From Candidatus Gastranaerophilales bacterium (GTDB lineage: Bacteria; Cyanobacteriota; Vampirovibrionia; Gastranaerophilales; Gastranaerophilaceae), in assembly GCA_944322725.1 (NCBI GenBank), contig CALUPU010000003.1:62001-126000 (forward strand): a DNA stretch of 64,000 nucleotides. Direction: 5' to 3'. Position numbers and translations under genes: made by a program. Each line of letters starts with the position of its first letter. Positions within the stretch are counted from its first letter, which is position 1. The notes beneath the pieces are model-generated. The model was not told where the DNA came from. It made no database searches and saw only the letters and a list, made by a program, of their open reading frames with translations. This document shows, in pieces, positions 1 through 64,000 of the stretch.

Positions 1-2012
1 CTTGCAATTTTCCCGGCAAGATTGTCATTTTCTATTATTTTTTCATTTGCAGCACTAACCTGTGAAGCAATATACTCCATCAAAGATTTAATTTCATTGG
101 TATCCTGCTGATGTTCAATAAGAGTATTAAGCTTGTTATCTATTGCAGCGACTTTTTCTGAAAGTGCAGCAACTGAATATTCAAGCTTCTCTGAATCACC
201 GGAATCGTCAAGCAAAAGGCTTTTCTTAATTTTTGTAACATCAGTTTTGATTTCATCAAAAGAATCACTCGCAGAATCAATCCATTCACCCATATACATG
301 AATACTTCATTCATAATCTGGTCAGATTGAACAAGTTGTGTTGCCATCTGCGAAAGGGTTTCGAGTTTAGAGTTTAAGTCTTTGATAATATTTGAATTGT
401 AAAATTCTTTACTTCTCTTATCAAATCCGTTTATCAATGATGTAAACGAAGAGATATTGGCTCTGAGTGCCTTATTAACCTCATCTGAAGCAATGATAAG
501 TTTATTTGTTCTCTTGCTTATGCTTGACACATCTTCATTAAGAGCACAGAACCTACCTCTGATATCGGAGATATCCTCGTTTAAAGATTTATCCTCTAAT
601 TTCTCGTTAACGGACTTTTGTATATTATTCAATTCAAGTCTGATTTTTGACAAATCAGATTCAACATCAGGCATTGTATATACGTATTCTTTATCTTCTT
701 TCAAACCGCTTGTAAGAAGATTAAAGCCCGAGACAAGTGTTCTTAACTCTTTTGCAATATCAGCATGAAGAGAGTTATCGATTTTTGTCAAAAGTTCCTT
801 TATGGATGCACCATCAGAAGCGCTATTCTCTTTAAAAGTGTCAATTGCCTGTTTAATATCAGTTATGTCGGAAGATATTTTTTCTTTTACCTCATCAGCA
901 GCTCCATATACAGCATCATTAATTTGTTCCGCATCATCGGCAAAAGAAATGTTATCCGCAATTTGAACAAGCTGTGTGGCAAATTTGGACTGCACATTTT
1001 TAAGTGCTTCTGCTATCTTTGCATCCTGTTCCACCAATACGATATCTGCAATTTCTTTTTTCAAAGCTTCGATAGTCGCAGCAATCTGTGACAGCTGCTC
1101 AGAGGCTGCAACGCTTTCTTCCGAAATAACATCAGTAATATCTTCTTTTATTGAAGAATTAAGTATTTTTAAATCTGCAATTTCTTTGTCAAAAGCCTCT
1201 TTTGTAAGAGAATCAGACTGAACCTCTTTCACGGAGTCTTTTATTGCCCAGATATCTTCCTTTAAAACTTCCGTACCCTGGAAGAACATTTTTTCCGTAT
1301 AGTTTTTGATATCCTCTATTGCAGACAAATCAAGACTTGAAAGCAATTTTGACTCTAAAGAGGAAACGAGTTCTTCATTATGTTTTTTAATTTCTTCTTT
1401 ATTTTTTTCAGAGTTTGCAAGCACTTCATCTTTATCAGGGATATTTTTAATTTCTGCAGAAATACTATCCTTGATATCTTCTTTGATTTTATTCAGAATA
1501 TCAAGCTGTTTATTAACATTTTCATTAATAATCGTATTTTGTTCTTTTACAATACCGAAATTAGAAATAAGCTGCTCGTTGGTTTCTTTAAGCGTCCCAA
1601 ATTTTTCAATATGAGAAATTATAGAGTTAAATGCAAATTTTTGATTTTCCTGCTCTTCTGCAAAGTAGTGAATCTGGTTTTCAATTTTATTAAAAACAGA
1701 GATTAATTCAGGAGTTTTCAAAGAATTTTCGAGCAAAGAATTAAGATTGTCAAACTCACCTTTTATTGCATTGAATTTGGCATCAACAGCCTCCTGACGT
1801 TCTTTGAGCAGCCTGCTCAATTCCGTGCCGAGAACACCAATATGTTCTGCCGTATCATCGTTAGAGAATACGTCCATCTTTGTATTAATCTTTTCAAGAA
1901 TTTGCGCATATGTAATACGAAAATCCTCATCCAGATTTTCTTTTTGTATAATTTTTTCAACCAGTGCGTCCAGTTTGTTCTGTATAATTTCAAAATTATT
2001 AATTTCTGCCAT
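1..2012 (-). CDS. Very long coiled-coil protein, 3' end outside the window
   Basis: An open frame runs on the minus strand from ATG at 2012 (MAEINNFEIIQNKLD) through position 1 without a stop, giving about 670 visible residues. I do not recognise a named family. The sequence is almost entirely amphipathic helix rich in Glu, Lys, Asp, Ile and Leu, with recurring segments of the type IKEDI-D-I and few Pro, Gly, Cys or Trp. This points to a rod-like, possibly repeated coiled coil. No signal peptide or membrane segment is visible in this part. No strong Shine-Dalgarno precedes the ATG (only AGAG about 10 bases upstream). The start is supported because the frame upstream of it is outside the coiled coil. 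A two-copy TTACAT box lies 68-85 bases upstream. A structural or cell-organising role is possible but not shown. Confidence 0.8.
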   Translation of the reverse strand, partial: MAEINNFEIIQNKLDALVEKIIQKENLDEDFRITYAQILEKINTKMDVFSNDDTAEHIGVLGTELSRLLKERQEAVDAKFNAIKGEFDNLNSLLENSLKTPELISVFNKIENQIHYFAEEQENQKFAFNSIISHIEKFGTLKETNEQLISNFGIVKEQNTIINENVNKQLDILNKIKEDIKDSISAEIKNIPDKDEVLANSEKNKEEIKKHNEELVSSLESKLLSSLDLSAIEDIKNYTEKMFFQGTEVLKEDIWAIKDSVKEVQSDSLTKEAFDKEIADLKILNSSIKEDITDVISEESVAASEQLSQIAATIEALKKEIADIVLVEQDAKIAEALKNVQSKFATQLVQIADNISFADDAEQINDAVYGAADEVKEKISSDITDIKQAIDTFKENSASDGASIKELLTKIDNSLHADIAKELRTLVSGFNLLTSGLKEDKEYVYTMPDVESDLSKIRLELNNIQKSVNEKLEDKSLNEDISDIRGRFCALNEDVSSISKRTNKLIIASDEVNKALRANISSFTSLINGFDKRSKEFYNSNIIKDLNSKLETLSQMATQLVQSDQIMNEVFMYMGEWIDSASDSFDEIKTDVTKIKKSLLLDDSGDSEKLEYSVAALSEKVAAIDNKLNTLIEHQQDTNEIKSLMEYIASQVSAANEKIIENDNLAGKIA

Positions 2013-2079
2013 AAAAGACTACTCTCTACTTAAAAAACTCCATCTTCAATTGTAACAGACATACAATCGCATGTATAAA

Positions 2080-2097
2080 AATGTAACTTTATGTAAC
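2080..2097 (-). promoter_or_regulatory. HLR1-like box (RpaB/RpaA-type binding site)
   Basis: Read on the minus strand the sequence is GTTACATA-AA-GTTACATT. It matches both octamers and the 2-base spacer of the cyanobacterial HLR1 consensus (G/T)TTACA(T/A)(T/A)-N2-(G/T)TTACA(T/A)(T/A), which is bound by RpaB. It lies 68-85 bases upstream of the coiled-coil gene starting at 2012. An RpaA/RpaB-like regulator is encoded at 16393-17109. The match is seen directly; binding is inferred. Confidence 0.5.
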
Positions 2098-2105
2098 ACG
2101 TATGA

Positions 2106-3497
2106 CTATGAATCATATCCCATTTTTTCCTTCAGCATTGCTGCAGATTCCTCATAACCTGCTCTGCCCATCAACGCATAGGTATAATTCTTAGCCTGTT
2201 CAACACCAGGCTGATCAAATGTGTTAATGTTATACAACTCTCCGGTGATTGCTGTCTGAACCTCAAGCATGTATAAAAGCTGCCCCATATTATACGGATT
2301 AATTTTATCAAGCGTAACAGTGACATTAGGTCTTTGGTAATCGACAAGAGCAACTCTTGTTGCATCCGCTTCCGCATTGATAAGAGAATTAATAGTATTT
2401 CCGCCAAGATAACCTATACCGGTAAATTCAAATATCTTCGGTATCTCTAACTCGGTATCAAATTCTTTAACACGTATAAAATTGATTAACTTATTATTAG
2501 GTCCTTCGTTATACAGCTGAATCTGTGAATGCTGATCAGTTGCCCCAAGAGCCTTTATCGGTGTCGGACCAATATTAACTGTGTTGCCGTTTTTATCCTT
2601 TTCTTTACCCAGACTTTCTGCCCACAGCTGCACAAACCAGTCTGAAACATATTTTAGTCTTGTTGAATACGGCATCATAACAGAAAGATTTTTTCCTTTT
2701 TTCGTATCCATAAGATAATGAATAAGCGCATTTTGAGCGGCAATATTGTGGTGTATATCAGTATTTTTAAGAGCAAGATCCATATCTTTTACACCTTGAA
2801 CCAACTCTTCTATATCAATACCAACAAGCGCAAAAGGCAGCAATCCCACAGCAGAAAATACGGAAAATCTTCCGCCTACATCATCAGGAATAACAAAAGT
2901 TTTATATCCTTCTTCATTTGATATTTGCCTTAGGATACCTGAATTCTTATCAGTAGTAGCTACAATATGTCTCACGTAATTTTCGCCGAGTTCTTCCTGC
3001 AGTCTGTTTTTCAAAATCATGAATTGAGACATTGTTTCTGCAGTAGAGCCGGATTTTGTAATAACATTAACAAGCGTCTTTTTTAAATCAAGAACATCCA
3101 ATAAACCGTTTATCTGGTCAGGATCCACATTATCTAAGAAGAATATACGGGGGAAGTTATTTCTCTGTTCATCAGAAAGAAGGTTCCAGTATGGCTTAAG
3201 CAGCGCTTCACATACAGCCATACCTCCAAGAGCAGAGCCACCTATACCGAGCACCAGTATGTTTTCAAAATGCCCCTGCGTCATAGCTGCGTATTCTTTT
3301 ACCAACCATACAGTCTCCTCGCTGTATCCTAAATTCATCCATTGGAGCCACTGCCCGGGTTTATCTTTTCGAGAATTCAAATCACTTATGATTCTTGCTA
3401 TTCTCTCATTGTAGTCGTTGAATTCCTGTTCGATATACAAACCGTTTTCTTCTCCTACAACTTCGGCTTTGACATTTCTGTAGTCAAACTCAAGCAT
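2106..3497 (-). CDS. pgi: Glucose-6-phosphate isomerase
   Basis: A 463-residue protein, close to the length of the compact bacterial enzymes (about 450) and shorter than the 550-residue proteobacterial type. It interconverts glucose 6-phosphate and fructose 6-phosphate in the cytoplasm. Evidence: the SIS-fold phosphosugar loops GIGGSALGG near residues 84-92 and TKSGSTAETM near 147-156, the central ATDQHSQIQLY block, and the C-terminal family signature FDQPGVEQAK. All are intact. It is followed by the coiled-coil gene 94 bases downstream on the same strand. In this fermentative context it links glycolysis to the glycogen synthase encoded at 23.8-26.3 kb. Confidence 0.95.
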   Translation of the reverse strand: MLEFDYRNVKAEVVGEENGLYIEQEFNDYNERIARIISDLNSRKDKPGQWLQWMNLGYSEETVWLVKEYAAMTQGHFENILVLGIGGSALGGMAVCEALLKPYWNLLSDEQRNNFPRIFFLDNVDPDQINGLLDVLDLKKTLVNVITKSGSTAETMSQFMILKNRLQEELGENYVRHIVATTDKNSGILRQISNEEGYKTFVIPDDVGGRFSVFSAVGLLPFALVGIDIEELVQGVKDMDLALKNTDIHHNIAAQNALIHYLMDTKKGKNLSVMMPYSTRLKYVSDWFVQLWAESLGKEKDKNGNTVNIGPTPIKALGATDQHSQIQLYNEGPNNKLINFIRVKEFDTELEIPKIFEFTGIGYLGGNTINSLINAEADATRVALVDYQRPNVTVTLDKINPYNMGQLLYMLEVQTAITGELYNINTFDQPGVEQAKNYTYALMGRAGYEESAAMLKEKMGYDS

Positions 3498-3719
3498 TCT
3501 AATCTCCTCTGTTTATACGCTCATGTTATATAAAATTTATACCCTACGTCTATTTTACTTGCTGACATTTAAATTAACAGGGTTCATTAAAAAAATTGTG
3601 TAATATTTCTTAATATATTTTTTTATAAAGGCAATTTTTGATAAGCGATTGTTTTTATAAATGTAAGGTTAGATTTCAAATTATAAAGGTAGTTAAAAAC
3701 GTAGTTTGGAGATTAGGTT

Positions 3720-4775
3720 ATGTTCTACGACACTTACAGCACAAGTTTTCAAAGTTTAATGAAGCCAATGTATAATGTTCAGGCAAATTACAATGCTTAT
3801 GCAAACAATTTAGGCTCATATGGAATGAACGGTATGTACGGCATGGGAATGGGTTATATGAGCCCGATGATGAATGTTGGTGTCGGTCAATTCAATGCAG
3901 ACTATCTTGTTAAAAATGATGACAGAAACAATAACTATTATACAAGACCTGTAGCAGCACATGTTCATAAAGACGAAACACCGACAATACTAGGCATTCT
4001 TGCTACAGCACTCGGTACAGCAGCATTAATTGCAGGTCTTGCCAAAGGCAGAGGCAGAGGTTTCAGAAGACCAACACCTGGACCAACACCTGGACCAACT
4101 CCTGGACCAACACCTGGACCAACTCCTGGACCAACTCCTGGACCAACACCTGGACCAACACCTGGACCAACTCCTGGACCAACTCCTATAACAGACCCTA
4201 CAAGATTGCTACCTGAGTCTTCAGGTAAAGTATATGCTCGCAAGTGGAATCCTCGTAAAGAACAAATAATTACCCCTAGTAGAGATATTATTGACAATAC
4301 GAACTACAATAATTTACACAGACCAGGTACAATGTTCGGAAATGTAAACAATCCAATATCAGACCCTACAAGATTGTTACCTGAACATGAGTCTCAAATA
4401 AGAGGGTTGTTAAATCCACATAATAGCCAAATAAAAGGTTATTTGGCAGACCCTACAGGCAGATATTTACCTGTACATGTAGCAACTAACAAGACAAATT
4501 TAAAACCAATATCAGAATATTTGCCAAAACCTGAAAATAAATACAATCTTTCTGGTGGTATAAAAGGTTTCTTGCCTGCACATAATGAAAATGTTGCAAA
4601 CCCGCTACAAGCAGTAAATCAAAACTTATCAACAATAAGACCAGACTTGATGAGACATGGCGAAGTAGTATATACAACTCATACAAATGAAAGCATTTCG
4701 TCCGCTAACAGCATTGGTGCAAATGCAAAAGGCGCAGACAAACTCGCTGAATTGCTCAAACAAATGCAGGGTTAA
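3720..4775 (+). CDS. Gly/Met-rich protein with PTPG minisatellite, unknown function
   Basis: 351 residues, no recognised family. In order: an N-terminal Tyr/Asn/Gly/Met-rich region (NGMYGMGMGYMSPMM); a single hydrophobic segment around residues 81-101 (ILGILATALGTAALIAGL) ending in a basic GRGRGFRR patch; ten PTPG-type repeats (residues about 118-156); and a C-terminal region in which DPTRLLPE or a close variant occurs three times. No cleavable signal peptide is evident. The start is supported by GGAGATTAGGTT just upstream, and a TATAAA lies about 40 bases further up. A hairpin terminator follows. A membrane-anchored protein with a stiff proline spacer is plausible but unproven. Confidence 0.75.
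   Translation: MFYDTYSTSFQSLMKPMYNVQANYNAYANNLGSYGMNGMYGMGMGYMSPMMNVGVGQFNADYLVKNDDRNNNYYTRPVAAHVHKDETPTILGILATALGTAALIAGLAKGRGRGFRRPTPGPTPGPTPGPTPGPTPGPTPGPTPGPTPGPTPGPTPITDPTRLLPESSGKVYARKWNPRKEQIITPSRDIIDNTNYNNLHRPGTMFGNVNNPISDPTRLLPEHESQIRGLLNPHNSQIKGYLADPTGRYLPVHVATNKTNLKPISEYLPKPENKYNLSGGIKGFLPAHNENVANPLQAVNQNLSTIRPDLMRHGEVVYTTHTNESISSANSIGANAKGADKLAELLKQMQG
4071..4187 (+). repeat. 12-bp minisatellite encoding PTPG x10
   Basis: Nine full tandem copies of CCAACWCCTGGA plus a final CCAACTCCT. The only variable base is A or T in the second Thr codon (ACA/ACT), and both versions are intermixed. The unit is 12 bases, so gain or loss of copies keeps the reading frame. Confidence 0.95.
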
Positions 4776-4863
4776 TATAAATAGAATCTGTTATAAACCG
4801 GAATAAAGTTTATATAAACAAAAATAATACCTATTTTAACCAAACTAAAACCTAACCAATTTC

Positions 4864-4894
4864 CCCGCAACGTATAGTGCTGCGGGATTTTTTT
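4864..4894 (+). terminator. Rho-independent terminator
   Basis: CCCGCA and TGCGGG arms enclose an 11-base loop and are followed by ATTTTTTT. It ends the PTPG-repeat gene; the T-tract touches the stop codon of the convergent gene. Confidence 0.8.
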
Positions 4895-5855
4895 ATGCAG
4901 ACGGTTGTTTTTGTGTATTTTTTCGGGATTCCACTTTTGCACTAATATAGTTTGCAAGAGGTGTTGCAAAAACAGGTGAAATAAATCTGTAAATCAGAGC
5001 AAATACCATCAATGCCTGTGCTGTTTTAAAGCCGTTCATCATTCCCGAGAGTCTACCACTTTTATCAGCATTCGCCAATTTTTTGATTGCATTGTTCATA
5101 AGTTCTCTGTTATATGCTGCCTGCATAGCTTTGCTGTTTTTCATTTTTTCTAGATAAAGAGCTTTTACAATTTCACCTTTATCTTTACCTTTTTCAACAA
5201 CAATATTTTTAATTTCCTTTAAGAAATTACGTGCTACAGAATCATCTTTATGTTTTTTGATTTCTTCTTTTAAATAAACCGGAACTTTTTCAGAATAATC
5301 AAACATTTTATCGAGTGATTCCATTATTGCCTTTAAGCCGGGTTTGATTTCTGCAGTACGTCTTACTACATTAATATATTCAGGATTTGTTTTATATTTT
5401 AAAAATTTTGTCTGTAGATTTTTATCCTCAATCTTAGAGATATGGAAAAGTTCAGCAAGATGATTAATTTTTCTGTTTAAATAATGATTTAAAGTATAAG
5501 CACCTGCCGTGGACAAACCGCAGACAATAGCCTGATTTGTAATCAAAGGCATTTTTTGATCTTTTTCAATTGTCTTGGATCTTGCTGTATCAAGCATATA
5601 AAATCCTGACAAAGTACATCCCACAAAAGCAGCCAGGTGTTCCTGATAATTTTTATTTTTCAGCCAGTCAACGAGATTTTGTACAGGTTTCCAGGAAGCG
5701 ACCTTTCCAAGCCCAAGTCCGATATAGCTTGTTGAACGGTCGCCGGCTCGTTTTACACCGCTTGCAATCTTTTTAAGAGAACCGGCATTATATGCTTTAA
5801 ATGAATAACGTTTATTTTGTGAAGGGGTATACGGATTAAAACCTGTTATCTGCAT
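4893..5855 (-). CDS. Lineage-specific membrane protein, C-terminal-half paralogue
   Basis: 320 residues of unknown function. It starts MQITGFNPYTP and carries RYSFKAY near residues 16-22. Hydrophobic stretches lie around residues 75-90 (FVGCTLSGFYML), 105-125 and near the C-terminus (ALMVFALIYRFISPVFATPLA). The block ARSKTIEKDQKMP-(I/L)-xNQ is nearly identical to the C-terminal half of the fused protein at 31779-33005, and the ending YRF-(I/V)-(S/G)-PV also matches. Its ATG overlaps the TAA of the upstream gene in TAATG, with GGGGGAT as ribosome-binding site, so the two are probably translationally coupled. Compared with the fused protein it has about 100 extra residues between the second and last hydrophobic segments. 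Confidence 0.85.
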   Translation of the reverse strand: MQITGFNPYTPSQNKRYSFKAYNAGSLKKIASGVKRAGDRSTSYIGLGLGKVASWKPVQNLVDWLKNKNYQEHLAAFVGCTLSGFYMLDTARSKTIEKDQKMPLITNQAIVCGLSTAGAYTLNHYLNRKINHLAELFHISKIEDKNLQTKFLKYKTNPEYINVVRRTAEIKPGLKAIMESLDKMFDYSEKVPVYLKEEIKKHKDDSVARNFLKEIKNIVVEKGKDKGEIVKALYLEKMKNSKAMQAAYNRELMNNAIKKLANADKSGRLSGMMNGFKTAQALMVFALIYRFISPVFATPLANYISAKVESRKNTQKQPSA

Positions 5856-6652
5856 TATTTTATCCCCCCTGTAAAGTTTTGAAATGTCTTGCTTGCGTTG
5901 TTTTTAAAGTTGATTACAGAATATCTGTAAACCGGATTCTGCAGGTCTTTTTTCACATCTGTATTTTGCTTTGTGCCGAATATTTTGCTGAGCAGATATT
6001 TATCAATAAAAGGTATCATACCGATAGTAACTGCTGAACGAACACTGGCTGTCATAACTTCTGCTGATTTATTAACAAGCATTGTAAAAGTTTGTGCATT
6101 CTTCTTGGATTTCAAAAACTTCTCAGCCTGTCTTGCAAACACAGCAGGATGGCTTTTAACTTTATTTAAGCCTGTTTTGATAGGAGAGAATAAAGCTATA
6201 GCAAATACATATCCGATTATACCCGATGATATCGAATGAGAAGCAGCTTTTTTATTCTTCTCTCTGTTATTATCATTAGATTGAGCCATAATAGCAGCAG
6301 GTCTGAGTATACAGGTCAAAAGTATAGCAAAGATTGCATCAAAAATTGTCTGGCTCACATTAGCCATATTTATGAATTTGTTAACATATTTGTTATTTAA
6401 AAATTTCCATAAATTAGAATTCTTGACCTTTTGTACTTCTGATAAAGAAAGACCGCCAAATGAAATATCATTGACGGTCTTTTTATTATAATTATTGAAA
6501 TTAGAAATCTTAATAGACTTAGAGTTAGAAAACTCATGAGACATGTCTTTAACAGACGAATGAAGGGAAAAATAATCGGCATGCCCGTAGCCTGATGTTT
6601 TATTTGCGGGCGCAGGAATCATATTTACCTTTGTAGTTTGTAAAATTTGCAT
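5855..6652 (-). CDS. Lineage-specific membrane protein, N-terminal-half paralogue
   Basis: 265 residues, unknown function. The first 60 residues are polar, with an ISFGG motif at about 63-67. Hydrophobic stretches follow around residues 105-125 (ILLTCILRPAAIMA), 140-160 (SSGIIGYVFAIALF) and 205-220 (VRSAVTIGMIPFI). The segment ILRPA-(A/S)-I and the later HSxS-(S/T)-G are shared with the N-terminal half of the fused protein at 31779-33005. It is first in a two-gene operon with the 4893-5855 gene. TTTACAAACTT lies 46 bases upstream of the start, as in the promoter of the fused paralogue. A membrane role is likely; the function is unknown. Confidence 0.85.
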   Translation of the reverse strand: MQILQTTKVNMIPAPANKTSGYGHADYFSLHSSVKDMSHEFSNSKSIKISNFNNYNKKTVNDISFGGLSLSEVQKVKNSNLWKFLNNKYVNKFINMANVSQTIFDAIFAILLTCILRPAAIMAQSNDNNREKNKKAASHSISSGIIGYVFAIALFSPIKTGLNKVKSHPAVFARQAEKFLKSKKNAQTFTMLVNKSAEVMTASVRSAVTIGMIPFIDKYLLSKIFGTKQNTDVKKDLQNPVYRYSVINFKNNASKTFQNFTGGIK

Positions 6653-6841
6653 TTTTCTCTTTCACAAGTCTTAGGTGATTTAACTTCACATTTACATGAA
6701 GTTTGTAAATTCCATTACTTGCTAGTTTATCATATTAAATTTACAATTCAATCCATCTTTTTCATGATGTAAACAGATAAAGCCTGATAATTAGTGTATT
6801 TCAGACAACAAATTTCATTTATACAAAACTTAACAATTCAT

Positions 6842-7885
6842 CTATGGAGTTAATAAAACTTTTATTGCCTCGCCTCGTTCATGAGCCAGTATTGCTTCTT
6901 TAGCCTCTGATAGGGGCATTCTTTTTGTAATAAGTTTTGTAACATCCACATGCCCGTCTGCTATCAAATCAAGAGCCTGTCTAAAATACTGCGGTGTATG
7001 GTGGAAAACACTTATAATCTGAACTTCATCGTAATGCAGGCGTCTTGTATCAAGATTAACAGAAGTTCCGGACTTACAGCCGCCAAACAGATGAACTTTA
7101 CCGCCTTTTCTCACAAGAGAAAACATCTTTTCCCATACCTCGGGAAGTCCTACACACTCAACCGCAACATCCAGTCCTCTGCCGTCTTGCGTAAAGGATT
7201 TAAAGATTTTATCAGGGTGTTGATACTTTTTCAAGTCCACAACCTCATCGGCATGTGCAAAATCCTTTGCAAGCTGTAATTTTAAAGGATTTCTGCCCGC
7301 AGCAATAACTTTAGCACCTTTTAATTTTGCAAGTCGTGCAAACATCAGCCCGATAGGACCTATACCGTATACGCCGACTGTATCGCCAGGTTGAATACCT
7401 GTGCGCTCCACGCCGTGAACAACATTAGCCAGAGGTTCGGCAAAAGCAGCCTTTTCAAAACTTAATCCCGTCGGTATTTTTAAAAGATTTTTTTCCACAA
7501 TTCGTTCCGGAACGGTAATATATTCAGCATAGGCACCGTTTAATAAATCCAAATTCTCGCACAGATTATACTGCTTTTTCAGACAGTAAAAGCACTTGCC
7601 GCAAGGTGCGGAATTTGCGGCAACAACCCTGTCTCCGGGCTTAAAATCAACCACTTTGTCTCCGACTTTTTCAATAATACCGGCAAACTCATGCCCGAAA
7701 CCCGAAGGTGTATGCTTTATCAAAACAGGATGACCGCGTCTAAAAGTTTTTACGTCAGTACCACAGGTCAAAGCAGCCTGTATACGGACAACAACTTCTT
7801 TATCAGACGGTTCTTTTACTTCTACTTCCTCATATCTGATATCTTGAGGAGCATAGTATCTTATAGCTTTCATTTTCTTTTTCAT
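6842..7885 (-). CDS. Zinc-dependent medium-chain alcohol/polyol dehydrogenase
   Basis: 347 residues of the MDR superfamily. Catalytic-zinc region: CGTDVKTFRRG followed by GHEFAGIIEKVGDKV. Structural-zinc lobe: CGKCFYCLKKQYNLC (four Cys). NAD(P)-binding Rossmann motif: GVYGIGPIGLMFARLAK. The closest relatives by pattern are sorbitol/threonine dehydrogenase-like enzymes; the substrate cannot be read from sequence. It starts only 2 bases after the stop of the upstream dehydrogenase, so the two are co-transcribed. A second possible start (ATGAAAGC at 7873) is four codons inside. Confidence 0.88.
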   Translation of the reverse strand: MKKKMKAIRYYAPQDIRYEEVEVKEPSDKEVVVRIQAALTCGTDVKTFRRGHPVLIKHTPSGFGHEFAGIIEKVGDKVVDFKPGDRVVAANSAPCGKCFYCLKKQYNLCENLDLLNGAYAEYITVPERIVEKNLLKIPTGLSFEKAAFAEPLANVVHGVERTGIQPGDTVGVYGIGPIGLMFARLAKLKGAKVIAAGRNPLKLQLAKDFAHADEVVDLKKYQHPDKIFKSFTQDGRGLDVAVECVGLPEVWEKMFSLVRKGGKVHLFGGCKSGTSVNLDTRRLHYDEVQIISVFHHTPQYFRQALDLIADGHVDVTKLITKRMPLSEAKEAILAHERGEAIKVLLTP

Positions 7886-7887
7886 TA

Positions 7888-8913
7888 TTAATTATCTATT
7901 TTTATGTACGCCTTAAGTGTTTTATTTTCAACAGTATCCTGTATAGCCTCGGCAAGTTCTTCCAGAGGGTAAGATGTCGAAAGATATTTCACAACAACTT
8001 TTTTCTTTGAAAGGAGTTTATGAGCAAGAGCAAGATCCATTGGCGAAGGAGAATAGCTGCCCATAACTTTTAATTCTCTATAGTAGATATCATTATTTGT
8101 ATACCCTGCTGTATCATTAGGCACAGAAGAAAATACAAGAATAGTACCGCCATCTCGAACTGCTTTAATCGCAAATTCAATAGCTTTATCAGAACCGGAG
8201 GTCATAAATACGACATCTGCCCCTAATCCACATGTCATTTCTTTTACCTTTGCAGATGTTTCATCGTTATCTTCAAATCTTATAGAAGCATCAAAGTTAA
8301 GATTGTTAGCAAGAGCAACCCTCTCCTCTATCAAATCACAGCCTATAACGTCTCCTTTAAAAGCCTTTACTGCCTGCCCCATTAACAGCCCTATTGAGCC
8401 AAGACCTATAACCAAGGAAGTCGTTCCTTTTTGGACTTCGGCTCTTTCCACAGCTCTGATACAGCACGCAAGGGGTTCCATAAAAGATATTTCCATATCA
8501 TCAAGATTTTTTGGAACTTTAAAAACAGTATTTTTCAAATGCAAAGGCGAAACATAAATATATTCGGCAAAACCTCCAGGGAAGATATTGGTTTCTTTAA
8601 ACTGCCTGCACATTGAATAGTTTTTATTCAAACAGTAATCGCACTTCATGCAGGGAACATGATGCCCAAGCACAACTTTATCTCCTGTTTTGAATTTTGA
8701 AAATAAAGACGGTTTAATTTCAACTATTTCACCCACTACCTCATGTCCGAGCACTTTTTCGTTTCCGTCATGGATAAATTTAACAATATCCGACCCGCAT
8801 AAACCGCACCCGAGGACTTTTACAATAGCACCCTTATTGTTAAAATCGCATAACTGAGGATGTGGTCTGTCTTGTATGGTAATTTTTTGATTTTGTGCAA
8901 CTGCTGTTCTCAT
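7888..8913 (-). CDS. Zinc-dependent medium-chain dehydrogenase (first of a pair)
   Basis: 341 residues. Catalytic zinc: CGLCGSDIVKF and GHEVVGEIVEI. Structural zinc: CMKCDYCLNKNYSMC. Cofactor site: VIGLGSIGLLMGQAVK, with an acidic residue at the end of the second strand (GCDLIEER) suggesting NAD rather than NADP. It is only distantly similar to its downstream neighbour, so the pair is an old duplication or two independent MDR enzymes acting in one pathway. It is divergent from the Fe-S protein gene; the 75-base gap contains both promoters. TTTACATT lies 26 bases upstream of the start on its strand. Confidence 0.88.
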   Translation of the reverse strand: MRTAVAQNQKITIQDRPHPQLCDFNNKGAIVKVLGCGLCGSDIVKFIHDGNEKVLGHEVVGEIVEIKPSLFSKFKTGDKVVLGHHVPCMKCDYCLNKNYSMCRQFKETNIFPGGFAEYIYVSPLHLKNTVFKVPKNLDDMEISFMEPLACCIRAVERAEVQKGTTSLVIGLGSIGLLMGQAVKAFKGDVIGCDLIEERVALANNLNFDASIRFEDNDETSAKVKEMTCGLGADVVFMTSGSDKAIEFAIKAVRDGGTILVFSSVPNDTAGYTNNDIYYRELKVMGSYSPSPMDLALAHKLLSKKKVVVKYLSTSYPLEELAEAIQDTVENKTLKAYIKIDN

Positions 8914-8970
8914 AATTTAAAATCTCTACACCCTGTCTAATGTAAAAATTTTATCACTAAATTATTCTTT

Positions 8971-8988
8971 GTGAATATAATTAATATT
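8971..8988 (+). promoter_or_regulatory. Promoter with -10 TATAAT close to the start codon
   Basis: TATAAT at 8976-8981 would start transcription at about 8988, at the ATG of the Fe-S protein. No Shine-Dalgarno is present. TTATCA at 8951-8956 is a weak -35 with a 19-base spacer. Confidence 0.45.
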
Positions 8989-10206
8989 ATGAAAAAGTTA
9001 AAAGAGTATGAAGAAGAAGTATATAAGTGTTCCCGCTGCGGATTATGCCAGTCCGTATGTCCTGTTTACAAAGCATCATTAAATGAGTGTGCGGTATCAC
9101 GCGGAAAATTCAATATTTTAAACGGCATAATTAAAGGTGAACTCTCTTTTACAAAACGGGTAAAAACATATCTTGACCTGTGTACGGGATGCAATGCCTG
9201 TAAAGATTTCTGTCCGAGCAATATTAACGCCAAAGAAATATTTACCGCAGCAAAAGCGGAATACTATAATATCTGCAAAATCTCTTTTACAGAAAGAATT
9301 TTAAATTCTTACACCCTTTTCAAGCTGTTACTACTCTGTGCAAGAATCGGTTTAAGACTCTGCCGTTTGTTTAAACTTGATAAGGTTGTTAAATATTTTG
9401 AAAAATATTTGATTAAAACAGGATACATCGGCAAAAGAATTGTTTTGTTTAATTCGCTTGCAATAAAGCACTTCAAGCCGGGATATAAAAAGAATGAAGG
9501 TAAAAAGGCGAAGACAGCAATTTATTTTGAAGGCTGCTTTAATAAATATATTAATTCCGAGACTAAAGATGCAGTTGTACAAATACTGGCGGATTCTGAT
9601 ATTGAATTTGTAACAAAAAACTTTGAATGCTGCGGAGTAAGCTACCTCAATGACGGCAACCTCAAAAAATTTACCGCATTAATAAATAAAAATATAAAAC
9701 AGCTTAACACGGATTTTGATTATATAGTTACAGACTGCGCCTCCTGTGAAGATGTACTAAAACAATACAAAGATTACAGTAATGACAACAAATCCGCAGA
9801 ATTATCCGCAAAAACAATAAGTATCACAGAATTATTAAAAAGCGTGAAATTTAAAACGTTAAAACCGCTAAAAGTCTCAGTACACAAGCCCTGCCATGAC
9901 AGTTATGATTTTATTGAAATAGTCAAAAATATTGAAGGTATAAAGTTTATCCAAACAGAAGATTTTGATAAATGCTGCGGTTTTTCAGGTAAGTTTGCAT
10001 TACAAAATCAGGAAATTTCAAGAGAAATTTCCAAGCAAAAAGCACAAAACTATATTAACTCCGCTACAGACTTTATAATCACAACCTGCCCAGCATGCCT
10101 GCTGGGATTAAATCAAGGGCTTGCTGAAATTTCATGTAACAATAAGCCGTCAGCAATTAACCTATTCGTTTTTATTGCAAAATATTGCCGGCCTGTAAAA
10201 GATTAG
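8989..10206 (+). CDS. Fe-S oxidoreductase with CCG domains (GlcF/heterodisulfide reductase-like)
   Basis: 405 residues from ATG 8989; an in-frame GTG at 8971 would add six residues, but the -10 element overlaps it. Two 4Fe-4S motifs near the N-terminus: CSRCGLCQSVCP and CTGCNACKDFCP. Two CCG-type cysteine-rich domains follow: FECCGVSYL with an upstream GCF, and KPCHDSYDF...KCCGFSGKFAL. This order matches the iron-sulfur subunit of glycolate oxidase and related lactate or heterodisulfide reductase subunits. Such proteins pass electrons from an FAD partner to quinone or another carrier. No FAD subunit (GlcD/GlcE type) is in the window, so the electron donor is unknown. It converges on the next gene with a 4-base stop-codon overlap. 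Confidence 0.85.
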   Translation: MKKLKEYEEEVYKCSRCGLCQSVCPVYKASLNECAVSRGKFNILNGIIKGELSFTKRVKTYLDLCTGCNACKDFCPSNINAKEIFTAAKAEYYNICKISFTERILNSYTLFKLLLLCARIGLRLCRLFKLDKVVKYFEKYLIKTGYIGKRIVLFNSLAIKHFKPGYKKNEGKKAKTAIYFEGCFNKYINSETKDAVVQILADSDIEFVTKNFECCGVSYLNDGNLKKFTALINKNIKQLNTDFDYIVTDCASCEDVLKQYKDYSNDNKSAELSAKTISITELLKSVKFKTLKPLKVSVHKPCHDSYDFIEIVKNIEGIKFIQTEDFDKCCGFSGKFALQNQEISREISKQKAQNYINSATDFIITTCPACLLGLNQGLAEISCNNKPSAINLFVFIAKYCRPVKD

Positions 10207-10448
10207 GGACGACCTCTTTTAATCGTATTAACTATACCAAGAGCCAGTGCAGATGCGACAAGTCCGATTACAGGCCATGTATATGAAGGCTTGTGTTCTG
10301 TTGTCAAATAGCCGTAAGTTTTTGCTATATGGGGACGCTGCGTGTCATAACAATAACTTGCTATATCTCTTGTAACCGGTGTTGCACCCACAGCATTCGC
10401 CGGATAACCTGCATAAGGAACCTGAGATGAATTAATTCCGTTAACCAT
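10203..10448 (-). CDS. Small tail-anchored-like membrane protein
   Basis: 81 residues, unknown family. A polar, Tyr/Pro-containing N-terminal two-thirds is followed by one hydrophobic segment (WPVIGLVASALALGIV, about residues 58-73) and a basic tail NTIKRGRP. This organisation resembles the segment-plus-KRGR arrangement in the proteins at 3720-4775 and 19957-20919. AAGG lies 11 bases before the ATG. The stop codon is interlocked with that of the convergent Fe-S gene (TTAG). Its real expression is likely but unproven. Confidence 0.6.
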   Translation of the reverse strand: MVNGINSSQVPYAGYPANAVGATPVTRDIASYCYDTQRPHIAKTYGYLTTEHKPSYTWPVIGLVASALALGIVNTIKRGRP

Positions 10449-10593
10449 AGTTTTATCAACCTTACTTTACTACCTGTATATATAAAAACATTTTGATGTA
10501 AAAAATTGCCACGTTATTGTAATTTTTTAATATATTTTTGCAAATTCGTGGAATATAGAATATAATTGTTGAAACAATAGGAGTATTATATTA

Positions 10594-11337
10594 ATGAAAA
10601 AGAATGATAAATCACTTGCTTTTACACTTGCGGAAACACTGCTTACACTGGTTATTGCCGGTGTAGTAATGGCTGTTATGATGAGGGCTATTAACAGAAT
10701 AAGCCCGGATCAGGAAAAATTGATGTTTATAAAAACATACCATGCTCTGGAAACAGCAATGGCTAACACTGTTAATGATCCGACAAAATATGACCCGACC
10801 TATTATTCAGACAATGAAGTCGATAATATGACACAGGATGAAAAAAACGGTCTTCACAGAGATTTCAGAGACCTGCCAATCCCTCCTTCAAAAGTTGAAT
10901 TTATTGACTCTCAGGGTAAAACCAAAACTGCATGCGTTCCATATAAAGATAACGAAGGCAAAGATGTAAAATGTGACGAAGAAATTACAAAAGAAAATGC
11001 TATATGTTACTTTATGTCTGATCAGTTGAACACAAACGGCGAAGTCAACTGTAAAAATAATGATGGTATAACTTTTAACGGAGGAAAACAAACCGGCATA
11101 AATATGAGACTATCAAACGGTTCCTGTATTGCATATCTGCAGGGCGGAACAAATAGTGATGGTTTTTATAGTTTCAGCATCTCTCCGCAATGCAACAATG
11201 ATACAAAAACAGGACTATATGCGGTATTTATATCAGCCGACGGTAAATTAACCGTACCAAAAACAAATGATAACATAGGTGCTAATCAGGAAAAAGCCTA
11301 TTCCTGGATGGAAGATCAGACTAATATAAGAAAATAA
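10594..11337 (+). CDS. Type IV prepilin-like (pseudopilin) protein 1
   Basis: 247 residues. The N-terminus is a class III signal: MKKNDKSLA, then FTLAETLLTLVIAGVVMAVM, with Glu at position +5 after the predicted cleavage site. The residue before cleavage is Ala rather than the usual Gly, which prepilin peptidase tolerates in some substrates. The C-terminal domain holds at least six Cys (including AC-V, KC-DE, ICYF, NCK, SCIAY, PQC), suggesting disulfides outside the membrane. A promoter (TATAAT) and AGGAGTAT precede the start. The next gene is a clear paralogue 17 bases downstream. No pilus assembly genes are in the window. Confidence 0.85.
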   Translation: MKKNDKSLAFTLAETLLTLVIAGVVMAVMMRAINRISPDQEKLMFIKTYHALETAMANTVNDPTKYDPTYYSDNEVDNMTQDEKNGLHRDFRDLPIPPSKVEFIDSQGKTKTACVPYKDNEGKDVKCDEEITKENAICYFMSDQLNTNGEVNCKNNDGITFNGGKQTGINMRLSNGSCIAYLQGGTNSDGFYSFSISPQCNNDTKTGLYAVFISADGKLTVPKTNDNIGANQEKAYSWMEDQTNIRK

Positions 11338-11354
11338 TTACGGAGCCATTATTA

Positions 11355-12059
11355 ATGAAAAAAAGCAATAATAATAAATGTGGTTTTACTCTTGCCGAAG
11401 TTTTGCTTGTTATGGCAATCGCAGGTGTAATAATGGCTATTCTTATAAGAATTATTAACCGTGTTGACCCGGATAAAGATAAATTCTTATTTTTAAAATC
11501 ATATAATGCTGTAGAAGCAATAGTAAGTTCATCAATTAATGACGGATACAAATACGACCAGAACATATACAACAATCTGGAAACAGGAAGTCAGGAAGAA
11601 CTGCATATTGATTTTTCCGATGCACCTTTAGACACAGCCAAGGTTGTATATACTGATGTTAATGATAAAGGAGAACCTGTACAAAAAACAGCATGCCCGA
11701 AAAAAGCAGGCGGAGATTTAAGCTGTGATAAGGAACTAACACAAACAAATGCTTTGTGTTACTATCTGGCAGAACAGATAAATACAATAGGACCTGTTAA
11801 CTGTTCAGGCATTGCTGCTGTTGGTGAACCTAACTTTAAATCAACACTCGGTGTATGCTTTTTTGACTGGGACAAAGCAAAAAGCAACGGCGAATATACA
11901 GGAATAATAGATCCGTCATGTACGGTTAGAGAAAACGGATATGCAGTAAAAGTATTCAGAAGAGGCAATGTTACTGTGCCTAAAACTTCTGATATCACAA
12001 CGGATATGCAGCCTAAAGCCGCAGAATGGATTAAAAATCCGACAAAGTTGGACGATTAG
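11355..12059 (+). CDS. Type IV prepilin-like (pseudopilin) protein 2
   Basis: 234 residues, tandem paralogue of the preceding gene. The signal is canonical: CG, then FTLAEVLLVMAIAGVIMAIL, with Glu at +5. Both proteins share INRxxPDxxK after the hydrophobic helix, LHxDFxDxP, the (I/L)CY(F/Y)(L/M)xxQ(L/I)NT block and a C-terminal VTVPKT(S/N)D. The conserved Cys pairs match those of the neighbour. GGAG precedes the ATG. Minor pilin or pseudopilin of a type IV pilus or type II secretion system is the likely class; the partner system is elsewhere. Confidence 0.87.
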   Translation: MKKSNNNKCGFTLAEVLLVMAIAGVIMAILIRIINRVDPDKDKFLFLKSYNAVEAIVSSSINDGYKYDQNIYNNLETGSQEELHIDFSDAPLDTAKVVYTDVNDKGEPVQKTACPKKAGGDLSCDKELTQTNALCYYLAEQINTIGPVNCSGIAAVGEPNFKSTLGVCFFDWDKAKSNGEYTGIIDPSCTVRENGYAVKVFRRGNVTVPKTSDITTDMQPKAAEWIKNPTKLDD

Positions 12060-12094
12060 ATTTAATAAAAGACAATAAAATATGGGGAGAAAAG

Positions 12095-12898
12095 ATGGAA
12101 AATAAAAAATTAGCGGACATTGGTGTATTTGGCGGTTCAGGATTTTACAAATTTCTGGACAATATAGAAGAAGTAAAAGTAGAAACTCCGTACGGTTCAC
12201 CGTCTGACAGTGTATTTATAGGCGAAATCGGCAATCATAAAGTCGCCTTTATGCCGCGCCACGGCAGAAGCCATACTATACCACCGCATCTGATAAACTA
12301 CAGAGCTAATGTATGGGCTATGAAATCAATAGGCTGTACAAGAGTTATCTCACCGTGTGCTGCAGGAAGCTTACAAAAACATGTTGCACCGGGACATTTT
12401 GTAATCTGTGACCAGTTTGTTGACTGGACAGACGGCAGAAAGTCAACATTCTTTGACGGACCGATTGTTACTCACGTGAGTGCAGCCAACCCATATTGTG
12501 AAGAAATGAGACAACTGGCTGTTGCAACGGCAAAAGAACTGGGTATTACTGTACATGAAACAGGTACTGTTGTTGTTATAAACGGTCCGAGATTTTCAAC
12601 AAAAGCAGAATCAAAATTCTTTACATCTCAGGGCTGGGAAGTTATTAATATGACTCAATTCCCAGAAGCTTATCTTGTAAAAGAAATGGATATGTGTCCG
12701 CTTAATATTTCACTTATTACCGACTACGATGCCGGTCTTGTGGGAGAAGTACCACCTGTTCAGCACGCAGAAGTAATCAAAGTATTTAACGACAACAACG
12801 AAAAATTGAAATCATTACTCTTTAATTTAATCAAAAAACTGCCTGTTGAAAGACAACACTGCAGCTGCGCAAACACAATTGCCGGCTCTAGAGTATAG
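12095..12898 (+). CDS. mtnP: S-methyl-5'-thioadenosine phosphorylase
   Basis: 267 residues, normal length for the family. It cleaves methylthioadenosine with phosphate to adenine and methylthioribose-1-phosphate. Evidence: the N-terminal phosphate loop IGVFGGSGFY, the MPRHGRSHTIPPH block, the NYRAN substrate segment, and the NMTQFPEA region typical of the MTAP/PNP type-I fold. GGGGAG lies 6 bases upstream of the ATG. Methylthioadenosine is the by-product of polyamine synthesis that uses decarboxylated S-adenosylmethionine, whose decarboxylase is encoded at 17.3 kb. It is probably co-transcribed with the downstream YggT gene (14-base gap). Confidence 0.93.
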   Translation: MENKKLADIGVFGGSGFYKFLDNIEEVKVETPYGSPSDSVFIGEIGNHKVAFMPRHGRSHTIPPHLINYRANVWAMKSIGCTRVISPCAAGSLQKHVAPGHFVICDQFVDWTDGRKSTFFDGPIVTHVSAANPYCEEMRQLAVATAKELGITVHETGTVVVINGPRFSTKAESKFFTSQGWEVINMTQFPEAYLVKEMDMCPLNISLITDYDAGLVGEVPPVQHAEVIKVFNDNNEKLKSLLFNLIKKLPVERQHCSCANTIAGSRV

Positions 12899-12912
12899 CG
12901 GGAGCAAAAAAT

Positions 12913-13179
12913 ATGAGCATAGCTGCTTTAGTAAATGATATTTTTAATATTTATTTCTGGCTGATTATTGTCAGAATATTTCTAACATGGATACCGTCAA
13001 TAGACTGGTACGTCCAGCCTTTCAGGTCTCTTGCTCTTATATCCGATGTGATATTGGAGCCGTTTCGAAGAATCATTCCGCCTATGGGCGGATTGGATTT
13101 TTCGCCTATTATTGCACTTTTATTCTTACAACTGCTTCAGTTTGCGTTTGTAAGAATGCTCGTAATACTAGGACTGTAG
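12913..13179 (+). CDS. YggT family membrane protein
   Basis: 88 residues with two hydrophobic helices (about 5-25 and 66-86), separated by RIFLTWIPSIDW and the family motif EPFRRIIPP-(M/I)-GGLDFSP. This is one YggT unit, as in cyanobacteria and plastids (Ycf19), rather than the doubled proteobacterial form. Members are linked to membrane organisation, cell division and cofactor insertion in related lineages. GGGAG precedes the start. It lies after mtnP in the same transcription unit. Confidence 0.9.
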   Translation: MSIAALVNDIFNIYFWLIIVRIFLTWIPSIDWYVQPFRSLALISDVILEPFRRIIPPMGGLDFSPIIALLFLQLLQFAFVRMLVILGL

Positions 13180-13341
13180 CATTTTACATCAAAAGACGGA
13201 TGTAAAAAAATGTTAACATACCGTAAAATATAAAAAGAAATATGGCAAAAAATTTTTTGTCGGGTTTTAAAATAATATCAGGCTTTTTGTGTGCCTGGAT
13301 ATTTTCTATAAAAAGAGAGAAAACACAGGAGATATTATAAA

Positions 13342-13725
13342 GTGGTAGACAATCGTTCAGCTGGATTTTTCGGAATCGGTGGCAGCTTTAATTTTAAAAG
13401 CGGCGATATATCCGGTACTGCCGCAAAAACAGCGGACGACAGACAGAGCCCCGGTATGGAATATTTCCTTCAGCAGCAGGGAGAAGAAGCTGCTCAATTT
13501 AACGAGTCACAATTTGTAGACAGAAGCGCACAGCTGAATGCAACACTAAATTCTCTTGCAATGATGAATGTTGCGAACCTTATTAAAAAGAAGAAAGATA
13601 TAAAAACTAAACTGGAAGAAACTGAAGAAGAACTGGAAGAACAAAAGAAAAAAATTATACAGGACAAAATCCCTCTGTGGGAAGATTATCAGGATGAAAA
13701 TGAAGATTTCTTTTATATAGATTAA
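13342..13725 (+). CDS. Small Gly-rich/coiled-coil protein, unknown function
   Basis: 127 residues from a GTG start (GTGGTAGAC) with AGGAG about 10 bases upstream. The N-terminal 40 residues are Gly/Ser/Phe-rich (GFFGIGGSFNFKSG). Residues about 75-115 form a strongly charged coiled coil (KKKDIKTKLEETEEELEEQKKK). The end is acidic and aromatic (DENEDFFYID). No family recognised. The 160-base leader contains a TTTTACATC/GATGTAAAA inverted repeat at 13183-13208 and an imperfect ATATCAGGC/GCCTGGATAT hairpin. A strong terminator follows immediately. Confidence 0.65.
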   Translation: MVDNRSAGFFGIGGSFNFKSGDISGTAAKTADDRQSPGMEYFLQQQGEEAAQFNESQFVDRSAQLNATLNSLAMMNVANLIKKKKDIKTKLEETEEELEEQKKKIIQDKIPLWEDYQDENEDFFYID

Positions 13726-13760
13726 AAAGAAGAGTTAAAACAAAACAACTCTTCTTTTTT
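13724..13760 (+). terminator. Rho-independent terminator
   Basis: AAAAAGAAGAGTT and AACTCTTCTTTTTT form a near-perfect hairpin with a 10-base loop and T-tract directly after the stop codon of the coiled-coil gene. Confidence 0.88.
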
Positions 13761-13782
13761 AATTTTATGTTACCCTTTTTAT

Positions 13783-15054
13783 ATGGCTATGTTTTTAGAT
13801 AAAGCAAAAATAAGAATCTTATCCGGCAAAGGCGGCAACGGTGCTGTTGCGTGGCGCCGTGAAAAATATGTTGATAAAGGCGGACCCGCAGGCGGTGACG
13901 GCGGCAGAGGCGGCAGTGTATACTTTATTGCTGATGAGTCAATGACAACCCTTATGGACTTTAAGTATCAATCTATTTTTAAAGCTGAAAACGGTGAAAA
14001 CGGACGTCCTAAATCCCAGCACGGACACAGCGGAAAAGATTTATATATAAAAGTTCCTCTTGGTACTGTTGTAAAAGATCCGGAAAATGACAAGATTATT
14101 GCCGACCTCACGGAAGCAGAACAAGTTGTTCTTGTCGCAAAAGGGGGAAGAGGAGGCAGAGGAAACTGTCGTTTTGCTACTGCTCAAAAGCGGGCACCGC
14201 AGTTTTCAGAACCCGGAGAACCCGGTATAGAAAGAGAACTTGAACTGGAACTCAAACTTATTGCTGATGTAGGATTGCTTGGAATGCCAAATGCCGGCAA
14301 ATCGACTCTTATCAGCGTAATAAGTGAAGCAAAACCTAAAATTGCAGACTATCCTTTTACTACACTTGTTCCTCATTTAGGTGTTGTTAAAAAGCCATCC
14401 GGCGACGGATTTGTCGTTGCTGATATACCCGGGCTTATTGAGGGAGCAAGTGAAGGTGTCGGATTAGGGCATGAATTTTTGCGCCATGTAGAAAGATGCA
14501 GATTCCTCATTCATGTTGTTGATATTACACAGCCGGATACTGTTGAAAATTACAAAAAAATTAATGAAGAATTGAAAAAACACTCTGAAAGGCTGGGCAA
14601 TTTATATCAAATTATTGCACTCAATAAAATTGACTCGGTTGACGAAGAAATGAGGCAGGAGTACCTCAAAATATTCTGCGAGTTCTCTTCTGATGTATTC
14701 TTGATTTCCGCAGCAACAAAAGAAAACATAAAACCATTTCTTGACTTTGTTATGCATAAAGTTGATGAAATACCCAAACCCGAATTTAAAATAGATATAG
14801 AAGAAGACCTTGCTGCATTTGATAATGATGACAGCGACTATGCGGTATACAAAATTGATAAAAACACATACAGCGTAGAAGGCGGCAAACTCATAAGACT
14901 TGCCAATGTAACGGATACAAGAAACATTGACCAGCTTTACAGATTCCAGAATATACTTGCAGCAATGAATGTGTATGAAGCGTTAAAACAGGCAGGCATA
15001 AAAGAAGGCGATGTTGTAAAAATCGGACACATTCAGTTTGATTATTACGACTAA
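13783..15054 (+). CDS. obg: Obg/CgtA GTPase
   Basis: 423 residues. The N-terminal Obg fold is glycine-rich (GKGGNGAVAWRREK, GGPAGGDGGRGG). The GTPase domain shows G1 GMPNAGKS, G2 PFTTLVPHLG, G3 DIPGLIEGA, G4 NKID and a G5-like SAAT. A C-terminal OCT domain (about residues 350-423) is present. It is an essential ribosome-assembly and stress-sensing GTPase acting on the 50S subunit. No ribosome-binding site lies before the ATG; TATGTT at 13766-13771 would give a leader of only a few bases. The end interlocks with the convergent protease gene (CTAA). Confidence 0.96.
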   Translation: MAMFLDKAKIRILSGKGGNGAVAWRREKYVDKGGPAGGDGGRGGSVYFIADESMTTLMDFKYQSIFKAENGENGRPKSQHGHSGKDLYIKVPLGTVVKDPENDKIIADLTEAEQVVLVAKGGRGGRGNCRFATAQKRAPQFSEPGEPGIERELELELKLIADVGLLGMPNAGKSTLISVISEAKPKIADYPFTTLVPHLGVVKKPSGDGFVVADIPGLIEGASEGVGLGHEFLRHVERCRFLIHVVDITQPDTVENYKKINEELKKHSERLGNLYQIIALNKIDSVDEEMRQEYLKIFCEFSSDVFLISAATKENIKPFLDFVMHKVDEIPKPEFKIDIEEDLAAFDNDDSDYAVYKIDKNTYSVEGGKLIRLANVTDTRNIDQLYRFQNILAAMNVYEALKQAGIKEGDVVKIGHIQFDYYD

Positions 15055-16322
15055 TCAGCCTTAGCTATTTCATGCTTTGTACGTATGAGTTTATGAATAA
15101 TCTTTTTTGCCTCATCCATCTGCGGGTCTTTATCATTCAAAAAATCTTTTTCCGTATAATCAACCACATAATCAGGCGTTATACCTTTTTTGTTAATATC
15201 TATGCCTTTGGGAGTAAGGTATTTGGCAATAGTCAGGTTCATACCTGTCTGATTCGGCAGAGGATAAATGCGCTGAATCATCCCTTTACCAAAAGTTCTC
15301 TGTCCGACAAGAATAGCTTTATGATTATCTTTCAAAGCACCGCTTAAAATCTCCGAAGCACTGGCGCTGCCTTCATCTATCAGAATAACAACAGGTTTGT
15401 TTATAGCATAAGGCTTTGCCTGTGCATCTATATCAGACTTTTGATTATCTCTGTCAACAATGCTCACAATATGCCCCTGAGTTAAAAACATATCGGCAAT
15501 AACAACGGCATTAGGCATAAGACCGCCGGTATTTCCACGCAAATCGAGAATTAAGCCTTCGCAGTTCTGCGTCTTGTTCAATGCATCAACAAACTCTCTT
15601 GTCATATCAGAACTTAAAAAACTTACTATCTGAATATAGCCTATATTTTTGTCAACAATTGAAGACTTTATGTTTTTTATTTGAATTTCTTCTCTGTCAA
15701 CTGTTTTAAAGATTTTTTTCTTGTCGCGCAAAAGTTCCAGATTAACGGTTGTACCCTCTTCTCCTCTTATGAGAGAAGCAACATCGCTTATTGTCTTTCC
15801 GCTTACATCCTTTGTATCAACCTTGAGAATAATATCGCCTGCTTTTATACCGGCAGAATAAGCCGGTGTCTGTTCAACAACACTTATAATAATAATTTTG
15901 CCGGCAACAGACATGATATTAACGCCTATACCTACAATTTTTGCATCTATATTTGTATTCTGCTCCGCATATTCTTCCTGACTCAAGAATTTTGAATAAG
16001 GATCGTCAAGGCTTGCCAGCATTGTATTTATGGCAACATAAGCATCGTCTTTTGTTTTTATATTATCAACGTAGCGTTTATTCCATTTTGACCAGTCCTG
16101 CCCGTTCAAGGTCGGATCATAGTATTTAGTTTTTATTATTCTCCAGGTTTTTAAGAACAATCTTTTAGGATCTGTTGACTGTTTATTTATAAGATAGCTG
16201 TTATCGTAATCAGGCTGTTTAGCAGTTTGAGAATTCTGTTGAAAAATATAATTATATAAACCGAAGCTAATCAGTAAAATTATTAAAACATATATAACTT
16301 TTGCCAATATTTTTTTATACAT
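15051..16322 (-). CDS. ctpA: Carboxyl-terminal processing protease (S41 family)
   Basis: 423 residues. One N-terminal membrane anchor (about residues 4-24) places the catalytic part outside the cytoplasmic membrane. The PDZ domain spans about 125-205 (GIGVNI, AYSAGIKAGDIIL). The S41 core contains LDLRGNTGG at about 259-267, the catalytic Ser block GSASASEI at 318-325 and the Lys at 346 in FGKGMIQ. These proteases trim the C-termini of exported proteins and tagged substrates; cyanobacterial homologues process photosystem D1, which is absent here. It lies 70 bases downstream of the RpaA-like regulator on the same strand and may be co-transcribed. Confidence 0.94.
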   Translation of the reverse strand: MYKKILAKVIYVLIILLISFGLYNYIFQQNSQTAKQPDYDNSYLINKQSTDPKRLFLKTWRIIKTKYYDPTLNGQDWSKWNKRYVDNIKTKDDAYVAINTMLASLDDPYSKFLSQEEYAEQNTNIDAKIVGIGVNIMSVAGKIIIISVVEQTPAYSAGIKAGDIILKVDTKDVSGKTISDVASLIRGEEGTTVNLELLRDKKKIFKTVDREEIQIKNIKSSIVDKNIGYIQIVSFLSSDMTREFVDALNKTQNCEGLILDLRGNTGGLMPNAVVIADMFLTQGHIVSIVDRDNQKSDIDAQAKPYAINKPVVILIDEGSASASEILSGALKDNHKAILVGQRTFGKGMIQRIYPLPNQTGMNLTIAKYLTPKGIDINKKGITPDYVVDYTEKDFLNDKDPQMDEAKKIIHKLIRTKHEIAKAD

Positions 16323-16392
16323 TGTAAACTCATTAAACAGCTTAATTCAGATTTTATCAATAATACTAACGTATATAAAAGCAGTGTAATAA

Positions 16393-17109
16393 TTATTTTT
16401 TTGAAGGTTTTCCGCAGGGTAAAAGTCTATATCCCCCGCCATAAATAGTTTCTATGTATTCTTTCCCATCAGAAACTTTTTTTATTTTTGTTCTTAAATG
16501 TCTTATGTGAACTCTGATTGTTTCAACATCATCTTCCGGTCCGTACCCCCATATATCATGCAGAATTTTGGCAGAAGAAACCATACAATCGTGGTTTTGT
16601 ACAAGCAAATTCAAAATATCAAACTCAATCGGAGTCAATTTTGCTACTTTATCCACAATTTTAACGCTGTATGTCTCAGGCAGAAGGGTAATGTCACCTG
16701 TTGTCAAAATTTCTTTAGTAGCAAGGGATTCCGGTATTGCATTGACTCTTTTTAAAAGAGCACGGACGCGAACCTGTAATTCCTCCATTTCAAAAGGCTT
16801 TACAAGATAATCGTCCACACCTATATCAAACCCTTTTACTTTATCTTCAAGCTGTCCCATTGCGGTGAGCATAAGAATAGGGATATTTTTAGTTGTTTCA
16901 TTTTCACGAACTCTTTTTGCTACCGTATACCCGTCAACATCAGGCATCATCACATCCAGCACAATCAGATCAGGAAGTTCCTGTTTGGCAAGTGTAAAGC
17001 CTCCTGTTCCGTCATATGCCGTTATTACTTCATAGCCTTGAAGTTCAAGGTTCAATTTTATAAGTTCATTTATAGCATCGTCATCGTCTACAACAAGAAT
17101 TTTGCTCAT
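16393..17109 (-). CDS. OmpR/PhoB-family response regulator, RpaA/RpaB-like
   Basis: 238 residues. The receiver domain has the acidic pocket at D8/D9, phospho-acceptor D52 (LIVLDVMMPD), T82 and K104 (VKPF). The C-terminal winged helix contains WGYGPEDDVETIRVHIRHLR and YGGGYRL. The stretch from AMGQLEDKVKGFDIGVDDYL to the WGY motif resembles, from memory, the cyanobacterial RpaA family (circadian output regulator), and next RpaB. No histidine kinase is adjacent, so it is an orphan, as rpaA and rpaB commonly are. HLR1-like sequences occur in this window. Calling it RpaA rather than a generic OmpR protein needs a tree. Confidence 0.85.
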   Translation of the reverse strand: MSKILVVDDDDAINELIKLNLELQGYEVITAYDGTGGFTLAKQELPDLIVLDVMMPDVDGYTVAKRVRENETTKNIPILMLTAMGQLEDKVKGFDIGVDDYLVKPFEMEELQVRVRALLKRVNAIPESLATKEILTTGDITLLPETYSVKIVDKVAKLTPIEFDILNLLVQNHDCMVSSAKILHDIWGYGPEDDVETIRVHIRHLRTKIKKVSDGKEYIETIYGGGYRLLPCGKPSKK

Positions 17110-17290
17110 AATTTATCAACCGTAGTCTTGTAAGATTCATCTATATGTATAATAACAAAAATGTATTTATAATCTATTATGTTTAGAAAGTTTAAGATAT
17201 TATACAAAAAATCGCAAAAATTAATTTTTTTTAATTTTTATAGTAATATATTTTTAATTGTAAAAATTACACTGGTAACAGAACATAAAA

Positions 17291-17308
17291 AGGAGATAAA
17301 TGAATTGA
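17291..17308 (+). promoter_or_regulatory. Strong RBS followed by a two-codon ORF (ATG AAT TGA)
   Basis: AAGGAG ending at 17295 has its best-spaced ATG at 17300, but that ATG opens only Met-Asn-stop (17300-17308). The decarboxylase frame begins at TTG 17305, overlapping this mini-ORF, or at ATG 17317, 21 bases beyond the ribosome-binding site. Initiation at TTG or reinitiation after the mini-ORF are both possible. Confidence 0.5.
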
Positions 17309-17751
17309 CTAAATCTATGACAGCCCCTGAAGTTTATCGCGTTGATACCAATGCAAAGTACCTTGGACAGCACGTTCTGGCTGAATTTTTTGAATGCGAC
17401 CCCAACATTTTGAATAATTCTCAAAAAGTTGAGAGTCTGATGATTGATGCTGCATTAGAGTGCGGCGCAACAATTGTACAAAAATGTTTTCATATGTTTA
17501 GTCCGCATGGAGTTAGCGGTGTTGTAATTATTTCAGAAAGCCATCTCGCAATCCACACCTGGCCTGAACTCGGCTATGCTGCTGTTGATTTGTTCACCTG
17601 CGGTGACAAATGCGACCCGAAAATTGCTTATGAATTCTTGAAAAAAGCTTTCCATTCAACAAAAGCGTCTTTCTCTGAATTAAAACGAGGCAAAATTGAT
17701 GCAGCATCTCATGTGTCAGAAACTCCATTTGAGATTGCAAGCCAGTTTTAA
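17305..17751 (+). CDS. speD: S-adenosylmethionine decarboxylase proenzyme (pyruvoyl type)
   Basis: 148 residues from TTG 17305, or 144 from ATG 17317; the family usually has about 120-140. A longer open frame upstream (ATG 17179) gives an unlikely Lys/Phe-rich extension and has no ribosome-binding site. Conserved residues: LGQHVL at the start of homology; self-cleavage site ISE|SHLAIHTWPE, whose Ser becomes the pyruvoyl group; His84 (processing); and Cys99 in DLFTCGDK (catalytic). It makes decarboxylated S-adenosylmethionine, the aminopropyl donor for spermidine. No spermidine synthase is in the window. It is followed by a strong terminator. Confidence 0.93.
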   Translation: MTKSMTAPEVYRVDTNAKYLGQHVLAEFFECDPNILNNSQKVESLMIDAALECGATIVQKCFHMFSPHGVSGVVIISESHLAIHTWPELGYAAVDLFTCGDKCDPKIAYEFLKKAFHSTKASFSELKRGKIDAASHVSETPFEIASQF

Positions 17752-17772
17752 TAAAAAATAATCAATTAGCAA

Positions 17773-17808
17773 AAAACAGGATATCAATATGGTATCCTGT
17801 TTTTGTTT
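17773..17808 (+). terminator. Rho-independent terminator
   Basis: AAAACAGGATA and TATCCTGTTTT arms with a short loop and T-rich tail follow speD; the hairpin could also serve the convergent csaB gene. Confidence 0.85.
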
Positions 17809-17817
17809 GTTAAATTA

Positions 17818-18846
17818 TTAACCGTTTATCGCGCGTAAAATATCAGAAAAATCAAACACGCATTCTTTTGCTTTATCTAGAATTTCCCGTTGCTGCAAAG
17901 ATTTTAAAGACTCAAACATGACCTCCAGATCCTCATTTTCATCAAGAAAAGAGCATGGCAGATTAAATCTCTGTGCAATCTTTTCAACTTTTTCATCATA
18001 ACTGAGAGCAAGTGTCGGAATGCCGTATTTTAAAGCAAGAAGGCAGGCATGATATCGCATGCCGATAAGATAATCGAGATGAGAAAACGATTCAACTGTA
18101 TCCCCTATAGAAAGTGCATTTACAAGTTTTGTCTTAATTTGCGGATTAACAAGCTTTAGCTGTGCATCAAAATGTTTGCACAAATCTAAATCAAGAGTAT
18201 CTTGAAAAGAGTAAATACATATTTCCCTGTCAGAAAAACTCGCATTTATCTGACGTGCAAGAGCAAATAAATATTTTTGAGACAAACCTTTCCAGCTTCT
18301 TAACTGTACCCCGACTCTGTTCATAGGAGCATATTCTTTCGTTTCAAGATTCCACACAGGGTCAGACACAAGATATGGATTCAAACACCAGCCGCGCAGA
18401 CGAAAAAGACTCTTTTCATCTCTTACTGTTATGTATTTGCATTTTCTAAGCAGTATTTTTGTACAAATTTTACCTAAAATATTATTTATCGGACCTATTC
18501 CCTGAGCAAAAATTATTACATCTTTTTTAAACACCTGAGCAATAAAAATAACAAAAAGATAATAGAATAAACTCTTAAGACTCGTTGCATCCTGCAAAAG
18601 ACTGCCGCCTCCGCTAATCAATACATCAGCATTTTTCAAAGTTTTTATTAAGTTCTTGAAATCAAAAGTATAAACAGAATTTACACCAAGATTAAATCCT
18701 GTTTTTGCTGGATTTTTAGAAAAAACCGTCACATAATGCCCGTTTTTTTTCAGTTCTTTTGTAAGAACATTTAAAATTGCCTCATCACCGAAATTATCAA
18801 AACCGTAATATCCGGAAACAGCAATATGTTTAGAATCTTTACCCAT
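17818..18846 (-). CDS. csaB: Polysaccharide pyruvyl transferase family protein (CsaB)
   Basis: 342 residues from ATG 18846 (MGKDSK); an in-frame TTG at 18855 would add three. Evidence: N-terminal SGYYGFDNFGDEAIL (the family's GxxGxxNxGDE motif), LISGGGSLLQD, the PI-N acceptor region, and C-terminal GMRYHACLLALKYGIP with LSYDEKV. CsaB adds ketal pyruvate to cell-wall polysaccharide, creating docking sites for SLH-domain surface proteins; cyanobacteria with SLH porins have it. It starts immediately after the PfkB kinase gene and is probably co-transcribed with it. Confidence 0.9.
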   Translation of the reverse strand: MGKDSKHIAVSGYYGFDNFGDEAILNVLTKELKKNGHYVTVFSKNPAKTGFNLGVNSVYTFDFKNLIKTLKNADVLISGGGSLLQDATSLKSLFYYLFVIFIAQVFKKDVIIFAQGIGPINNILGKICTKILLRKCKYITVRDEKSLFRLRGWCLNPYLVSDPVWNLETKEYAPMNRVGVQLRSWKGLSQKYLFALARQINASFSDREICIYSFQDTLDLDLCKHFDAQLKLVNPQIKTKLVNALSIGDTVESFSHLDYLIGMRYHACLLALKYGIPTLALSYDEKVEKIAQRFNLPCSFLDENEDLEVMFESLKSLQQREILDKAKECVFDFSDILRAING

Positions 18847-18857
18847 ATTTGACAACC

Positions 18858-19796
18858 CTACTGTGCGTAATACCGAGAGTATACCTGTTCTTTATACGGT
18901 GTAGACTTAATAGCCCCCATGCCGTTACACTGAATAGCAGCATCAATTGCAGCAAGCTTTGCCGCCTCAATAGGAGTCATACCGGAGTTCATACCATGTA
19001 AAAATGCACCGTTAAAGGCATCACCGGAACTTGTGGAATCCACTATTTCTTCTGTTTGAAATTTAACAAAAGTTATGTCACCCTCAAAACCTACAAAATA
19101 GCCTTTATCTTTTGCAGATTTAACAACAACAATCTTAATACCCTTATCCCACAGGTATTTTATGCACTTGTCCGTAGAATCTATTTCAAAAAGTTTTTCA
19201 CAATCATGTTCCAAACTTAAAAACATTATATCTATATAGTCAGAAATCTCTTCAAATGCATCTTTTGCATCCTGAACGCCCCACAATCTGCAATCGAAAT
19301 TCGGGTCATAGGAGGTCATCATATTGTGCTGTGAGGCTATTGTAAAAGCTTTTTTAACCGCTTCTTTAGCGGATAATGACAGAGACTGTGTAACACCTGT
19401 TGCATAAACAACATCGGCATCAAGTATGTATTCTTCTGAAATATCATCAATAGAAAGCTTTGTAGCTGCTGTTTTTTTTCGGTAATAAACAAACTCTTTC
19501 TCCCCATATTCAGGATGCCCTATAAAGTAAACACCGTTAAAACCGTCAATAAGCTTTACTTGAGAAATATCAAGACCTTCGGATTGCCAACTATCCATTA
19601 AATATTCACGAAAAGGATCATTACCAACCCTAGTAATGTAACCGGTCTTAGAACCGAGACGCTGCGCAGCAACAGCTGTACAAAGCGTATCTCCACCATA
19701 ATACTTATCCAAGGTCTTGGAGTATGCAAGACTGTCTGTACTGGAAAGTTCTATTAAACTTTCACCTATTGTTATAATATCAAGTTTTTCACCCAT
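18858..19796 (-). CDS. PfkB-family sugar kinase
   Basis: 312 residues from ATG 19796, chosen because AGGGAT lies 6 bases upstream. An in-frame extension to 19844 has no ribosome-binding site. N-terminal GESLIEL and YYGGDTLCTAVAAQRLG match the substrate half; C-terminal DSTSSGDAFNGAFLHG is the second PfkB signature with the catalytic Asp. 2-keto-3-deoxygluconate kinase or a fructokinase/ribokinase is most likely; the substrate cannot be fixed from sequence. It lies directly upstream of csaB (11-base gap). Confidence 0.9.
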   Translation of the reverse strand: MGEKLDIITIGESLIELSSTDSLAYSKTLDKYYGGDTLCTAVAAQRLGSKTGYITRVGNDPFREYLMDSWQSEGLDISQVKLIDGFNGVYFIGHPEYGEKEFVYYRKKTAATKLSIDDISEEYILDADVVYATGVTQSLSLSAKEAVKKAFTIASQHNMMTSYDPNFDCRLWGVQDAKDAFEEISDYIDIMFLSLEHDCEKLFEIDSTDKCIKYLWDKGIKIVVVKSAKDKGYFVGFEGDITFVKFQTEEIVDSTSSGDAFNGAFLHGMNSGMTPIEAAKLAAIDAAIQCNGMGAIKSTPYKEQVYSRYYAQ

Positions 19797-19956
19797 AATT
19801 TTATCCCTAAAGATGACAATAGCACAATAACCGTATTGGGGCAAATATTACAATCAAATTAAAATATTAAGAATTATTAAGAAAGTATATACAAAAAAGG
19901 CAATTTTTATAAAAGTATATACTTTATATATATGTAGAAAAATAAGAGACAGAGAT

Positions 19957-20919
19957 ATGACAGAGAAAAATAGTTTAAAAGCTTTCAGAGAAATAACTAT
20001 TCAAGATCAGAATCCGACAAGACCTGCACAAATTGACCAGTCGAAAGATTATGCAGGAAGTACGAACAGGAATAAAACTGTTTCTACAGGAACAATCTTC
20101 GGTTCTTCTGCTCCTAAATATCCTAATTTCGGAACAAACTATACAACCGCCTCTATTTTAAGTTCACTCGGAAATTATTCATATACCCAGGAAGACTCAA
20201 AAATGGGTGCAGCAGAAATTGCATCTTTGACAATTGGAGGGCTGTCTGCAGCATTACCTCTTGGAATGGGAATTTTCCAGATAGTAAAAGCTTTTAAAGG
20301 TGATAAAGCACAAAATGCTAACGGTTTTTCAAGAAAAGAAAACAAAACAATAAATAATAACACAGAAAATATTGACGATACAATGACGGCTTTGAATTCA
20401 ACAATACAGACAGCAGAAAGTCTTGGAGATGACGCACCTTGGGATTCAATGGATAAAACTTCTAAAACTTTATCCGAAAATATAAACACAGCTAATAAGG
20501 AGAGAAAAGAAGCACTGTGTAATGCAAAAACTGCAAAAAATAATAAGAAAACAATTGTAGGCAATAGAGATGCTGAAAGAATAAATTACAACTCTCTTTT
20601 GGCACAAAAAGCTAATATCAACAATAACTTGGAACAGTTAAACAAACAGTTAACAAACGCTGATGAAAACATGACACCAGAACAAAAATCAAAAATAAAA
20701 GAACAAATTTCAACTTTAGAAAAAGAACTTAAAGATATTGAAAAGAAAATAAATGACAGCGAGAAAAAAATTACTGATTTTGAACAGCAAATAAAAGTTC
20801 AAGAACAAATAATCTCTAATAACGAAACAGCTGCAAACAATCTTAATGCAGCAATAACAAGAGCAAATAGACAAATGGAAAATCTTAATAAAAAAATAAA
20901 TGCAAAAGAGCAAAAATAA
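19957..20919 (+). CDS. Membrane-anchored coiled-coil protein, unknown function
   Basis: 320 residues. An Asn/Ser/Thr-rich N-terminus (1-80) is followed by one hydrophobic, Gly/Ala/Leu-rich segment around residues 88-110 (IASLTIGGLSAALPLGMG) ending in VKAFKG. The rest is polar and Asn/Lys/Glu-rich, with a long coiled coil from about 205 to 320 (LEKELKDIEKKINDSEKK). No family recognised. Only a weak AGAGACAGAG precedes the ATG. A TATATA tract about 30 bases upstream may be its -10. Its organisation recalls the one-segment proteins at 3720-4775 and 10203-10448. Confidence 0.75.
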   Translation: MTEKNSLKAFREITIQDQNPTRPAQIDQSKDYAGSTNRNKTVSTGTIFGSSAPKYPNFGTNYTTASILSSLGNYSYTQEDSKMGAAEIASLTIGGLSAALPLGMGIFQIVKAFKGDKAQNANGFSRKENKTINNNTENIDDTMTALNSTIQTAESLGDDAPWDSMDKTSKTLSENINTANKERKEALCNAKTAKNNKKTIVGNRDAERINYNSLLAQKANINNNLEQLNKQLTNADENMTPEQKSKIKEQISTLEKELKDIEKKINDSEKKITDFEQQIKVQEQIISNNETAANNLNAAITRANRQMENLNKKINAKEQK

Positions 20920-21040
20920 ATTTCATAACAAATTTGCAACAATAGATTACAAATAATTGTATTTAATACATATTTCATATATCCTTTAATTAATAACCCA
21001 TTGCGGGTATCGTCTTTATTTTAAACGGGTGTTAAAGGAT

Positions 21041-22273
21041 ATGGAATTGAATAAAAGATACATTATAGATTTGTCACAGGCACAAAGTCCGGCTGACATA
21101 GTTTTTGAGTTGAGCAATATTATTGAAAAAGAAGAAGCCGCAAACAAAAAAATCTGGCTTAAACTCGGAGAAATCACTCTCAATCAGTCACAGCTTCTTA
21201 GTATCAACTCACTTATAAGCAGTATCAATTCTACTCTTTCTCTGATTGAATCCCAATCACAGCAGACAGAACTTGCTGCAGCAACACTGGGAATCAGTAC
21301 AAGAGATGTGGAGGAAGAACTCCAAGCAGAACTTGCACAACTGGAAGCAAAAGCACCTGAAGATGAACCTTCACAACAGTATATTCCCATTTCAGACCAT
21401 GTGGACACACAAAGTGAAGAGATTGAAAATAAAGAAGAATCTGTTGAAACACAATCAGAAGAATCAACACCTGTAGAAAAGGATAATTTGTCTGAGACAG
21501 ATAATGATGTTTTTGAAGAATTAAAAACAGAAGCTCAAGCTGAGTCTAAAAAAACAGACAACGCAGACAAAACAGACGAAGAAAATGCAGAAATACCTCA
21601 ACAACAAATACAACAGCAGTCCATTGAGGTATCACAGCCGGCTTCTGAAACCGGCTCAGAACCGGCAGAAGAAGCACAAGAAAAAGAAAATTCCCTCAAA
21701 GATGTAAACCTTTTCCCGATAGAGCCGATGTCAGAAGAAAAGGAAGAAGAAATACAGGAGCAGCTTGACAGTATTTTTGATTCGGAGACAAAGTTAGAAA
21801 ATATTTTAAGTCAGGACAAAGACATAACAGAAATGCAGAACTGGCCGCTGACAAAAGAAGAGGAAGACGATTTTGAAATTCCCGAAGATGAAATGACAGA
21901 CGAAGATTATGAAATTCTTCAGATGAATACGCAATATCACAAGCAGACAGTGCGTTCCGGTCAGGTTATCAAATCTAACGGAAATGTGGTGATAATAGGC
22001 GACTGCCACCCCGGATGCGAAATCCATGCAGCAGGCGACATTACTGTATGGGGTATTTTAGGCGGTATTGCGCATGCCGGCTGCAAAGGCAACACAAAAG
22101 CGAGAATCAGAGCGCTTAATCTAAATGCAATCCAGCTAAGAATTGCCGATTCATATGCAAGACGTCCTGACCATATAAAAAATGTTTATGTGGAAAAATC
22201 CAATACGTTTGTTCCGGAAGAAGCAAGAAACGTAAACGGAAGCATTGTAATTTTAAAAATTAACGATAAATAG
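21041..22273 (+). CDS. minC: Septum-site determining protein MinC with long acidic linker
   Basis: 410 residues from ATG 21041; an in-frame GTG at 21029 is the alternative, since AAAGGA touches the ATG. The N-terminal domain (about 1-90) is followed by a very acidic, Gln/Ser/Glu-rich linker of about 200 residues. Then comes the C-terminal beta-helical MinC domain (about 305-410), recognised by RSGQVIKSNGNVVIIGDC, GADIT-like AAGDITVWGILGG and AHAGCKGN. MinC inhibits FtsZ polymerisation away from mid-cell. Typical MinC proteins have a short linker (total 220-270 residues). It heads the minC-minD-minE operon. Confidence 0.92.
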   Translation: MELNKRYIIDLSQAQSPADIVFELSNIIEKEEAANKKIWLKLGEITLNQSQLLSINSLISSINSTLSLIESQSQQTELAAATLGISTRDVEEELQAELAQLEAKAPEDEPSQQYIPISDHVDTQSEEIENKEESVETQSEESTPVEKDNLSETDNDVFEELKTEAQAESKKTDNADKTDEENAEIPQQQIQQQSIEVSQPASETGSEPAEEAQEKENSLKDVNLFPIEPMSEEKEEEIQEQLDSIFDSETKLENILSQDKDITEMQNWPLTKEEEDDFEIPEDEMTDEDYEILQMNTQYHKQTVRSGQVIKSNGNVVIIGDCHPGCEIHAAGDITVWGILGGIAHAGCKGNTKARIRALNLNAIQLRIADSYARRPDHIKNVYVEKSNTFVPEEARNVNGSIVILKINDK

Positions 22274-22297
22274 AAAAATAAAAGGAGTACAACGGAC

Positions 22298-23128
22298 ATG
22301 ACAGGGAGAGTAATTGTAATTACTTCCGGCAAAGGCGGCGTAGGCAAAACAACAACCTCTGCCAACATTGGTACGGCACTGGCAAAGAGCGGTTCCAGTG
22401 TTGTATTGATAGATACGGATATAGGATTGAGAAACCTCGATTTATTGCTAGGATTGGAAAATCGTATTGTTTATACGCTTGTTGATGTTGTGGAAGAAAG
22501 ATGCAAACTCAAACAGGCTCTTGTGAAAGACAAGAAGAACCCGAATCTTTGTCTGCTTGCGGCAGCACAGACAAGAGACAAATCTGCTGTTACAGCCGAA
22601 CAATTGAAAGGTATTTGTGAAGACCTTCAAAAAGATTTTGATTTTGTACTCGTTGACTGTCCTGCTGGGATTGAAGAAGGTTTCAAAACAGCTGTTTCGG
22701 GCGCAACAGAAGCAATTGTCGTAACGACTCCAGAAATGTCTGCAGTTAGAGATGCAGACAGGATAATTGGCCTTTTGGAAGCAAAAGAAGAAATTAAATC
22801 ATACAAGCTACTTGTAAACAGAGTACGTCCGAATATGATTCAGTCAAACGATATGATGAGTGTAGAAGATGTTGTTGATATTCTTTCCTGCGATTTAATA
22901 GGTGTAATTCCAGAAGATACAGGAATCATTACTTCAACAAACAGAGGTGAACCTATCGTGAATGATGAAGATTCACAGGCAGGAAAAGCGTACATAAATG
23001 TTGCAAAACGTATTCAAGGAGAAGATATCCCTTTTCTTGACATGAATGAGCCTACAGGTTTTGCGGCGTTTATTGATAAAATAAAAAATTTCTTGGGTTT
23101 AAATAAAAAATCCGATGACAAAGAATAA
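22298..23128 (+). CDS. minD: Septum-site determining ATPase MinD
   Basis: 276 residues, normal length. The deviant Walker A motif is GKGGVGKTT near residues 10-18; DTDIGLRNLDLLLGLE and VDCPAGIE (Walker B) follow. The C-terminal amphipathic helix (FIDKIKNFLGLNKK) is the membrane-targeting sequence. MinD recruits MinC to the membrane and is released by MinE. AAAGGAG lies 11 bases before the ATG. The gene is 24 bases after minC and 17 bases before minE. Confidence 0.97.
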   Translation: MTGRVIVITSGKGGVGKTTTSANIGTALAKSGSSVVLIDTDIGLRNLDLLLGLENRIVYTLVDVVEERCKLKQALVKDKKNPNLCLLAAAQTRDKSAVTAEQLKGICEDLQKDFDFVLVDCPAGIEEGFKTAVSGATEAIVVTTPEMSAVRDADRIIGLLEAKEEIKSYKLLVNRVRPNMIQSNDMMSVEDVVDILSCDLIGVIPEDTGIITSTNRGEPIVNDEDSQAGKAYINVAKRIQGEDIPFLDMNEPTGFAAFIDKIKNFLGLNKKSDDKE

Positions 23129-23145
23129 AGAAAGGAGCAAAAGAC

Positions 23146-23742
23146 ATGAGCGAAAATATTTTCAGCAATTTTTACAACAAAGTCTTGAGTTTCTTTCAAA
23201 AAGACCGATTACAAGACGGTGAAAGCGCTAAAGATGCAGCAACCAACAGATTAAAACTTGTGCTTATGCAAGACCGTTCAAATCTTGACGGTGCTACAAT
23301 GCAAAAGATGAGAGAACAGCTTATTGCCGTTATATCAAGATATGTCGAAATCGATCAGGAAGCACTTGATTTGAACCTTGAGGCTGACGGAGATGAGATT
23401 GCTCTTATGCTCAATATTCCAGTAATCAGAGCAAGAACAAGGGAAGAAATAGAAGAACTTGAAAAGCAGGAGCAAGAATCTCTCAAAGCTGTTGAAGCAG
23501 AAGAAGAGCAAACAGAAGAGTCTGAAGAATCATCTGTTGAAGAAGAAAATAACAGTGAAGAAGAAGAAGAGAATTCTGATGAAGAGAACGATGAATCCGG
23601 CGAAACTCAAGATTCAGAAAATAATGATGATACACAGGATGAATCAGAAGACTTAAAAGAAGATGAAACCTCTCAAGAAGAACAGTCAGAAGAAATCTGT
23701 GAAGAAAACACTGAGGATAAAAAATCTAAAAAGAAAAAATAA
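23146..23742 (+). CDS. minE: MinE with an acidic C-terminal extension
   Basis: 198 residues, about twice the usual 85-110. Residues 1-105 are a normal MinE: SAKDAATNRLKLVLMQDRSN (the MinD-binding region), then MREQLIAVISRYVEIDQEAL (dimerisation domain). From about residue 110 on, the sequence is low-complexity Glu/Asp/Ser ending in the basic KKSKKKK. MinE displaces MinC from MinD and drives oscillation. The acidic tail parallels the acidic linker of MinC in the same operon. AAAGGAG precedes the start; a bidirectional terminator follows. Confidence 0.92.
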   Translation: MSENIFSNFYNKVLSFFQKDRLQDGESAKDAATNRLKLVLMQDRSNLDGATMQKMREQLIAVISRYVEIDQEALDLNLEADGDEIALMLNIPVIRARTREEIEELEKQEQESLKAVEAEEEQTEESEESSVEEENNSEEEEENSDEENDESGETQDSENNDDTQDESEDLKEDETSQEEQSEEICEENTEDKKSKKKK

Positions 23743-23779
23743 ATAAATAAATTATGTAAAATAACCTAAAAAACATACA

Positions 23780-23812
23780 AAAAATCGGATTTTAAATTAA
23801 AATCCGATTTTT
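23780..23812. terminator. Bidirectional rho-independent terminator
   Basis: A symmetric stem of AAAAATCGGATTTT and AAAATCCGATTTTT with a 5-base loop separates convergent minE and the glycogen synthase gene. Confidence 0.85.
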
Positions 23813-23836
23813 ATTTATATAAATAATCGTGCTTAT

Positions 23837-26332
23837 TTATACTGTACGACCTGTTTTAATAAGATTGATATATTTATCTAACGCACCACCCGGCATATCC
23901 CAGCTAAAGTCATTCTGCATAGCTGTTTTTTGCATTTGTTCAAATTTTTTGTGGTCGTTATAGTAGACATTCAAGGCTCTTTCAATAGCTTCACAGTATG
24001 CTTCACCATTCGAAGAGAATTCATTATGAGATTTATCACCGTAGAGTTTGGTTGTTGTCCGCCATCCGTCTTCAATGTCATAGAATTCTTTTGTTCTGAA
24101 ACCGTCAACGTTATCTTTGATAGTATTAACAAGACCGCCTGTTGATGTTGCAATAGGAAGTGCGCCTTTTGCCATTGCCTCAAGCTGTGTTAAGCCGCAT
24201 GGTTCAAACTTTGACGGCAAAAGGAACATATCCGCAGCAGCAGCCACAAGATCTGTTCTCACAAAGCCATTAATCAAAATAATTCTCTCTGCAATATTTC
24301 TATAGCCCTGTTTTTTAATAGGGTCAGGTTCTTCATTAGATTTTTTGATTAACTCATCTTTCAATCCATAAGCAAGTGCTTCATAGGCTTTCATATTGGA
24401 AATTTTTCCGCCCAGTATAAAAACAGGCAGCCTGTCTTTTGGCGTATACAGGTTGTGTTCTACAAATTTCCACATTGCATCTTTAAATATGGAATCCAAA
24501 CCTTTTTGAGAATCTACTCTGCCGACAAAGGCAATTACAGGTGTATTAGAAAAATCTTTAATACTGCTGATATCTGTATTGAACGGATCATGCAGAAGAT
24601 AGTTTCTCGAACCATAATCTCCCTTATTCATCAAATATCTTTCTCTTAAAATGGTTTGTTTGAAAATATCCATTATTTGATTTTTATTATAAATTTTATT
24701 CTCAAGATTACAGTCATCATAAGGGCGCAAATTGAAATTAGAAAAGTCTATTGATTCAGCCCCATTTAGCAGAAAATCCTCTTTTGTTGCTTTTATAATC
24801 TGTTCCATATGGGATTTTGTAGGGAATATTTTTTCTTTTGAATATCCGTTTGTAATAGGAGTAAGAGTATGTCCTTCTCCATAATATCTTGCTTTCATCA
24901 AATCCATCAAGCCGTTGGATTTCACATTAGATTCGGTTAATTCATAAGCATAATGTTCTGAAACAGGTACAACTCTGTCAGAAAGAGACATTCCTGTCAT
25001 TGCAGAACTAAAATCGTTTCCTTTCATAAGAGCACAAGCATCTGCTTCCTGCGGATTAAATCTTGAATCACCGGGCTGCCAGTTATGAGCATTTTTTAAG
25101 ATATCCACGCTGTAACCGCCGAATAATGTAGCAAAAATACTTGTACGTTTGTTATCATCACTGTTTGTCGAACCCTGATGTTCAACATTGTGAGCTATGT
25201 ATATTATCGGCAGTTCGTCAAAGTATTTTCCTGCCTCTTTTGACATTCTTCCTGTATCAGCTTCGGCATTAGCAGTATAGTTTATCATTGCAGCAAGCGG
25301 ACCGGCATGCCAGTCATTGAGCAAGACTGCATTTGGCGCTTCAATATCTTTAAGCTTTCCTTCTTTTGCAGCCTTCATCATTTCATATACAGCTTTTGAG
25401 AAAAATGCCATTCTGAATACTTCATCAGTACCATATTTGTTGTTGGCATATGGAGTACCGGAGTTAGAAGTTTTAGGCTCGTTTTCTTCTACGTTAAAAA
25501 TCTGTGCATTAGAAACAATATTATTGTTTTCATCTGCTCTTGTATCCGGAGTATCTAAGAAATAGTAGTAAGTGCCATCGTTATTCGGCTTTCCATTCTC
25601 ATCCAATGTGTAATCTGTATAAGCCCGGTAAATGTCTACCCGTGTATCTTCCATTTTTGTATTTGTAGAAGGTCTATATATAGGGACATTAATACTTCCA
25701 ACAGGAGAAATTTTAATACATTTTGTTTTATCTTCTACAACACCCGTCACGGGATTTTTCACTTTTCTTTTAAAATACTGATAATATAAATTACCGTTTC
25801 CGTCAGTAATAATATTTCTATTCTCATCTTTATACATCGGCGTGATATTAATCATCTTATCATCGCCGTTTTTAAATCGTTTGTTAAAACTATTCGGCAA
25901 ATCCGCAGCAACCTGAGCGAGTCCGCCTACAAACATAAATTTGTGAGTTTCAGCAGACACCATCCACGCATTAATGTGATCAATTTTGGGCCAGGGATGA
26001 CGACCATAAATACGATCTGTTGCTGCCGTTTTTATCTTCCACTCAGCATATGAAGAAATTCCGTTTCTAAAAGCATCAACAGGGAAATTCTTGCCTGCGG
26101 GAATTACTGAAGTATATTGTATCGGACGCTGATTATTGTAGTTTAACACTTCAAGTTTTTTTCCGAAAGAAACAAGCGCACGATTGTGTTTGCCCGTTAC
26201 CTCGAGAAAATTGCTCAAAAGATTTGTATCTGCTGCATTTAGAACAACTATATTATTTTTATTTTTTTTTGTTTCGAAAGCTTGTCTCTGCTTATTAATG
26301 TTTGAAAAAGTGATACTTTGTACGGCTGCCAT
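23837..26332 (-). CDS. glgA: Large glycogen/starch synthase-like glycosyltransferase (GT5 type)
   Basis: 831 residues against about 480 for ordinary GlgA. The ADP-glucose-binding start motif usually read KTGGL appears here as FVGGLAQVAADLP near residues 134-146. The C-terminal GT-B lobe has VGRVDSQKGLD and KFEPCGLTQLEAMAKGALP-(I), the conserved donor-binding Glu region. Between the lobes lie about 200 extra residues, including polar Asn/Asp-rich stretches. The N-terminus bears SITFSN, resembling the SFK-type motif of other proteins here. AGGAAAAATTT precedes the ATG. Glycogen elongation is the likely role. The extra length and loss of the standard Lys make the exact donor and acceptor uncertain. 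Confidence 0.82.
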   Translation of the reverse strand: MAAVQSITFSNINKQRQAFETKKNKNNIVVLNAADTNLLSNFLEVTGKHNRALVSFGKKLEVLNYNNQRPIQYTSVIPAGKNFPVDAFRNGISSYAEWKIKTAATDRIYGRHPWPKIDHINAWMVSAETHKFMFVGGLAQVAADLPNSFNKRFKNGDDKMINITPMYKDENRNIITDGNGNLYYQYFKRKVKNPVTGVVEDKTKCIKISPVGSINVPIYRPSTNTKMEDTRVDIYRAYTDYTLDENGKPNNDGTYYYFLDTPDTRADENNNIVSNAQIFNVEENEPKTSNSGTPYANNKYGTDEVFRMAFFSKAVYEMMKAAKEGKLKDIEAPNAVLLNDWHAGPLAAMINYTANAEADTGRMSKEAGKYFDELPIIYIAHNVEHQGSTNSDDNKRTSIFATLFGGYSVDILKNAHNWQPGDSRFNPQEADACALMKGNDFSSAMTGMSLSDRVVPVSEHYAYELTESNVKSNGLMDLMKARYYGEGHTLTPITNGYSKEKIFPTKSHMEQIIKATKEDFLLNGAESIDFSNFNLRPYDDCNLENKIYNKNQIMDIFKQTILRERYLMNKGDYGSRNYLLHDPFNTDISSIKDFSNTPVIAFVGRVDSQKGLDSIFKDAMWKFVEHNLYTPKDRLPVFILGGKISNMKAYEALAYGLKDELIKKSNEEPDPIKKQGYRNIAERIILINGFVRTDLVAAAADMFLLPSKFEPCGLTQLEAMAKGALPIATSTGGLVNTIKDNVDGFRTKEFYDIEDGWRTTTKLYGDKSHNEFSSNGEAYCEAIERALNVYYNDHKKFEQMQKTAMQNDFSWDMPGGALDKYINLIKTGRTV

Positions 26333-26410
26333 AAATTTTTCCTGTATTATATTGAGTCTCTATTGCTCTAAGTTTGTAAATAAAATTTTTTGTCGAATAT
26401 TCTTTAAAAG

Positions 26411-26455
26411 GTTACAAATTTTAATATTATCAAAAAAATATGCTAATATAAACCA
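26411..26455 (+). promoter_or_regulatory. Extended -10 promoter of the SulP gene, leaderless, with upstream TTACA half-site
   Basis: TGC-TAATAT at 26441-26449 places transcription start at about the ATG (26456). A TTAATA -35-like element lies at 26421-26426 with a 17-base spacer. GTTACAAA at 26411-26418 lies just upstream of the -35. Confidence 0.45.
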
Positions 26456-28078
26456 ATGAAATTAAATGAAATATTACAAACTAAATTGCAAATTTTCACA
26501 GGAGATTTGTTCGGTGGCATAAACTCTGCAATCATTACACTGCCGCAGGCTCTGGCATTCGGAGTTGCAACAGGTTTCGGAGCAGGAGCCGGAATATGGG
26601 GGGCAGTTATTTTATGTTTTGCTGCAGGCATGCTGGGACCAAAGATTCCTTTAATCTCTGGAACAACAGGACCTGTTGCCATTGTTATCGCATCAATGAT
26701 GATGTCCTTGAATAATGATTTAAGAGCTGCATCAACAATACTTCTTATGGCTGCAATTATTCAGATGTTTGCTTCAATGACGAATTTGCCTTCTATGGTT
26801 AAATATGTTCCATATCCTGTTATTTCAGGGTTTATGAACGGTGTCGGCATAATAATTATTATTCTTCAAATCAATCCCCTATTGGGGCATGCTTCTATGC
26901 CGTCAACAATATCCACAGTAATGTCGCTGGCTGAAAATATTACATCTTTCAGCCATGATGCTTTATTTATAGGAATAGTGTCTCTGGCTGTAGTCTTTCT
27001 AATGCCAAAAACATTAAACAAATATATTCCCTCGCAAATAATAGCGCTGATTTTCTGTACCTGGCTTTCTGTAAAAATGGGATTAAATCTCGACAGGATA
27101 AGCGAAGTATCTGTTGCTTTTCCACACTTGATAACACCTGACTTTGATATACATAATTTAATCAAATACATTCCTTATGCCCTGACAATAGCAGTTGTAT
27201 TTTCGGCAGAAAGTATGCTGACCGGTCTTGTATCAGATTCTCTGACCAAGACCCGCCACTCTCCTAAGCGGCTTCTTGCATCTCAGGGGATAGGCAATGC
27301 ACTGTGTGCATTAACTTGTTCTCTGGGCGGTTCTGCAGCTACTATGAGAAGTGTTGCTGCATTAAATGCAGGTGCAACAACAAAAATGTGTGCTGTTATA
27401 AATCCGCTGCTTTTAATAATCCTTTTATTTAAATTTTCAGATTTTGTAGCCCAGATTCCGCTTGCTGTTCTTGCTGCAATATTAATAAAAATCGGCTACG
27501 ACATCATTGATGTAAAACTTTTAAAAGTACTGAAATATGCACCCAAAGATGATTTATATGTATTGTTCACGGTATTTTTGCTTACGGTATTTTATAACCT
27601 TATCTTTGCTGTCGGTGCAGGCATAACACTTGCTGCACTGCTGTATGCAAAAAGAGTTGCTGATAAAGCAGAACTAATTGACAAGCCAGTATATGATACA
27701 GAAATAATGGAAATGGAAAAAGCGCTGGAACACGACTATCATCACAGAATCAGAGTCGTACACATAAGCGGGCAGTTCTTCTTCGGCTCTGCAACCCAGT
27801 TAATATCAAAGTTTGAAGAAATGCTCGGTACAGAGTATCTTATTTTGAATTATGAATCTGATGATTTGCTGGATATTTCTGCAATTTTTGCGCTTGAAGA
27901 TATTATATTCAGACTCCAATCACAGGAAGTCAAGATTGTTCTTGTTATAAAAAACGAAAATGTTTTAAAACAGTTAAAAGACCATTGTATAATCTCTCAG
28001 ATAGGAGAAAAACAGGTTTTCTACACAGAACTTATGGCAATAGATTTTGCTAAACAGCAGATTAAATCGGATGTTTAA
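26456..28078 (+). CDS. SulP/SLC26 family anion transporter with STAS domain
   Basis: 540 residues. About 10-12 membrane segments follow a short cytoplasmic start. The N-terminal repeat begins GGINSAIITLPQALAFGVATG (SulP signature region), followed by SGTTGPVAIV; AAMTRS-like SAATMRSVAALNAGA occurs in the second repeat. A C-terminal STAS domain occupies about residues 430-535 (VVHISGQFFFGSA). Substrates in this family include sulfate, bicarbonate, chloride and C4-dicarboxylates; this one cannot be assigned. It is divergent from the glycogen synthase gene. There is no Shine-Dalgarno; an extended -10 sits 6 bases before the ATG. Confidence 0.9.
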   Translation: MKLNEILQTKLQIFTGDLFGGINSAIITLPQALAFGVATGFGAGAGIWGAVILCFAAGMLGPKIPLISGTTGPVAIVIASMMMSLNNDLRAASTILLMAAIIQMFASMTNLPSMVKYVPYPVISGFMNGVGIIIIILQINPLLGHASMPSTISTVMSLAENITSFSHDALFIGIVSLAVVFLMPKTLNKYIPSQIIALIFCTWLSVKMGLNLDRISEVSVAFPHLITPDFDIHNLIKYIPYALTIAVVFSAESMLTGLVSDSLTKTRHSPKRLLASQGIGNALCALTCSLGGSAATMRSVAALNAGATTKMCAVINPLLLIILLFKFSDFVAQIPLAVLAAILIKIGYDIIDVKLLKVLKYAPKDDLYVLFTVFLLTVFYNLIFAVGAGITLAALLYAKRVADKAELIDKPVYDTEIMEMEKALEHDYHHRIRVVHISGQFFFGSATQLISKFEEMLGTEYLILNYESDDLLDISAIFALEDIIFRLQSQEVKIVLVIKNENVLKQLKDHCIISQIGEKQVFYTELMAIDFAKQQIKSDV

Positions 28079-28143
28079 ATATTTTCACACTATAGCCGTG
28101 TGTACAGTATAAAAACATTTATGTTTTGTGATAAATTTAAAGT

Positions 28144-29985
28144 ATGAATAAAAAAATAATTTATATATTATCTCTTTTGTTATTTATAGTGCTTGTTCTT
28201 GCAAGCTGCGTAAGAAAAGACTCACCTGAAAAAGATAAAGAAAATACAGCTTCGGAAAAATTTACACAACAGGAATACATCCCTTATCCTGTTCAGACAA
28301 AAACAATTGACGGAGTTGATTATCTGTTATCAAGAAGTCCTGCGGGCAAATACGGAGGAACACTTGTTACAAGTACAATAGGCGAAGGTCCTAAAACCTT
28401 TAACAGCTGGAACTCTATGGATGCAACATCTTCTCAGGCAGCGGATATTATGTTTGATGCTCTTGTTTCTACTGACCCTTATACAGGTGAAGTTTATCCC
28501 AAAATGGCAAAAAGCATAAAGGTACTGCCTGATAACAAAACCTATATTATTGAACTCAGGCATGGGTTGAAATGGTCAGACGGCAAACCAATAACAGCAG
28601 ATGATGTTTACTTTACCTGGAATACCATTATATTCGGTGGTTACGGCAACACAAGTACAAGAGATGCAATGTTTATCGGAGATGAATTACCAAGAATCGA
28701 AAAAATTGATAAATATACGGTTAAATTCACAACCCCGAAACCTTTTTCACCGTTCTTACGCCAGCTTAGCGTACCTATTGCCCCGAAACATATTCTCGAA
28801 CCCGTCACAAAGCAGGGAAAAAGAGCATTTGCCTCGTTCTGGAGTTCCAATACAAAACCCTCGGAATTTGTTACAAGCGGAGCGTTTAAACTCAAAGAAT
28901 ATGTTCCTGCGCAAAGACTGGTTTATGAGAAAAATCCAAACTACTACATGATTGATGAAAAAGGGCAGAAACTCCCGTATCTTGATAAATACATTATTCT
29001 TATTGTAGGTGATTTGAATAATGAACTATTGAAGTTTAAATCAGGTGAACTGGACACAGTGGGGCTGAGAGGTACAAATGTTGCCCTGTTTAAAGAAAAA
29101 GAAAAATTTTCTGATTACAAAATATATAATCTTGGTCCTGATACAGGTACAATGTACTTTTCATTTAATCTCAATACGAGAAAAAATGACAAAGGAAAGT
29201 ATTATGTAAACCCTGTGAAACAGAAATGGTTCAACGATGTAAATTTCAGGCAGGCAGTTGATTATGCTCTGGATAGAGAAAACATGGTATTTAATATTGC
29301 CAGCGGCGTAGCAGCACCATTGTTTACCCCCGAGCCTTTATCATCTATTTATCTTAATGAAGAAATTGCAAAAGGTCATCCGCAGGATATGCAAAAGTCA
29401 AAAGAACTGCTAAAAAAATCCGGCTACATGTGGAAAAAGGGCAAACTCTACGACAAAGACGGCAACAAAGTTGAATTTGACCTATACACAAACGCAGGCA
29501 ACACAGAACGTGAATCAATCGGCGTTATGGTAAAACAGGATCTTGAAGAACTCGGCATGACTGTTAATTTTAAACCGATTGAATTTAACACGCTTGTGAG
29601 CAAACTTGTTAATACAAATGATTTTGACGCAGTAATTATGGGCTTTACAGGCAATCCGCTTGAACCTTACGGAGGAAAAAACGTATGGTACTCTAACGGT
29701 ACTTTGCATGTGTTTAATATGAGGAAAACTCCGCAGGAAAACAAACAGCTTTTTGACTGGGAAAGACAGTTAAATTCACTTTTTGACAGAGCATCACTGG
29801 AACTTGATTTTGACAAAAGAAAATCACTTTATGAACAATACCAGCAGCTTATTTACAATGAAAAGCCTATCATCTACCTTTATTCTCCGATTAGAATCAC
29901 AGCAATACGAAACAAATTCGGCAATATTTATCCAACACCGCTGGGTGGAGTTATACATAACCTTGAAGAAATTTATGTAAAGTAA
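28144..29985 (+). CDS. Peptide/oligosaccharide-type ABC transporter substrate-binding lipoprotein (family 5)
   Basis: 613 residues. The N-terminal signal ends in a lipobox-like LVLASC at about residues 18-23, so the protein should be lipid-anchored. The SBP family 5 signature region is present (MAKSIKVLPDNKTYIIELRH, LKWSDGKPITADDVYFTW), as is the later FRQAVDYALDRE. Such proteins bind oligopeptides, nickel or sugars for OppBCDF/DppBCDF systems. No permease or ATPase genes are nearby, so it is an orphan in this window. No ribosome-binding site is seen; a TATAAA at 28108 or GATAAA near 28130 may be its -10. Confidence 0.9.
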   Translation: MNKKIIYILSLLLFIVLVLASCVRKDSPEKDKENTASEKFTQQEYIPYPVQTKTIDGVDYLLSRSPAGKYGGTLVTSTIGEGPKTFNSWNSMDATSSQAADIMFDALVSTDPYTGEVYPKMAKSIKVLPDNKTYIIELRHGLKWSDGKPITADDVYFTWNTIIFGGYGNTSTRDAMFIGDELPRIEKIDKYTVKFTTPKPFSPFLRQLSVPIAPKHILEPVTKQGKRAFASFWSSNTKPSEFVTSGAFKLKEYVPAQRLVYEKNPNYYMIDEKGQKLPYLDKYIILIVGDLNNELLKFKSGELDTVGLRGTNVALFKEKEKFSDYKIYNLGPDTGTMYFSFNLNTRKNDKGKYYVNPVKQKWFNDVNFRQAVDYALDRENMVFNIASGVAAPLFTPEPLSSIYLNEEIAKGHPQDMQKSKELLKKSGYMWKKGKLYDKDGNKVEFDLYTNAGNTERESIGVMVKQDLEELGMTVNFKPIEFNTLVSKLVNTNDFDAVIMGFTGNPLEPYGGKNVWYSNGTLHVFNMRKTPQENKQLFDWERQLNSLFDRASLELDFDKRKSLYEQYQQLIYNEKPIIYLYSPIRITAIRNKFGNIYPTPLGGVIHNLEEIYVK

Positions 29986-30049
29986 ATTTTATAAAATTCA
30001 AAAATATTGTATAATACCACAATGGAGATTATTTTATAGGGGTATTGCA

Positions 30050-31642
30050 ATGAAAGTATTGATTACAGATAAAATTAATGAAACTGCAAAAAATATTGTT
30101 GATGAAGCTGCACAGGGTGTAATTCTTCCGACAATGCAGGAGGATGAACTCTGCAAAGTTATAGGTGAATATGACGCATTGATGGTCAGAAGCCAGACTA
30201 AAGTAACAAAAAAAGTTATTGAAGCAGGTAAAAATCTAAAAATTATCGGCAGAGCGGGCGTAGGTGTAGATAATATTGACCTTGAAGCAGCAACGCAAAA
30301 TGGCATAATAGTTGTAAACTCTCCTGACGGAAACACAAATGCGGCAGCAGAACACACTGTAGCGTTAATGCTTGCCATGTCTCGAAATATTGCAAAAGCA
30401 GGAGAGTCGACAAAACAGGGGATGTGGGAACGCTCCAAATTTACAGGTCATGAAGTTTTTGGAAAAACTCTCGGCATAATAGGATTCGGCAAAATCGGAC
30501 ACCATGTTGCAGAAGCAGCCAAAGCAATGGGAATGAAGATTCTTATTTCTGACCCCTACACAACAAAAGAAGTTGTAGAAAAATTTGGTGCAAAATATGT
30601 TGAATCATTGGACGAACTCTGGGGACAGTGTGACTACATAACTGTTCATGTGCCAAAAACAAAAGAAACTCTTCACATGATAAATAAAGAAACTATTGCA
30701 AAAATGAAAAAAGGCGTACGCCTTATAAATTGCGCAAGAGGCGGGATTATTGATGAACAGGCTCTTGCAGAAGCGCTTGAATCAGGTCATGTTGCTCAGG
30801 CTGCTGTTGACGTATTTGAAACAGAGCCTAATATCGCAGATTCCCCGCTGGTAAAGACAACAGGAGATATTCTTTTAACTCCGCACCTCGGTGCAAGCAC
30901 GGAAGAAGCACAACTAAAAGTAGCAGAAGATGTTGCCGAACAGATAAGAGATGTATTAAAAGGAGGCTCTGCCCGTTCGGCAGTAAATATTCCGTCCTTA
31001 AAACCCGAAAAACTGGAGCCTGTAAAAGATTACATGCAGCTTGCTGAAAATATCGGCGAACTTGCAATGCAAGTATCAACAGGCAATCTAAAAGGTATCT
31101 ATGTAACTGTAAAAGGCACTCTTGCAGATTTGGATGTATCACCTCTTGAAACTGCAGTTGTAAAAGGAGTGCTGGGTTCATTTATGAACGATGTAAACTA
31201 CGTTAATGCACCGATTATTGCAAAAAACAAAGGACTTGATGTTTCCACTACAAAATCCAATACTTCAACGGACTACATCGGTTCAATTACTCTTAAACTG
31301 GTAACTGATAAAGAAACAAACTCTGTAGCAGGTGCGCTTATTGCCACAGACATGCCTAGAATAGTAAAAATTAACGGATATAATGCCAGCATTGAGCCGG
31401 AAAAACACATGATTCTCGTTCCGCATGAAAACAAACCTGCTATGGTTGCAAAAGTTGCTACTGTTCTTGGTGACAAAAACATAAATATCACCCGTATGAA
31501 CGTTGCACAAAACAGAACAGAAGCAGATAATATCTCTATTATGATTATCAACACAGACTCAAAAGTTGATGATAAAGTATTAGAAGAAATCTCGGCAATA
31601 GACGGTGTCGGTTTGGCAAAATACATAAAATTAACAGCATAA
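30050..31642 (+). CDS. serA: D-3-phosphoglycerate dehydrogenase (long form)
   Basis: 530 residues, the long form with an allosteric substrate-binding domain and a C-terminal ACT domain. It oxidises 3-phosphoglycerate, the first step of serine synthesis. Evidence: GRAGVGVDNIDL; the NAD loop GIIGFGKIGHHVA; INCARGGIIDE; the catalytic Asp/His region with TPHLGASTEEAQ; and an ACT-like tail (ILVPHENKPAMVAKVA). TATAAT lies about 35 bases upstream and TAGGGGT precedes the ATG. Serine feedback through the ACT domain is typical of the family. Confidence 0.96.
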   Translation: MKVLITDKINETAKNIVDEAAQGVILPTMQEDELCKVIGEYDALMVRSQTKVTKKVIEAGKNLKIIGRAGVGVDNIDLEAATQNGIIVVNSPDGNTNAAAEHTVALMLAMSRNIAKAGESTKQGMWERSKFTGHEVFGKTLGIIGFGKIGHHVAEAAKAMGMKILISDPYTTKEVVEKFGAKYVESLDELWGQCDYITVHVPKTKETLHMINKETIAKMKKGVRLINCARGGIIDEQALAEALESGHVAQAAVDVFETEPNIADSPLVKTTGDILLTPHLGASTEEAQLKVAEDVAEQIRDVLKGGSARSAVNIPSLKPEKLEPVKDYMQLAENIGELAMQVSTGNLKGIYVTVKGTLADLDVSPLETAVVKGVLGSFMNDVNYVNAPIIAKNKGLDVSTTKSNTSTDYIGSITLKLVTDKETNSVAGALIATDMPRIVKINGYNASIEPEKHMILVPHENKPAMVAKVATVLGDKNINITRMNVAQNRTEADNISIMIINTDSKVDDKVLEEISAIDGVGLAKYIKLTA

Positions 31643-31727
31643 TAAATGTATTTCCTACACTTTATTAAGAATTGTAAAAAAACTTTACTTTTTTTATCTT
31701 TTTTCAGTATAATTAGCAAATAATATA

Positions 31728-31778
31728 ATTTACAAACTTAAATTGAATACAGAAATAGTAAAATAGATTGGAAAACCA
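31728..31778 (+). promoter_or_regulatory. TTTACAAACTT element upstream of the fused membrane gene
   Basis: TATAAT (31724-31729) overlaps ATTTACAAACTT (31728-31739). TAAAAT at 31759-31764 is an alternative -10. The same undecamer precedes the two-gene paralogue (6699-6709) and glgA (26370-26380). Confidence 0.35.
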
Positions 31779-33005
31779 ATGAAAACCGAAAATCTAGCAT
31801 ACAATATTCATCCAAAACATTATTTATCTAAAAATAATAACAATAGAAATGCGAATAAAACGACCGCAGGAGTTAATCCGAGCGGTCGTTTGAGTTTTAA
31901 AGCCAATCCAATTCCTGTTGCAAAAACATTTGCTGAAAAGATGGCGGTGAATAAAGGCTTTAACAAATTTCTTGATATACTGGCTGATAACTCACTGATT
32001 GCAGACGCTCTTATTGCATTATTTCTAACTACAATTTTGCGCCCTGCATCAATATATGCCATTCCAACCAAAGATCCTGTTGAAAAGAAAAAAAACAACT
32101 ATCAGGTTGCACATTCAGTTTCTACAGGAGTATTAGGTCTGGCAACGACAATAGCAGTTGCTGAACCGATTAAACGCGGTGTAAAAAAATTAATGAACAA
32201 TCCTGAAAAATATATGAAAAATGACACTTCATATATAAAAAACAATGCAAGAGTGTTTAAAGAAACAGCAGGCAGGCTGCACCAGCCAATATTTTTACCT
32301 TTAAGAGCAGCTCTAACTATTATGATTGTTCCTCCTATTTTAAAATTGTTTGGTTTAACCAAAACGGGAAAAGTTGCTGTTTCTCCTCAGGATAAAGCAA
32401 AAATTGATTACTCATTTATGAGTTTCAAAGGTATAAAAGATAAAAAAGCCTTCAAAGGTTTTACAAATATCAGTTCTGATCAAGAAAAAACGACGAAAAA
32501 GAATGTTGCATTTAAAGGTGCAGGAAGTCTTGTTACAGAAGGCATTGCAAAAGGTGTCGGCAAAATTGCAGATACAAATGCATTCAAAAAATTCATCAAC
32601 TGGTTCAGTGAAAAGAAAAACTGGTTCCCGCACCTGATTGCTGCAGAAAGTTTATGGTTGTCAGGATTTTACATGCAGCAGACAGCCAAGTCAAAAACAA
32701 TTGAAAAAGACCAAAAATTACCAATGATTCTGAATCAGGGTATTACAGCATTGTTATGTACCTGGGGTGCTTACAAACTCGATGGAGTTATAAATAAAAA
32801 GTTAGATAAGTACAAAGAAGTATATAAAAGAATGAACCCTTCTTTAGAGAAAAAAGTTATGGACAGAAGATTAATCGGTATCAGACTTTTAGGTCCTATT
32901 GTAATCTTCACAACAATATACAGATTTGTCGGCCCAGTTATAGTTACACCGATAGCTAACAAAATCAGTGAATTGATTGAACCTCACAACAAAAAAGCCG
33001 CATAG
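31779..33005 (+). CDS. Fused, internally duplicated lineage-specific membrane protein
   Basis: 408 residues. Residues about 50-205 match the protein at 5855-6652 (TTILRPASIY, AHSVSTGVLGL, RAALTIMIVPP). Residues about 240-400 match the protein at 4893-5855 (WLSGFYMQQTAKSKTIEKDQ, YRFVGPVIVTP). Both halves share a pattern of hydrophobic helix, (D/T)xxEK, a second hydrophobic helix and a final Pro-containing hydrophobic segment, so they look like an ancient duplication. LSFKA sits at residues 38-42, and SFKG and AFKG sit at the junction, where the separate C-half protein has its own N-terminal SFKA. The role is unknown. Confidence 0.85.
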   Translation: MKTENLAYNIHPKHYLSKNNNNRNANKTTAGVNPSGRLSFKANPIPVAKTFAEKMAVNKGFNKFLDILADNSLIADALIALFLTTILRPASIYAIPTKDPVEKKKNNYQVAHSVSTGVLGLATTIAVAEPIKRGVKKLMNNPEKYMKNDTSYIKNNARVFKETAGRLHQPIFLPLRAALTIMIVPPILKLFGLTKTGKVAVSPQDKAKIDYSFMSFKGIKDKKAFKGFTNISSDQEKTTKKNVAFKGAGSLVTEGIAKGVGKIADTNAFKKFINWFSEKKNWFPHLIAAESLWLSGFYMQQTAKSKTIEKDQKLPMILNQGITALLCTWGAYKLDGVINKKLDKYKEVYKRMNPSLEKKVMDRRLIGIRLLGPIVIFTTIYRFVGPVIVTPIANKISELIEPHNKKAA

Positions 33006-33018
33006 AATATTTAATAAT

Positions 33019-33048
33019 AAAAAAGACCTGATAAATCAGGTCTTTTTT
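33019..33048. terminator. Bidirectional rho-independent terminator
   Basis: AAAAAAGACCTGAT and ATCAGGTCTTTTTT form a symmetric hairpin between convergent genes; it overlaps the aroE stop codon. Confidence 0.88.
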
Positions 33049-33898
33049 ATTCTGCCAGTTCTTCAAGAACAGCCATCTTCATAACATCCGGATTAGCTTT
33101 TTTGCCCGTCCATATTTCAAAAGCTTTTGCTCCCTGATGCACAAACATATCAAGCCCAGTAATTGTTTTGTATCCGTTTTTGTTTGCAATCTTTAACAAC
33201 TCTGTTTTTAAAGGGTTGTATACAATATCATAAACAGCAGCACCCTGCGGCAAAGTTTTAATAACTTCCTCTTCAACAGGGGTTATTCCCATTGCTTTGC
33301 CCCTCATACCGACAGGAGTTGAGTTAACAAGCATTTTGCAATCAGATAAATCCCTCAGGCTCTGCATTTGTTTAAGGTTGAATTTTACGTCAGGAAAACT
33401 GTCTCTCAAAAAATTAACCATATTTTGTGCATTTATTATATTTCTTGCATAAAAATCAATGGCTTTTACACCAATCTGACACAGAGCAATAGCGGCAGCC
33501 CTTGAAGCACCGCCTGTTCCAAGAACAGATACCTTGGCTTCGCTTAATTCCATTTGGAAATCTTCCGGTATTGCTTTTTGAAAACCATATATATCTGTAT
33601 TAAAGCCGTAGAGACTTTTATCAGACATAATTTTAACGGTATTTGCGCAGCCTGCCATATCAGCAAGTTTGTCAAACTCGTCCAAAAACAGAGTAACAGG
33701 AACTTTTAGAGGAATTGTCACATTAAAACCTGTATATCCCTGTGATTTTAATTGCTTAATTCGGTCAACAAGATCCTCTTGTTCAGTATCAAGCAGTTCA
33801 TACGAACCGTCAATATTTAATTCCTCAAGCATTGCATTATGCATTACGGCAGACAAAGACTGTGTCAAAGGATGACCAATTACGGCAAATTTAATCAT
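33047..33898 (-). CDS. aroE: Shikimate 5-dehydrogenase
   Basis: 283 residues from ATG 33898; an in-frame GTG at 33904 would add two. It reduces 3-dehydroshikimate to shikimate with NADPH in aromatic amino acid synthesis. Evidence: GHPLTQSLSAVMHN (substrate-binding start), GFNVTIPLK with the catalytic Lys, NTDIYGF, the cofactor loop VLGTGGASRAAA, and VNSTPVGM and GLDMFVHQGAKAFE near the end. The start overlaps the end of topA by 8 bases, so the two are translationally linked. Confidence 0.95.
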   Translation of the reverse strand: MIKFAVIGHPLTQSLSAVMHNAMLEELNIDGSYELLDTEQEDLVDRIKQLKSQGYTGFNVTIPLKVPVTLFLDEFDKLADMAGCANTVKIMSDKSLYGFNTDIYGFQKAIPEDFQMELSEAKVSVLGTGGASRAAAIALCQIGVKAIDFYARNIINAQNMVNFLRDSFPDVKFNLKQMQSLRDLSDCKMLVNSTPVGMRGKAMGITPVEEEVIKTLPQGAAVYDIVYNPLKTELLKIANKNGYKTITGLDMFVHQGAKAFEIWTGKKANPDVMKMAVLEELAE

Positions 33899-36197
33899 TT
33901 CCACCGCCTTCTTCTAAAGGTTTTGAAAAAGAGCAGGTGTTATTCGAACAAACAAGTTTTGCTTCTTTTTTTGTAATCTTTTTCACAAGGTACGCACCGC
34001 ATTCAGGGCAATTTTCTTTAACCGGCTCATTCCAGGAGACGAAATCACAATCAGGATATCTGTTACATCCATAGAATATTTTTCCGTATTTGGATTTACG
34101 CTGAATAACTTCACCTTCACCGCATTTGGGACATTTTACACCTGTTGTTATGACAATTCTTTTTCTGTGATTACACTCATCGTTTGTACATTGCAGGTAT
34201 TTGCCGTAGGGTCCTACTTTTACAATCATTTCAGAGCCGCATTTTTCGCATTTTTCATCACTTTTTTCATCAACAGGTGCAGCCGATCCGTCTTTGTTTA
34301 AAGGCATCATTGTTTTACATTCCGGGTACCCCGAACATCCGAGAAACTGTGTACCGAAACGGCTTGTTCTGACTATCATTTTTTTGCCGCAATTCGGACA
34401 CACAACATCTGATTCTATCAGGACTCTTGGCATATTTTCTTTTGCAGAATTTACTGTTTCTGTAAAAGGGGTATAGAAGTCCTGCAAAACATCTGTCCAA
34501 ACAGCTTTTTCTTCTGCTATATCATCCAGCTTGGTTTCCATTTGTGCAGTAAATTCATAATTCATAATGTCCGTAAAATACTTCACAAGTTCTCTTGAAA
34601 GAGTTCTGCCAAGAATCGTAGGAACAAGAGCCTTTTCAAGTTTTTCAACATACCCTTTCTGCTGAATCTTGGAGATAATCGGTGCATACGTAGACGGACG
34701 TCCGATGCCATGCTCTTCCAGTGCTTTTACAAGAGAAGCTTCCGTATATCTTGGCGGAGGTTGTGTAAAATGCTGTTTGGGATCAATCTTGTCCAGTTTT
34801 ACCTCGTCACCTTTTTCTAAATCAGGGATTTTGCTGGAATCATGTTCATCGTCATTTTCATTGTAGACTTTCAAAAAGCCGTCAAAGATAACTTTGCTTG
34901 TACCTGTTTTGAACAAATAATCATCTGCAGTAATATCAACCGAGGTATTTTTAACTTTTGCATTCTCCATCTGAGAGGCAATAAATCTTGACCAGATAAG
35001 CTTATAAAGTCTGTATTGTTCGGATGTAAGATACTGTTTTATACTTTCGGGAGTTTTATCAATATACGAAGGTCTTATTGCTTCGTGAGCATCCTGTACA
35101 TTCTTACCGCCTTTTACATAGTTGTTGGGAGTTTTCGGGTAGTAATTTTCACCAAAATTGCCTGTTATATAGTCTTTTGCAGCAGCCTGTGCGTCGTCTG
35201 ATATTCTCACAGAGTCTGTTCTCATATAGGTAATTAAACCAACAGGTTCACCGCCAATTTCAACACCTTCGTATAACTTTTGAGCAATCTGCATTGTTTT
35301 TGAAACGCCGTAACCAAGTTTTGAACTGGCTTCTCTTTGCAAAGTAGATGTAATAAACGGTGCAGAGGGTTTTCTTTGTGTATCTCTGTAAGTAACCTTT
35401 GAAACTTCGTATCTAAGACCTTCTTTTGTAAGGTCTGCAACTATTTTGTCAGCTTCTTCTTTATTTTTTATTTCTACTTTTTTATCTTTATATTTTGAAA
35501 GTTCAGCAGTAAAAGGAAGCTTGCCTTTTAAGAGATTGGCAGTAATTGACCAATACTCAACCGGTACAAATGCATCAATTTCGTCTTCTCTCTCACAAAT
35601 CATGCGAAGAGCAACACTCTGTACTCGACCTGCAGAGAGTCTGTAATTTCTCATTTTTTCCCAGAGAACAGGGCTTATTTTATAGCCTACAAGTCTATCA
35701 AGTATTTGTCTTGTCTGCTGTGCTTTAACTCTTTCCATATCAATGGCGCGAGGGTGTTCGACAGCGCTTTTTATTGCTTTTGGAGTAATTTCGTTAAACT
35801 CAATTCGGTTAATCTTGCTGTCAGGAACTTCAAGCACCTGTCTCACATGCCAGGCAATAGCCTCTCCTTCTCGGTCAGGGTCGGATGCAAGATAAATTTT
35901 GTCCGATTTTTTTGCAAGTTCATTTAATTTTTTTACGACTAGCTTTTTTTCAGGAATAACAATAAAAGAAGGTTCAAAATTATTGGCAACATCAAAACCG
36001 AGCACTTTAGGTGGAAAATCTCTGATGTGACCATAGCTTGCTTCAATTTGGTAAGAATCACCGAGAATCTTTTTTATAGTCTTTGATTTTGCCGGAGACT
36101 CTACTATAACAAGAGCCTTTTCTTTTTTAGACTTAGATTTTGCGGTCTTTTTTTCTTTTTTTTCAATTTCAGTAACTTTAGTTTTTGCTTTTGCCAT
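33891..36197 (-). CDS. topA: DNA topoisomerase I
   Basis: 768 residues from ATG 36197 (MAKAKTK). A Lys-rich N-terminal extension of about 25 residues precedes the TOPRIM domain (ALVIVESPAKSKTIKKILG; DPDREGEAIAWH). The active-site Tyr is in GLITYMRTDSVRIS (around residue 315). Four C-terminal Cys4 zinc ribbons follow: CPNCGKKM, CEKCGSEM, CPKCGEGE and CPECGAYL. It relaxes negative supercoils. No Shine-Dalgarno precedes the start; TATACT about 22 bases upstream suggests a very short leader. Confidence 0.95.
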   Translation of the reverse strand: MAKAKTKVTEIEKKEKKTAKSKSKKEKALVIVESPAKSKTIKKILGDSYQIEASYGHIRDFPPKVLGFDVANNFEPSFIVIPEKKLVVKKLNELAKKSDKIYLASDPDREGEAIAWHVRQVLEVPDSKINRIEFNEITPKAIKSAVEHPRAIDMERVKAQQTRQILDRLVGYKISPVLWEKMRNYRLSAGRVQSVALRMICEREDEIDAFVPVEYWSITANLLKGKLPFTAELSKYKDKKVEIKNKEEADKIVADLTKEGLRYEVSKVTYRDTQRKPSAPFITSTLQREASSKLGYGVSKTMQIAQKLYEGVEIGGEPVGLITYMRTDSVRISDDAQAAAKDYITGNFGENYYPKTPNNYVKGGKNVQDAHEAIRPSYIDKTPESIKQYLTSEQYRLYKLIWSRFIASQMENAKVKNTSVDITADDYLFKTGTSKVIFDGFLKVYNENDDEHDSSKIPDLEKGDEVKLDKIDPKQHFTQPPPRYTEASLVKALEEHGIGRPSTYAPIISKIQQKGYVEKLEKALVPTILGRTLSRELVKYFTDIMNYEFTAQMETKLDDIAEEKAVWTDVLQDFYTPFTETVNSAKENMPRVLIESDVVCPNCGKKMIVRTSRFGTQFLGCSGYPECKTMMPLNKDGSAAPVDEKSDEKCEKCGSEMIVKVGPYGKYLQCTNDECNHRKRIVITTGVKCPKCGEGEVIQRKSKYGKIFYGCNRYPDCDFVSWNEPVKENCPECGAYLVKKITKKEAKLVCSNNTCSFSKPLEEGGGND

Positions 36198-36499
36198 AAT
36201 TCGCAACAATTCACATAGTATAAATCTAATCCAGTGTCGTCACTGCCGCCACGACACTTCTAGCCGTCACTGACTCACCTTTTCAAACGACTCTCAAAAA
36301 TTTTGCTTACAATCCTTATCACAAAATTTTCTCGGACAGCCTAGATATAATAACATTGTGAAAAATTTTAGGCAAATTTTTGCGGTTAAAAAATTTAATA
36401 AAATAACAAAATTTGGTATGAAAAGATGATTTCTTTATAAATTATTAAATATTAATAATTTGCCGCCGATGTTAATAAAGACATGAGACTGAGGTAGGC
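36198..36499. other. Divergent intergenic region with GTGTCGT/ACGACAC repeat
   Basis: About 300 bases without a gene. Near topA is a GC-richer patch. It holds an inverted repeat GTGTCGT (36234-36240)/ACGACAC (36251-36257) and a direct repeat CGTCACTG (36238-36245 and about 36265-36272). The rest is AT-rich with possible -10 elements (TATAAT near 36346) for the TPR gene. No tRNA or known riboswitch fold was recognised. Confidence 0.4.
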
Positions 36500-38173
36500 A
36501 TGCTAGAGCAACACAATATCAGCGGAACACAAGACACAGAAAGTTCCGAAAACAAAAACGAAAATGCAATAAAGACTCTTGAAAAAGCAAGAGTTTACCA
36601 CGAAAAATATCTTTTAAGAAACAACAACTCCGATTTGGAGAATGCTGTTAATTACTATATTCAAGCCATCAAACAAAACCCGAAAATCCCTGAAACCTAC
36701 TATAGATTAGCAAGTCTTATGTTTGAAAACGGTCAAATTTCTCTTGATTCGGCTATTGAACAATGCAAAGTCGCTGTTGATATTGACCCCCAAAACACCA
36801 ATGCTCACCTTTATACGGGATATTTTTTAAAGCTTGCACGTGATTTTGATGAGGCTGAAAAAGAATTTAAAAATGCGATAAAAATTAATCCGATTAATTC
36901 CGCACGCCCAAGGCTTATTTTAGCCACAATGCTCTATGAAAAAATAAACAAAGTTAAGCCATCTTTCATTGATTTTATCAGAATGGTTTATTATGCCTGC
37001 TCAGGCTGTCTTACTGTATTATGGGATGCGGCTTCGCTAAAAATGCTCTACAAAAATGTATCTGATGATGCAAAAGTATTTATTTATAAGACTTACGGCG
37101 GATTTTTAGAAAAAATCAAAAATAGTTCACTTGCTGTCGCAACCTATGATGCAGCGGCTGAAAGCACAGGAAGAGATGAGTATTTTTACAATCGTATAGG
37201 TGATATTTGTATTAAAGAACATGCACCTGAAATAGCGCTTGATGCTTACAAAAAAGTTCTGGAATCAAATCCCTATGACAGAACAGCCCTTGTAAAGCTG
37301 GCAACTCTGATTCAGACACATTTCCCTGACAATTTCAACGATGCTATTGACTGCTATAACAAATTATTGGAAATTGAACCTGATAATGACAAAGTCTATT
37401 ATGAACTCGGGCATTTGTATTTACAAAAAAACGAGAATCTGCCTGCAGTGAACGCTTTTTGTATGGCGCTGGAAAAAGATGAGGAAAATCCTTTTTATCA
37501 CAACAGTATGGCATTTGCTCTTGTGCAGCTGGAACAGTACGATGATGCAATTGAGCATTACCAGAAGGCAATTAACATCAATCCTGATCCGTACTGGACA
37601 TCTATAGTATGTCAGGCGCTCGGTTCTGTCTATTCTGAAATAAAGAACAATCCGGAAGCAGCAATCGTTTTGTATCAAACAGCAGCCGTATTAAATCCTG
37701 ATTCTGAAGAAAGTCAGCTGGCAATAGGTGACACGTATTTTTCTCAGGAGGATTATGATAACGCAATAAAAGCATACTGTGACGCAATAAAAATCAACCC
37801 CGAAAATGCAAAAGCATATTGCAAATGCGGTATGGCTTTATGGGAAAAAGATTACACAGAAGAAGCAATAGTTGCATATCATAAGGCTATTGCACTCAAT
37901 CCCGAATATGCTATTGCATATAATAATCTCGGTGTTATTTATCTTGATGATTTAGGCAATACAAATGAAGCTTTGGAGTTATTTGAAAAAGCAATTGAAA
38001 TAAACAAAAGCTATACACTGGCATACTTCAATCTTGGCAGAAGTTATGCTCTTATAGGTGAAAACACAAAAGCCGCTAAAAACTTCCAGCGTGCAATGGA
38101 TTTGAATATTCTGACAGGAGAACTTGACGAAGAGGATATTCTCTACCGTCTTCACAAACTGTTTGAGGTTTAA
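36500..38173 (+). CDS. TPR-repeat protein 1
   Basis: 557 residues made mostly of 34-residue tetratricopeptide repeats (AIKQNPKIPETYYRLA, ALDAYKKVLESNPYDRTALV, AYNNLGVIYLDD). Repeats occur before and after a central non-TPR hydrophobic segment (about 155-180, FIRMVYYACSGCLTVLWDAA). One repeat is lengthened around WTSIVCQALGSVYSEIKNNP. The same architecture and the same WTSI block occur in the paralogue at 55070-56668. No signal peptide. GAGG lies 5 bases before the ATG. TPR arrays mediate protein-protein binding; the partners are unknown. Confidence 0.88.
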   Translation: MLEQHNISGTQDTESSENKNENAIKTLEKARVYHEKYLLRNNNSDLENAVNYYIQAIKQNPKIPETYYRLASLMFENGQISLDSAIEQCKVAVDIDPQNTNAHLYTGYFLKLARDFDEAEKEFKNAIKINPINSARPRLILATMLYEKINKVKPSFIDFIRMVYYACSGCLTVLWDAASLKMLYKNVSDDAKVFIYKTYGGFLEKIKNSSLAVATYDAAAESTGRDEYFYNRIGDICIKEHAPEIALDAYKKVLESNPYDRTALVKLATLIQTHFPDNFNDAIDCYNKLLEIEPDNDKVYYELGHLYLQKNENLPAVNAFCMALEKDEENPFYHNSMAFALVQLEQYDDAIEHYQKAININPDPYWTSIVCQALGSVYSEIKNNPEAAIVLYQTAAVLNPDSEESQLAIGDTYFSQEDYDNAIKAYCDAIKINPENAKAYCKCGMALWEKDYTEEAIVAYHKAIALNPEYAIAYNNLGVIYLDDLGNTNEALELFEKAIEINKSYTLAYFNLGRSYALIGENTKAAKNFQRAMDLNILTGELDEEDILYRLHKLFEV

Positions 38174-38176
38174 TTT

Positions 38177-38231
38177 GTTACAAACTTAACAGTCTTGTCA
38201 TATCGGGCATGCCTGTTCTAAAATTTTAACT
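38177..38231 (+). promoter_or_regulatory. Leaderless-type promoter with GTTACAAACTT half-site
   Basis: TAAAAT at 38219-38224 lies 7 bases before the ATG at 38232 and no ribosome-binding site is present. GTTACAAACTT at 38177-38187 would sit around -54 from the inferred transcription start. Confidence 0.4.
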
Positions 38232-38906
38232 ATGGAAGTTCTGCATGACAAATTCAACGAATTAATTGATGTATCAAAAATCAGAAAATTTATCTGCTCT
38301 GATTTAAAGAATGCAGGTCTCATTGACTTTTATAATACCTACTGGCTCGAGATGGAAGAATTGTATATTGATGCTTCAGAAAAGCTTAAAGTAAATCTTC
38401 TGGAGAAGTTTTTTATTGATTATCTTACAATACAGAATAATGCGGTTATACCCAAAAAAGAAAATCTTTTTAAAGAATTCATTGATTTTTATCAAAAAAT
38501 CCTGAAATTTCAGAAAAGAAGCATTGTGATAAAAAACATATACAGATACTCTGTTTATTATTTGAGAATTATTTTTGCGGATTTAAAAGATGAAGAGATA
38601 AGAAAGAAAATAAAAACAATAAATGCACTCAATGCGGTAGACTCTTATCCTTTTCTTATGGAAATATTTGAAGACTATGAATTTGCACACATAAACAGAG
38701 CGATGCTTCTGGAAATTCTTGATACCGTGCTTGGCTTTATTAACGAAAGAAACTGCAAAAAGCCGTCTCAGGTTGCGCTATCATTTGCGGGTTTAAGTAA
38801 TGAAATTAACAAAATGCTCATTTTAAAAGACTATACACCTCATTTTGTAGTTGAGGAGTCAAAGCTGCTTGAGCGAGAAACAATAAACTCTATGATAAGT
38901 TCATAG
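38232..38906 (+). CDS. Stand-alone helical domain resembling the middle of GmrSD/DUF262 proteins
   Basis: 224 residues, all-helical in appearance. Three blocks resemble the helical region that follows the nuclease domain in DUF262 (GmrSD-type) restriction proteins: FYNTYWLEMEELY; LLEKFFIDYLTIQNNAVIPK followed by LFKEFIDFY; and NAVDSYPFLMEIFEDYE followed by LLEILDTVLGFINERN. The N-terminal DUF262 nuclease part (with its QR motif) and the C-terminal DUF1524 HNH part are both absent. Only 58 bases separate it from the upstream stop codon, so no longer frame exists. It converges, 2 bases apart, with an HNH-protein gene. The relationship is from recalled family patterns; it may be a remnant or a dedicated adaptor. 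Confidence 0.5.
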   Translation: MEVLHDKFNELIDVSKIRKFICSDLKNAGLIDFYNTYWLEMEELYIDASEKLKVNLLEKFFIDYLTIQNNAVIPKKENLFKEFIDFYQKILKFQKRSIVIKNIYRYSVYYLRIIFADLKDEEIRKKIKTINALNAVDSYPFLMEIFEDYEFAHINRAMLLEILDTVLGFINERNCKKPSQVALSFAGLSNEINKMLILKDYTPHFVVEESKLLERETINSMISS

Positions 38907-38908
38907 AC

Positions 38909-40360
38909 TTACTTTCTGGGGTTCCTTTTGACTGTACCTGAACTATCAAAATCGTCATTGCTTATAGAATTGTATAATTCCATAAACATTTCATGTCTTT
39001 TTTCTCTGTTCTCTTTTGCCTTTGCTCTGTCAAGCTTATCACAGCTTATGACAATTTTTCCTTCGGATTCAAGACTCAAAGGTTCTTTAATATCCATAGG
39101 CCATGTGTCATGGTCAATAAAAATCCCCCTGTTTATATACTCGCATACTTCATCAATCTGCCTTTGGGTATTCATTGGCATATCAGGATTCTTTTCTATA
39201 AAAACATCATAACTTTCTGCACTTCTCTTATTATTACATTTACCGCACAGACTTATGTAATTTGAATAATTGCTTTCTCCATTGTCATCTTTTCTGTGAT
39301 GAGGCTTGACGTGCTCATTCGTATTTCTAAGTCTATTTATCAAAAGTTCAACAAACGCATTAGAATTTTTCTGTGCACCTTTGAGCATTAAAGAATTTAC
39401 GTCATTTTTTGAATCAGGCAGTGCTTCCAATTTTTTTCTTATGATTTTTGCTACTTCCTTGTCATGTTTATTTGACTCTGGTATCTGAGAAAAAACATTT
39501 TCAAAAAGTTCTAATACTCTGCCTCTTTTGTGTAAAATATCAGTATTTTCAAAATTAAAAATTCTATAAGCATCGTTTAGTGCACGTGAAGCTTTTTTCT
39601 CAATTTCAGGAGAAAACTGATGTATAAGAAGTGTTATTTTTCTCAGTTTAGTATTTTGCTTTGAATGCAATTGTGAAAGATAATATTCTTTTATTTCCGG
39701 TTTATTTAGTATCTGATGTATAGTTTCGTGCGGATATAGTCTTGCATATCGTTTTAAAGCTTGAAAAGCAGCAGATTCTGTATTTTGAAAATCCGGATGC
39801 AATTCTTCTATTGCCTTTGTTATATATTTAGCATCATGCGTAACATTGTTACATTTTTCTCTAAGTATAGATACAGCCTGTTTGACTTGAGGCTTAAATT
39901 TCTTCCAATCTTCAAGAACATCTTTTTTAGAAACCAGTTCGTTCATACATAGTTCCGGATGCTCCTTAGCTTTTCTTTTTATGTATGAATATGCAAATTG
40001 CATCACATTAGATTGTTCATATAAGCGAAAATTTTGTTCATGCTTAATTCTGTCCAGTGCTTCATAAGCAGGAAAGTATACTTTCCTGTTTAAAAAAGTG
40101 TTAACACTTTTGTTTTTTATCATCCTTTTGCCGCAGCATGCACAATGAAGTTCAAGTTCTCTCATGTCAGTAACAAAAGGTGTTTCTATATTTTTTTTAT
40201 TTTCAGGAATATAATGTTTCTTTTTTTTAAAAGAAACAACATCCACAGCCGGAGAAGAATTATATATGCCTGTCTGAATATGTGAGTTGTTTCCCTGATA
40301 AGTCGAGTTATATACAGACTTTGTATATAAATTACATGATTGTATGTTTCGAATATTCAT
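38909..40360 (-). CDS. HNH-type nuclease candidate with zinc-binding halves split by a helical insertion
   Basis: 483 residues. A CxxC pair (C73/C76, LHCACCGKRM) lies about 270 residues before the HNH-like core EHVKPHH (349-355), with a second CxxC at C372/C375 (SLCGKCNNKRS). In ordinary HNH zinc fingers the first CxxC lies only about 15-40 residues before the His. The intervening part (90-345) is helical and polar. The N-terminus carries VVSFKKKK at 41-48. The C-terminal 100 residues are charged. A nuclease role is inferred from the motif only. No methylase or toxin partner is adjacent, except the DUF262-like domain gene that converges on it. Confidence 0.7.
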   Translation of the reverse strand: MNIRNIQSCNLYTKSVYNSTYQGNNSHIQTGIYNSSPAVDVVSFKKKKHYIPENKKNIETPFVTDMRELELHCACCGKRMIKNKSVNTFLNRKVYFPAYEALDRIKHEQNFRLYEQSNVMQFAYSYIKRKAKEHPELCMNELVSKKDVLEDWKKFKPQVKQAVSILREKCNNVTHDAKYITKAIEELHPDFQNTESAAFQALKRYARLYPHETIHQILNKPEIKEYYLSQLHSKQNTKLRKITLLIHQFSPEIEKKASRALNDAYRIFNFENTDILHKRGRVLELFENVFSQIPESNKHDKEVAKIIRKKLEALPDSKNDVNSLMLKGAQKNSNAFVELLINRLRNTNEHVKPHHRKDDNGESNYSNYISLCGKCNNKRSAESYDVFIEKNPDMPMNTQRQIDEVCEYINRGIFIDHDTWPMDIKEPLSLESEGKIVISCDKLDRAKAKENREKRHEMFMELYNSISNDDFDSSGTVKRNPRK

Positions 40361-40426
40361 ATAAAAGTTAATACTGCTGAATTTATTTTTTTGTCACTTT
40401 GTAAATATTTCTTTACCGTATTAACA

Positions 40427-40453
40427 AAAGAGATGCCTTTAAGCATCTCTTTT
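40427..40453 (-). terminator. Rho-independent terminator
   Basis: AAAGAGATGC and GCATCTCTTT with a 6-base loop and short T-run follow the activase gene on the minus strand. Confidence 0.75.
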
Positions 40454-40465
40454 AAAATATTTAAA

Positions 40466-41470
40466 TTATGAAATATCCCATCTGCCGCAGGTTCCACCCC
40501 ATCTGGCAATGATATTACCTTTGATATCCTTGATATCTTTTGGGTGTTCATTTTCAAGTTCACCTTCGACAATAGTAATAACTTCACAGTTATTGGAACA
40601 GCCGGTACACTGATGTGTAATGGAATTAAAGTGCATATTTCCGACTTCCCAGCCTTTAAATTTAGTTGGATTTTCAGTGTACTGATGGTTTTCCATAGCA
40701 AGCAATGCTGCACCAATTGCCCCCATAGTCTGGTGGTTTTCCGGAACAACAATTTTTGTGCCCAGTGCTTCTTCAAAAGCTTTCACCATACCGGAGTTAG
40801 TAGCAACACCGCCCTGGAAAGAAACAGTAGGCAGCAATTCCTTTCCTAACGCAAGATTGCTCAAATAGTTTCTTACAAGAGCCTGACAAAGACCGTATAA
40901 TAAGTCTTCTACAGGATATCCCAGCTGCTGTTTATGGATTAAGTCGCTTTCGGCAAAAACACCGCATCTTCCTGCAATACGAGCAGGGTTAGTGGATTTT
41001 AGTGCAGTCTCGCCAAACTGTGCAATAGGGACATTGAGTCTGTTAGCCTGCTGGTCAAGAAAACTTCCCGTACCTGCTGCACAGACCGTATTCATAGCAA
41101 AGTCAGTAACAATACCGTCTCTTAAGATTATTATTTTGCTGTCCTGACCACCGATTTCAAGAATCGTTTGTACACCTGGTATATAAGTACTAGCTGCTAC
41201 AGCGTGTGCTGTGATTTCGTTTTTAACAACATCCGCGCCTACAAGTGCACCTGCAAGATTTCTGCCGCTGCCTGTAGTTCCTACGCCCTGGATATTATAT
41301 TCACACAAAGCCTGTTTCAAAAGTTCTCTCATACCCTGCTGAACAGCAATAACAGGTTTGCCTGATGTTCTTAACATATAGCTGTCGACATATTTGCCCG
41401 ATTCATCAACAAGAGCAAGTTTTGTTGTTACTGAGCCGACATCTATCCCTAAATATACGTTTAGTGCCAT
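40466..41470 (-). CDS. Acyl-CoA dehydratase activase (BadF/BadG/HgdC ATPase family)
   Basis: 334 residues from ATG 41470, chosen because AGAGAGG lies 6 bases upstream. Actin-like ATPase motifs: YLGIDVGSVTTKLAL, GTTGSGR, EIGGQDSKIII. Cluster-binding Cys residues: NTVCAAGTGSFLDQQ and AGRCGVFAESD. An extra C-terminal part has three more Cys (HQCTGCSNNC) and a WGGTCGRW end. These iron-sulfur ATPases drive single electrons into 2-hydroxyacyl-CoA dehydratases or benzoyl-CoA reductases in anaerobes. No dehydratase subunits are in the window, so the partner is unknown. Confidence 0.88.
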   Translation of the reverse strand: MALNVYLGIDVGSVTTKLALVDESGKYVDSYMLRTSGKPVIAVQQGMRELLKQALCEYNIQGVGTTGSGRNLAGALVGADVVKNEITAHAVAASTYIPGVQTILEIGGQDSKIIILRDGIVTDFAMNTVCAAGTGSFLDQQANRLNVPIAQFGETALKSTNPARIAGRCGVFAESDLIHKQQLGYPVEDLLYGLCQALVRNYLSNLALGKELLPTVSFQGGVATNSGMVKAFEEALGTKIVVPENHQTMGAIGAALLAMENHQYTENPTKFKGWEVGNMHFNSITHQCTGCSNNCEVITIVEGELENEHPKDIKDIKGNIIARWGGTCGRWDIS

Positions 41471-41646
41471 GTTTACCTCTCTTCTCTTTTTTAAATATAA
41501 ATAAAACAAAGCAAATGTTCAATTTTTTTATAAGGCGTCGATAGCATAGCATCATAAGCATAATAAATTTGCTTGTTTAGGGGCACAGCCCTTTTCAATA
41601 CTTGTTGTGTTATAATAATTTTTATATTTATCAGGAGAGTTATCTT

Positions 41647-42243
41647 ATGGATTTTTCAAAAGGGGTTCTGTTTGACCCGGGCTATTCAAAATATACACTG
41701 CCTTTTTCACAAAACATTGATGCTGCATACAACACTATTCTCGGTATAAAAGCACCTCATCAGAGAAAATTCAAATTTCAGATACTATACCCTCAGTTAT
41801 TAAAACTTCTTGAGCATACTGTTTCATTTTATCTCGGTTGTTTATTGTGGGCTTCTTTTATTTCAAAGAACTTTAAAGAAACACCAAAAGATATTCTTAA
41901 TAATCACTATATCAATCAAGAAGTAAATGATGAGGAAATGTTGTTTGAGGTCAATTATGCAATTAACTACTTAGAAAAGTTAAAAAAAGACTGTAAATAC
42001 TATCTCGGCAAAAACTGCAATCTTCCGGATGACTGGAAAGAGGTAATGGATGTTTATAAAGACTTTTTGACATCAAATAACTTTCTGGTAAATGCAAAAA
42101 CAACCTCAGATATAGTACTGCCCGCCAAAATAAAAGAACTCTCTCAAAACGACCTTAATAAGATTCTTGAGCAGATTGAATCAGTTGTTTCATCAGGTGA
42201 ATTGAAAGAGCTCTTTAAAGTTAAAAAGATTATTCTCGATTAG
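41647..42243 (+). CDS. Hypothetical helical protein
   Basis: 198 residues from ATG 41647; CAGGAGAG lies 7 bases upstream and TATAAT about 35 bases upstream. No family recognised. It is largely alpha-helical by composition, with one more hydrophobic stretch near residues 58-75 (LEHTVSFYLGCLLWASFI) that may be buried or membrane-associated. The C-terminal 60 residues are charged (LSQNDLNKILEQIESVV). The stop codon interlocks with the convergent Hsp20-like gene in TTAG. Confidence 0.7.
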   Translation: MDFSKGVLFDPGYSKYTLPFSQNIDAAYNTILGIKAPHQRKFKFQILYPQLLKLLEHTVSFYLGCLLWASFISKNFKETPKDILNNHYINQEVNDEEMLFEVNYAINYLEKLKKDCKYYLGKNCNLPDDWKEVMDVYKDFLTSNNFLVNAKTTSDIVLPAKIKELSQNDLNKILEQIESVVSSGELKELFKVKKIILD

Positions 42244-42806
42244 TCTTCATCCAAATCCATATTATCAATAGGCATTGTAATTATGTATTTGTGACCTTTC
42301 TTTTCTCTTGTTACTTTTAAAGTATCTATTTTCTCGGGAAGAACAAAACTCTGTGAGAAAGAATACACTTTATCGGTATGTCTGCCTGTTTTTTCGCCCG
42401 CAGCATTGACTGTTACTCTGTCGCTTTGTATATCAACATTAACATTTTTCGGATTGTTATTAAATGGTCTCAAGTTAATAATCATTTTGTATGCATCAAT
42501 ATTATCGTCTTTAAAGGTTTCAACAGGACTCTTAACCATCATAACAGCCTTATTATGCATAGGAAATGCACCGAGTTCTCTTTCAAACATTTTATCCTGT
42601 TCGTTAATTATACGGTCAATGTCTTCTATAGGAGCGGCAGGAATATAATATGCATGTCTCATCTGATCCATCACATAATACACTGCAAGATAGCACGCAA
42701 TAAATAAAGCCAAAAGCAGTAATGCAAATTTTATCCAGTGACCGTGTCCGTGCATATGGTGTATTTCATCACAATTACATTCTTTAAACTCTTTGTTTTC
42801 TTCCAT
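42240..42806 (-). CDS. Membrane-anchored Hsp20/alpha-crystallin-like protein
   Basis: 188 residues. A short Cys/His-rich N-terminus (CNCDEIHHMHGHGHW) precedes one membrane helix at about 27-47 (FALLLLALFIACYLAVYYV). After a linker, residues about 115-185 resemble an alpha-crystallin domain: VNVDIQSDRVTVNA, then YSFSQSFVLPEKID, then HKYIITMPI (compare the family pattern of a strand, F-R-x-F-xLP and a terminal I-x-(I/M)-P strand). Small heat-shock proteins bind unfolding proteins; this one would act at the membrane, with the chaperone domain probably outside the cytoplasm. The similarity is moderate. Confidence 0.65.
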   Translation of the reverse strand: MEENKEFKECNCDEIHHMHGHGHWIKFALLLLALFIACYLAVYYVMDQMRHAYYIPAAPIEDIDRIINEQDKMFERELGAFPMHNKAVMMVKSPVETFKDDNIDAYKMIINLRPFNNNPKNVNVDIQSDRVTVNAAGEKTGRHTDKVYSFSQSFVLPEKIDTLKVTREKKGHKYIITMPIDNMDLDED

Positions 42807-42960
42807 TATTTTCCCCTTTTACTTTTGTTTCGTAAACATTCTAAAGCGGACAGCAAAAATTTAAATGCTACTTTCAAGCAATCTCATGCGGTAATATTTT
42901 TTTCAATTCTATAACTATTTCGTTTAAGAAAAATATTTTTAATGTAACATTATGCAGCTT

Positions 42961-43021
42961 ATTTTTACATTAGCGCAATTAAATTTTCTTCCTCATAAAT
43001 TATATGCTATAAAGTACATGT
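42961..43021 (+). promoter_or_regulatory. Extended -10 promoter, leaderless, with upstream TTTACATT
   Basis: TGC-TATAAA at 43005-43013 places the transcription start within about 2 bases of the ATG at 43022. No ribosome-binding site is present. TTTACATT at 42964-42971 would be at about -56 to -49. Confidence 0.5.
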
Positions 43022-43888
43022 ATGAAAAAATTATTATCCATTTTAATAATATTTGTATCATTTGTAAATATAGCTTTTGCCGAGGAAATCGGTCTAAAAA
43101 ATGTGCAGACCCAAAAGGTAAAATATACACCTAAAGTACAAAAAGAGACCAAAAAATTGACAATAGATGAGGATACAGCAATAAAGGGGCTCGTTAATCT
43201 CCAGCAGCAAAAAGATATTGAAGATATAGAAATGCTGTGGAAAGCAACAGTAGAAAACAATAATATTATTAAGTTTGCAATGAAAAAGCTGTCAGTACCT
43301 CCTAACCAGCAGAGATACCATTCATCCATTCTCGCAAAGTCCGTATCTGCACTTGTAAACGGAGCATCTTTTATACCCGCAATGTTTGGAGCCAACTATA
43401 TGGTACAGTCAGCCTCTTATGCAACAGGCAGGCTTGCAAACAACTATCTTGCAAAAGCTAACAACCCCAAAGAAGTACCGCTCACGGATACGGAACTTAT
43501 CGAACTTGCAGGCATGATTGAGTCTTTGCAGGACCAGATTATAAACTCTTATTACAACTACAAAATGGCACTCAATCAGATAAAAGACACACGCCAGAGG
43601 CTTGTTCTTTACAATAAAAATTACGCAGCCGCTCTCAAGGGCAGCAATCAGATGGAGATTATTGTTTCTTCTGCAATGTACGATGACTTGCTGTTTGAAG
43701 AATTTGAACAGATGAGGCTGGCAAGAAAATATCAAATGGATTTGGAAAGGCTTGCGGGTAAAAAAACAGTACAAAATCTGAATCTTTATCAATATGCTTT
43801 TAAAAATGAATTATTTTCGCAAAAGCTTTTAAACTCTCAAAAACCGCAAACAAAGAAAACTCAGGAGGTAAAAAATGAAAAGAAATAA
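43022..43888 (+). CDS. Secreted helical protein 1 (tandem paralogue)
   Basis: 288 residues, unknown family. A Sec signal peptide ends at about residue 20 (LLSILIIFVSFVNIAFA). The mature protein has a DIEDIEMLWKA block, a hydrophobic Gly/Ala-rich segment (SALVNGASFIPAMFGANYM), then a long helical region resembling a coiled-coil hairpin (ELIELAGMIESLQDQIINSYYNYKMALNQI). The latter recalls the helical barrels of TolC-type proteins, but no beta-barrel repeats are seen. It overlaps the next gene by 14 bases and is its paralogue. Confidence 0.8.
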   Translation: MKKLLSILIIFVSFVNIAFAEEIGLKNVQTQKVKYTPKVQKETKKLTIDEDTAIKGLVNLQQQKDIEDIEMLWKATVENNNIIKFAMKKLSVPPNQQRYHSSILAKSVSALVNGASFIPAMFGANYMVQSASYATGRLANNYLAKANNPKEVPLTDTELIELAGMIESLQDQIINSYYNYKMALNQIKDTRQRLVLYNKNYAAALKGSNQMEIIVSSAMYDDLLFEEFEQMRLARKYQMDLERLAGKKTVQNLNLYQYAFKNELFSQKLLNSQKPQTKKTQEVKNEKK

Positions 43889-44774
43889 AATTTTTACACT
43901 CCTGATTGCTGTTTTCTTAACAGCACAATCTACTTACGCTATTACTCTAGAAGAAATGACAGAACCAATGCCGCCGGCATTTCGTGTTGGTGTGAGCGCA
44001 TCTCCGGAAAAAGCATACAAAGTTTCTTCCAGTGAGAAAAAGCTGAACACAAAGGACGCAAACTTTGACAGAACAAGCGAAGAGATTAAAAATATCACAT
44101 ACGCGGATTTAAGCCTGAAAAAAATTGCAAAAGAAATCAGTGATGACGGAGAATTATCCTCTGATGAAACATTAAAAGATATTCAGCTGTTATGGATTGG
44201 CGCAGCACAGAACAGCCAGACTGTTAAATTTATCGTATACAAACTCTCCAATCCTGATGAGGACAAACCCGATCAAAGTATTGTTAAAAAAATTATACAG
44301 CCCATTTCTACGGTAGGAAGTCTGGCAGGCATAGGTATAGGCAACCCTATTGCTGCAATTTCCTCTATTATGGGCAGCAGTATACTCGGTTCTATGAGCG
44401 TAGATGATAAAGACCTTAACTACAAATTTTCTAAAGTAAATGATGCGGATATGGTGGTTCTGATAAGAAAAATTGAAGAACTGCAAAGAAAAATCGTAAA
44501 CTATTATTTTGACTATATGACAGCAAGAGAAGGGCTGATTCGTTCAGATGAACTTGTTGCAAAAAGAAGAGCAACTTTTATGAATACAAAGGGTCTCACT
44601 GATGATCAGATTATAATGGTGGACGCATATTACAGGGAAGCCCTTAACAAGCAGAGCAAATTAAGAGCGGACTATCTTGCCAAACGTTCTGCACTGGAAC
44701 AGATTGTGGGTATGGATACGTTAGCACAGTTTGAAGATATATTAACAGAACGTGACAAATCTGCTAAAAAATAG
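43875..44774 (+). CDS. Secreted helical protein 2 (tandem paralogue)
   Basis: 299 residues. The signal peptide ends near residue 22 (LLIAVFLTAQSTYA). It shares with the upstream protein the order of blocks: (D)-I-(E/Q)-xLW; xKFxxxKLS; a Gly/Ile/Ser-rich hydrophobic segment (GSLAGIGIGNPIAAISSIMG); and a helical hairpin starting (V/I)xL(I/A)xxIE-(E/S)-LQ and ending LEQIVG/LERLAG. AGGAGG ends 7 bases before its ATG, inside the upstream gene, indicating coupled translation. Function unknown; the pair probably acts together in the periplasm or at a membrane. Confidence 0.8.
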   Translation: MKRNKIFTLLIAVFLTAQSTYAITLEEMTEPMPPAFRVGVSASPEKAYKVSSSEKKLNTKDANFDRTSEEIKNITYADLSLKKIAKEISDDGELSSDETLKDIQLLWIGAAQNSQTVKFIVYKLSNPDEDKPDQSIVKKIIQPISTVGSLAGIGIGNPIAAISSIMGSSILGSMSVDDKDLNYKFSKVNDADMVVLIRKIEELQRKIVNYYFDYMTAREGLIRSDELVAKRRATFMNTKGLTDDQIIMVDAYYREALNKQSKLRADYLAKRSALEQIVGMDTLAQFEDILTERDKSAKK

Positions 44775-44789
44775 GCAATTTTGCTTTTT

Positions 44790-44831
44790 GACCTGTTTTT
44801 ACTCATAAGTAAGTAAGTAAGTAAAAAGGTC
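44790..44831 (+). repeat. TAAG x4 tetranucleotide repeat inside a hairpin masking the RBS
   Basis: Four TAAG copies occupy 44806-44821. They sit between GACCTGTTTTTACT (44790-44803) and AGTAAAAAGGTC, which pair almost perfectly. The 3' arm contains the AAAGG that is the only ribosome-binding site for the gene starting at 44837. The hairpin could also act as a weak terminator of the upstream operon. Confidence 0.55.
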
Positions 44832-44836
44832 TGTTT

Positions 44837-45481
44837 ATGGCAATTCTCGATTTAACAAGAAAAACTCTGCCAAAACTTTCTGCCACAGGCAGAGAAAGCA
44901 TACGCCATATTAAAAACATTCCGGAAATGAGATTGTATAATGCAATCTCAAACGGGGATAACAGTATTGTTCACGTAGGAATGAATGAAAACGCGGCTGT
45001 AAGAATAACAGAAAAAGGGATTAACACAATTTATACAGACGCTCTCAACGGCTGTAATGCTGTCGGTGTAATTGCAAAAGGTTTGGACAGAAAGCCTATT
45101 GCAATGCTTTCTCATTACACACCTTTGCCGGTTTCTTTGCAAAAACAGCTTGATACATTACAAAAACAGCTTCAAACTTATGATTATTATATTGACAAAT
45201 CAGCTAAACCCACAGTGTTTTTCAATATAAGAGGGCATATAAAACCACAGACTAAAGATGAGCTTATATATGACACAAATCCGATAATAGATGGTATAAG
45301 AAAAGTTCTTTCTAAATTTTTCCCTGCAGGGGCTAATGAGCATATTGTTCCCTACCCTACATTCAATACTCCTCCCTATTTTTCCAATGCAAATATATAT
45401 CAATTTGATCCTGCGGATTTGAATAAGCTTAAAGTCACAACAGTAGGGGAAAAAGAGCATTTTGTCGATTTAAAATATTAG
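44837..45481 (+). CDS. CheD-like (Cys-His-Thr deamidase fold) candidate, stand-alone
   Basis: 214 residues. The central block VHVGMNENAAVRITEKG, then TDALNGCNAVGVIAK, then PIAMLSHYTP follows the pattern of chemoreceptor glutamine deamidase CheD (T-x5-C, then H in a following strand). T67 and C73 have the same 6-residue spacing as T21/C27 of Thermotoga CheD. H93 is 20 residues from the Cys, versus 17. The CNF1/BLF1-type effector deamidases use a similar GC...H layout. No chemotaxis gene is nearby. Residues 100-214 have no assignment. AAAAAGG precedes the ATG, within a hairpin. Confidence 0.55.
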   Translation: MAILDLTRKTLPKLSATGRESIRHIKNIPEMRLYNAISNGDNSIVHVGMNENAAVRITEKGINTIYTDALNGCNAVGVIAKGLDRKPIAMLSHYTPLPVSLQKQLDTLQKQLQTYDYYIDKSAKPTVFFNIRGHIKPQTKDELIYDTNPIIDGIRKVLSKFFPAGANEHIVPYPTFNTPPYFSNANIYQFDPADLNKLKVTTVGEKEHFVDLKY

Positions 45482-46893
45482 ATATCTTCACTTTTAACTT
45501 CTTTTTGCGCCGGTTCCAATTTATACAAGTCCTGCCCGCCTACCGCCTTGTAAAGCCCTATGGTGGCAATAAGATAATTTATCTTATTTGAAACTTCTTC
45601 TCTTTTAGTCATAAGAGCCTGTTCTTTGTTATACAGAACATCTAAGTCCGAAGCTGCACCAATTTTGTTTTTATGCTGCATAAGCAGATATTTTCTATTT
45701 TCAAGACTCAATCTGTTGACACTCTGCTCGTAGTTTTTCAAATCAGTTTTAACCTGTGCACAGCTATCGTTAACCTCTTGAATTCCTGACAGAATAGTTT
45801 TTTGATAATCATGCATGGCTTCTTCATACTGATATTTTTTGAGTTTTAAAACTGCAATCTTTCTTCCGCCGGAGAATAAATCAAAAGAAGGCATTATCCC
45901 TGCATTAGCCAGTTGTGAATAACTGTTAAACATCTTGCTCCACTGGTAGGCATTAAATCCAATCTGCCCGTATATAATGAATTTGGGTAAAAATTCTTTT
46001 TTGGCAACTCTTACATCATAGCCTATTCTTTTTATATTAGCTTCTGATTCCGCATAATCTGGCCGCATTTCAACAACCGAAGAGTCGATACGAACCGGCA
46101 GTTCTTTTAAAACAAAAATATCCTCTGCATCCGTACGGGAGAGTTCTTTGTTATTGTCTGAAAGATACACTCTCAATTGGTTTTCAAGCACTGTTTTTGT
46201 ATGCTCGAGATTGTTTAATGCTTCTTTTTGAGAAGTTAAAAACTTCTCTTCATTAATAACTTCATTTACACTGCACAGACCGTTTTCAAATTTCTTTTGA
46301 GTTTTTTTAGTTATTTCTTCCTGAGAAGCAACAATGTCTTTTTGAATGTCAAGAAGTTTATCAGTTTTTATAAGATTAAAATAAACTGATGCAAAAGCAG
46401 AGGTCAAAGCTATATAAGAAGCTCTTTCTTCTTGTTTTATTATTTCAAGCTGCTGGGCAATACTTTTGGTTCTTAGTCTGTTTTCACCCCAGATATCTAT
46501 TTCATAACTTGCTGTTAAAGGCATTTGAAATTGATATTGCGAAAAACTCGGAACAATAAGTTTTCCAAGCTGCTGATTGCTGGAGGGCATCACACGACCG
46601 AAGCTGCCGTCAAAAGAAATCTGAGGAAGTTCATTTGCAAAAGAAATACGTACAAGTTTTTCACCCTCTTTTACCTTTAATGCTGCAATTTTTAAATCAT
46701 GGTTTTTTTCGTACAATTCCTGAATATAACCTGTAAGTATCGGGTCATTGTATTTTTCCCACCATGAAAGATTCAAATATTCTGTTTTATCAATTTTCTC
46801 AGGCTGTTTTTTAGTTTTTGCATAAGCAGCGCCTGTTATAAAAACAGGCATGACAATAAAAAGTGTTATTAATGCGGCTAATATTTTTTTCAT
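45478..46893 (-). CDS. TolC/OprM-type outer membrane efflux protein
   Basis: 471 residues from ATG 46893, so that the signal peptide starts MKKILAALITLF and ends near AAYA. An ATG at 46911 would add six residues. Structure: two repeated helical-hairpin halves; WWEKYNDPILTGYIQELYEKN is the NodT/OprM-family start; SFDLFSGGRK and a periplasmic-tip-like AVGG follow. No lipobox Cys is seen. It is divergent from the MarR-EmrA-EmrB genes across a shared operator, so it is the likely exit duct of that pump. Confidence 0.9.
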   Translation of the reverse strand: MKKILAALITLFIVMPVFITGAAYAKTKKQPEKIDKTEYLNLSWWEKYNDPILTGYIQELYEKNHDLKIAALKVKEGEKLVRISFANELPQISFDGSFGRVMPSSNQQLGKLIVPSFSQYQFQMPLTASYEIDIWGENRLRTKSIAQQLEIIKQEERASYIALTSAFASVYFNLIKTDKLLDIQKDIVASQEEITKKTQKKFENGLCSVNEVINEEKFLTSQKEALNNLEHTKTVLENQLRVYLSDNNKELSRTDAEDIFVLKELPVRIDSSVVEMRPDYAESEANIKRIGYDVRVAKKEFLPKFIIYGQIGFNAYQWSKMFNSYSQLANAGIMPSFDLFSGGRKIAVLKLKKYQYEEAMHDYQKTILSGIQEVNDSCAQVKTDLKNYEQSVNRLSLENRKYLLMQHKNKIGAASDLDVLYNKEQALMTKREEVSNKINYLIATIGLYKAVGGQDLYKLEPAQKEVKSEDI

Positions 46894-46917
46894 GTAAAAT
46901 TTTTCTTCCATTTTTTA

Positions 46918-46945
46918 TTCTTGTGTTATGATGATAACACAAGAA
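46918..46945. promoter_or_regulatory. Perfect 12-bp palindromic operator between tolC-like and marR-like genes
   Basis: TTCTTGTGTTAT (46918-46929), a 4-base spacer GATG, and ATAACACAAGAA (46934-46945) form an exact inverted repeat in the divergent promoter region. This is the expected size and place for autoregulation by the adjacent MarR-family protein. Confidence 0.75.
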
Positions 46946-46969
46946 AATTTTATTATAAAAATTTATACT

Positions 46970-47440
46970 ATGCAAGAAACAAAAACAAACAATCTTTTAA
47001 ATAAAAAAGTAGGTGCAATGCTCGTGGCTACAGGTGTACTTTCGAGGGTCATGGCTTTGCAGGAATTTGCAGTACAAAAATTTGAAATCACCCCCGAACA
47101 GTATCTTATACTTTCAATAATCATGGATGCAGGCGGAAATCTTTACCAGCGCCAGATTTCTGAAATTACATATAAAGACCGCCCGAATGTAACACGTATT
47201 ATAAATATACTCGAGAACAAAGGTCTGGTAAAAAGAATAGAAGATGTTAATAAAAGAAAAATATATAAAATAGCTATTACTCAGCAGGGCATAGAAATGA
47301 GAAAAAAAATCCAGCCTACAATGTACAAACTGCGTGCAATTACGACAGACGGTATAAGCGATGAAGATTTAGAAAAGACACTGCTTTTGCTGGAAAAAAT
47401 GCAGCTGAATATGAAAGATAAAGTATCAATGCAAATATAA
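46970..47440 (+). CDS. MarR-family transcriptional regulator
   Basis: 156 residues from ATG 46970 (MQETKTNN). A longer frame from 46928 would translate through the palindromic operator and is unlikely. Winged helix-turn-helix: YQRQISEITYKDRPNVTRII (recognition helix), then LENKGLVKRIEDVNKRK (wing). Flanking helices dimerise. MarR/EmrR proteins repress efflux operons and are released by small phenolic or lipophilic ligands. It is followed 9 bases later by emrA. Confidence 0.9.
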   Translation: MQETKTNNLLNKKVGAMLVATGVLSRVMALQEFAVQKFEITPEQYLILSIIMDAGGNLYQRQISEITYKDRPNVTRIINILENKGLVKRIEDVNKRKIYKIAITQQGIEMRKKIQPTMYKLRAITTDGISDEDLEKTLLLLEKMQLNMKDKVSMQI

Positions 47441-47449
47441 GAGGAAAAT

Positions 47450-48535
47450 ATGACTACAGACGAAACAAAAATAACAACCGAACCTGAAAGACAAGAACAA
47501 ACAGAAGAAGATGAAAGACCGAGTTATAAAAAGAAAAGAGTTATTGTACCGGCAATTACAGCAATAATCTTTTTCCTTGCGGGTATTTATTTTATGGTTC
47601 ATTCCATATATTACCAGTCAACGGATGATGCTTTTGTGGAAGGACATATTGTATCAATTGCACCGAGAGTTTCAGGTCCTGTTGAACAAATGCTTATAGA
47701 TGACAACATGCCTGTAAAAAAAGGACAATTGTTAATCGTTATTGATCCTAACGATTACGAAGTAAAACTTGCTCAAACAAAAGCAAAACTTGCAGAAGCA
47801 AAAGCGAGTCTTAATATTTCAACAAAAGATATTACAAAAACACAATCAACATTGAAGGAAACATCTCATGAAGTAGTATCTGCAAACTCTAAACTTGATT
47901 TTGCACAAAAAGACTATAAAAGATATTCTTCAATGTACAAAGAAGGTATTACCTCAAAACAGGAGTATGATTCCAGCAAAACAGGTCTGACTGTTGCAAA
48001 GGCAAACCATAAAGCCGCCATTGAAAAAGAAAAAGCTGCAAATGCAATGCTTGAAAGTGCAAAAGCAAAAAGAGAAGCCGTCCTTGCGGATATTGAAAAA
48101 CTCGAAGCAGAAGTAAAAGAGTGTGAACTTAACCTGTCTTATACAAAAATTTATGCACCGCAAGACGGTTTGATAACAAACAGAAATGTAGAGCAGGGCA
48201 ATTATGTGCAGACAGCACAGCCAATGTTTGCAATAGTACCTGAAAAGGTCTGGGTAGTTGCAAACTTTAAAGAAACCCAGCTGACAAATATGAAGGCAGG
48301 ACAGGCGGTTAAAATAAAAATCGATACATACCCGGGTAAAAAGTTCAAAGGCCGGGTAGAAAGCATACAGCGCGCAACAGGTGCAAAGGCAAGCCTTTTC
48401 CCGCCGGAAAATGCAGTAGGAAGCTATGTAAAAATTGTACAAAGGGTACCTGTAAAAATTGTTTTTGAAGAAGATATTTCAAAATACAATATAGTCCCCG
48501 GTATGTCAGTAGTTCCGGAGGTAAAAGTAAAATAG
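47450..48535 (+). CDS. emrA: EmrA/HlyD-type membrane fusion protein
   Basis: 361 residues. A charged cytoplasmic start of about 30 residues precedes one membrane helix (VIVPAITAIIFFLAGIYFM). Next come a DDAFVEGHIVSIAPRVSG lipoyl half, a long coiled-coil hairpin (about 100-215, Ala/Lys/Glu-rich) and the second lipoyl half YTKIYAPQDGLITNRNVEQG. The beta-barrel ends at VPGMSVVPEVKVK. It bridges the inner membrane transporter and the TolC-type duct. AGAGGAAA precedes the ATG; only 1 base separates it from emrB. Confidence 0.93.
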   Translation: MTTDETKITTEPERQEQTEEDERPSYKKKRVIVPAITAIIFFLAGIYFMVHSIYYQSTDDAFVEGHIVSIAPRVSGPVEQMLIDDNMPVKKGQLLIVIDPNDYEVKLAQTKAKLAEAKASLNISTKDITKTQSTLKETSHEVVSANSKLDFAQKDYKRYSSMYKEGITSKQEYDSSKTGLTVAKANHKAAIEKEKAANAMLESAKAKREAVLADIEKLEAEVKECELNLSYTKIYAPQDGLITNRNVEQGNYVQTAQPMFAIVPEKVWVVANFKETQLTNMKAGQAVKIKIDTYPGKKFKGRVESIQRATGAKASLFPPENAVGSYVKIVQRVPVKIVFEEDISKYNIVPGMSVVPEVKVK

Positions 48536-48536
48536 A

Positions 48537-50102
48537 ATGTCTGCCCAATCGCCTACTGTTACAGGAAACCCTTTGCCGAATGTAGATACAAAACAAACAC
48601 CGATATGGCTTATTGCAATATCAATTCTTTTGCCGACATCATTTGCAATGCTTGCAACATCAGCAACTAACGTTGCAATACCATACATTGCAGGATACTT
48701 CGGTTCTACTGTTGACGAGGCAAACTGGGTTATTACAACATACATGATAGCCAATGCAATACTGATTCCGCTCACAGGCTGGCTGGAAAACTATATGGGC
48801 AGGGTACTGTTTTTAAAAGTATTTATAACAATTTTCACAATAGGGTCGCTTATTTGCGCAATGGCGTCCAGTCTGAATATGCTGGTTGTAGGCAGGCTTA
48901 TACAGGGTATCGGAGGCGGTCCTATGATGCCTATTTCTCAAGCAATCCTTATTGCCAGTTTTCCTTACAATAAAAGAGGTCAGGCAATGGCACTGTTTGG
49001 TCTTGCAGTAATGGTATTTTCTATTATGGGACCGACTTTCGGCGGTTTCATTGTTGACAATTCCGCATGGCAGTGGATTTACCTTGCCAATATTCCTGTC
49101 GGAATATTCTCAGTTGTTCTCGTACACTGCAATATTGCAGAATTAAAAAACAGAATCAAACCTGATAAAGTGGATTTTGTTGGATTTGGTTTTCTTGTGT
49201 TATGGCTTTTGACAATGCAGATTGTATTGGATAAAGGGCAGCAGTATAACTGGTTTGACTGCACCTGGATTGCCTGGCTTGCAGGTATATCCTTATTTTC
49301 ATTTATATTTTTTATAGTATGGGAACTGGAATACCACAGCCCTATTGTTAACTTAAGGGTATTCAAAGATAAAAACTTTTTTATTGGTACTGTGCTTGGT
49401 TCTTCCGTCAATATGATTATCTATGTAACGATTGTACTGCTGCCGAGTTTTTTACAAAGTCTTATGGGGTATAACGCAATGCTCAGCGGTCTTTCGCTTG
49501 CGCCGAGGGTATTTTCCTGTATTGTAATGCTAATGTTGATAGGTCCTATGGTCGAATTCCTTGATAACAGGATACTTATCGCTTCAGGATTCTTTTTCCT
49601 CGGTTTATCAACAATAATGTATGCAAATTTAAATCTCTCAATATCCTTCAATTACGTAGTTATACCCAACATACTTATGGGTATAGGGGTTATTCTTGTA
49701 TTTATTCCTGTGTCAGGACTGGTTTTAGGGACACTGCCAAAGACAGAATTGTCTAACGGTGCAGGGCTTCATAGCCTTTGTAAGTGTGTTATGACAGCGT
49801 TTGTTGTATCAATGTCATCCACACTCGTTGCACGATTATCACAGGTTCATCAAACATATCTTGTCAGAAACCTATCGAACTTCAACCTTATATTCCAGCA
49901 AAAAATACACGCTCTAACAGGACATTTTATTTATCATGCTTCTAATATAGCCAATCACAAGGCCGGAGCACTTTTATACAAGCAACTTCTTGCCCAGTCC
50001 AAGCTTATGGCTTATGTAGACGTATTTGAAATGTTTGCATTAATTGCATTTATATTAATACCGTTCGGCTTTTTATTACAAGTACCGAAAAAAGCCGACT
50101 AA
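48537..50102 (+). CDS. emrB: EmrB-type MFS drug transporter (DHA2, 14 segments)
   Basis: 521 residues with about 14 membrane segments. DHA2 features: TNVAIPYIAGYFGST near the start, GRLIQGIGGG, PTFGGFIVDN followed by WQWIYLANIPVGI. A proton-driven exporter of hydrophobic compounds, working with EmrA and the TolC-like protein of the same locus. The ribosome-binding site GGAGG lies in the end of emrA. A hairpin terminator follows. Confidence 0.93.
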   Translation: MSAQSPTVTGNPLPNVDTKQTPIWLIAISILLPTSFAMLATSATNVAIPYIAGYFGSTVDEANWVITTYMIANAILIPLTGWLENYMGRVLFLKVFITIFTIGSLICAMASSLNMLVVGRLIQGIGGGPMMPISQAILIASFPYNKRGQAMALFGLAVMVFSIMGPTFGGFIVDNSAWQWIYLANIPVGIFSVVLVHCNIAELKNRIKPDKVDFVGFGFLVLWLLTMQIVLDKGQQYNWFDCTWIAWLAGISLFSFIFFIVWELEYHSPIVNLRVFKDKNFFIGTVLGSSVNMIIYVTIVLLPSFLQSLMGYNAMLSGLSLAPRVFSCIVMLMLIGPMVEFLDNRILIASGFFFLGLSTIMYANLNLSISFNYVVIPNILMGIGVILVFIPVSGLVLGTLPKTELSNGAGLHSLCKCVMTAFVVSMSSTLVARLSQVHQTYLVRNLSNFNLIFQQKIHALTGHFIYHASNIANHKAGALLYKQLLAQSKLMAYVDVFEMFALIAFILIPFGFLLQVPKKAD

Positions 50103-50114
50103 TAATAAAATCAA

Positions 50115-50145
50115 AAAGCACCTGCATAAATACAGGTGCTTTCAT
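50115..50145 (+). terminator. Rho-independent terminator
   Basis: AAAGCACCTG and CAGGTGCTTT form a 10-bp stem with an 8-base loop after emrB; the T-tract is short. Confidence 0.75.
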
Positions 50146-50182
50146 ATCGGTTGCGATACATTTCAGGGTAATTATTTAAGAT

Positions 50183-50722
50183 TTAATAATTAGTTTGAGT
50201 CATAAAGAAATATGCTTTAGGATGTTTGCACACAGGACACATTTCAACTGATTTAGCACCTCTGTGTCTGAATCCGCAGTTTGCACATTCCCACTCAACA
50301 TCTTCTTCTTTTTCAAAAACTTTTCCGTTTTTAACATTTTCAAGAAGTTTTTTGTATCTTTCTTCGTGATGTTTTTCAATTTCCGCAACTTTTTTAAACA
50401 AAAAGGCAATATCATTAAAGCCTTCTTCTTCTGCTTCTTTTGCAAATTGAGCATACATTTCAGTCCACTCATAGTTTTCGCCGTTTGCCGCATCTTCCAG
50501 ATTTGTCATTGTATCGGCGATTTGACCGTTATGGAGAAGTTTGAACCACAATTTCGCATGTTCTTTTTCATTGTCTGCTGTTGCTTCAAAAATTTTAGAA
50601 ATCTGCACGTAACCTTCCTTTTTAGCCTGCGAGGCATAATATGTGTACTTGTTACGAGCCTGGGATTCTCCTGCAAACGCTTCCATTAAGTTCTTTTCTG
50701 TTTTAGAACCTTTTAATTCCAT
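50183..50722 (-). CDS. rbr: Rubrerythrin
   Basis: 179 residues from ATG 50722 (AAAGGAG at good spacing). The ferritin-like diiron domain has [25 protein letters not shown] and [13 protein letters not shown]-terminal rubredoxin domain has [10 protein letters not shown] and CPVCKHPK. It reduces hydrogen peroxide to water in anaerobes, taking electrons from rubredoxin. It is the last gene of the operon with rubredoxin and a PerR-like regulator. Confidence 0.96.
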
Positions 50723-50746
50723 AATCACTCCTTTTGCTGCTTTTTA

Positions 50747-50884
50747 TTATTCTTCAGAAAAATCTTCTTTTCCTACACCGCACAACGGGCAAGTATAATC
50801 TTCAGCTAAATCTTCAAATGCTACATTGCCGTTTTCTGCCGGATCATATACATAACCGCATACATTACATACAAATTTTTTCAT
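50747..50884 (-). CDS. Rubredoxin (short gene)
   Basis: 45 residues. Two iron-binding pairs, CNVCGY and CPLCGV, with YVYDPAENG between them; the protein is 8-10 residues shorter than common rubredoxins, lacking part of the middle loop. AGGAGAG lies 8 bases upstream of the ATG. It sits between the rubrerythrin and regulator genes (gaps of 24 and 20 bases). It is the likely electron donor to rubrerythrin. Confidence 0.93.
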
Positions 50885-50904
50885 CTTATTCTCTCCTTTG
50901 TTTA

Positions 50905-51360
50905 CTATTTACCATCGTGCTTGTTTAAGCATTTTTTGCAGATACCTCTAATCTGCAAATTGTAATCTTTTATTTGTCCGAAAGCCTCTGCGCTTTTAGG
51001 AAGAGTCAATTCTTCGCCTTCTTCAAAAAAGATATCATAGACTTCATTACATTTCGTACACAGAAAATGATAATGAGGTCTCAAATCCGCATCAAATCGG
51101 GCTTTTGGCAGCAAATTATCCACTCTTATTATCATATTTAATTCTTCTAAAGATGCAAGTGTACGATATACCGTATCTACAGAGACATTAGGCATTTTTG
51201 ACTTTACTGCCTCATATACTGTCTCTGCATCAGGATGAGCACAGGACTTAGCAACCTCTTTAAATATTTCAATTCTCTGAGGAGTAACTCTCATGCCGTG
51301 CAGCCTGCAGGCTTCTTTTAATTTTTCTATTTTTTCGTCTATAAGTATCTCTGTATTCAT
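50905..51360 (-). CDS. perR: Fur-family regulator, PerR-like
   Basis: 151 residues from ATG 51360 (AAGGA with 6-base spacing); ATG 51366 is too close to the ribosome-binding site. DNA-binding part: [15 protein letters not shown], and [12 protein letters not shown]. Metal sites: HYHFLCTKC with the regulatory His pair, and a second Cys pair CKKC (structural zinc with CTKC). Co-transcription with rubredoxin and rubrerythrin argues for peroxide sensing rather than iron control. The key Asp/His that separates PerR from Fur was not verified by alignment. Confidence 0.85.
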
Positions 51361-51371
51361 ATTCATTCCTT

Positions 51372-51390
51372 AATAAGAATGGTTACTATT
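51372..51390. promoter_or_regulatory. Candidate PerR/Fur operator
   Basis: AATAAGAATGGTTACTATT is an imperfect inverted repeat 12 bases upstream of the perR start. It is AT-rich and 19 bases long like Fur/Per boxes, but symmetry is only partial. Confidence 0.3.
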
Positions 51391-51435
51391 TAAGTTTAGC
51401 AAAAATTTTTTTACTTTGCAAGTCATTAAAATATT

Positions 51436-52716
51436 TTACAAATCTACAACAACTGTAAAATTATCAATACATACTTCCTGAAGCAAAGCAATATATGCGT
51501 TGTAATAAATACCTATAGCGTCAATATATTCGTTTAAAAGTTCCTGATGAGCGTGTTCAACAACAAGAAGACCTGTCAATGTCGTTTTGCCTTTTTTATA
51601 TCTTTGCTTGGACAGTTTAAGAATTTTATTTGATTCATCAAGTATATCTTTATAGTGAGACACATTTTCCTGTGCGATAACAAATTTATCATGGTTCGTG
51701 TGAATTATATTTTTTGTAATATTAACTATTGAATTATATTCAAGCTGAGCTTTTTCATATTCGAGTTTTGCGTTTTTTATCTCCGGAGAGTAATTATAAA
51801 GTGCGGGAATATCAAGACCTGCACCGACAAAAGCACCTGCTGTACCATCATGAGCAAAAGCATAACCGCCTGATAAATATACATCAGGAACTCTTTGTCT
51901 GACAGCCACTGAGATATCACGTTTTGCTTTCAGAATCTTTGCCTCTGCCATTTTTATATCATATCTGTTTTTAAAAGCAGCAGATTCCAATTCTGTGTAA
52001 TCAGGCAGCTGAAGCTGTGATACAAAAATCTGATCAAAAAGAGAATCCTCTTGAGAATCATAGAGTGTGAGATTGTTTTCAAGATTCAACACTCGGTTAA
52101 AGTTATACTGCGCTGTTCTTACATTTGCTTTAGCTTTGTTTATTTGTATAAGCTGTTTTTTCAGCCTCATATCAGCCTGTAGAACATCTATCTCGTAGTT
52201 TTCAGATTTTTTCTTGTTTTTTGCTATCTCAAGCATATCCTCAAGCAAAACTTTTCTGTCTTCCATAATCTTAAGATTGGATTTAGCAAGCAAAAGATTA
52301 AAATATGCCGTTCTTACTCGCAATTTTAGCTTAAACTCGTAATCTTTAATTTTATTTTCCGTATATTGAAGACCTGCCTGAGCAGCTTTTTTTCTAACCC
52401 CGCGCTTTGTTATTTCAACAGGCAGAGAAATACCTATCTGGCTGGAATTGCCTCTTGCAATAGGTCCCATAAGCAGGTTCGATTGGATTTGAGGATTTTT
52501 CAGTGCATTTGCTTTTTTAATATCATTTTGAGAAATACCGAGATTTTTTCTCTGTTCCTGCAGTTCAATATTTCCTTCAAGCGCCATATCCATAGCCTGT
52601 CTCAAAGATACTTTATACTTGTCTTCATCAGAGTGAGCAAGTTCTTTTGAAGCTGCCCCGAATACGTTCAAACAGGAACAAAACATTATTAAAGCTATTA
52701 GTAAAAACCTTTTCAT
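51436..52716 (-). CDS. TolC-family outer membrane efflux protein 2
   Basis: 426 residues. The signal peptide ends near residue 20 (LLIALIMFCSCLNVFGA). Two helical-hairpin halves are present: SLRQAMDMALEGNIEL (OEP family start), ANALKNPQIQSNL, LPVEITKRGVRKKAAQ, and the second-half ESAAFKNRYDIKMAEAKI. ITKRG and the DIPALYNYSPEI region resemble the CzcC/CusC metal-efflux type more than OprM. No inner membrane pump gene is adjacent. A 24-bp perfect palindrome touches its start codon. Confidence 0.88.
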   Translation of the reverse strand: MKRFLLIALIMFCSCLNVFGAASKELAHSDEDKYKVSLRQAMDMALEGNIELQEQRKNLGISQNDIKKANALKNPQIQSNLLMGPIARGNSSQIGISLPVEITKRGVRKKAAQAGLQYTENKIKDYEFKLKLRVRTAYFNLLLAKSNLKIMEDRKVLLEDMLEIAKNKKKSENYEIDVLQADMRLKKQLIQINKAKANVRTAQYNFNRVLNLENNLTLYDSQEDSLFDQIFVSQLQLPDYTELESAAFKNRYDIKMAEAKILKAKRDISVAVRQRVPDVYLSGGYAFAHDGTAGAFVGAGLDIPALYNYSPEIKNAKLEYEKAQLEYNSIVNITKNIIHTNHDKFVIAQENVSHYKDILDESNKILKLSKQRYKKGKTTLTGLLVVEHAHQELLNEYIDAIGIYYNAYIALLQEVCIDNFTVVVDL

Positions 52717-52718
52717 AC

Positions 52719-52742
52719 AATATTTATTTTAAAATAAATATT
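52719..52742. promoter_or_regulatory. 24-bp perfect AT-only palindrome before the TolC-like gene
   Basis: AATATTTATTTT followed directly by its reverse complement, with no spacer, 2 bases upstream of the ATG at 52716. It covers the place where a ribosome-binding site would be. It may be an operator or an mRNA hairpin. Confidence 0.6.
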
Positions 52743-52759
52743 ATTCCTGACAAACTTTT

Positions 52760-52790
52760 TTGACTTAAATTGTTAAAAATAGTGTATTAT
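52760..52790 (+). promoter_or_regulatory. Promoter of the iron alcohol dehydrogenase gene
   Basis: TTGACT (52760-52765) and TATTAT (52785-52790) with a 19-base spacer, about 35 bases before the start codon. Confidence 0.45.
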
Positions 52791-52828
52791 AGATTATGTA
52801 AAAGGATAGAAAAGAAAGGATGTTTGAT

Positions 52829-54040
52829 ATGTGGGAAAAAGACATGAATATTAACCAAATCCAGGAAATCAGAGTTAAAACAAATGTTTTCTTCGGAGCA
52901 GGGGCCATTACAAAAATAGAAGATATCGCAAAAGAACTTAAGGGCAAAGGCATTGATAAAGTTATTGTAATATCCGGAAAGGGTGCTTATAAAATAACCG
53001 GAGCGTGGGATTATGTAGAAAAAGCTTTGAATAATAACGGAATCGGATACATTAACTATGCAAAAGTTACACCTAACCCGACAACAGCTGCAATAGACGA
53101 AGCTGCAGCAATGGCAAAAGAATTCGGTGCAAAAGCTGTAATAGCAATAGGCGGAGGTTCTCCAATCGATACAGGTAAAAGCGTGGCAATATTGATGGAA
53201 TACCCTGATAAAAATGCAGAAGAATTATATGAACTAAAATTTGCACCTGAAAAAGCGGCTCCGATAGTAGCAATAAACCTGACTCACGGTACAGGCACGG
53301 AAGTTAACAGGTTTGCAGTTGCAACATTACTTGAAAAAAACTTTAAACCCGCAATTGCCTATGATTGCATATACCCGTCTTATTCAATAGATGACCCTCA
53401 ATTGATGACAAAACTGTCTAAGAATCAGACGTTATACACATCAATTGATGCGGTAAACCACGTTATAGAAGCAGCTACATCTAAAGTCGCATCTCCTTTT
53501 GCCATAACTCTTGCCAAAGAAACTATAAGACTTGTTGCAAAATATCTTCCCAAAGCCGCTGCTGATTTAGAAAATCCCGAATGGCGATATTACCTTCTTT
53601 ATGCTTCACTTCTGGGCGGTACAGGATTTGACAATGGCTTGCTTCATTACACACACGCACTCGAACATCCGCTCAGTGCAATAAAACCGGAATTGTCACA
53701 CGGTCTCGGTCTGGCAATGCTTCTGCCTGCCGTAATTAAAGCGATTTATCCGCAAAAAGCAGCAACATTGGCTGACATACTTGAGCCTATTGCACCCGGA
53801 CTTAACGGAACGCCTGATGAAGCAGAAAAAGCAGCAAAGCTTGTTGAAAATTGGCTTTGCGATGTAGGAGTTACACAAAAGCTTAAAGATGACGGATTTA
53901 GTGAGGCTGATGTTGATAAGCTGGTTGACCTTTGCTTTACAACACCATCTCTTGACGGATTGCTAAGCATTGCACCTAATGAAGCAACAAAACAACGTGT
54001 AAGGCAAATATATGAAGAGTCAATGAAACCGTATAACTAA
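52829..54040 (+). CDS. Iron-containing alcohol dehydrogenase
   Basis: 403 residues from ATG 52829 (AAAGG with 9-base spacing); ATG 52820 directly abuts the ribosome-binding site. NAD-binding GGGSPIDTGKSVA; metal ligands in SIDAVNHVIEA (Asp and His), LLHYTHALEHPLSA and LSHGLGLAM. The N-terminal VFFGAGAITKI is typical of the group III Fe-ADH family (butanol/propanediol-type oxidoreductases). It probably regenerates NAD(P)+ by reducing aldehydes during fermentation. A terminator follows. Confidence 0.93.
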   Translation: MWEKDMNINQIQEIRVKTNVFFGAGAITKIEDIAKELKGKGIDKVIVISGKGAYKITGAWDYVEKALNNNGIGYINYAKVTPNPTTAAIDEAAAMAKEFGAKAVIAIGGGSPIDTGKSVAILMEYPDKNAEELYELKFAPEKAAPIVAINLTHGTGTEVNRFAVATLLEKNFKPAIAYDCIYPSYSIDDPQLMTKLSKNQTLYTSIDAVNHVIEAATSKVASPFAITLAKETIRLVAKYLPKAAADLENPEWRYYLLYASLLGGTGFDNGLLHYTHALEHPLSAIKPELSHGLGLAMLLPAVIKAIYPQKAATLADILEPIAPGLNGTPDEAEKAAKLVENWLCDVGVTQKLKDDGFSEADVDKLVDLCFTTPSLDGLLSIAPNEATKQRVRQIYEESMKPYN

Positions 54041-54056
54041 ATAATTACAGATTTGC

Positions 54057-54086
54057 AAAAGACCGTTCATTACAGAGCGGTCTTTT
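54057..54086 (+). terminator. Rho-independent terminator
   Basis: AAAAGACCG and CGGTCTTTT arms with a 12-base loop after the alcohol dehydrogenase gene. Confidence 0.8.
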
Positions 54087-54136
54087 ATTGTAAAATATGT
54101 TATAATTTGTACGGAAATGACAGATTGGAGATTAAT

Positions 54137-54637
54137 ATGGAATACAAAGGCAAAGCATTTAAATTCGGTGATAACATTTCAACAGACCATATTGCTCCGG
54201 GAAGGTTATTCCATCTGCGTTCTGATTTGAACGAATTTGCAAAGCACGTACTTGAAGATGCTGACGAAACTTTTGCCTCTACCATGAAAAAAGGTGATTT
54301 TGTTGTTGCAGGCAATAATTTCGGTCTCGGCTCATCAAGAGAACATGCTCCTCAGATTATAAAAATTGCAGGTGTAAGCGCTGTACTTGCAAAATCTTTT
54401 GCAAGAATTTTTTACAGAAATGCCATAAATATAGGTCTTCTGTTGATTGAATGTGACACAGATAAAATCAACGCAGGAGATGAACTCGAAGTTGACATAA
54501 AAAAAGGTGTGGTCAAAAATCTTTCCCAAAATACAGAAATTAAATTTGCACCACTGCCGGATGTGATGATAAAGCTTTTACACGACGGCGGGTTAATAGA
54601 GCATTTGAAAAAACACGGCGACTTTGATTTAGTTTAA
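54137..54637 (+). CDS. leuD: 3-isopropylmalate dehydratase small subunit (LeuD-type)
   Basis: 166 residues from ATG 54137 (TTGGAG, 7-base spacing). The aconitase swivel domain is recognised from FGDNISTDHIAPGR, GNNFGLGSSREHAP and FARIFYRNAINIGL. It is the short archaeal/cyanobacterial-type subunit, which may equally serve homoaconitase or dimethylmalate dehydratase. It needs a LeuC-type Fe-S large subunit, which is not in this window. It converges with a 9-base overlap on the thioesterase gene. Confidence 0.9.
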   Translation: MEYKGKAFKFGDNISTDHIAPGRLFHLRSDLNEFAKHVLEDADETFASTMKKGDFVVAGNNFGLGSSREHAPQIIKIAGVSAVLAKSFARIFYRNAINIGLLLIECDTDKINAGDELEVDIKKGVVKNLSQNTEIKFAPLPDVMIKLLHDGGLIEHLKKHGDFDLV

Positions 54638-55051
54638 AGCAGCCTCTTTACTTTTGCATGCATTTATAATGCATTCCGGCAAACGTCTGAACATTTTATT
54701 TGTCTTTGTATCAACCGCTACACATGTAACTGTTCCGACTATGTTTATTACACCGGTTTCTTTATTCTTTAATGTCTGCTTGAACACAATTGCACTCGGT
54801 CGGAGTTCTGCAATTTCCGTATCCAGCAGAAGATTATCATCCAGTTTTGCCGAAACTTTGTATTTAATATTCAATTCGACAACAGGCAGCAAACAGCCGT
54901 CTTCCTGCATCTGTTTTAAGTCAAGCCCCATAACTTTATCCGTAAACTCTATACGGCCTGCTTCCAACCAGCGCAGATAAGCACCGTGCCAAACAACACC
55001 ATACGCATCGGTATCTGCATAATAAACTCTTATTTCATCAGTATGTATCAT
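54629..55051 (-). CDS. Acyl-CoA thioesterase, YbgC/4HBT hot-dog family
   Basis: 140 residues from ATG 55051 (AGGAG, 5-base spacing); an upstream in-frame ATG at 55063 lacks a ribosome-binding site. The catalytic region YYADTDAYGVVWHGAYLRWL contains the family's DxDxxGxVxHxxY pattern with the active-site Asp. It hydrolyses acyl-CoA thioesters; the cyanobacterial homologue acts on 1,4-dihydroxy-2-naphthoyl-CoA, so substrate is open. It lies 18 bases downstream of the TPR gene on the same strand. Confidence 0.88.
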   Translation of the reverse strand: MIHTDEIRVYYADTDAYGVVWHGAYLRWLEAGRIEFTDKVMGLDLKQMQEDGCLLPVVELNIKYKVSAKLDDNLLLDTEIAELRPSAIVFKQTLKNKETGVINIVGTVTCVAVDTKTNKMFRRLPECIINACKSKEAALN

Positions 55052-55069
55052 ATAACTCCTCAAAAATAG

Positions 55070-56668
55070 TTATGAATCAAACAGCCCTTGTATTTTATCG
55101 GTTATTTCCTGAGGGTCAAGTTCATTTGTTACGTTATTCAAATCCATTGCAATCTGATAAAGTTTTGCCGCCTCAACCTTATCTCCCTTAATAGCTACGG
55201 AACGACCAAGATTGTAATGAGCAAGTGCATAATTCGGGTTGTATTTTATAGCCTTTTCAAATAATTCTGCAGCCTGCTGAACCCTGCCCAAATCATCAAG
55301 ATAAATTACTCCGAGATTGTTATATGCAATATCATAAGTCGGGTCATATTTTATTGACAGTTCATACTCTTTAATAGCTTCGTCTATATCTCCTTTACCC
55401 CAGTGGAGAAATCCGAGATTACAGTGTATTTTTGCATTTGCCGGGTCAAGTTCAAGCGCCCTTCTGTATACGGTAAGAGCATTGTTGTATTCCTGTTTGT
55501 CATAAAATGCACTGCCAAGATTTATGAATATATCAATATCAGTAGGTGTCAAAAGATATGCACTTTGATAAGCACTGATTGCAGCATCTGCGTTTTTTTC
55601 GGATTCTTGAAAAACATAGCCGAGAGTCTGCGCAATAATACTCGTCCATTCGGGTTTGGGATTAAGAGTAATCGCATTTTGATAATATGAAATTGCAATC
55701 TTCGGCTCACCTTTGAGATATAAAATATTTGCCAGATTACTATGGTATTCTGCGGCATTAGGCTGTATTTCTATAAGCTTTTGATAAGATTCGACAGCAC
55801 TGTCCAAATCTCCGAGTTCTTCATATACAGAACACAAAGAACGATAAGCAGTAATATTCAGGCTGTCAAGTATAATAGCCATTTTGTATTCAAGAATTGC
55901 ATCCTCATATCTGCCCATTGCCCTGTAAATATCTCCAAGCAGGCAGTAAAGAAGAATAAAGCCGGGTGCTTTTTCCAGCGCTTCACGATAAATATCAACA
56001 GCCTCGTTAATACCGTTTCTTGCAACCATAATCCAGCCGCGCATAAGTATCGGAATAAACTGCATATAAGATATAACTTTAAAAACACTTTTTATTGCAT
56101 GTTTGTCAAACGGCAGTGTTAAAACAGAGAGTATAAACTCTTTTTGTCTTAAAAGAGTGATTTTAAAATTCCTGACAGACATTACCCTGTAAAGGTTATA
56201 CCTCAGGAAATGTGCTCTTGAAGAAGAAAAAGGCTTTAATTTTATCGCTTTTTGGGCATAGTCCATTGCATCAGGAAAATGAGCCTTTTTAGTATGACAG
56301 CAGGCAAGCATATAATACGCCTGTGCATTTTTATTATTTTTTTCTATTGCAAGATTAAAATAATTAATCGCACGGTCAATTTCATTCTTATAATAAAACG
56401 CCATACCGATTTTAAAATATATTTCCGCAGAGTCAATATAAGATTCCAGTGCACGCTGATACTCCGTAATCGCCTCATCAATATACTGGCGTGCCTGATG
56501 TATGTCAAGGTGCCATTCTATATACAAATCTCCGAGTTTTACGTGGAGTTCGGCATTTGTAGGGTCTTTGGCAAGTTCAATCTGGCAGGTTTCGATAGCC
56601 CTTTGCAGATTGTTATTTGACCTTAACTCTTTTTTTTGTCTTTCTCTGTGTTGTAATATTCTAAACAT
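55070..56668 (-). CDS. TPR-repeat protein 2
   Basis: 532 residues, paralogue of the TPR protein at 36500-38173. N-terminal repeats (AIETCQIELAKDPTNAELHV) precede a central non-TPR hydrophobic segment (about 185-210, FKVISYMQFIPILMRGWIMV). C-terminal repeats include the lengthened unit PEWTSIIAQTLGYVFQESEK and AYNNLGVIYLDDLG, as in the paralogue. TATAAA lies 6 bases before the ATG with no Shine-Dalgarno, a leaderless arrangement. Function unknown. Confidence 0.88.
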   Translation of the reverse strand: MFRILQHRERQKKELRSNNNLQRAIETCQIELAKDPTNAELHVKLGDLYIEWHLDIHQARQYIDEAITEYQRALESYIDSAEIYFKIGMAFYYKNEIDRAINYFNLAIEKNNKNAQAYYMLACCHTKKAHFPDAMDYAQKAIKLKPFSSSRAHFLRYNLYRVMSVRNFKITLLRQKEFILSVLTLPFDKHAIKSVFKVISYMQFIPILMRGWIMVARNGINEAVDIYREALEKAPGFILLYCLLGDIYRAMGRYEDAILEYKMAIILDSLNITAYRSLCSVYEELGDLDSAVESYQKLIEIQPNAAEYHSNLANILYLKGEPKIAISYYQNAITLNPKPEWTSIIAQTLGYVFQESEKNADAAISAYQSAYLLTPTDIDIFINLGSAFYDKQEYNNALTVYRRALELDPANAKIHCNLGFLHWGKGDIDEAIKEYELSIKYDPTYDIAYNNLGVIYLDDLGRVQQAAELFEKAIKYNPNYALAHYNLGRSVAIKGDKVEAAKLYQIAMDLNNVTNELDPQEITDKIQGLFDS

Positions 56669-56742
56669 GTTTATTTTATATACTTCATTCTACTTTAATA
56701 TTAAAATACTTAGCCGTTTTTTGCAAACTCGCATATTCTTTT

Positions 56743-57360
56743 TTACATAGTTGTTTTATTCTGTGTTTTTTCTAGCCCGAAACACTTTTGAATTATTTTG
56801 TCGCGTTCTTTTTCATCTATTTTCATAAATTCAAGAACATATTCATTGGGTTTATAAAAATTTTTCTTAAGTATTATCCCTTCAGCTTTTATCATCGGCT
56901 CATAAGCAGAAAGTCTAAGCTGCACCCTGTAATTTTGTGAAGCTTTCAAAGGATAGTCAGTGATAAATCTGACACCGCCGCCGCCGATATCAACGGATTC
57001 TGTTTTCAAGTTGCCGTCTTCTTTTTCAAGGAAAAAGTCAGTAATATAAGGCATTCGAAGGTATTTTCTTCTTTGTATTACCTGATGCTGTTCGTTAAAT
57101 TCTATTATAAATTTACCGTCAAAAGGTGAATCATACACAATAGAATCAATAATCATTATACCCGTAAACGTGTATATAAAAACTTTTATCTCTGTTCCCT
57201 CTCTCAGGTAAGGAGCAAATTCTCTTTTTGAATCCGGAAAAGAAAGAGTAAGTCTGTCCGAATCGGGTTCAAGGATATAAGTATCAAGAATGTTTCTCTT
57301 ACTTCCTGTTTCAAATTCAATTTGTACTTTCAGCCCTCTTTTTATTGGATTCAATGCCAT
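56743..57360 (-). CDS. PilZ-domain protein (c-di-GMP receptor candidate)
   Basis: 205 residues from ATG 57360, which overlaps the upstream peptidase stop region; GGAAGGA lies about 10 bases upstream. N-terminal YcgR-like beta domain (1-100), then the PilZ domain from about 105. The nucleotide-binding arginines are in QRRKYLRMP. The second motif, normally (D/N)xSxxG, reads DIGGGG, with Gly in place of Ser. c-di-GMP binding is likely but may be weakened. Members of this family control motility or surface polysaccharide; no cyclase is in the window. Confidence 0.87.
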   Translation of the reverse strand: MALNPIKRGLKVQIEFETGSKRNILDTYILEPDSDRLTLSFPDSKREFAPYLREGTEIKVFIYTFTGIMIIDSIVYDSPFDGKFIIEFNEQHQVIQRRKYLRMPYITDFFLEKEDGNLKTESVDIGGGGVRFITDYPLKASQNYRVQLRLSAYEPMIKAEGIILKKNFYKPNEYVLEFMKIDEKERDKIIQKCFGLEKTQNKTTM

Positions 57361-57361
57361 A

Positions 57362-58594
57362 TTATTCAATTCCTTCCAGATATTTTTGAGGAGCGAGTAC
57401 TGCAAGAACAAACGGATCTTTTATGCATTCGTTTGCGACTCTTTTTATATCTGCAACACTTACCTGTTTCACCATTTCTATTAGTTTTTCTTCAAAATCC
57501 GCACCAAGTCCTTTATCCTCATAAAAAGCAATAAGACTTGCCTGCTGCAGATTTGTTTCCGTAAAGAACTGTCTTTTTCCGATAAGGTTATTTTTTGCAT
57601 TCGTCAGTTCTTCTTCTGAAACAGGAATATTCTTAATTTTTTCCAGTTCTATCTTAAAACCTTCAAGAGAAGTTTTTATATTCTTTGGCTCAGTTGCTAT
57701 ATAGACGGTAAACAATGCGGATTTGCCGTATATTTCGTAATTGCTTCTGACAACATAAGCCAGACCTTTTTTATCTCTCAATTCAAGAAACAGCCTTGAA
57801 GAAAGACCGCTCGAGCCAAGCATTGTATTCATAACCATAATAGCAGCATAGTCCTTGCTGTATATAGTCGGGACATGCCAGCCCTGTATAATTTGTGCCT
57901 GAGCAGCATCATTTTTTGTAATTTTTATTATATCCGTCTCTTTCAATGAGGGTACGGGTATCTTTGATTCTGCGCAATTTGTGTTTTTAATATCGCTAAA
58001 GTATTTATTAAGAAGTTCCTTTATATGATTCTCATCAAAATAACCAACAACACTAATAACTTTTTCAGAATTGTTAAGAAGATCATTATAAACTTCTTCA
58101 ACATCAGCTTTTGTGATAGAGTCTATGTCTTCGAGAATTTTGGTATATGTATGACCGTATGGATGGTCTTTATAAATATTTTTGTAAAAAGCTTCAAAAG
58201 CCTTTGTCTTGGGATCATCGAGTTCAGCCTGAATTTCACCTTTAAGCTTAATAACTTCTTTGTCAAACTCCTCCAGAGTAGAGTTTTTGATTATATCAGC
58301 AAGGATTTCCAGCCCTTTTTCAAAATCCTCATTAAGGCACTGGAGTTTAAAACGGACAAAATCCTGTTTCATTTCGCTGTAGCAGTCAATTGCATTCTCA
58401 TCAAGTTCCTGCGCAAGTTCTTGAGCAGAACGTTTTTTTGTTCCCTGTAAAAAGAGCCTGTTTAACAAAGAATAAAGTCCGGCTTTTTTTTCGGGATGTT
58501 CTATTTTGAAATAAAAACACATTGCATGACGAGGAGTGTCTTTATTTTCTTTAAGCACAACGGGAATAGAGTTATCCAAAGTTATTTTATTCAT
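57362..58594 (-). CDS. M16-family peptidase-like protein, inactive subunit
   Basis: 410 residues. The M16 fold is recognisable in both halves, but the zinc motif HxxEH is missing: the equivalent position reads LYSLLNRLFLQGT. The C-terminal half retains GGT-like SSRLFLELRDKKGLAYVV, the substrate-binding RxxY region. Proteins of this type act as the partner of an active M16 subunit, here the gene 16 bases upstream. AAAGG precedes the start. Confidence 0.9.
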   Translation of the reverse strand: MNKITLDNSIPVVLKENKDTPRHAMCFYFKIEHPEKKAGLYSLLNRLFLQGTKKRSAQELAQELDENAIDCYSEMKQDFVRFKLQCLNEDFEKGLEILADIIKNSTLEEFDKEVIKLKGEIQAELDDPKTKAFEAFYKNIYKDHPYGHTYTKILEDIDSITKADVEEVYNDLLNNSEKVISVVGYFDENHIKELLNKYFSDIKNTNCAESKIPVPSLKETDIIKITKNDAAQAQIIQGWHVPTIYSKDYAAIMVMNTMLGSSGLSSRLFLELRDKKGLAYVVRSNYEIYGKSALFTVYIATEPKNIKTSLEGFKIELEKIKNIPVSEEELTNAKNNLIGKRQFFTETNLQQASLIAFYEDKGLGADFEEKLIEMVKQVSVADIKRVANECIKDPFVLAVLAPQKYLEGIE

Positions 58595-58610
58595 TTTATT
58601 TCCTTTATTG

Positions 58611-59945
58611 TTATTCGGGTAAAAGCACTGTTGTAACGGAATTATTCAAAGAAAGATATTTCTTTGCTGTTTCATTTGCTTCTTCTATTGTATAGTTATC
58701 AAGATTATCAAGATATGTTTCAACAAGGTCAAGGTCATTGCACACTGTCATATAATATCCTATATTTTCGGCTATATCAGAAACCGTTTCAGCACCTTCG
58801 GCAAACCGAACTTTCAGTTTCTTCTTGGCTTTATTAAATTCTTTTTCTGTCAGTGCACCGTCCAGTATTTTTTGAATTTCCGCATTTATAAGTTTTATTG
58901 CCATGTCTTTTTTGTCAGCCTTAAAATTCGCCTGTACAAAGAAATTGCCGCCGTCTTTAAAACTGTAAAAATCAGATGCTACGACATTAAATACAGGTTC
59001 GTCAGCTTTTTCTATCAGGTTTTGATAAAGACGTGAACTCTGACCTTCACCAAGAACAATGTTTAATATTTCAAGCCCTATATTATCTTTTATGTCTCTT
59101 GCAACAGGCCCGAGCCAGCCTGTTATGGAAAAACCTGTATTTATTTTGCCTTTAAGTTCAATATATTTTGCTTCGGATACAGGTCTGTCAATGTCATGCT
59201 GAGGATTAACAAAGTTTTCTCTGCCTTTAAAATCAAATTCTTTACATACTTTTTCCAGAACATCTTCGTGATTAAAATCACCGGCAATAATTGTCGTAAT
59301 ATTATTTGGCGTATAGTGTTTTCTGTAATAATCAAGAATTGTCTCTCTTGGAATTGAAGCAATAGTTTCGGGGAAACCGATTACATCTCTTCTGTAAGGA
59401 TGATTTGTATACATATTTTTGTTTGTAGAATTATAAATCTTTGTCCACGGTTGATCCTGGCGCATTCTGATTTCTTCAATAACAACATGGCGTTCTCTTT
59501 TCTGAGAAACATTATCATCTCCGAGCGTAAATGCAGGGCCTATTTCTTCTTCAGGTATTACAGGGTCAAGCATCATATCAGCGTGGAGTTCGATAGCTTC
59601 TTTAAAGTATGCACTGTTAGGTCCTTGAGGCAGGGTTACATAGTAAAAAGTATAATCCTTCCACGTAGCAGCATTAACAATAGCACCTTTAGATTCAAGA
59701 GTTTTATCAAAATAGCCTGCTTTATGCTTGTGTGTACCTTTAAACATCAGGTGTTCAAGAAAATGGGAGATACCGTTATTTTCGTCATTTTCATTGATAG
59801 AGCCGGTTTTGACCCAGCTGGAGATATTAACAAGTCCGCCCTCTTTATGAGCAAGAACAATTTTGTGTCCGTTTTCTCTTTCGTAAATTTCTACGGGTTT
59901 TGTTAAATAGGGATACTTTATTTCTTTTTTAGTAATATTTTCCAC
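58611..59945 (-). CDS. M16-family zinc peptidase, active subunit
   Basis: 444 residues from a GTG start at 59945 (AGAGG with 7-base spacing). The catalytic HFLEH is at residues 61-65 (ISHFLEHLMFKGT), and a downstream Glu is in the IELHADMMLDP region. The C-terminal half is present but degenerate. It is paired with the HxxEH-less gene downstream, the usual arrangement for heterodimeric processing peptidases (mitochondrial processing peptidase-like). No signal peptide, so cytoplasmic action or non-classical export is expected. Confidence 0.93.
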   Translation of the reverse strand: MENITKKEIKYPYLTKPVEIYERENGHKIVLAHKEGGLVNISSWVKTGSINENDENNGISHFLEHLMFKGTHKHKAGYFDKTLESKGAIVNAATWKDYTFYYVTLPQGPNSAYFKEAIELHADMMLDPVIPEEEIGPAFTLGDDNVSQKRERHVVIEEIRMRQDQPWTKIYNSTNKNMYTNHPYRRDVIGFPETIASIPRETILDYYRKHYTPNNITTIIAGDFNHEDVLEKVCKEFDFKGRENFVNPQHDIDRPVSEAKYIELKGKINTGFSITGWLGPVARDIKDNIGLEILNIVLGEGQSSRLYQNLIEKADEPVFNVVASDFYSFKDGGNFFVQANFKADKKDMAIKLINAEIQKILDGALTEKEFNKAKKKLKVRFAEGAETVSDIAENIGYYMTVCNDLDLVETYLDNLDNYTIEEANETAKKYLSLNNSVTTVLLPE

Positions 59946-60028
59946 CTGATTACCTCTGTAATAAATTCTACCTGACTATTGTAGCAGATAATCAGCCATT
60001 TTACACGTATATAAGGTGGATATTAATC

Positions 60029-61480
60029 CTATTTTATATTCCAAAAATCAGGATGTAATACAGCAAGGAAAGGTATTAACTCAAGCCTGCCTACAAGCAT
60101 ATTAAATATACACAAAGCCTTTGATACAGGGTGCAGCATATCAAATGACCCCATAGGTCCGATAACTCCGAACCCGGGACCAACATTCCCGAGAGTTGTA
60201 ATACTTCCTGTCATTCCCAGAATTGCATTATTTTCAAGTATTGCAATGATAAAAGCACTTATGCCAAAAATCAGAAAATAAAAGAAAATAAAACCGATTA
60301 TTTGCTGAATTACTTCAACAGGAATAATATTCTTATTTATCTTCAGAGGATAAACAGCATTGGGGTGAAGAATCTTTGCCAGTTCTCTTTTTAAATATTT
60401 AAAAAGGAACAACCATCTAACCACCTTCATTCCACCGCCTGCAGAACCTGAACAGGCACCAATAAAAAACAAACAAAACAGAAATAACTGCGCATTCAGA
60501 TGCCATTGTGAAAAATCAACAGAGGCAAATCCGGCAGTTAGAATAACACTTATTGTTTGAAAAAATCCTGCTGTTAATGAATCAAAAAGATGATAAGAGC
60601 CGCTAAAATAAAGCAAAAATGCAATTATTAGCGAAAAAACCAAAATTATTCCTGCATATGTACAAAATTCTTCATTTTTTAACAGTAAAGAAGGCTTTTT
60701 ATTCAAATATACCTTATAAATCAGAGCAAAATTTACACCGGCTATAAACATAAAAAATATCATAATCCAGCAAATAATACTGGAATGATATCCCATTATA
60801 CTTTGCGGGTTAGGAGAAAAACCGCCGCCGGCTAGCGTAGAAAAAGAATTACAGAATGCATCAAATAATGGCATGCCCGCAATCCTTAAAAGCAATATCT
60901 CCATAAGAGTCACAATAAGATAAATAGTCCATACTGCACCGGCGGTATGCCTTATACGGGGTGTAATCTTATCCTCCGTTGGTCCGGGCGCTTCCGCAAA
61001 AAACATCTGTCTGCCGGCAACAGCAAACTGAGGAAGAATAGCAATAAATAATACAATAATTCCCATACCGCCAAGCCACTGGCTCATTGAACGCCAGAAA
61101 AACATTGTTTTCGGATAATCAAAATGAGTCAGAATTGTAGCACCGGTCGTAGTAATACCGGAAACTGACTCAAAAAGCGAGTTTAGAGGACTCAATCCGA
61201 AATAAATATACGGAATCATTCCCATAAAACTAAAAATTAGCCATGACAAAGCCACTACACACAATGCCTCTGATTTTTTAATATCATTAAGGCTCTCAAA
61301 TGTATCTGTTTTTGTTCTGAACAAAAAACTCAATACAATACACAGCAGAGACGCTGCAAAAAAAGGCACAGAAGAACTCCAATCCCTATAATAAAACGCC
61401 ACTGCAACCGGTGCAAGAATAACAAGTGCAATACACCTTAAAACCAGTACCAGCGATGTAAAGATATATGTCAATCTCAT
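60029..61480 (-). CDS. trkH: Potassium uptake channel TrkH
   Basis: 483 residues with about 10-12 membrane segments in four M1-P-M2 units. Selectivity-filter-like turns are visible: SGITTTGATIL, TLAGGGFSP, ILTAGFASVD and TTLGNVGPGFG. It imports K+ (or Na+/K+) under control of the cytoplasmic TrkA ring. It starts 9 bases downstream of trkA and is therefore co-transcribed. Confidence 0.95.
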   Translation of the reverse strand: MRLTYIFTSLVLVLRCIALVILAPVAVAFYYRDWSSSVPFFAASLLCIVLSFLFRTKTDTFESLNDIKKSEALCVVALSWLIFSFMGMIPYIYFGLSPLNSLFESVSGITTTGATILTHFDYPKTMFFWRSMSQWLGGMGIIVLFIAILPQFAVAGRQMFFAEAPGPTEDKITPRIRHTAGAVWTIYLIVTLMEILLLRIAGMPLFDAFCNSFSTLAGGGFSPNPQSIMGYHSSIICWIMIFFMFIAGVNFALIYKVYLNKKPSLLLKNEEFCTYAGIILVFSLIIAFLLYFSGSYHLFDSLTAGFFQTISVILTAGFASVDFSQWHLNAQLFLFCLFFIGACSGSAGGGMKVVRWLFLFKYLKRELAKILHPNAVYPLKINKNIIPVEVIQQIIGFIFFYFLIFGISAFIIAILENNAILGMTGSITTLGNVGPGFGVIGPMGSFDMLHPVSKALCIFNMLVGRLELIPFLAVLHPDFWNIK

Positions 61481-61488
61481 TAGATTAA

Positions 61489-62817
61489 TTACCCTCTAAA
61501 AAAATCTATGATTTTTTGTGAATTTTCTTCTCTTGTAAATATAAGCAGTGAATCATTAGGCTTCAGCATAGTAACACCTTTTGGAATTATCACGCTCGGA
61601 CCTCTCTGTATTATTGCAATAATAGCCTTTTCTGGAAGTTTTAAATTCATAACAGCAGTTTCTTTAAAAGTTTCCGGAATTTTTGCCTCTATGATTCTGC
61701 CCTGTCCTCTTTCTACGGTAGCAAGAATTTCAACATCCGTTTCAATAAGGTTATTTCTTATTTCATTAATTGACGCTTCTTTAGGTGAAATTGCCACATC
61801 AATGCCGACTTTTTCAAAGAGTGTTATGTTTGACGACTTTGAAACCCTTGTTATAACTTTTTTAGCACCCATTTGTTTTGTCAAAAGCGAACACAGAAGA
61901 TTTTTTTCATCATTATTTGTAACACTTATTACAACATCGCTTTCACCAAAATCCTCCTGCTGTAATAGTTCCATATTTGTACCATCGCCGTAGAGTACAA
62001 GGGTATTTTTCAAAACTTCTGTCAAATACTCGCAGCGTTTGTAATCGCGTTCAATAATCTTGGTTTTAATATTACTTTTTTCAAGATACTGTGCAAGCAT
62101 AAGACCAACACTGCCGCCTCCTATAATAGATGCTGTTTTGACTTTTGTTTTGCTCTGAAAAATATCTCTAGCCAGAATATCCAAAGATGTGGAAGACCCC
62201 ATAAATATAGCTTTATCATTCAGCTTAAACTCTGTATCCCCGTCAGGAATAAAGAGAGTTTCATCTCTTGTAACAGCAACGACAAGTGTCTCATCTGCAA
62301 AACGGCAATCCTTGAGTTTTTTATTCAAAATAAGAGAATCTTCTTTTATCCTGTATTCCAAAAGCCTTGCTCTGCCGTTGGCAAAATTTTCCACATCAAC
62401 AGCTTCTGGTACCATAATTATCCTGAAAATTTCCTGCGTAAGAAGTTCTTCCGGCCAGATAACATAATCAATCATTTCATATCTGGTATTTTTAACCAGT
62501 TTTAATGATTCAATATACTCTGGCTTACTAACAAAGCATACTGTCTTAGCCCTGCTTAAACGGCTTACAGTCAAGCAGGATACAATATTTGCCTCATCAA
62601 AACTCGTACATGCTATAAAAACATCTGCGTCTTCAATATTGGCAGAATTCAGCGTATTTATATTTGAACCGTTACCTGCAATAAAACTGATATCCAGCTT
62701 ATTCAATGCATCAGTACGATTTTCTTCATTGTCTATTATTGTTATATCGTGGTCTTCGAAAAATTCTGTTGCTATAAGGCAGCCTATCTCGCTTGCACCA
62801 AATACTACTATCTTCAT
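61489..62817 (-). CDS. trkA: Trk potassium regulator TrkA
   Basis: 442 residues with two RCK repeats. Nucleotide loops: VFGASEIGCLIATEF at the N-terminus and IIGGGSVGLMLAQYL in the second half, each with an acidic residue after the second strand (NAD or ATP binding). Each RCK-N is followed by an RCK-C domain. It forms the gating ring of TrkH. AAAGGAAAA precedes the ATG. First gene of the trkA-trkH operon. Confidence 0.95.
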   Translation of the reverse strand: MKIVVFGASEIGCLIATEFFEDHDITIIDNEENRTDALNKLDISFIAGNGSNINTLNSANIEDADVFIACTSFDEANIVSCLTVSRLSRAKTVCFVSKPEYIESLKLVKNTRYEMIDYVIWPEELLTQEIFRIIMVPEAVDVENFANGRARLLEYRIKEDSLILNKKLKDCRFADETLVVAVTRDETLFIPDGDTEFKLNDKAIFMGSSTSLDILARDIFQSKTKVKTASIIGGGSVGLMLAQYLEKSNIKTKIIERDYKRCEYLTEVLKNTLVLYGDGTNMELLQQEDFGESDVVISVTNNDEKNLLCSLLTKQMGAKKVITRVSKSSNITLFEKVGIDVAISPKEASINEIRNNLIETDVEILATVERGQGRIIEAKIPETFKETAVMNLKLPEKAIIAIIQRGPSVIIPKGVTMLKPNDSLLIFTREENSQKIIDFFRG

Positions 62818-62948
62818 TTTTATTGTTTTCCTTTATTTGTTGATAATTATAATACATAAATTTAATTGGCAAAATATATTTTTGTTATAGAATATTAGGT
62901 ATTGAGTATCACTGACCGATTGAGGGTATTAATAAGGGGAGAAAACAA

Positions 62949-64000
62949 GTGGATTTCACAACTTTAACCATAGATTTTTTAAAGCAGTTAAGTAATATAT
63001 TCGGAAGTTACGGTCTTGGCATCATCGCTCTGACTGTTATTATAAGGCTTGCTATGTGGCCGTTAAATGTGTCACAGCAGCGTTCAATGAAAACAATGCA
63101 GCAGTTGCAGCCCAAAATGAAGGCTATTCAAGACAGATACAAGAATAACCCGCAGGTCATGCAGCAAAAAATGATGGAGTTCTATAAAGAACACAAATTT
63201 AACCCTATGGCAGGCTGTTTACCGTTACTAATTCAAATGCCGATTTTCATTCTTTTGTATTCTTCATTAATGAGCCCTCAGTTCATATCTATGGCAGGTC
63301 AGTCCAAGTTCTTATTTATTAACAGACTTGATGCAACTTTGAAAGGCAATGCAGGTGTTTCAAATGACGGTACGTTTTCCGTTGGTCCGAGAGATACTTT
63401 CTCTTTAAATAAAAATATAAAAGTATATGTTGGAGACAAAGAACTCGAAAATGCAAAACTCTCAAACCCGAGAAATGCGGTTAAAGTACAGGGTGATATT
63501 GTTCCAGGGGAGCCTGTTGATTTAAAAATCAGTCTTGATGACTTTGATTTGAAATTCAGCCAGCTTGCACAAATAACAAGTGCCGAAGCAACTGTTACAG
63601 ATAACAACACAAGAGAAATAGAAAAAGTAACCTTTAAAAAACAGGGGGACAACCTTGTTGCTTCTGTACCGACATCTGCAACAAAATCCTCATTCAACTA
63701 TGATGTATTACTTCTTGTTGTAATATTCGGTGCGTCAATGTTCCTAACACAAAAGATAATGATGGCAACAAACAAAATGCAAAATGCCGACCCTGCACAG
63801 GAAGCAATGCAAAAGTCACTCGGAACAATGATGCCTGTTATGCTTACGGCTACTTTCCTGTTTATTCCGATTCCGGCCGGTGTTCTGCTCTACTTAATTA
63901 CAAGCAACATTATTCAGGTTGGTCAAACATTGATAATAAACAAGCAGCTTGACGACGAAGCAGAGAAAAAGAAAAATAAAAAAATTCTTGCAGATGAAGA
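62949..64000 (+). CDS. yidC: Membrane protein insertase YidC (3' end outside the window)
   Basis: 350 codons are visible from a GTG start; AAGGGGAG lies 7 bases upstream. The proteobacterial N-terminal periplasmic domain is absent; the first helix follows almost directly (GSYGLGIIALTVIIRLAMWP, with the conserved hydrophilic-groove Arg). A cytoplasmic helical hairpin (QQLQPKMKAIQDRYK) and GCLPLLIQMPIFILLY follow. Next comes an insertion of about 130 residues, rich in beta-type sequence (VGPRDTFSLNKNIKVYV), before the last membrane segments (LLVVIFGASMFLTQK; PAGVLLYLITSN). From memory, cyanobacterial YidC carries an insertion at the same place. The tail is Lys/Asp/Glu-rich. Confidence 0.92.
   Translation, partial: MDFTTLTIDFLKQLSNIFGSYGLGIIALTVIIRLAMWPLNVSQQRSMKTMQQLQPKMKAIQDRYKNNPQVMQQKMMEFYKEHKFNPMAGCLPLLIQMPIFILLYSSLMSPQFISMAGQSKFLFINRLDATLKGNAGVSNDGTFSVGPRDTFSLNKNIKVYVGDKELENAKLSNPRNAVKVQGDIVPGEPVDLKISLDDFDLKFSQLAQITSAEATVTDNNTREIEKVTFKKQGDNLVASVPTSATKSSFNYDVLLLVVIFGASMFLTQKIMMATNKMQNADPAQEAMQKSLGTMMPVMLTATFLFIPIPAGVLLYLITSNIIQVGQTLIINKQLDDEAEKKKNKKILADE

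Follow-up and report, generated by a model that had tools for sequence, protein, structure and literature searches.

In the PnuC fold, two related three-helix units are combined in one protein. Other membrane transport proteins are assembled from homologous modules that can also be encoded apart: in the Fluc family, small homologous membrane modules are found as single genes, as mutually required adjacent gene pairs, or as fusions (PMC3755343), and the pairing or fusion of homologous modules is common to Fluc and SMR proteins (PMC3755343, PMC9574504). Here we describe a membrane protein family from an order of gut-associated, non-photosynthetic relatives of cyanobacteria, across which the same two halves are found apart, coupled or joined. 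Two of its members lie within one 64,000-nucleotide stretch of DNA from a Candidatus Gastranaerophilales bacterium, the whole of which is called the window below. One is a split gene pair (A and B) and the other a long fused gene (F), and the reading frames of all three are exactly where the initial annotation had placed them:

5855..6652, minus strand: gene A of the split pair, 265 aa, defined by its reading frame, its match to F residues 18-229 and the A profile
4893..5855, minus strand: gene B of the split pair, 320 aa, defined by its reading frame, its match to F from residue 246 and the B profile
5853..5857, minus strand: TAATG, in which the A stop codon overlaps the B start codon; read from the sequence and conserved in split loci
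5864..5870, minus strand: AGGGGGG, a Shine-Dalgarno-like sequence predicted to serve B, within the last A codons (Thr-Gly-Gly-Ile-Lys-stop)
6842..8913, minus strand: two zinc-type alcohol dehydrogenase-like genes (6842-7885 and 7888-8913), upstream of A and in the same direction
31779..33005, plus strand: long fused gene F, 408 aa, following serA (30050-31642)
31890..31904, plus strand: LSFKA motif ahead of the A half of F
31911..32354, plus strand: A half of F, about residues 45-192, with predicted helices at 72-93, 100-140 and 168-190
32418..32519, plus strand: linker between the halves of F, with MSFKG (32418-32432) and VAFKG (32505-32519)
32514..32987, plus strand: B half of F, about residues 246-403, with predicted helices at 282-304, 310-352 and 358-400

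Protein A consists of an N-terminal tail with an SFGG motif followed by a predicted three-helix hydrophobic module, and B of a YSFKA motif and a three-helix module that carries an insertion of about 110 residues between helices 2 and 3.

Two halves, split and fused

Both Smith-Waterman alignment and translated search bore out the proposal that A and B correspond to the N- and C-terminal halves of F, respectively, in the same order (A then B). Protein A scored 219 against F, where the best of 300 shuffles reached 66 and the best of 300 local shuffles 105; B scored 214, with corresponding maxima of 76 and 69. In a translated search of their own genome the split pair matched F with E-values of 3.6e-19 and 1.4e-21. 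The match of A is confined to the N-terminal half of F (residues 18-229) and that of B to the C-terminal half (from residue 246), and the crossed comparisons (A with the C-terminal half, B with the N-terminal half) gave only shuffle-level scores. The match of B to F falls in two pieces because of the roughly 110 extra residues in split B. As A and B are both hydrophobic and lysine-rich, they might resemble F merely by chance or composition, an explanation to which we give hardly any weight: it is refuted by the global and local shuffles and by masking, and orthologues are present in more than 100 genomes. With the TIEKDQK, ILRPA and FKG-type motifs masked, the scores were still 167 and 169 against shuffle maxima of 52-82, that is, two to three times the best shuffle, so the similarity persists outside the TIEKDQ and ILRPA blocks, to which the initial annotation had allowed that it might be limited.

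The linker of F is informative about how the two arrangements are related. On the left it can be aligned with the end of split A and on the right with the beginning of split B, so that it reads as an A tail (YSxxxFKx..KxFxxFT) followed by a B head (SFKAxxAGS). As both parts can still be recognised, the split and fused forms differ by a join at the gene boundary. Orthologues of F, 408-490 aa in length, were found in 13 further genomes. In the long fused proteins, up to four or five xFKG motifs are spread over the tails and the linker (window 32418-32519; orthologues L009-L018). We rejected FKG as a general N-terminal tag of this lineage, since proteins other than A-B have it no more often than shuffled ones (8 of 648 proteins, where shuffles gave a mean of 3.6 and a maximum of 10).

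The two halves are also related to each other: A and B are homologous by an ancient internal duplication and later diverged. When profiles were built from 115 A and 116 B sequences, they could be aligned over their full length with a score of 31.2 (P=1e-4). The controls scored lower, with a mean of 13.4 and a maximum of 19.2 for 60 profiles whose columns had been shuffled in blocks of 12, and 14.7 and 15.9 for reversed profiles. The B profile detects the A half in about 30 fused proteins, including F of the window (E=0.0034), and the A profile detects the B half in two; the register offset of these cross-half matches is always 10-13. The predicted helix order, too, is alike in both halves of F. 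The significance of the A-B homology rests on the deeper set (about 115 sequences per profile), shallow alignments of the A and B profiles being not significant (P=0.04-0.17). Having arisen in this way and then diverged, the two halves would no longer be interchangeable.

Junction, pairing rule and history of the family

The coupled junction described for the window, a TAATG overlap with an internal Shine-Dalgarno sequence, proved to be widespread. The one-base overlap is present in 36 of 45 split loci, covering 23 of 28 genera, and a Shine-Dalgarno-like sequence lies inside the last A codons in 41 of the 45. Among unrelated co-directional neighbours at the same loci the one-base overlap was seen in only 7 of 314 pairs. 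Given the conservation of junction and ribosome site and the rarity of such overlaps in unrelated pairs, the predicted translational coupling of A and B is a conserved property. Judging from the gene overlap, A and B would also share one transcript; a sigma-70 promoter scan of the window region gave no excess over shuffles (17 vs 15.8).

In every unit read, from loci of 33 genera, exactly one A is combined with exactly one B, and A comes first. The A signature (RPxxIxxxP..K) and the B signature (KSKxIExxxKxxLIxN) occur once each, in that order, and include the conserved polar motifs RPxxIxxxP and KSKxIExxxK inside the modules. This fixed order and the 1:1 gene content lend good support to the view that the A and B products belong side by side. 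One could argue that A and B have nothing in common but their operon and act independently, their overlap and fusions reflecting genome compaction; short overlaps are indeed common in compact genomes, and 200 of the 314 co-directional pairs lie close together. We consider this quite improbable, as the exact one-base overlap is found in 80 percent of A-B pairs vs 2 percent of other pairs, no unit with a single half was read in the 33 genera, fusion has been repeated and always in the same order, and the A and B halves are homologous. We favour instead the reading that A and B are two halves of one functional unit, made either as two translation-coupled chains (with the stop/start overlap and a ribosome site inside A) or as one fused chain; coupling or fusion would keep the two halves matched.

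The family is specific to one lineage. It was present in 190 of 289 genomes surveyed across the class, all 190 belonging to the window's own order, and no member was found outside the order in a sample of the whole phylum. Within the order, two genomes of family f4 and one of genus g17 in a 45-genome panel are without it, leaving 42 with the family. The earlier statement that no named family could be recognised held up: sequence comparison of A, B and F with Pfam, NCBIfam, PHROG and the PDB gave no match, and a literature search found nothing on the A-B family. Weak Pfam matches to DUF4271 and Ribonuc_L-PSP fell far below the cut-off, and the low-E PDB sequence matches were to designed helical repeats over 40 residues.

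Split and fused forms were also said to coexist in one genome. This is true of 26 of the 42 family-bearing genomes in the panel (7 have only fused and 9 only split units); what coexists, however, is not two forms of one gene, but paralogous units. The genome of the window has three, the third being a compact fused gene of 343 aa on another contig (G000:C4:98423-99448; L003:973-2004). A genome would carry two or three such units, each with its own job. In genus g16, genome G186 carries two fused units and a split pair (L110:2613-3941, L107:5149-6171), and one g16 fused unit, of 442 aa, is placed near the base of the compact class.

In a tree of the concatenated A and B modules, this compact fused class is separate from a mostly split class. 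At least 8 changes between split and fused are needed on the tree, compared with 24 or more when the labels are shuffled. F groups with its orthologues in a single clade, and the closest relatives of that clade are split (L062, then L091, L096 and L102). As this clade is nested among split loci, F is most simply derived by one fusion, a split pair being the most likely ancestor of the 408-aa protein. Over the whole tree, 9 events are needed if only fusion is allowed and 11 if only fission is.

Gene neighbourhoods and the link to pnuC

The compact class adjoins pnuC, which encodes a transporter for nicotinamide riboside, a vitamin B3 compound and NAD precursor, in 23 genera. The two genes stand nearly always head-to-head, with start codons 16-89 bases apart in most cases, and the neighbour matches TIGR01528 above cut-off. 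No NAD riboswitch or other known RNA was found in the AB/pnuC intergenic region. In genus g13 a fluoride riboswitch (RF01734; L118:4406-4481, minus strand) lies a few hundred bases from the compact AB gene.

The association extends to gene content. Among the 289 genomes, PnuC is present in 147 and a strong compact-type AB match in 149. Comparison of the two lists gave 145 genomes with both, 2 with PnuC only (G249, G263), 1-2 with AB only, and the rest with neither. AB without PnuC is found in G195 and also in G191 (another family, with a split relative), and the compact-type matches in G108 and G227 resemble the other class. AB and pnuC have been lost together inside single genera (e.g. g4, g6, g10, g11, g17, g20 and g33); in g33 one species has both genes and another has neither. 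In the 45-genome panel, the table of AB against PnuC reads 31/1/1/12 (Fisher P=6e-9, a guide only, as species are not independent). NadC, which is universal, does not follow an AB-like pattern of co-occurrence.

These counts have to be read with care, as physical linkage of AB and pnuC alone favours their loss together and members of one clade do not count as independent genomes. The genes are adjacent in 129 of 143 pairs whose positions were compared, and because they are adjacent one deletion removes both. The link to PnuC might then be that of a passenger, with two functionally unrelated genes placed on one island around a common bidirectional promoter region. We think this unlikely: in 14 of the 145 genomes, from at least four genera, the genes are apart yet both are kept, the adjacency is long-lasting and found in two families (G252 and the rest), and single survivors are very rare. 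The reading that we prefer is a functional one, in which the compact fused unit would act with PnuC in the uptake or handling of nicotinamide riboside, as a partner, an accessory or a companion transporter.

For the split pair, the surroundings vary. In 7 genera it follows nadB-nadC at a distance of 114-208 bases, and in an eighth at 2.6 kb, and this NAD context is confined to one subclade. In the window's genus and in family f3 its neighbours are two zinc-type alcohol dehydrogenases; the arrangement listed above for the window is shared by further species of its genus and by a different family (L105, L106). In others the neighbour is a glutathione synthetase-like gene. As a guess from these neighbours, the split pair and the 408-aa protein probably have a task in the area of NAD or redox metabolism.

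Three further features of the region were observed. In most species of the genus that were read, the split pair is neighboured by a gene (window 3720-4775, plus strand) for a protein with a PGPT repeat stretch and the N-terminus MxFDxYSTSFQSL. A conserved 81-aa protein with one hydrophobic segment (10203-10448, minus strand) is present throughout the genus, its gene lying between a gene for an FeS protein on one side and prepilin-like genes on the other. Finally, a tandem gene pair (10594-12059, plus strand) encodes proteins whose FTLAE-type N-termini resemble type IV prepilins, and genes like these are found again near A-B loci in other genera.

Predicted structure and comparison with known systems

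An AlphaFold2 model of F was of middling confidence (pLDDT 63, pTM 0.55). In each half, short helices are followed by a 22-residue helix, a helix of about 42 residues and a last helix; a separate model of B, although poor (pTM 0.37; low confidence), has the same helix order. Searches with Foldseek (PDB and viral structures) and VIA-align returned only generic helical matches, with E above 0.3 and Z below 6, and the GPCRs, photosystem I and ABC transporters among them were discarded as such; we draw no conclusion from the lack of a specific fold match. PnuC was absent from the listed fold matches of F, for which the model is weak. Neither A, B nor F has a Pfam or NCBIfam match to PnuC (TIGR01528), and profile comparison of A and B with PnuC of the same genomes was not significant (P=0.23 for A, P=0.02 for B). 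Nor do the sequences of A, B and F place them in the SMR or Fluc families, as none of the three reached the cut-off of any Pfam or NCBIfam profile.

Two other roles for the halves were considered. Rather than helping PnuC, they might form a transporter or channel of their own, antiparallel as in SMR or Fluc proteins, for an NAD precursor or by-product. The modules are duplicated, have an odd number of predicted hydrophobic helices and are joined without an extra helix, so the two halves would be inverted relative to one another; Fluc is, moreover, known to occur as gene pairs and fusions (PMC3755343). However, the loops are all positively charged, on both sides of the hydrophobic segments, and thus give no topology; the predicted helix 1 of each half is short and polar; and no sequence or fold match to any transporter was obtained. 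On balance we would not expect this arrangement. A role without transport, in which A and B would be hairpins embedded in the membrane and would shape it, organise it or anchor partner proteins to it, seems to us similarly doubtful. It would fit the positive charge flanking the hydrophobic segments on both sides and the FKG-bearing tails and linkers, which are long, poorly conserved and look disordered, but the compact form co-occurs strictly with a transporter gene, which points to a metabolic role, and the polar motifs within the modules (RPxxIxxxP, KSKxIExxxK) are highly conserved.

Altogether, we find it rather probable that A and B form an obligate, pseudo-dimeric membrane unit whose compact version serves nicotinamide riboside uptake. 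Each half would contribute a predicted three-helix hydrophobic module to a pseudo-dimer packed in the membrane, with a six-helix topology and a transport-related role. A broader proposal, which we offer tentatively and with less conviction, is that A-B is a new, order-wide membrane partner of PnuC, whose halves have repeatedly been joined and cut and whose units have specialised for steps of NAD precursor or redox metabolism. For an unnamed family present in most genomes sampled of a gut-associated Vampirovibrionia order, these results supply a structure in the form of duplicated halves, the rule that one A always goes with one B, whether coupled or fused, and a candidate function in NAD precursor uptake with PnuC. 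Its paired split and fused membrane proteins also make up a natural series in which the formation of internal duplications in transport-like proteins can be studied.

Among described systems, PnuC and SWEET-type transporters have two related three-helix units in common with the A-B protein, which is in addition linked to PnuC by gene position; unlike in PnuC, no central linking helix is predicted. Like Fluc (CrcB) and SMR proteins, A-B consists of two homologous modules that occur as a pair or as a fusion. It differs from them in that no sequence or fold similarity was found, in having three predicted helices per module where Fluc and SMR have four, in the strong divergence of its halves, and in the long extra tails and FKG-type motif of each half. 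As with other subunit genes found both split and fused, gene fusion is a sign that the products act together; in the A-B family, however, split and fused paralogues persist within single genomes through most of an order, with at least 8 conversions between the two states.
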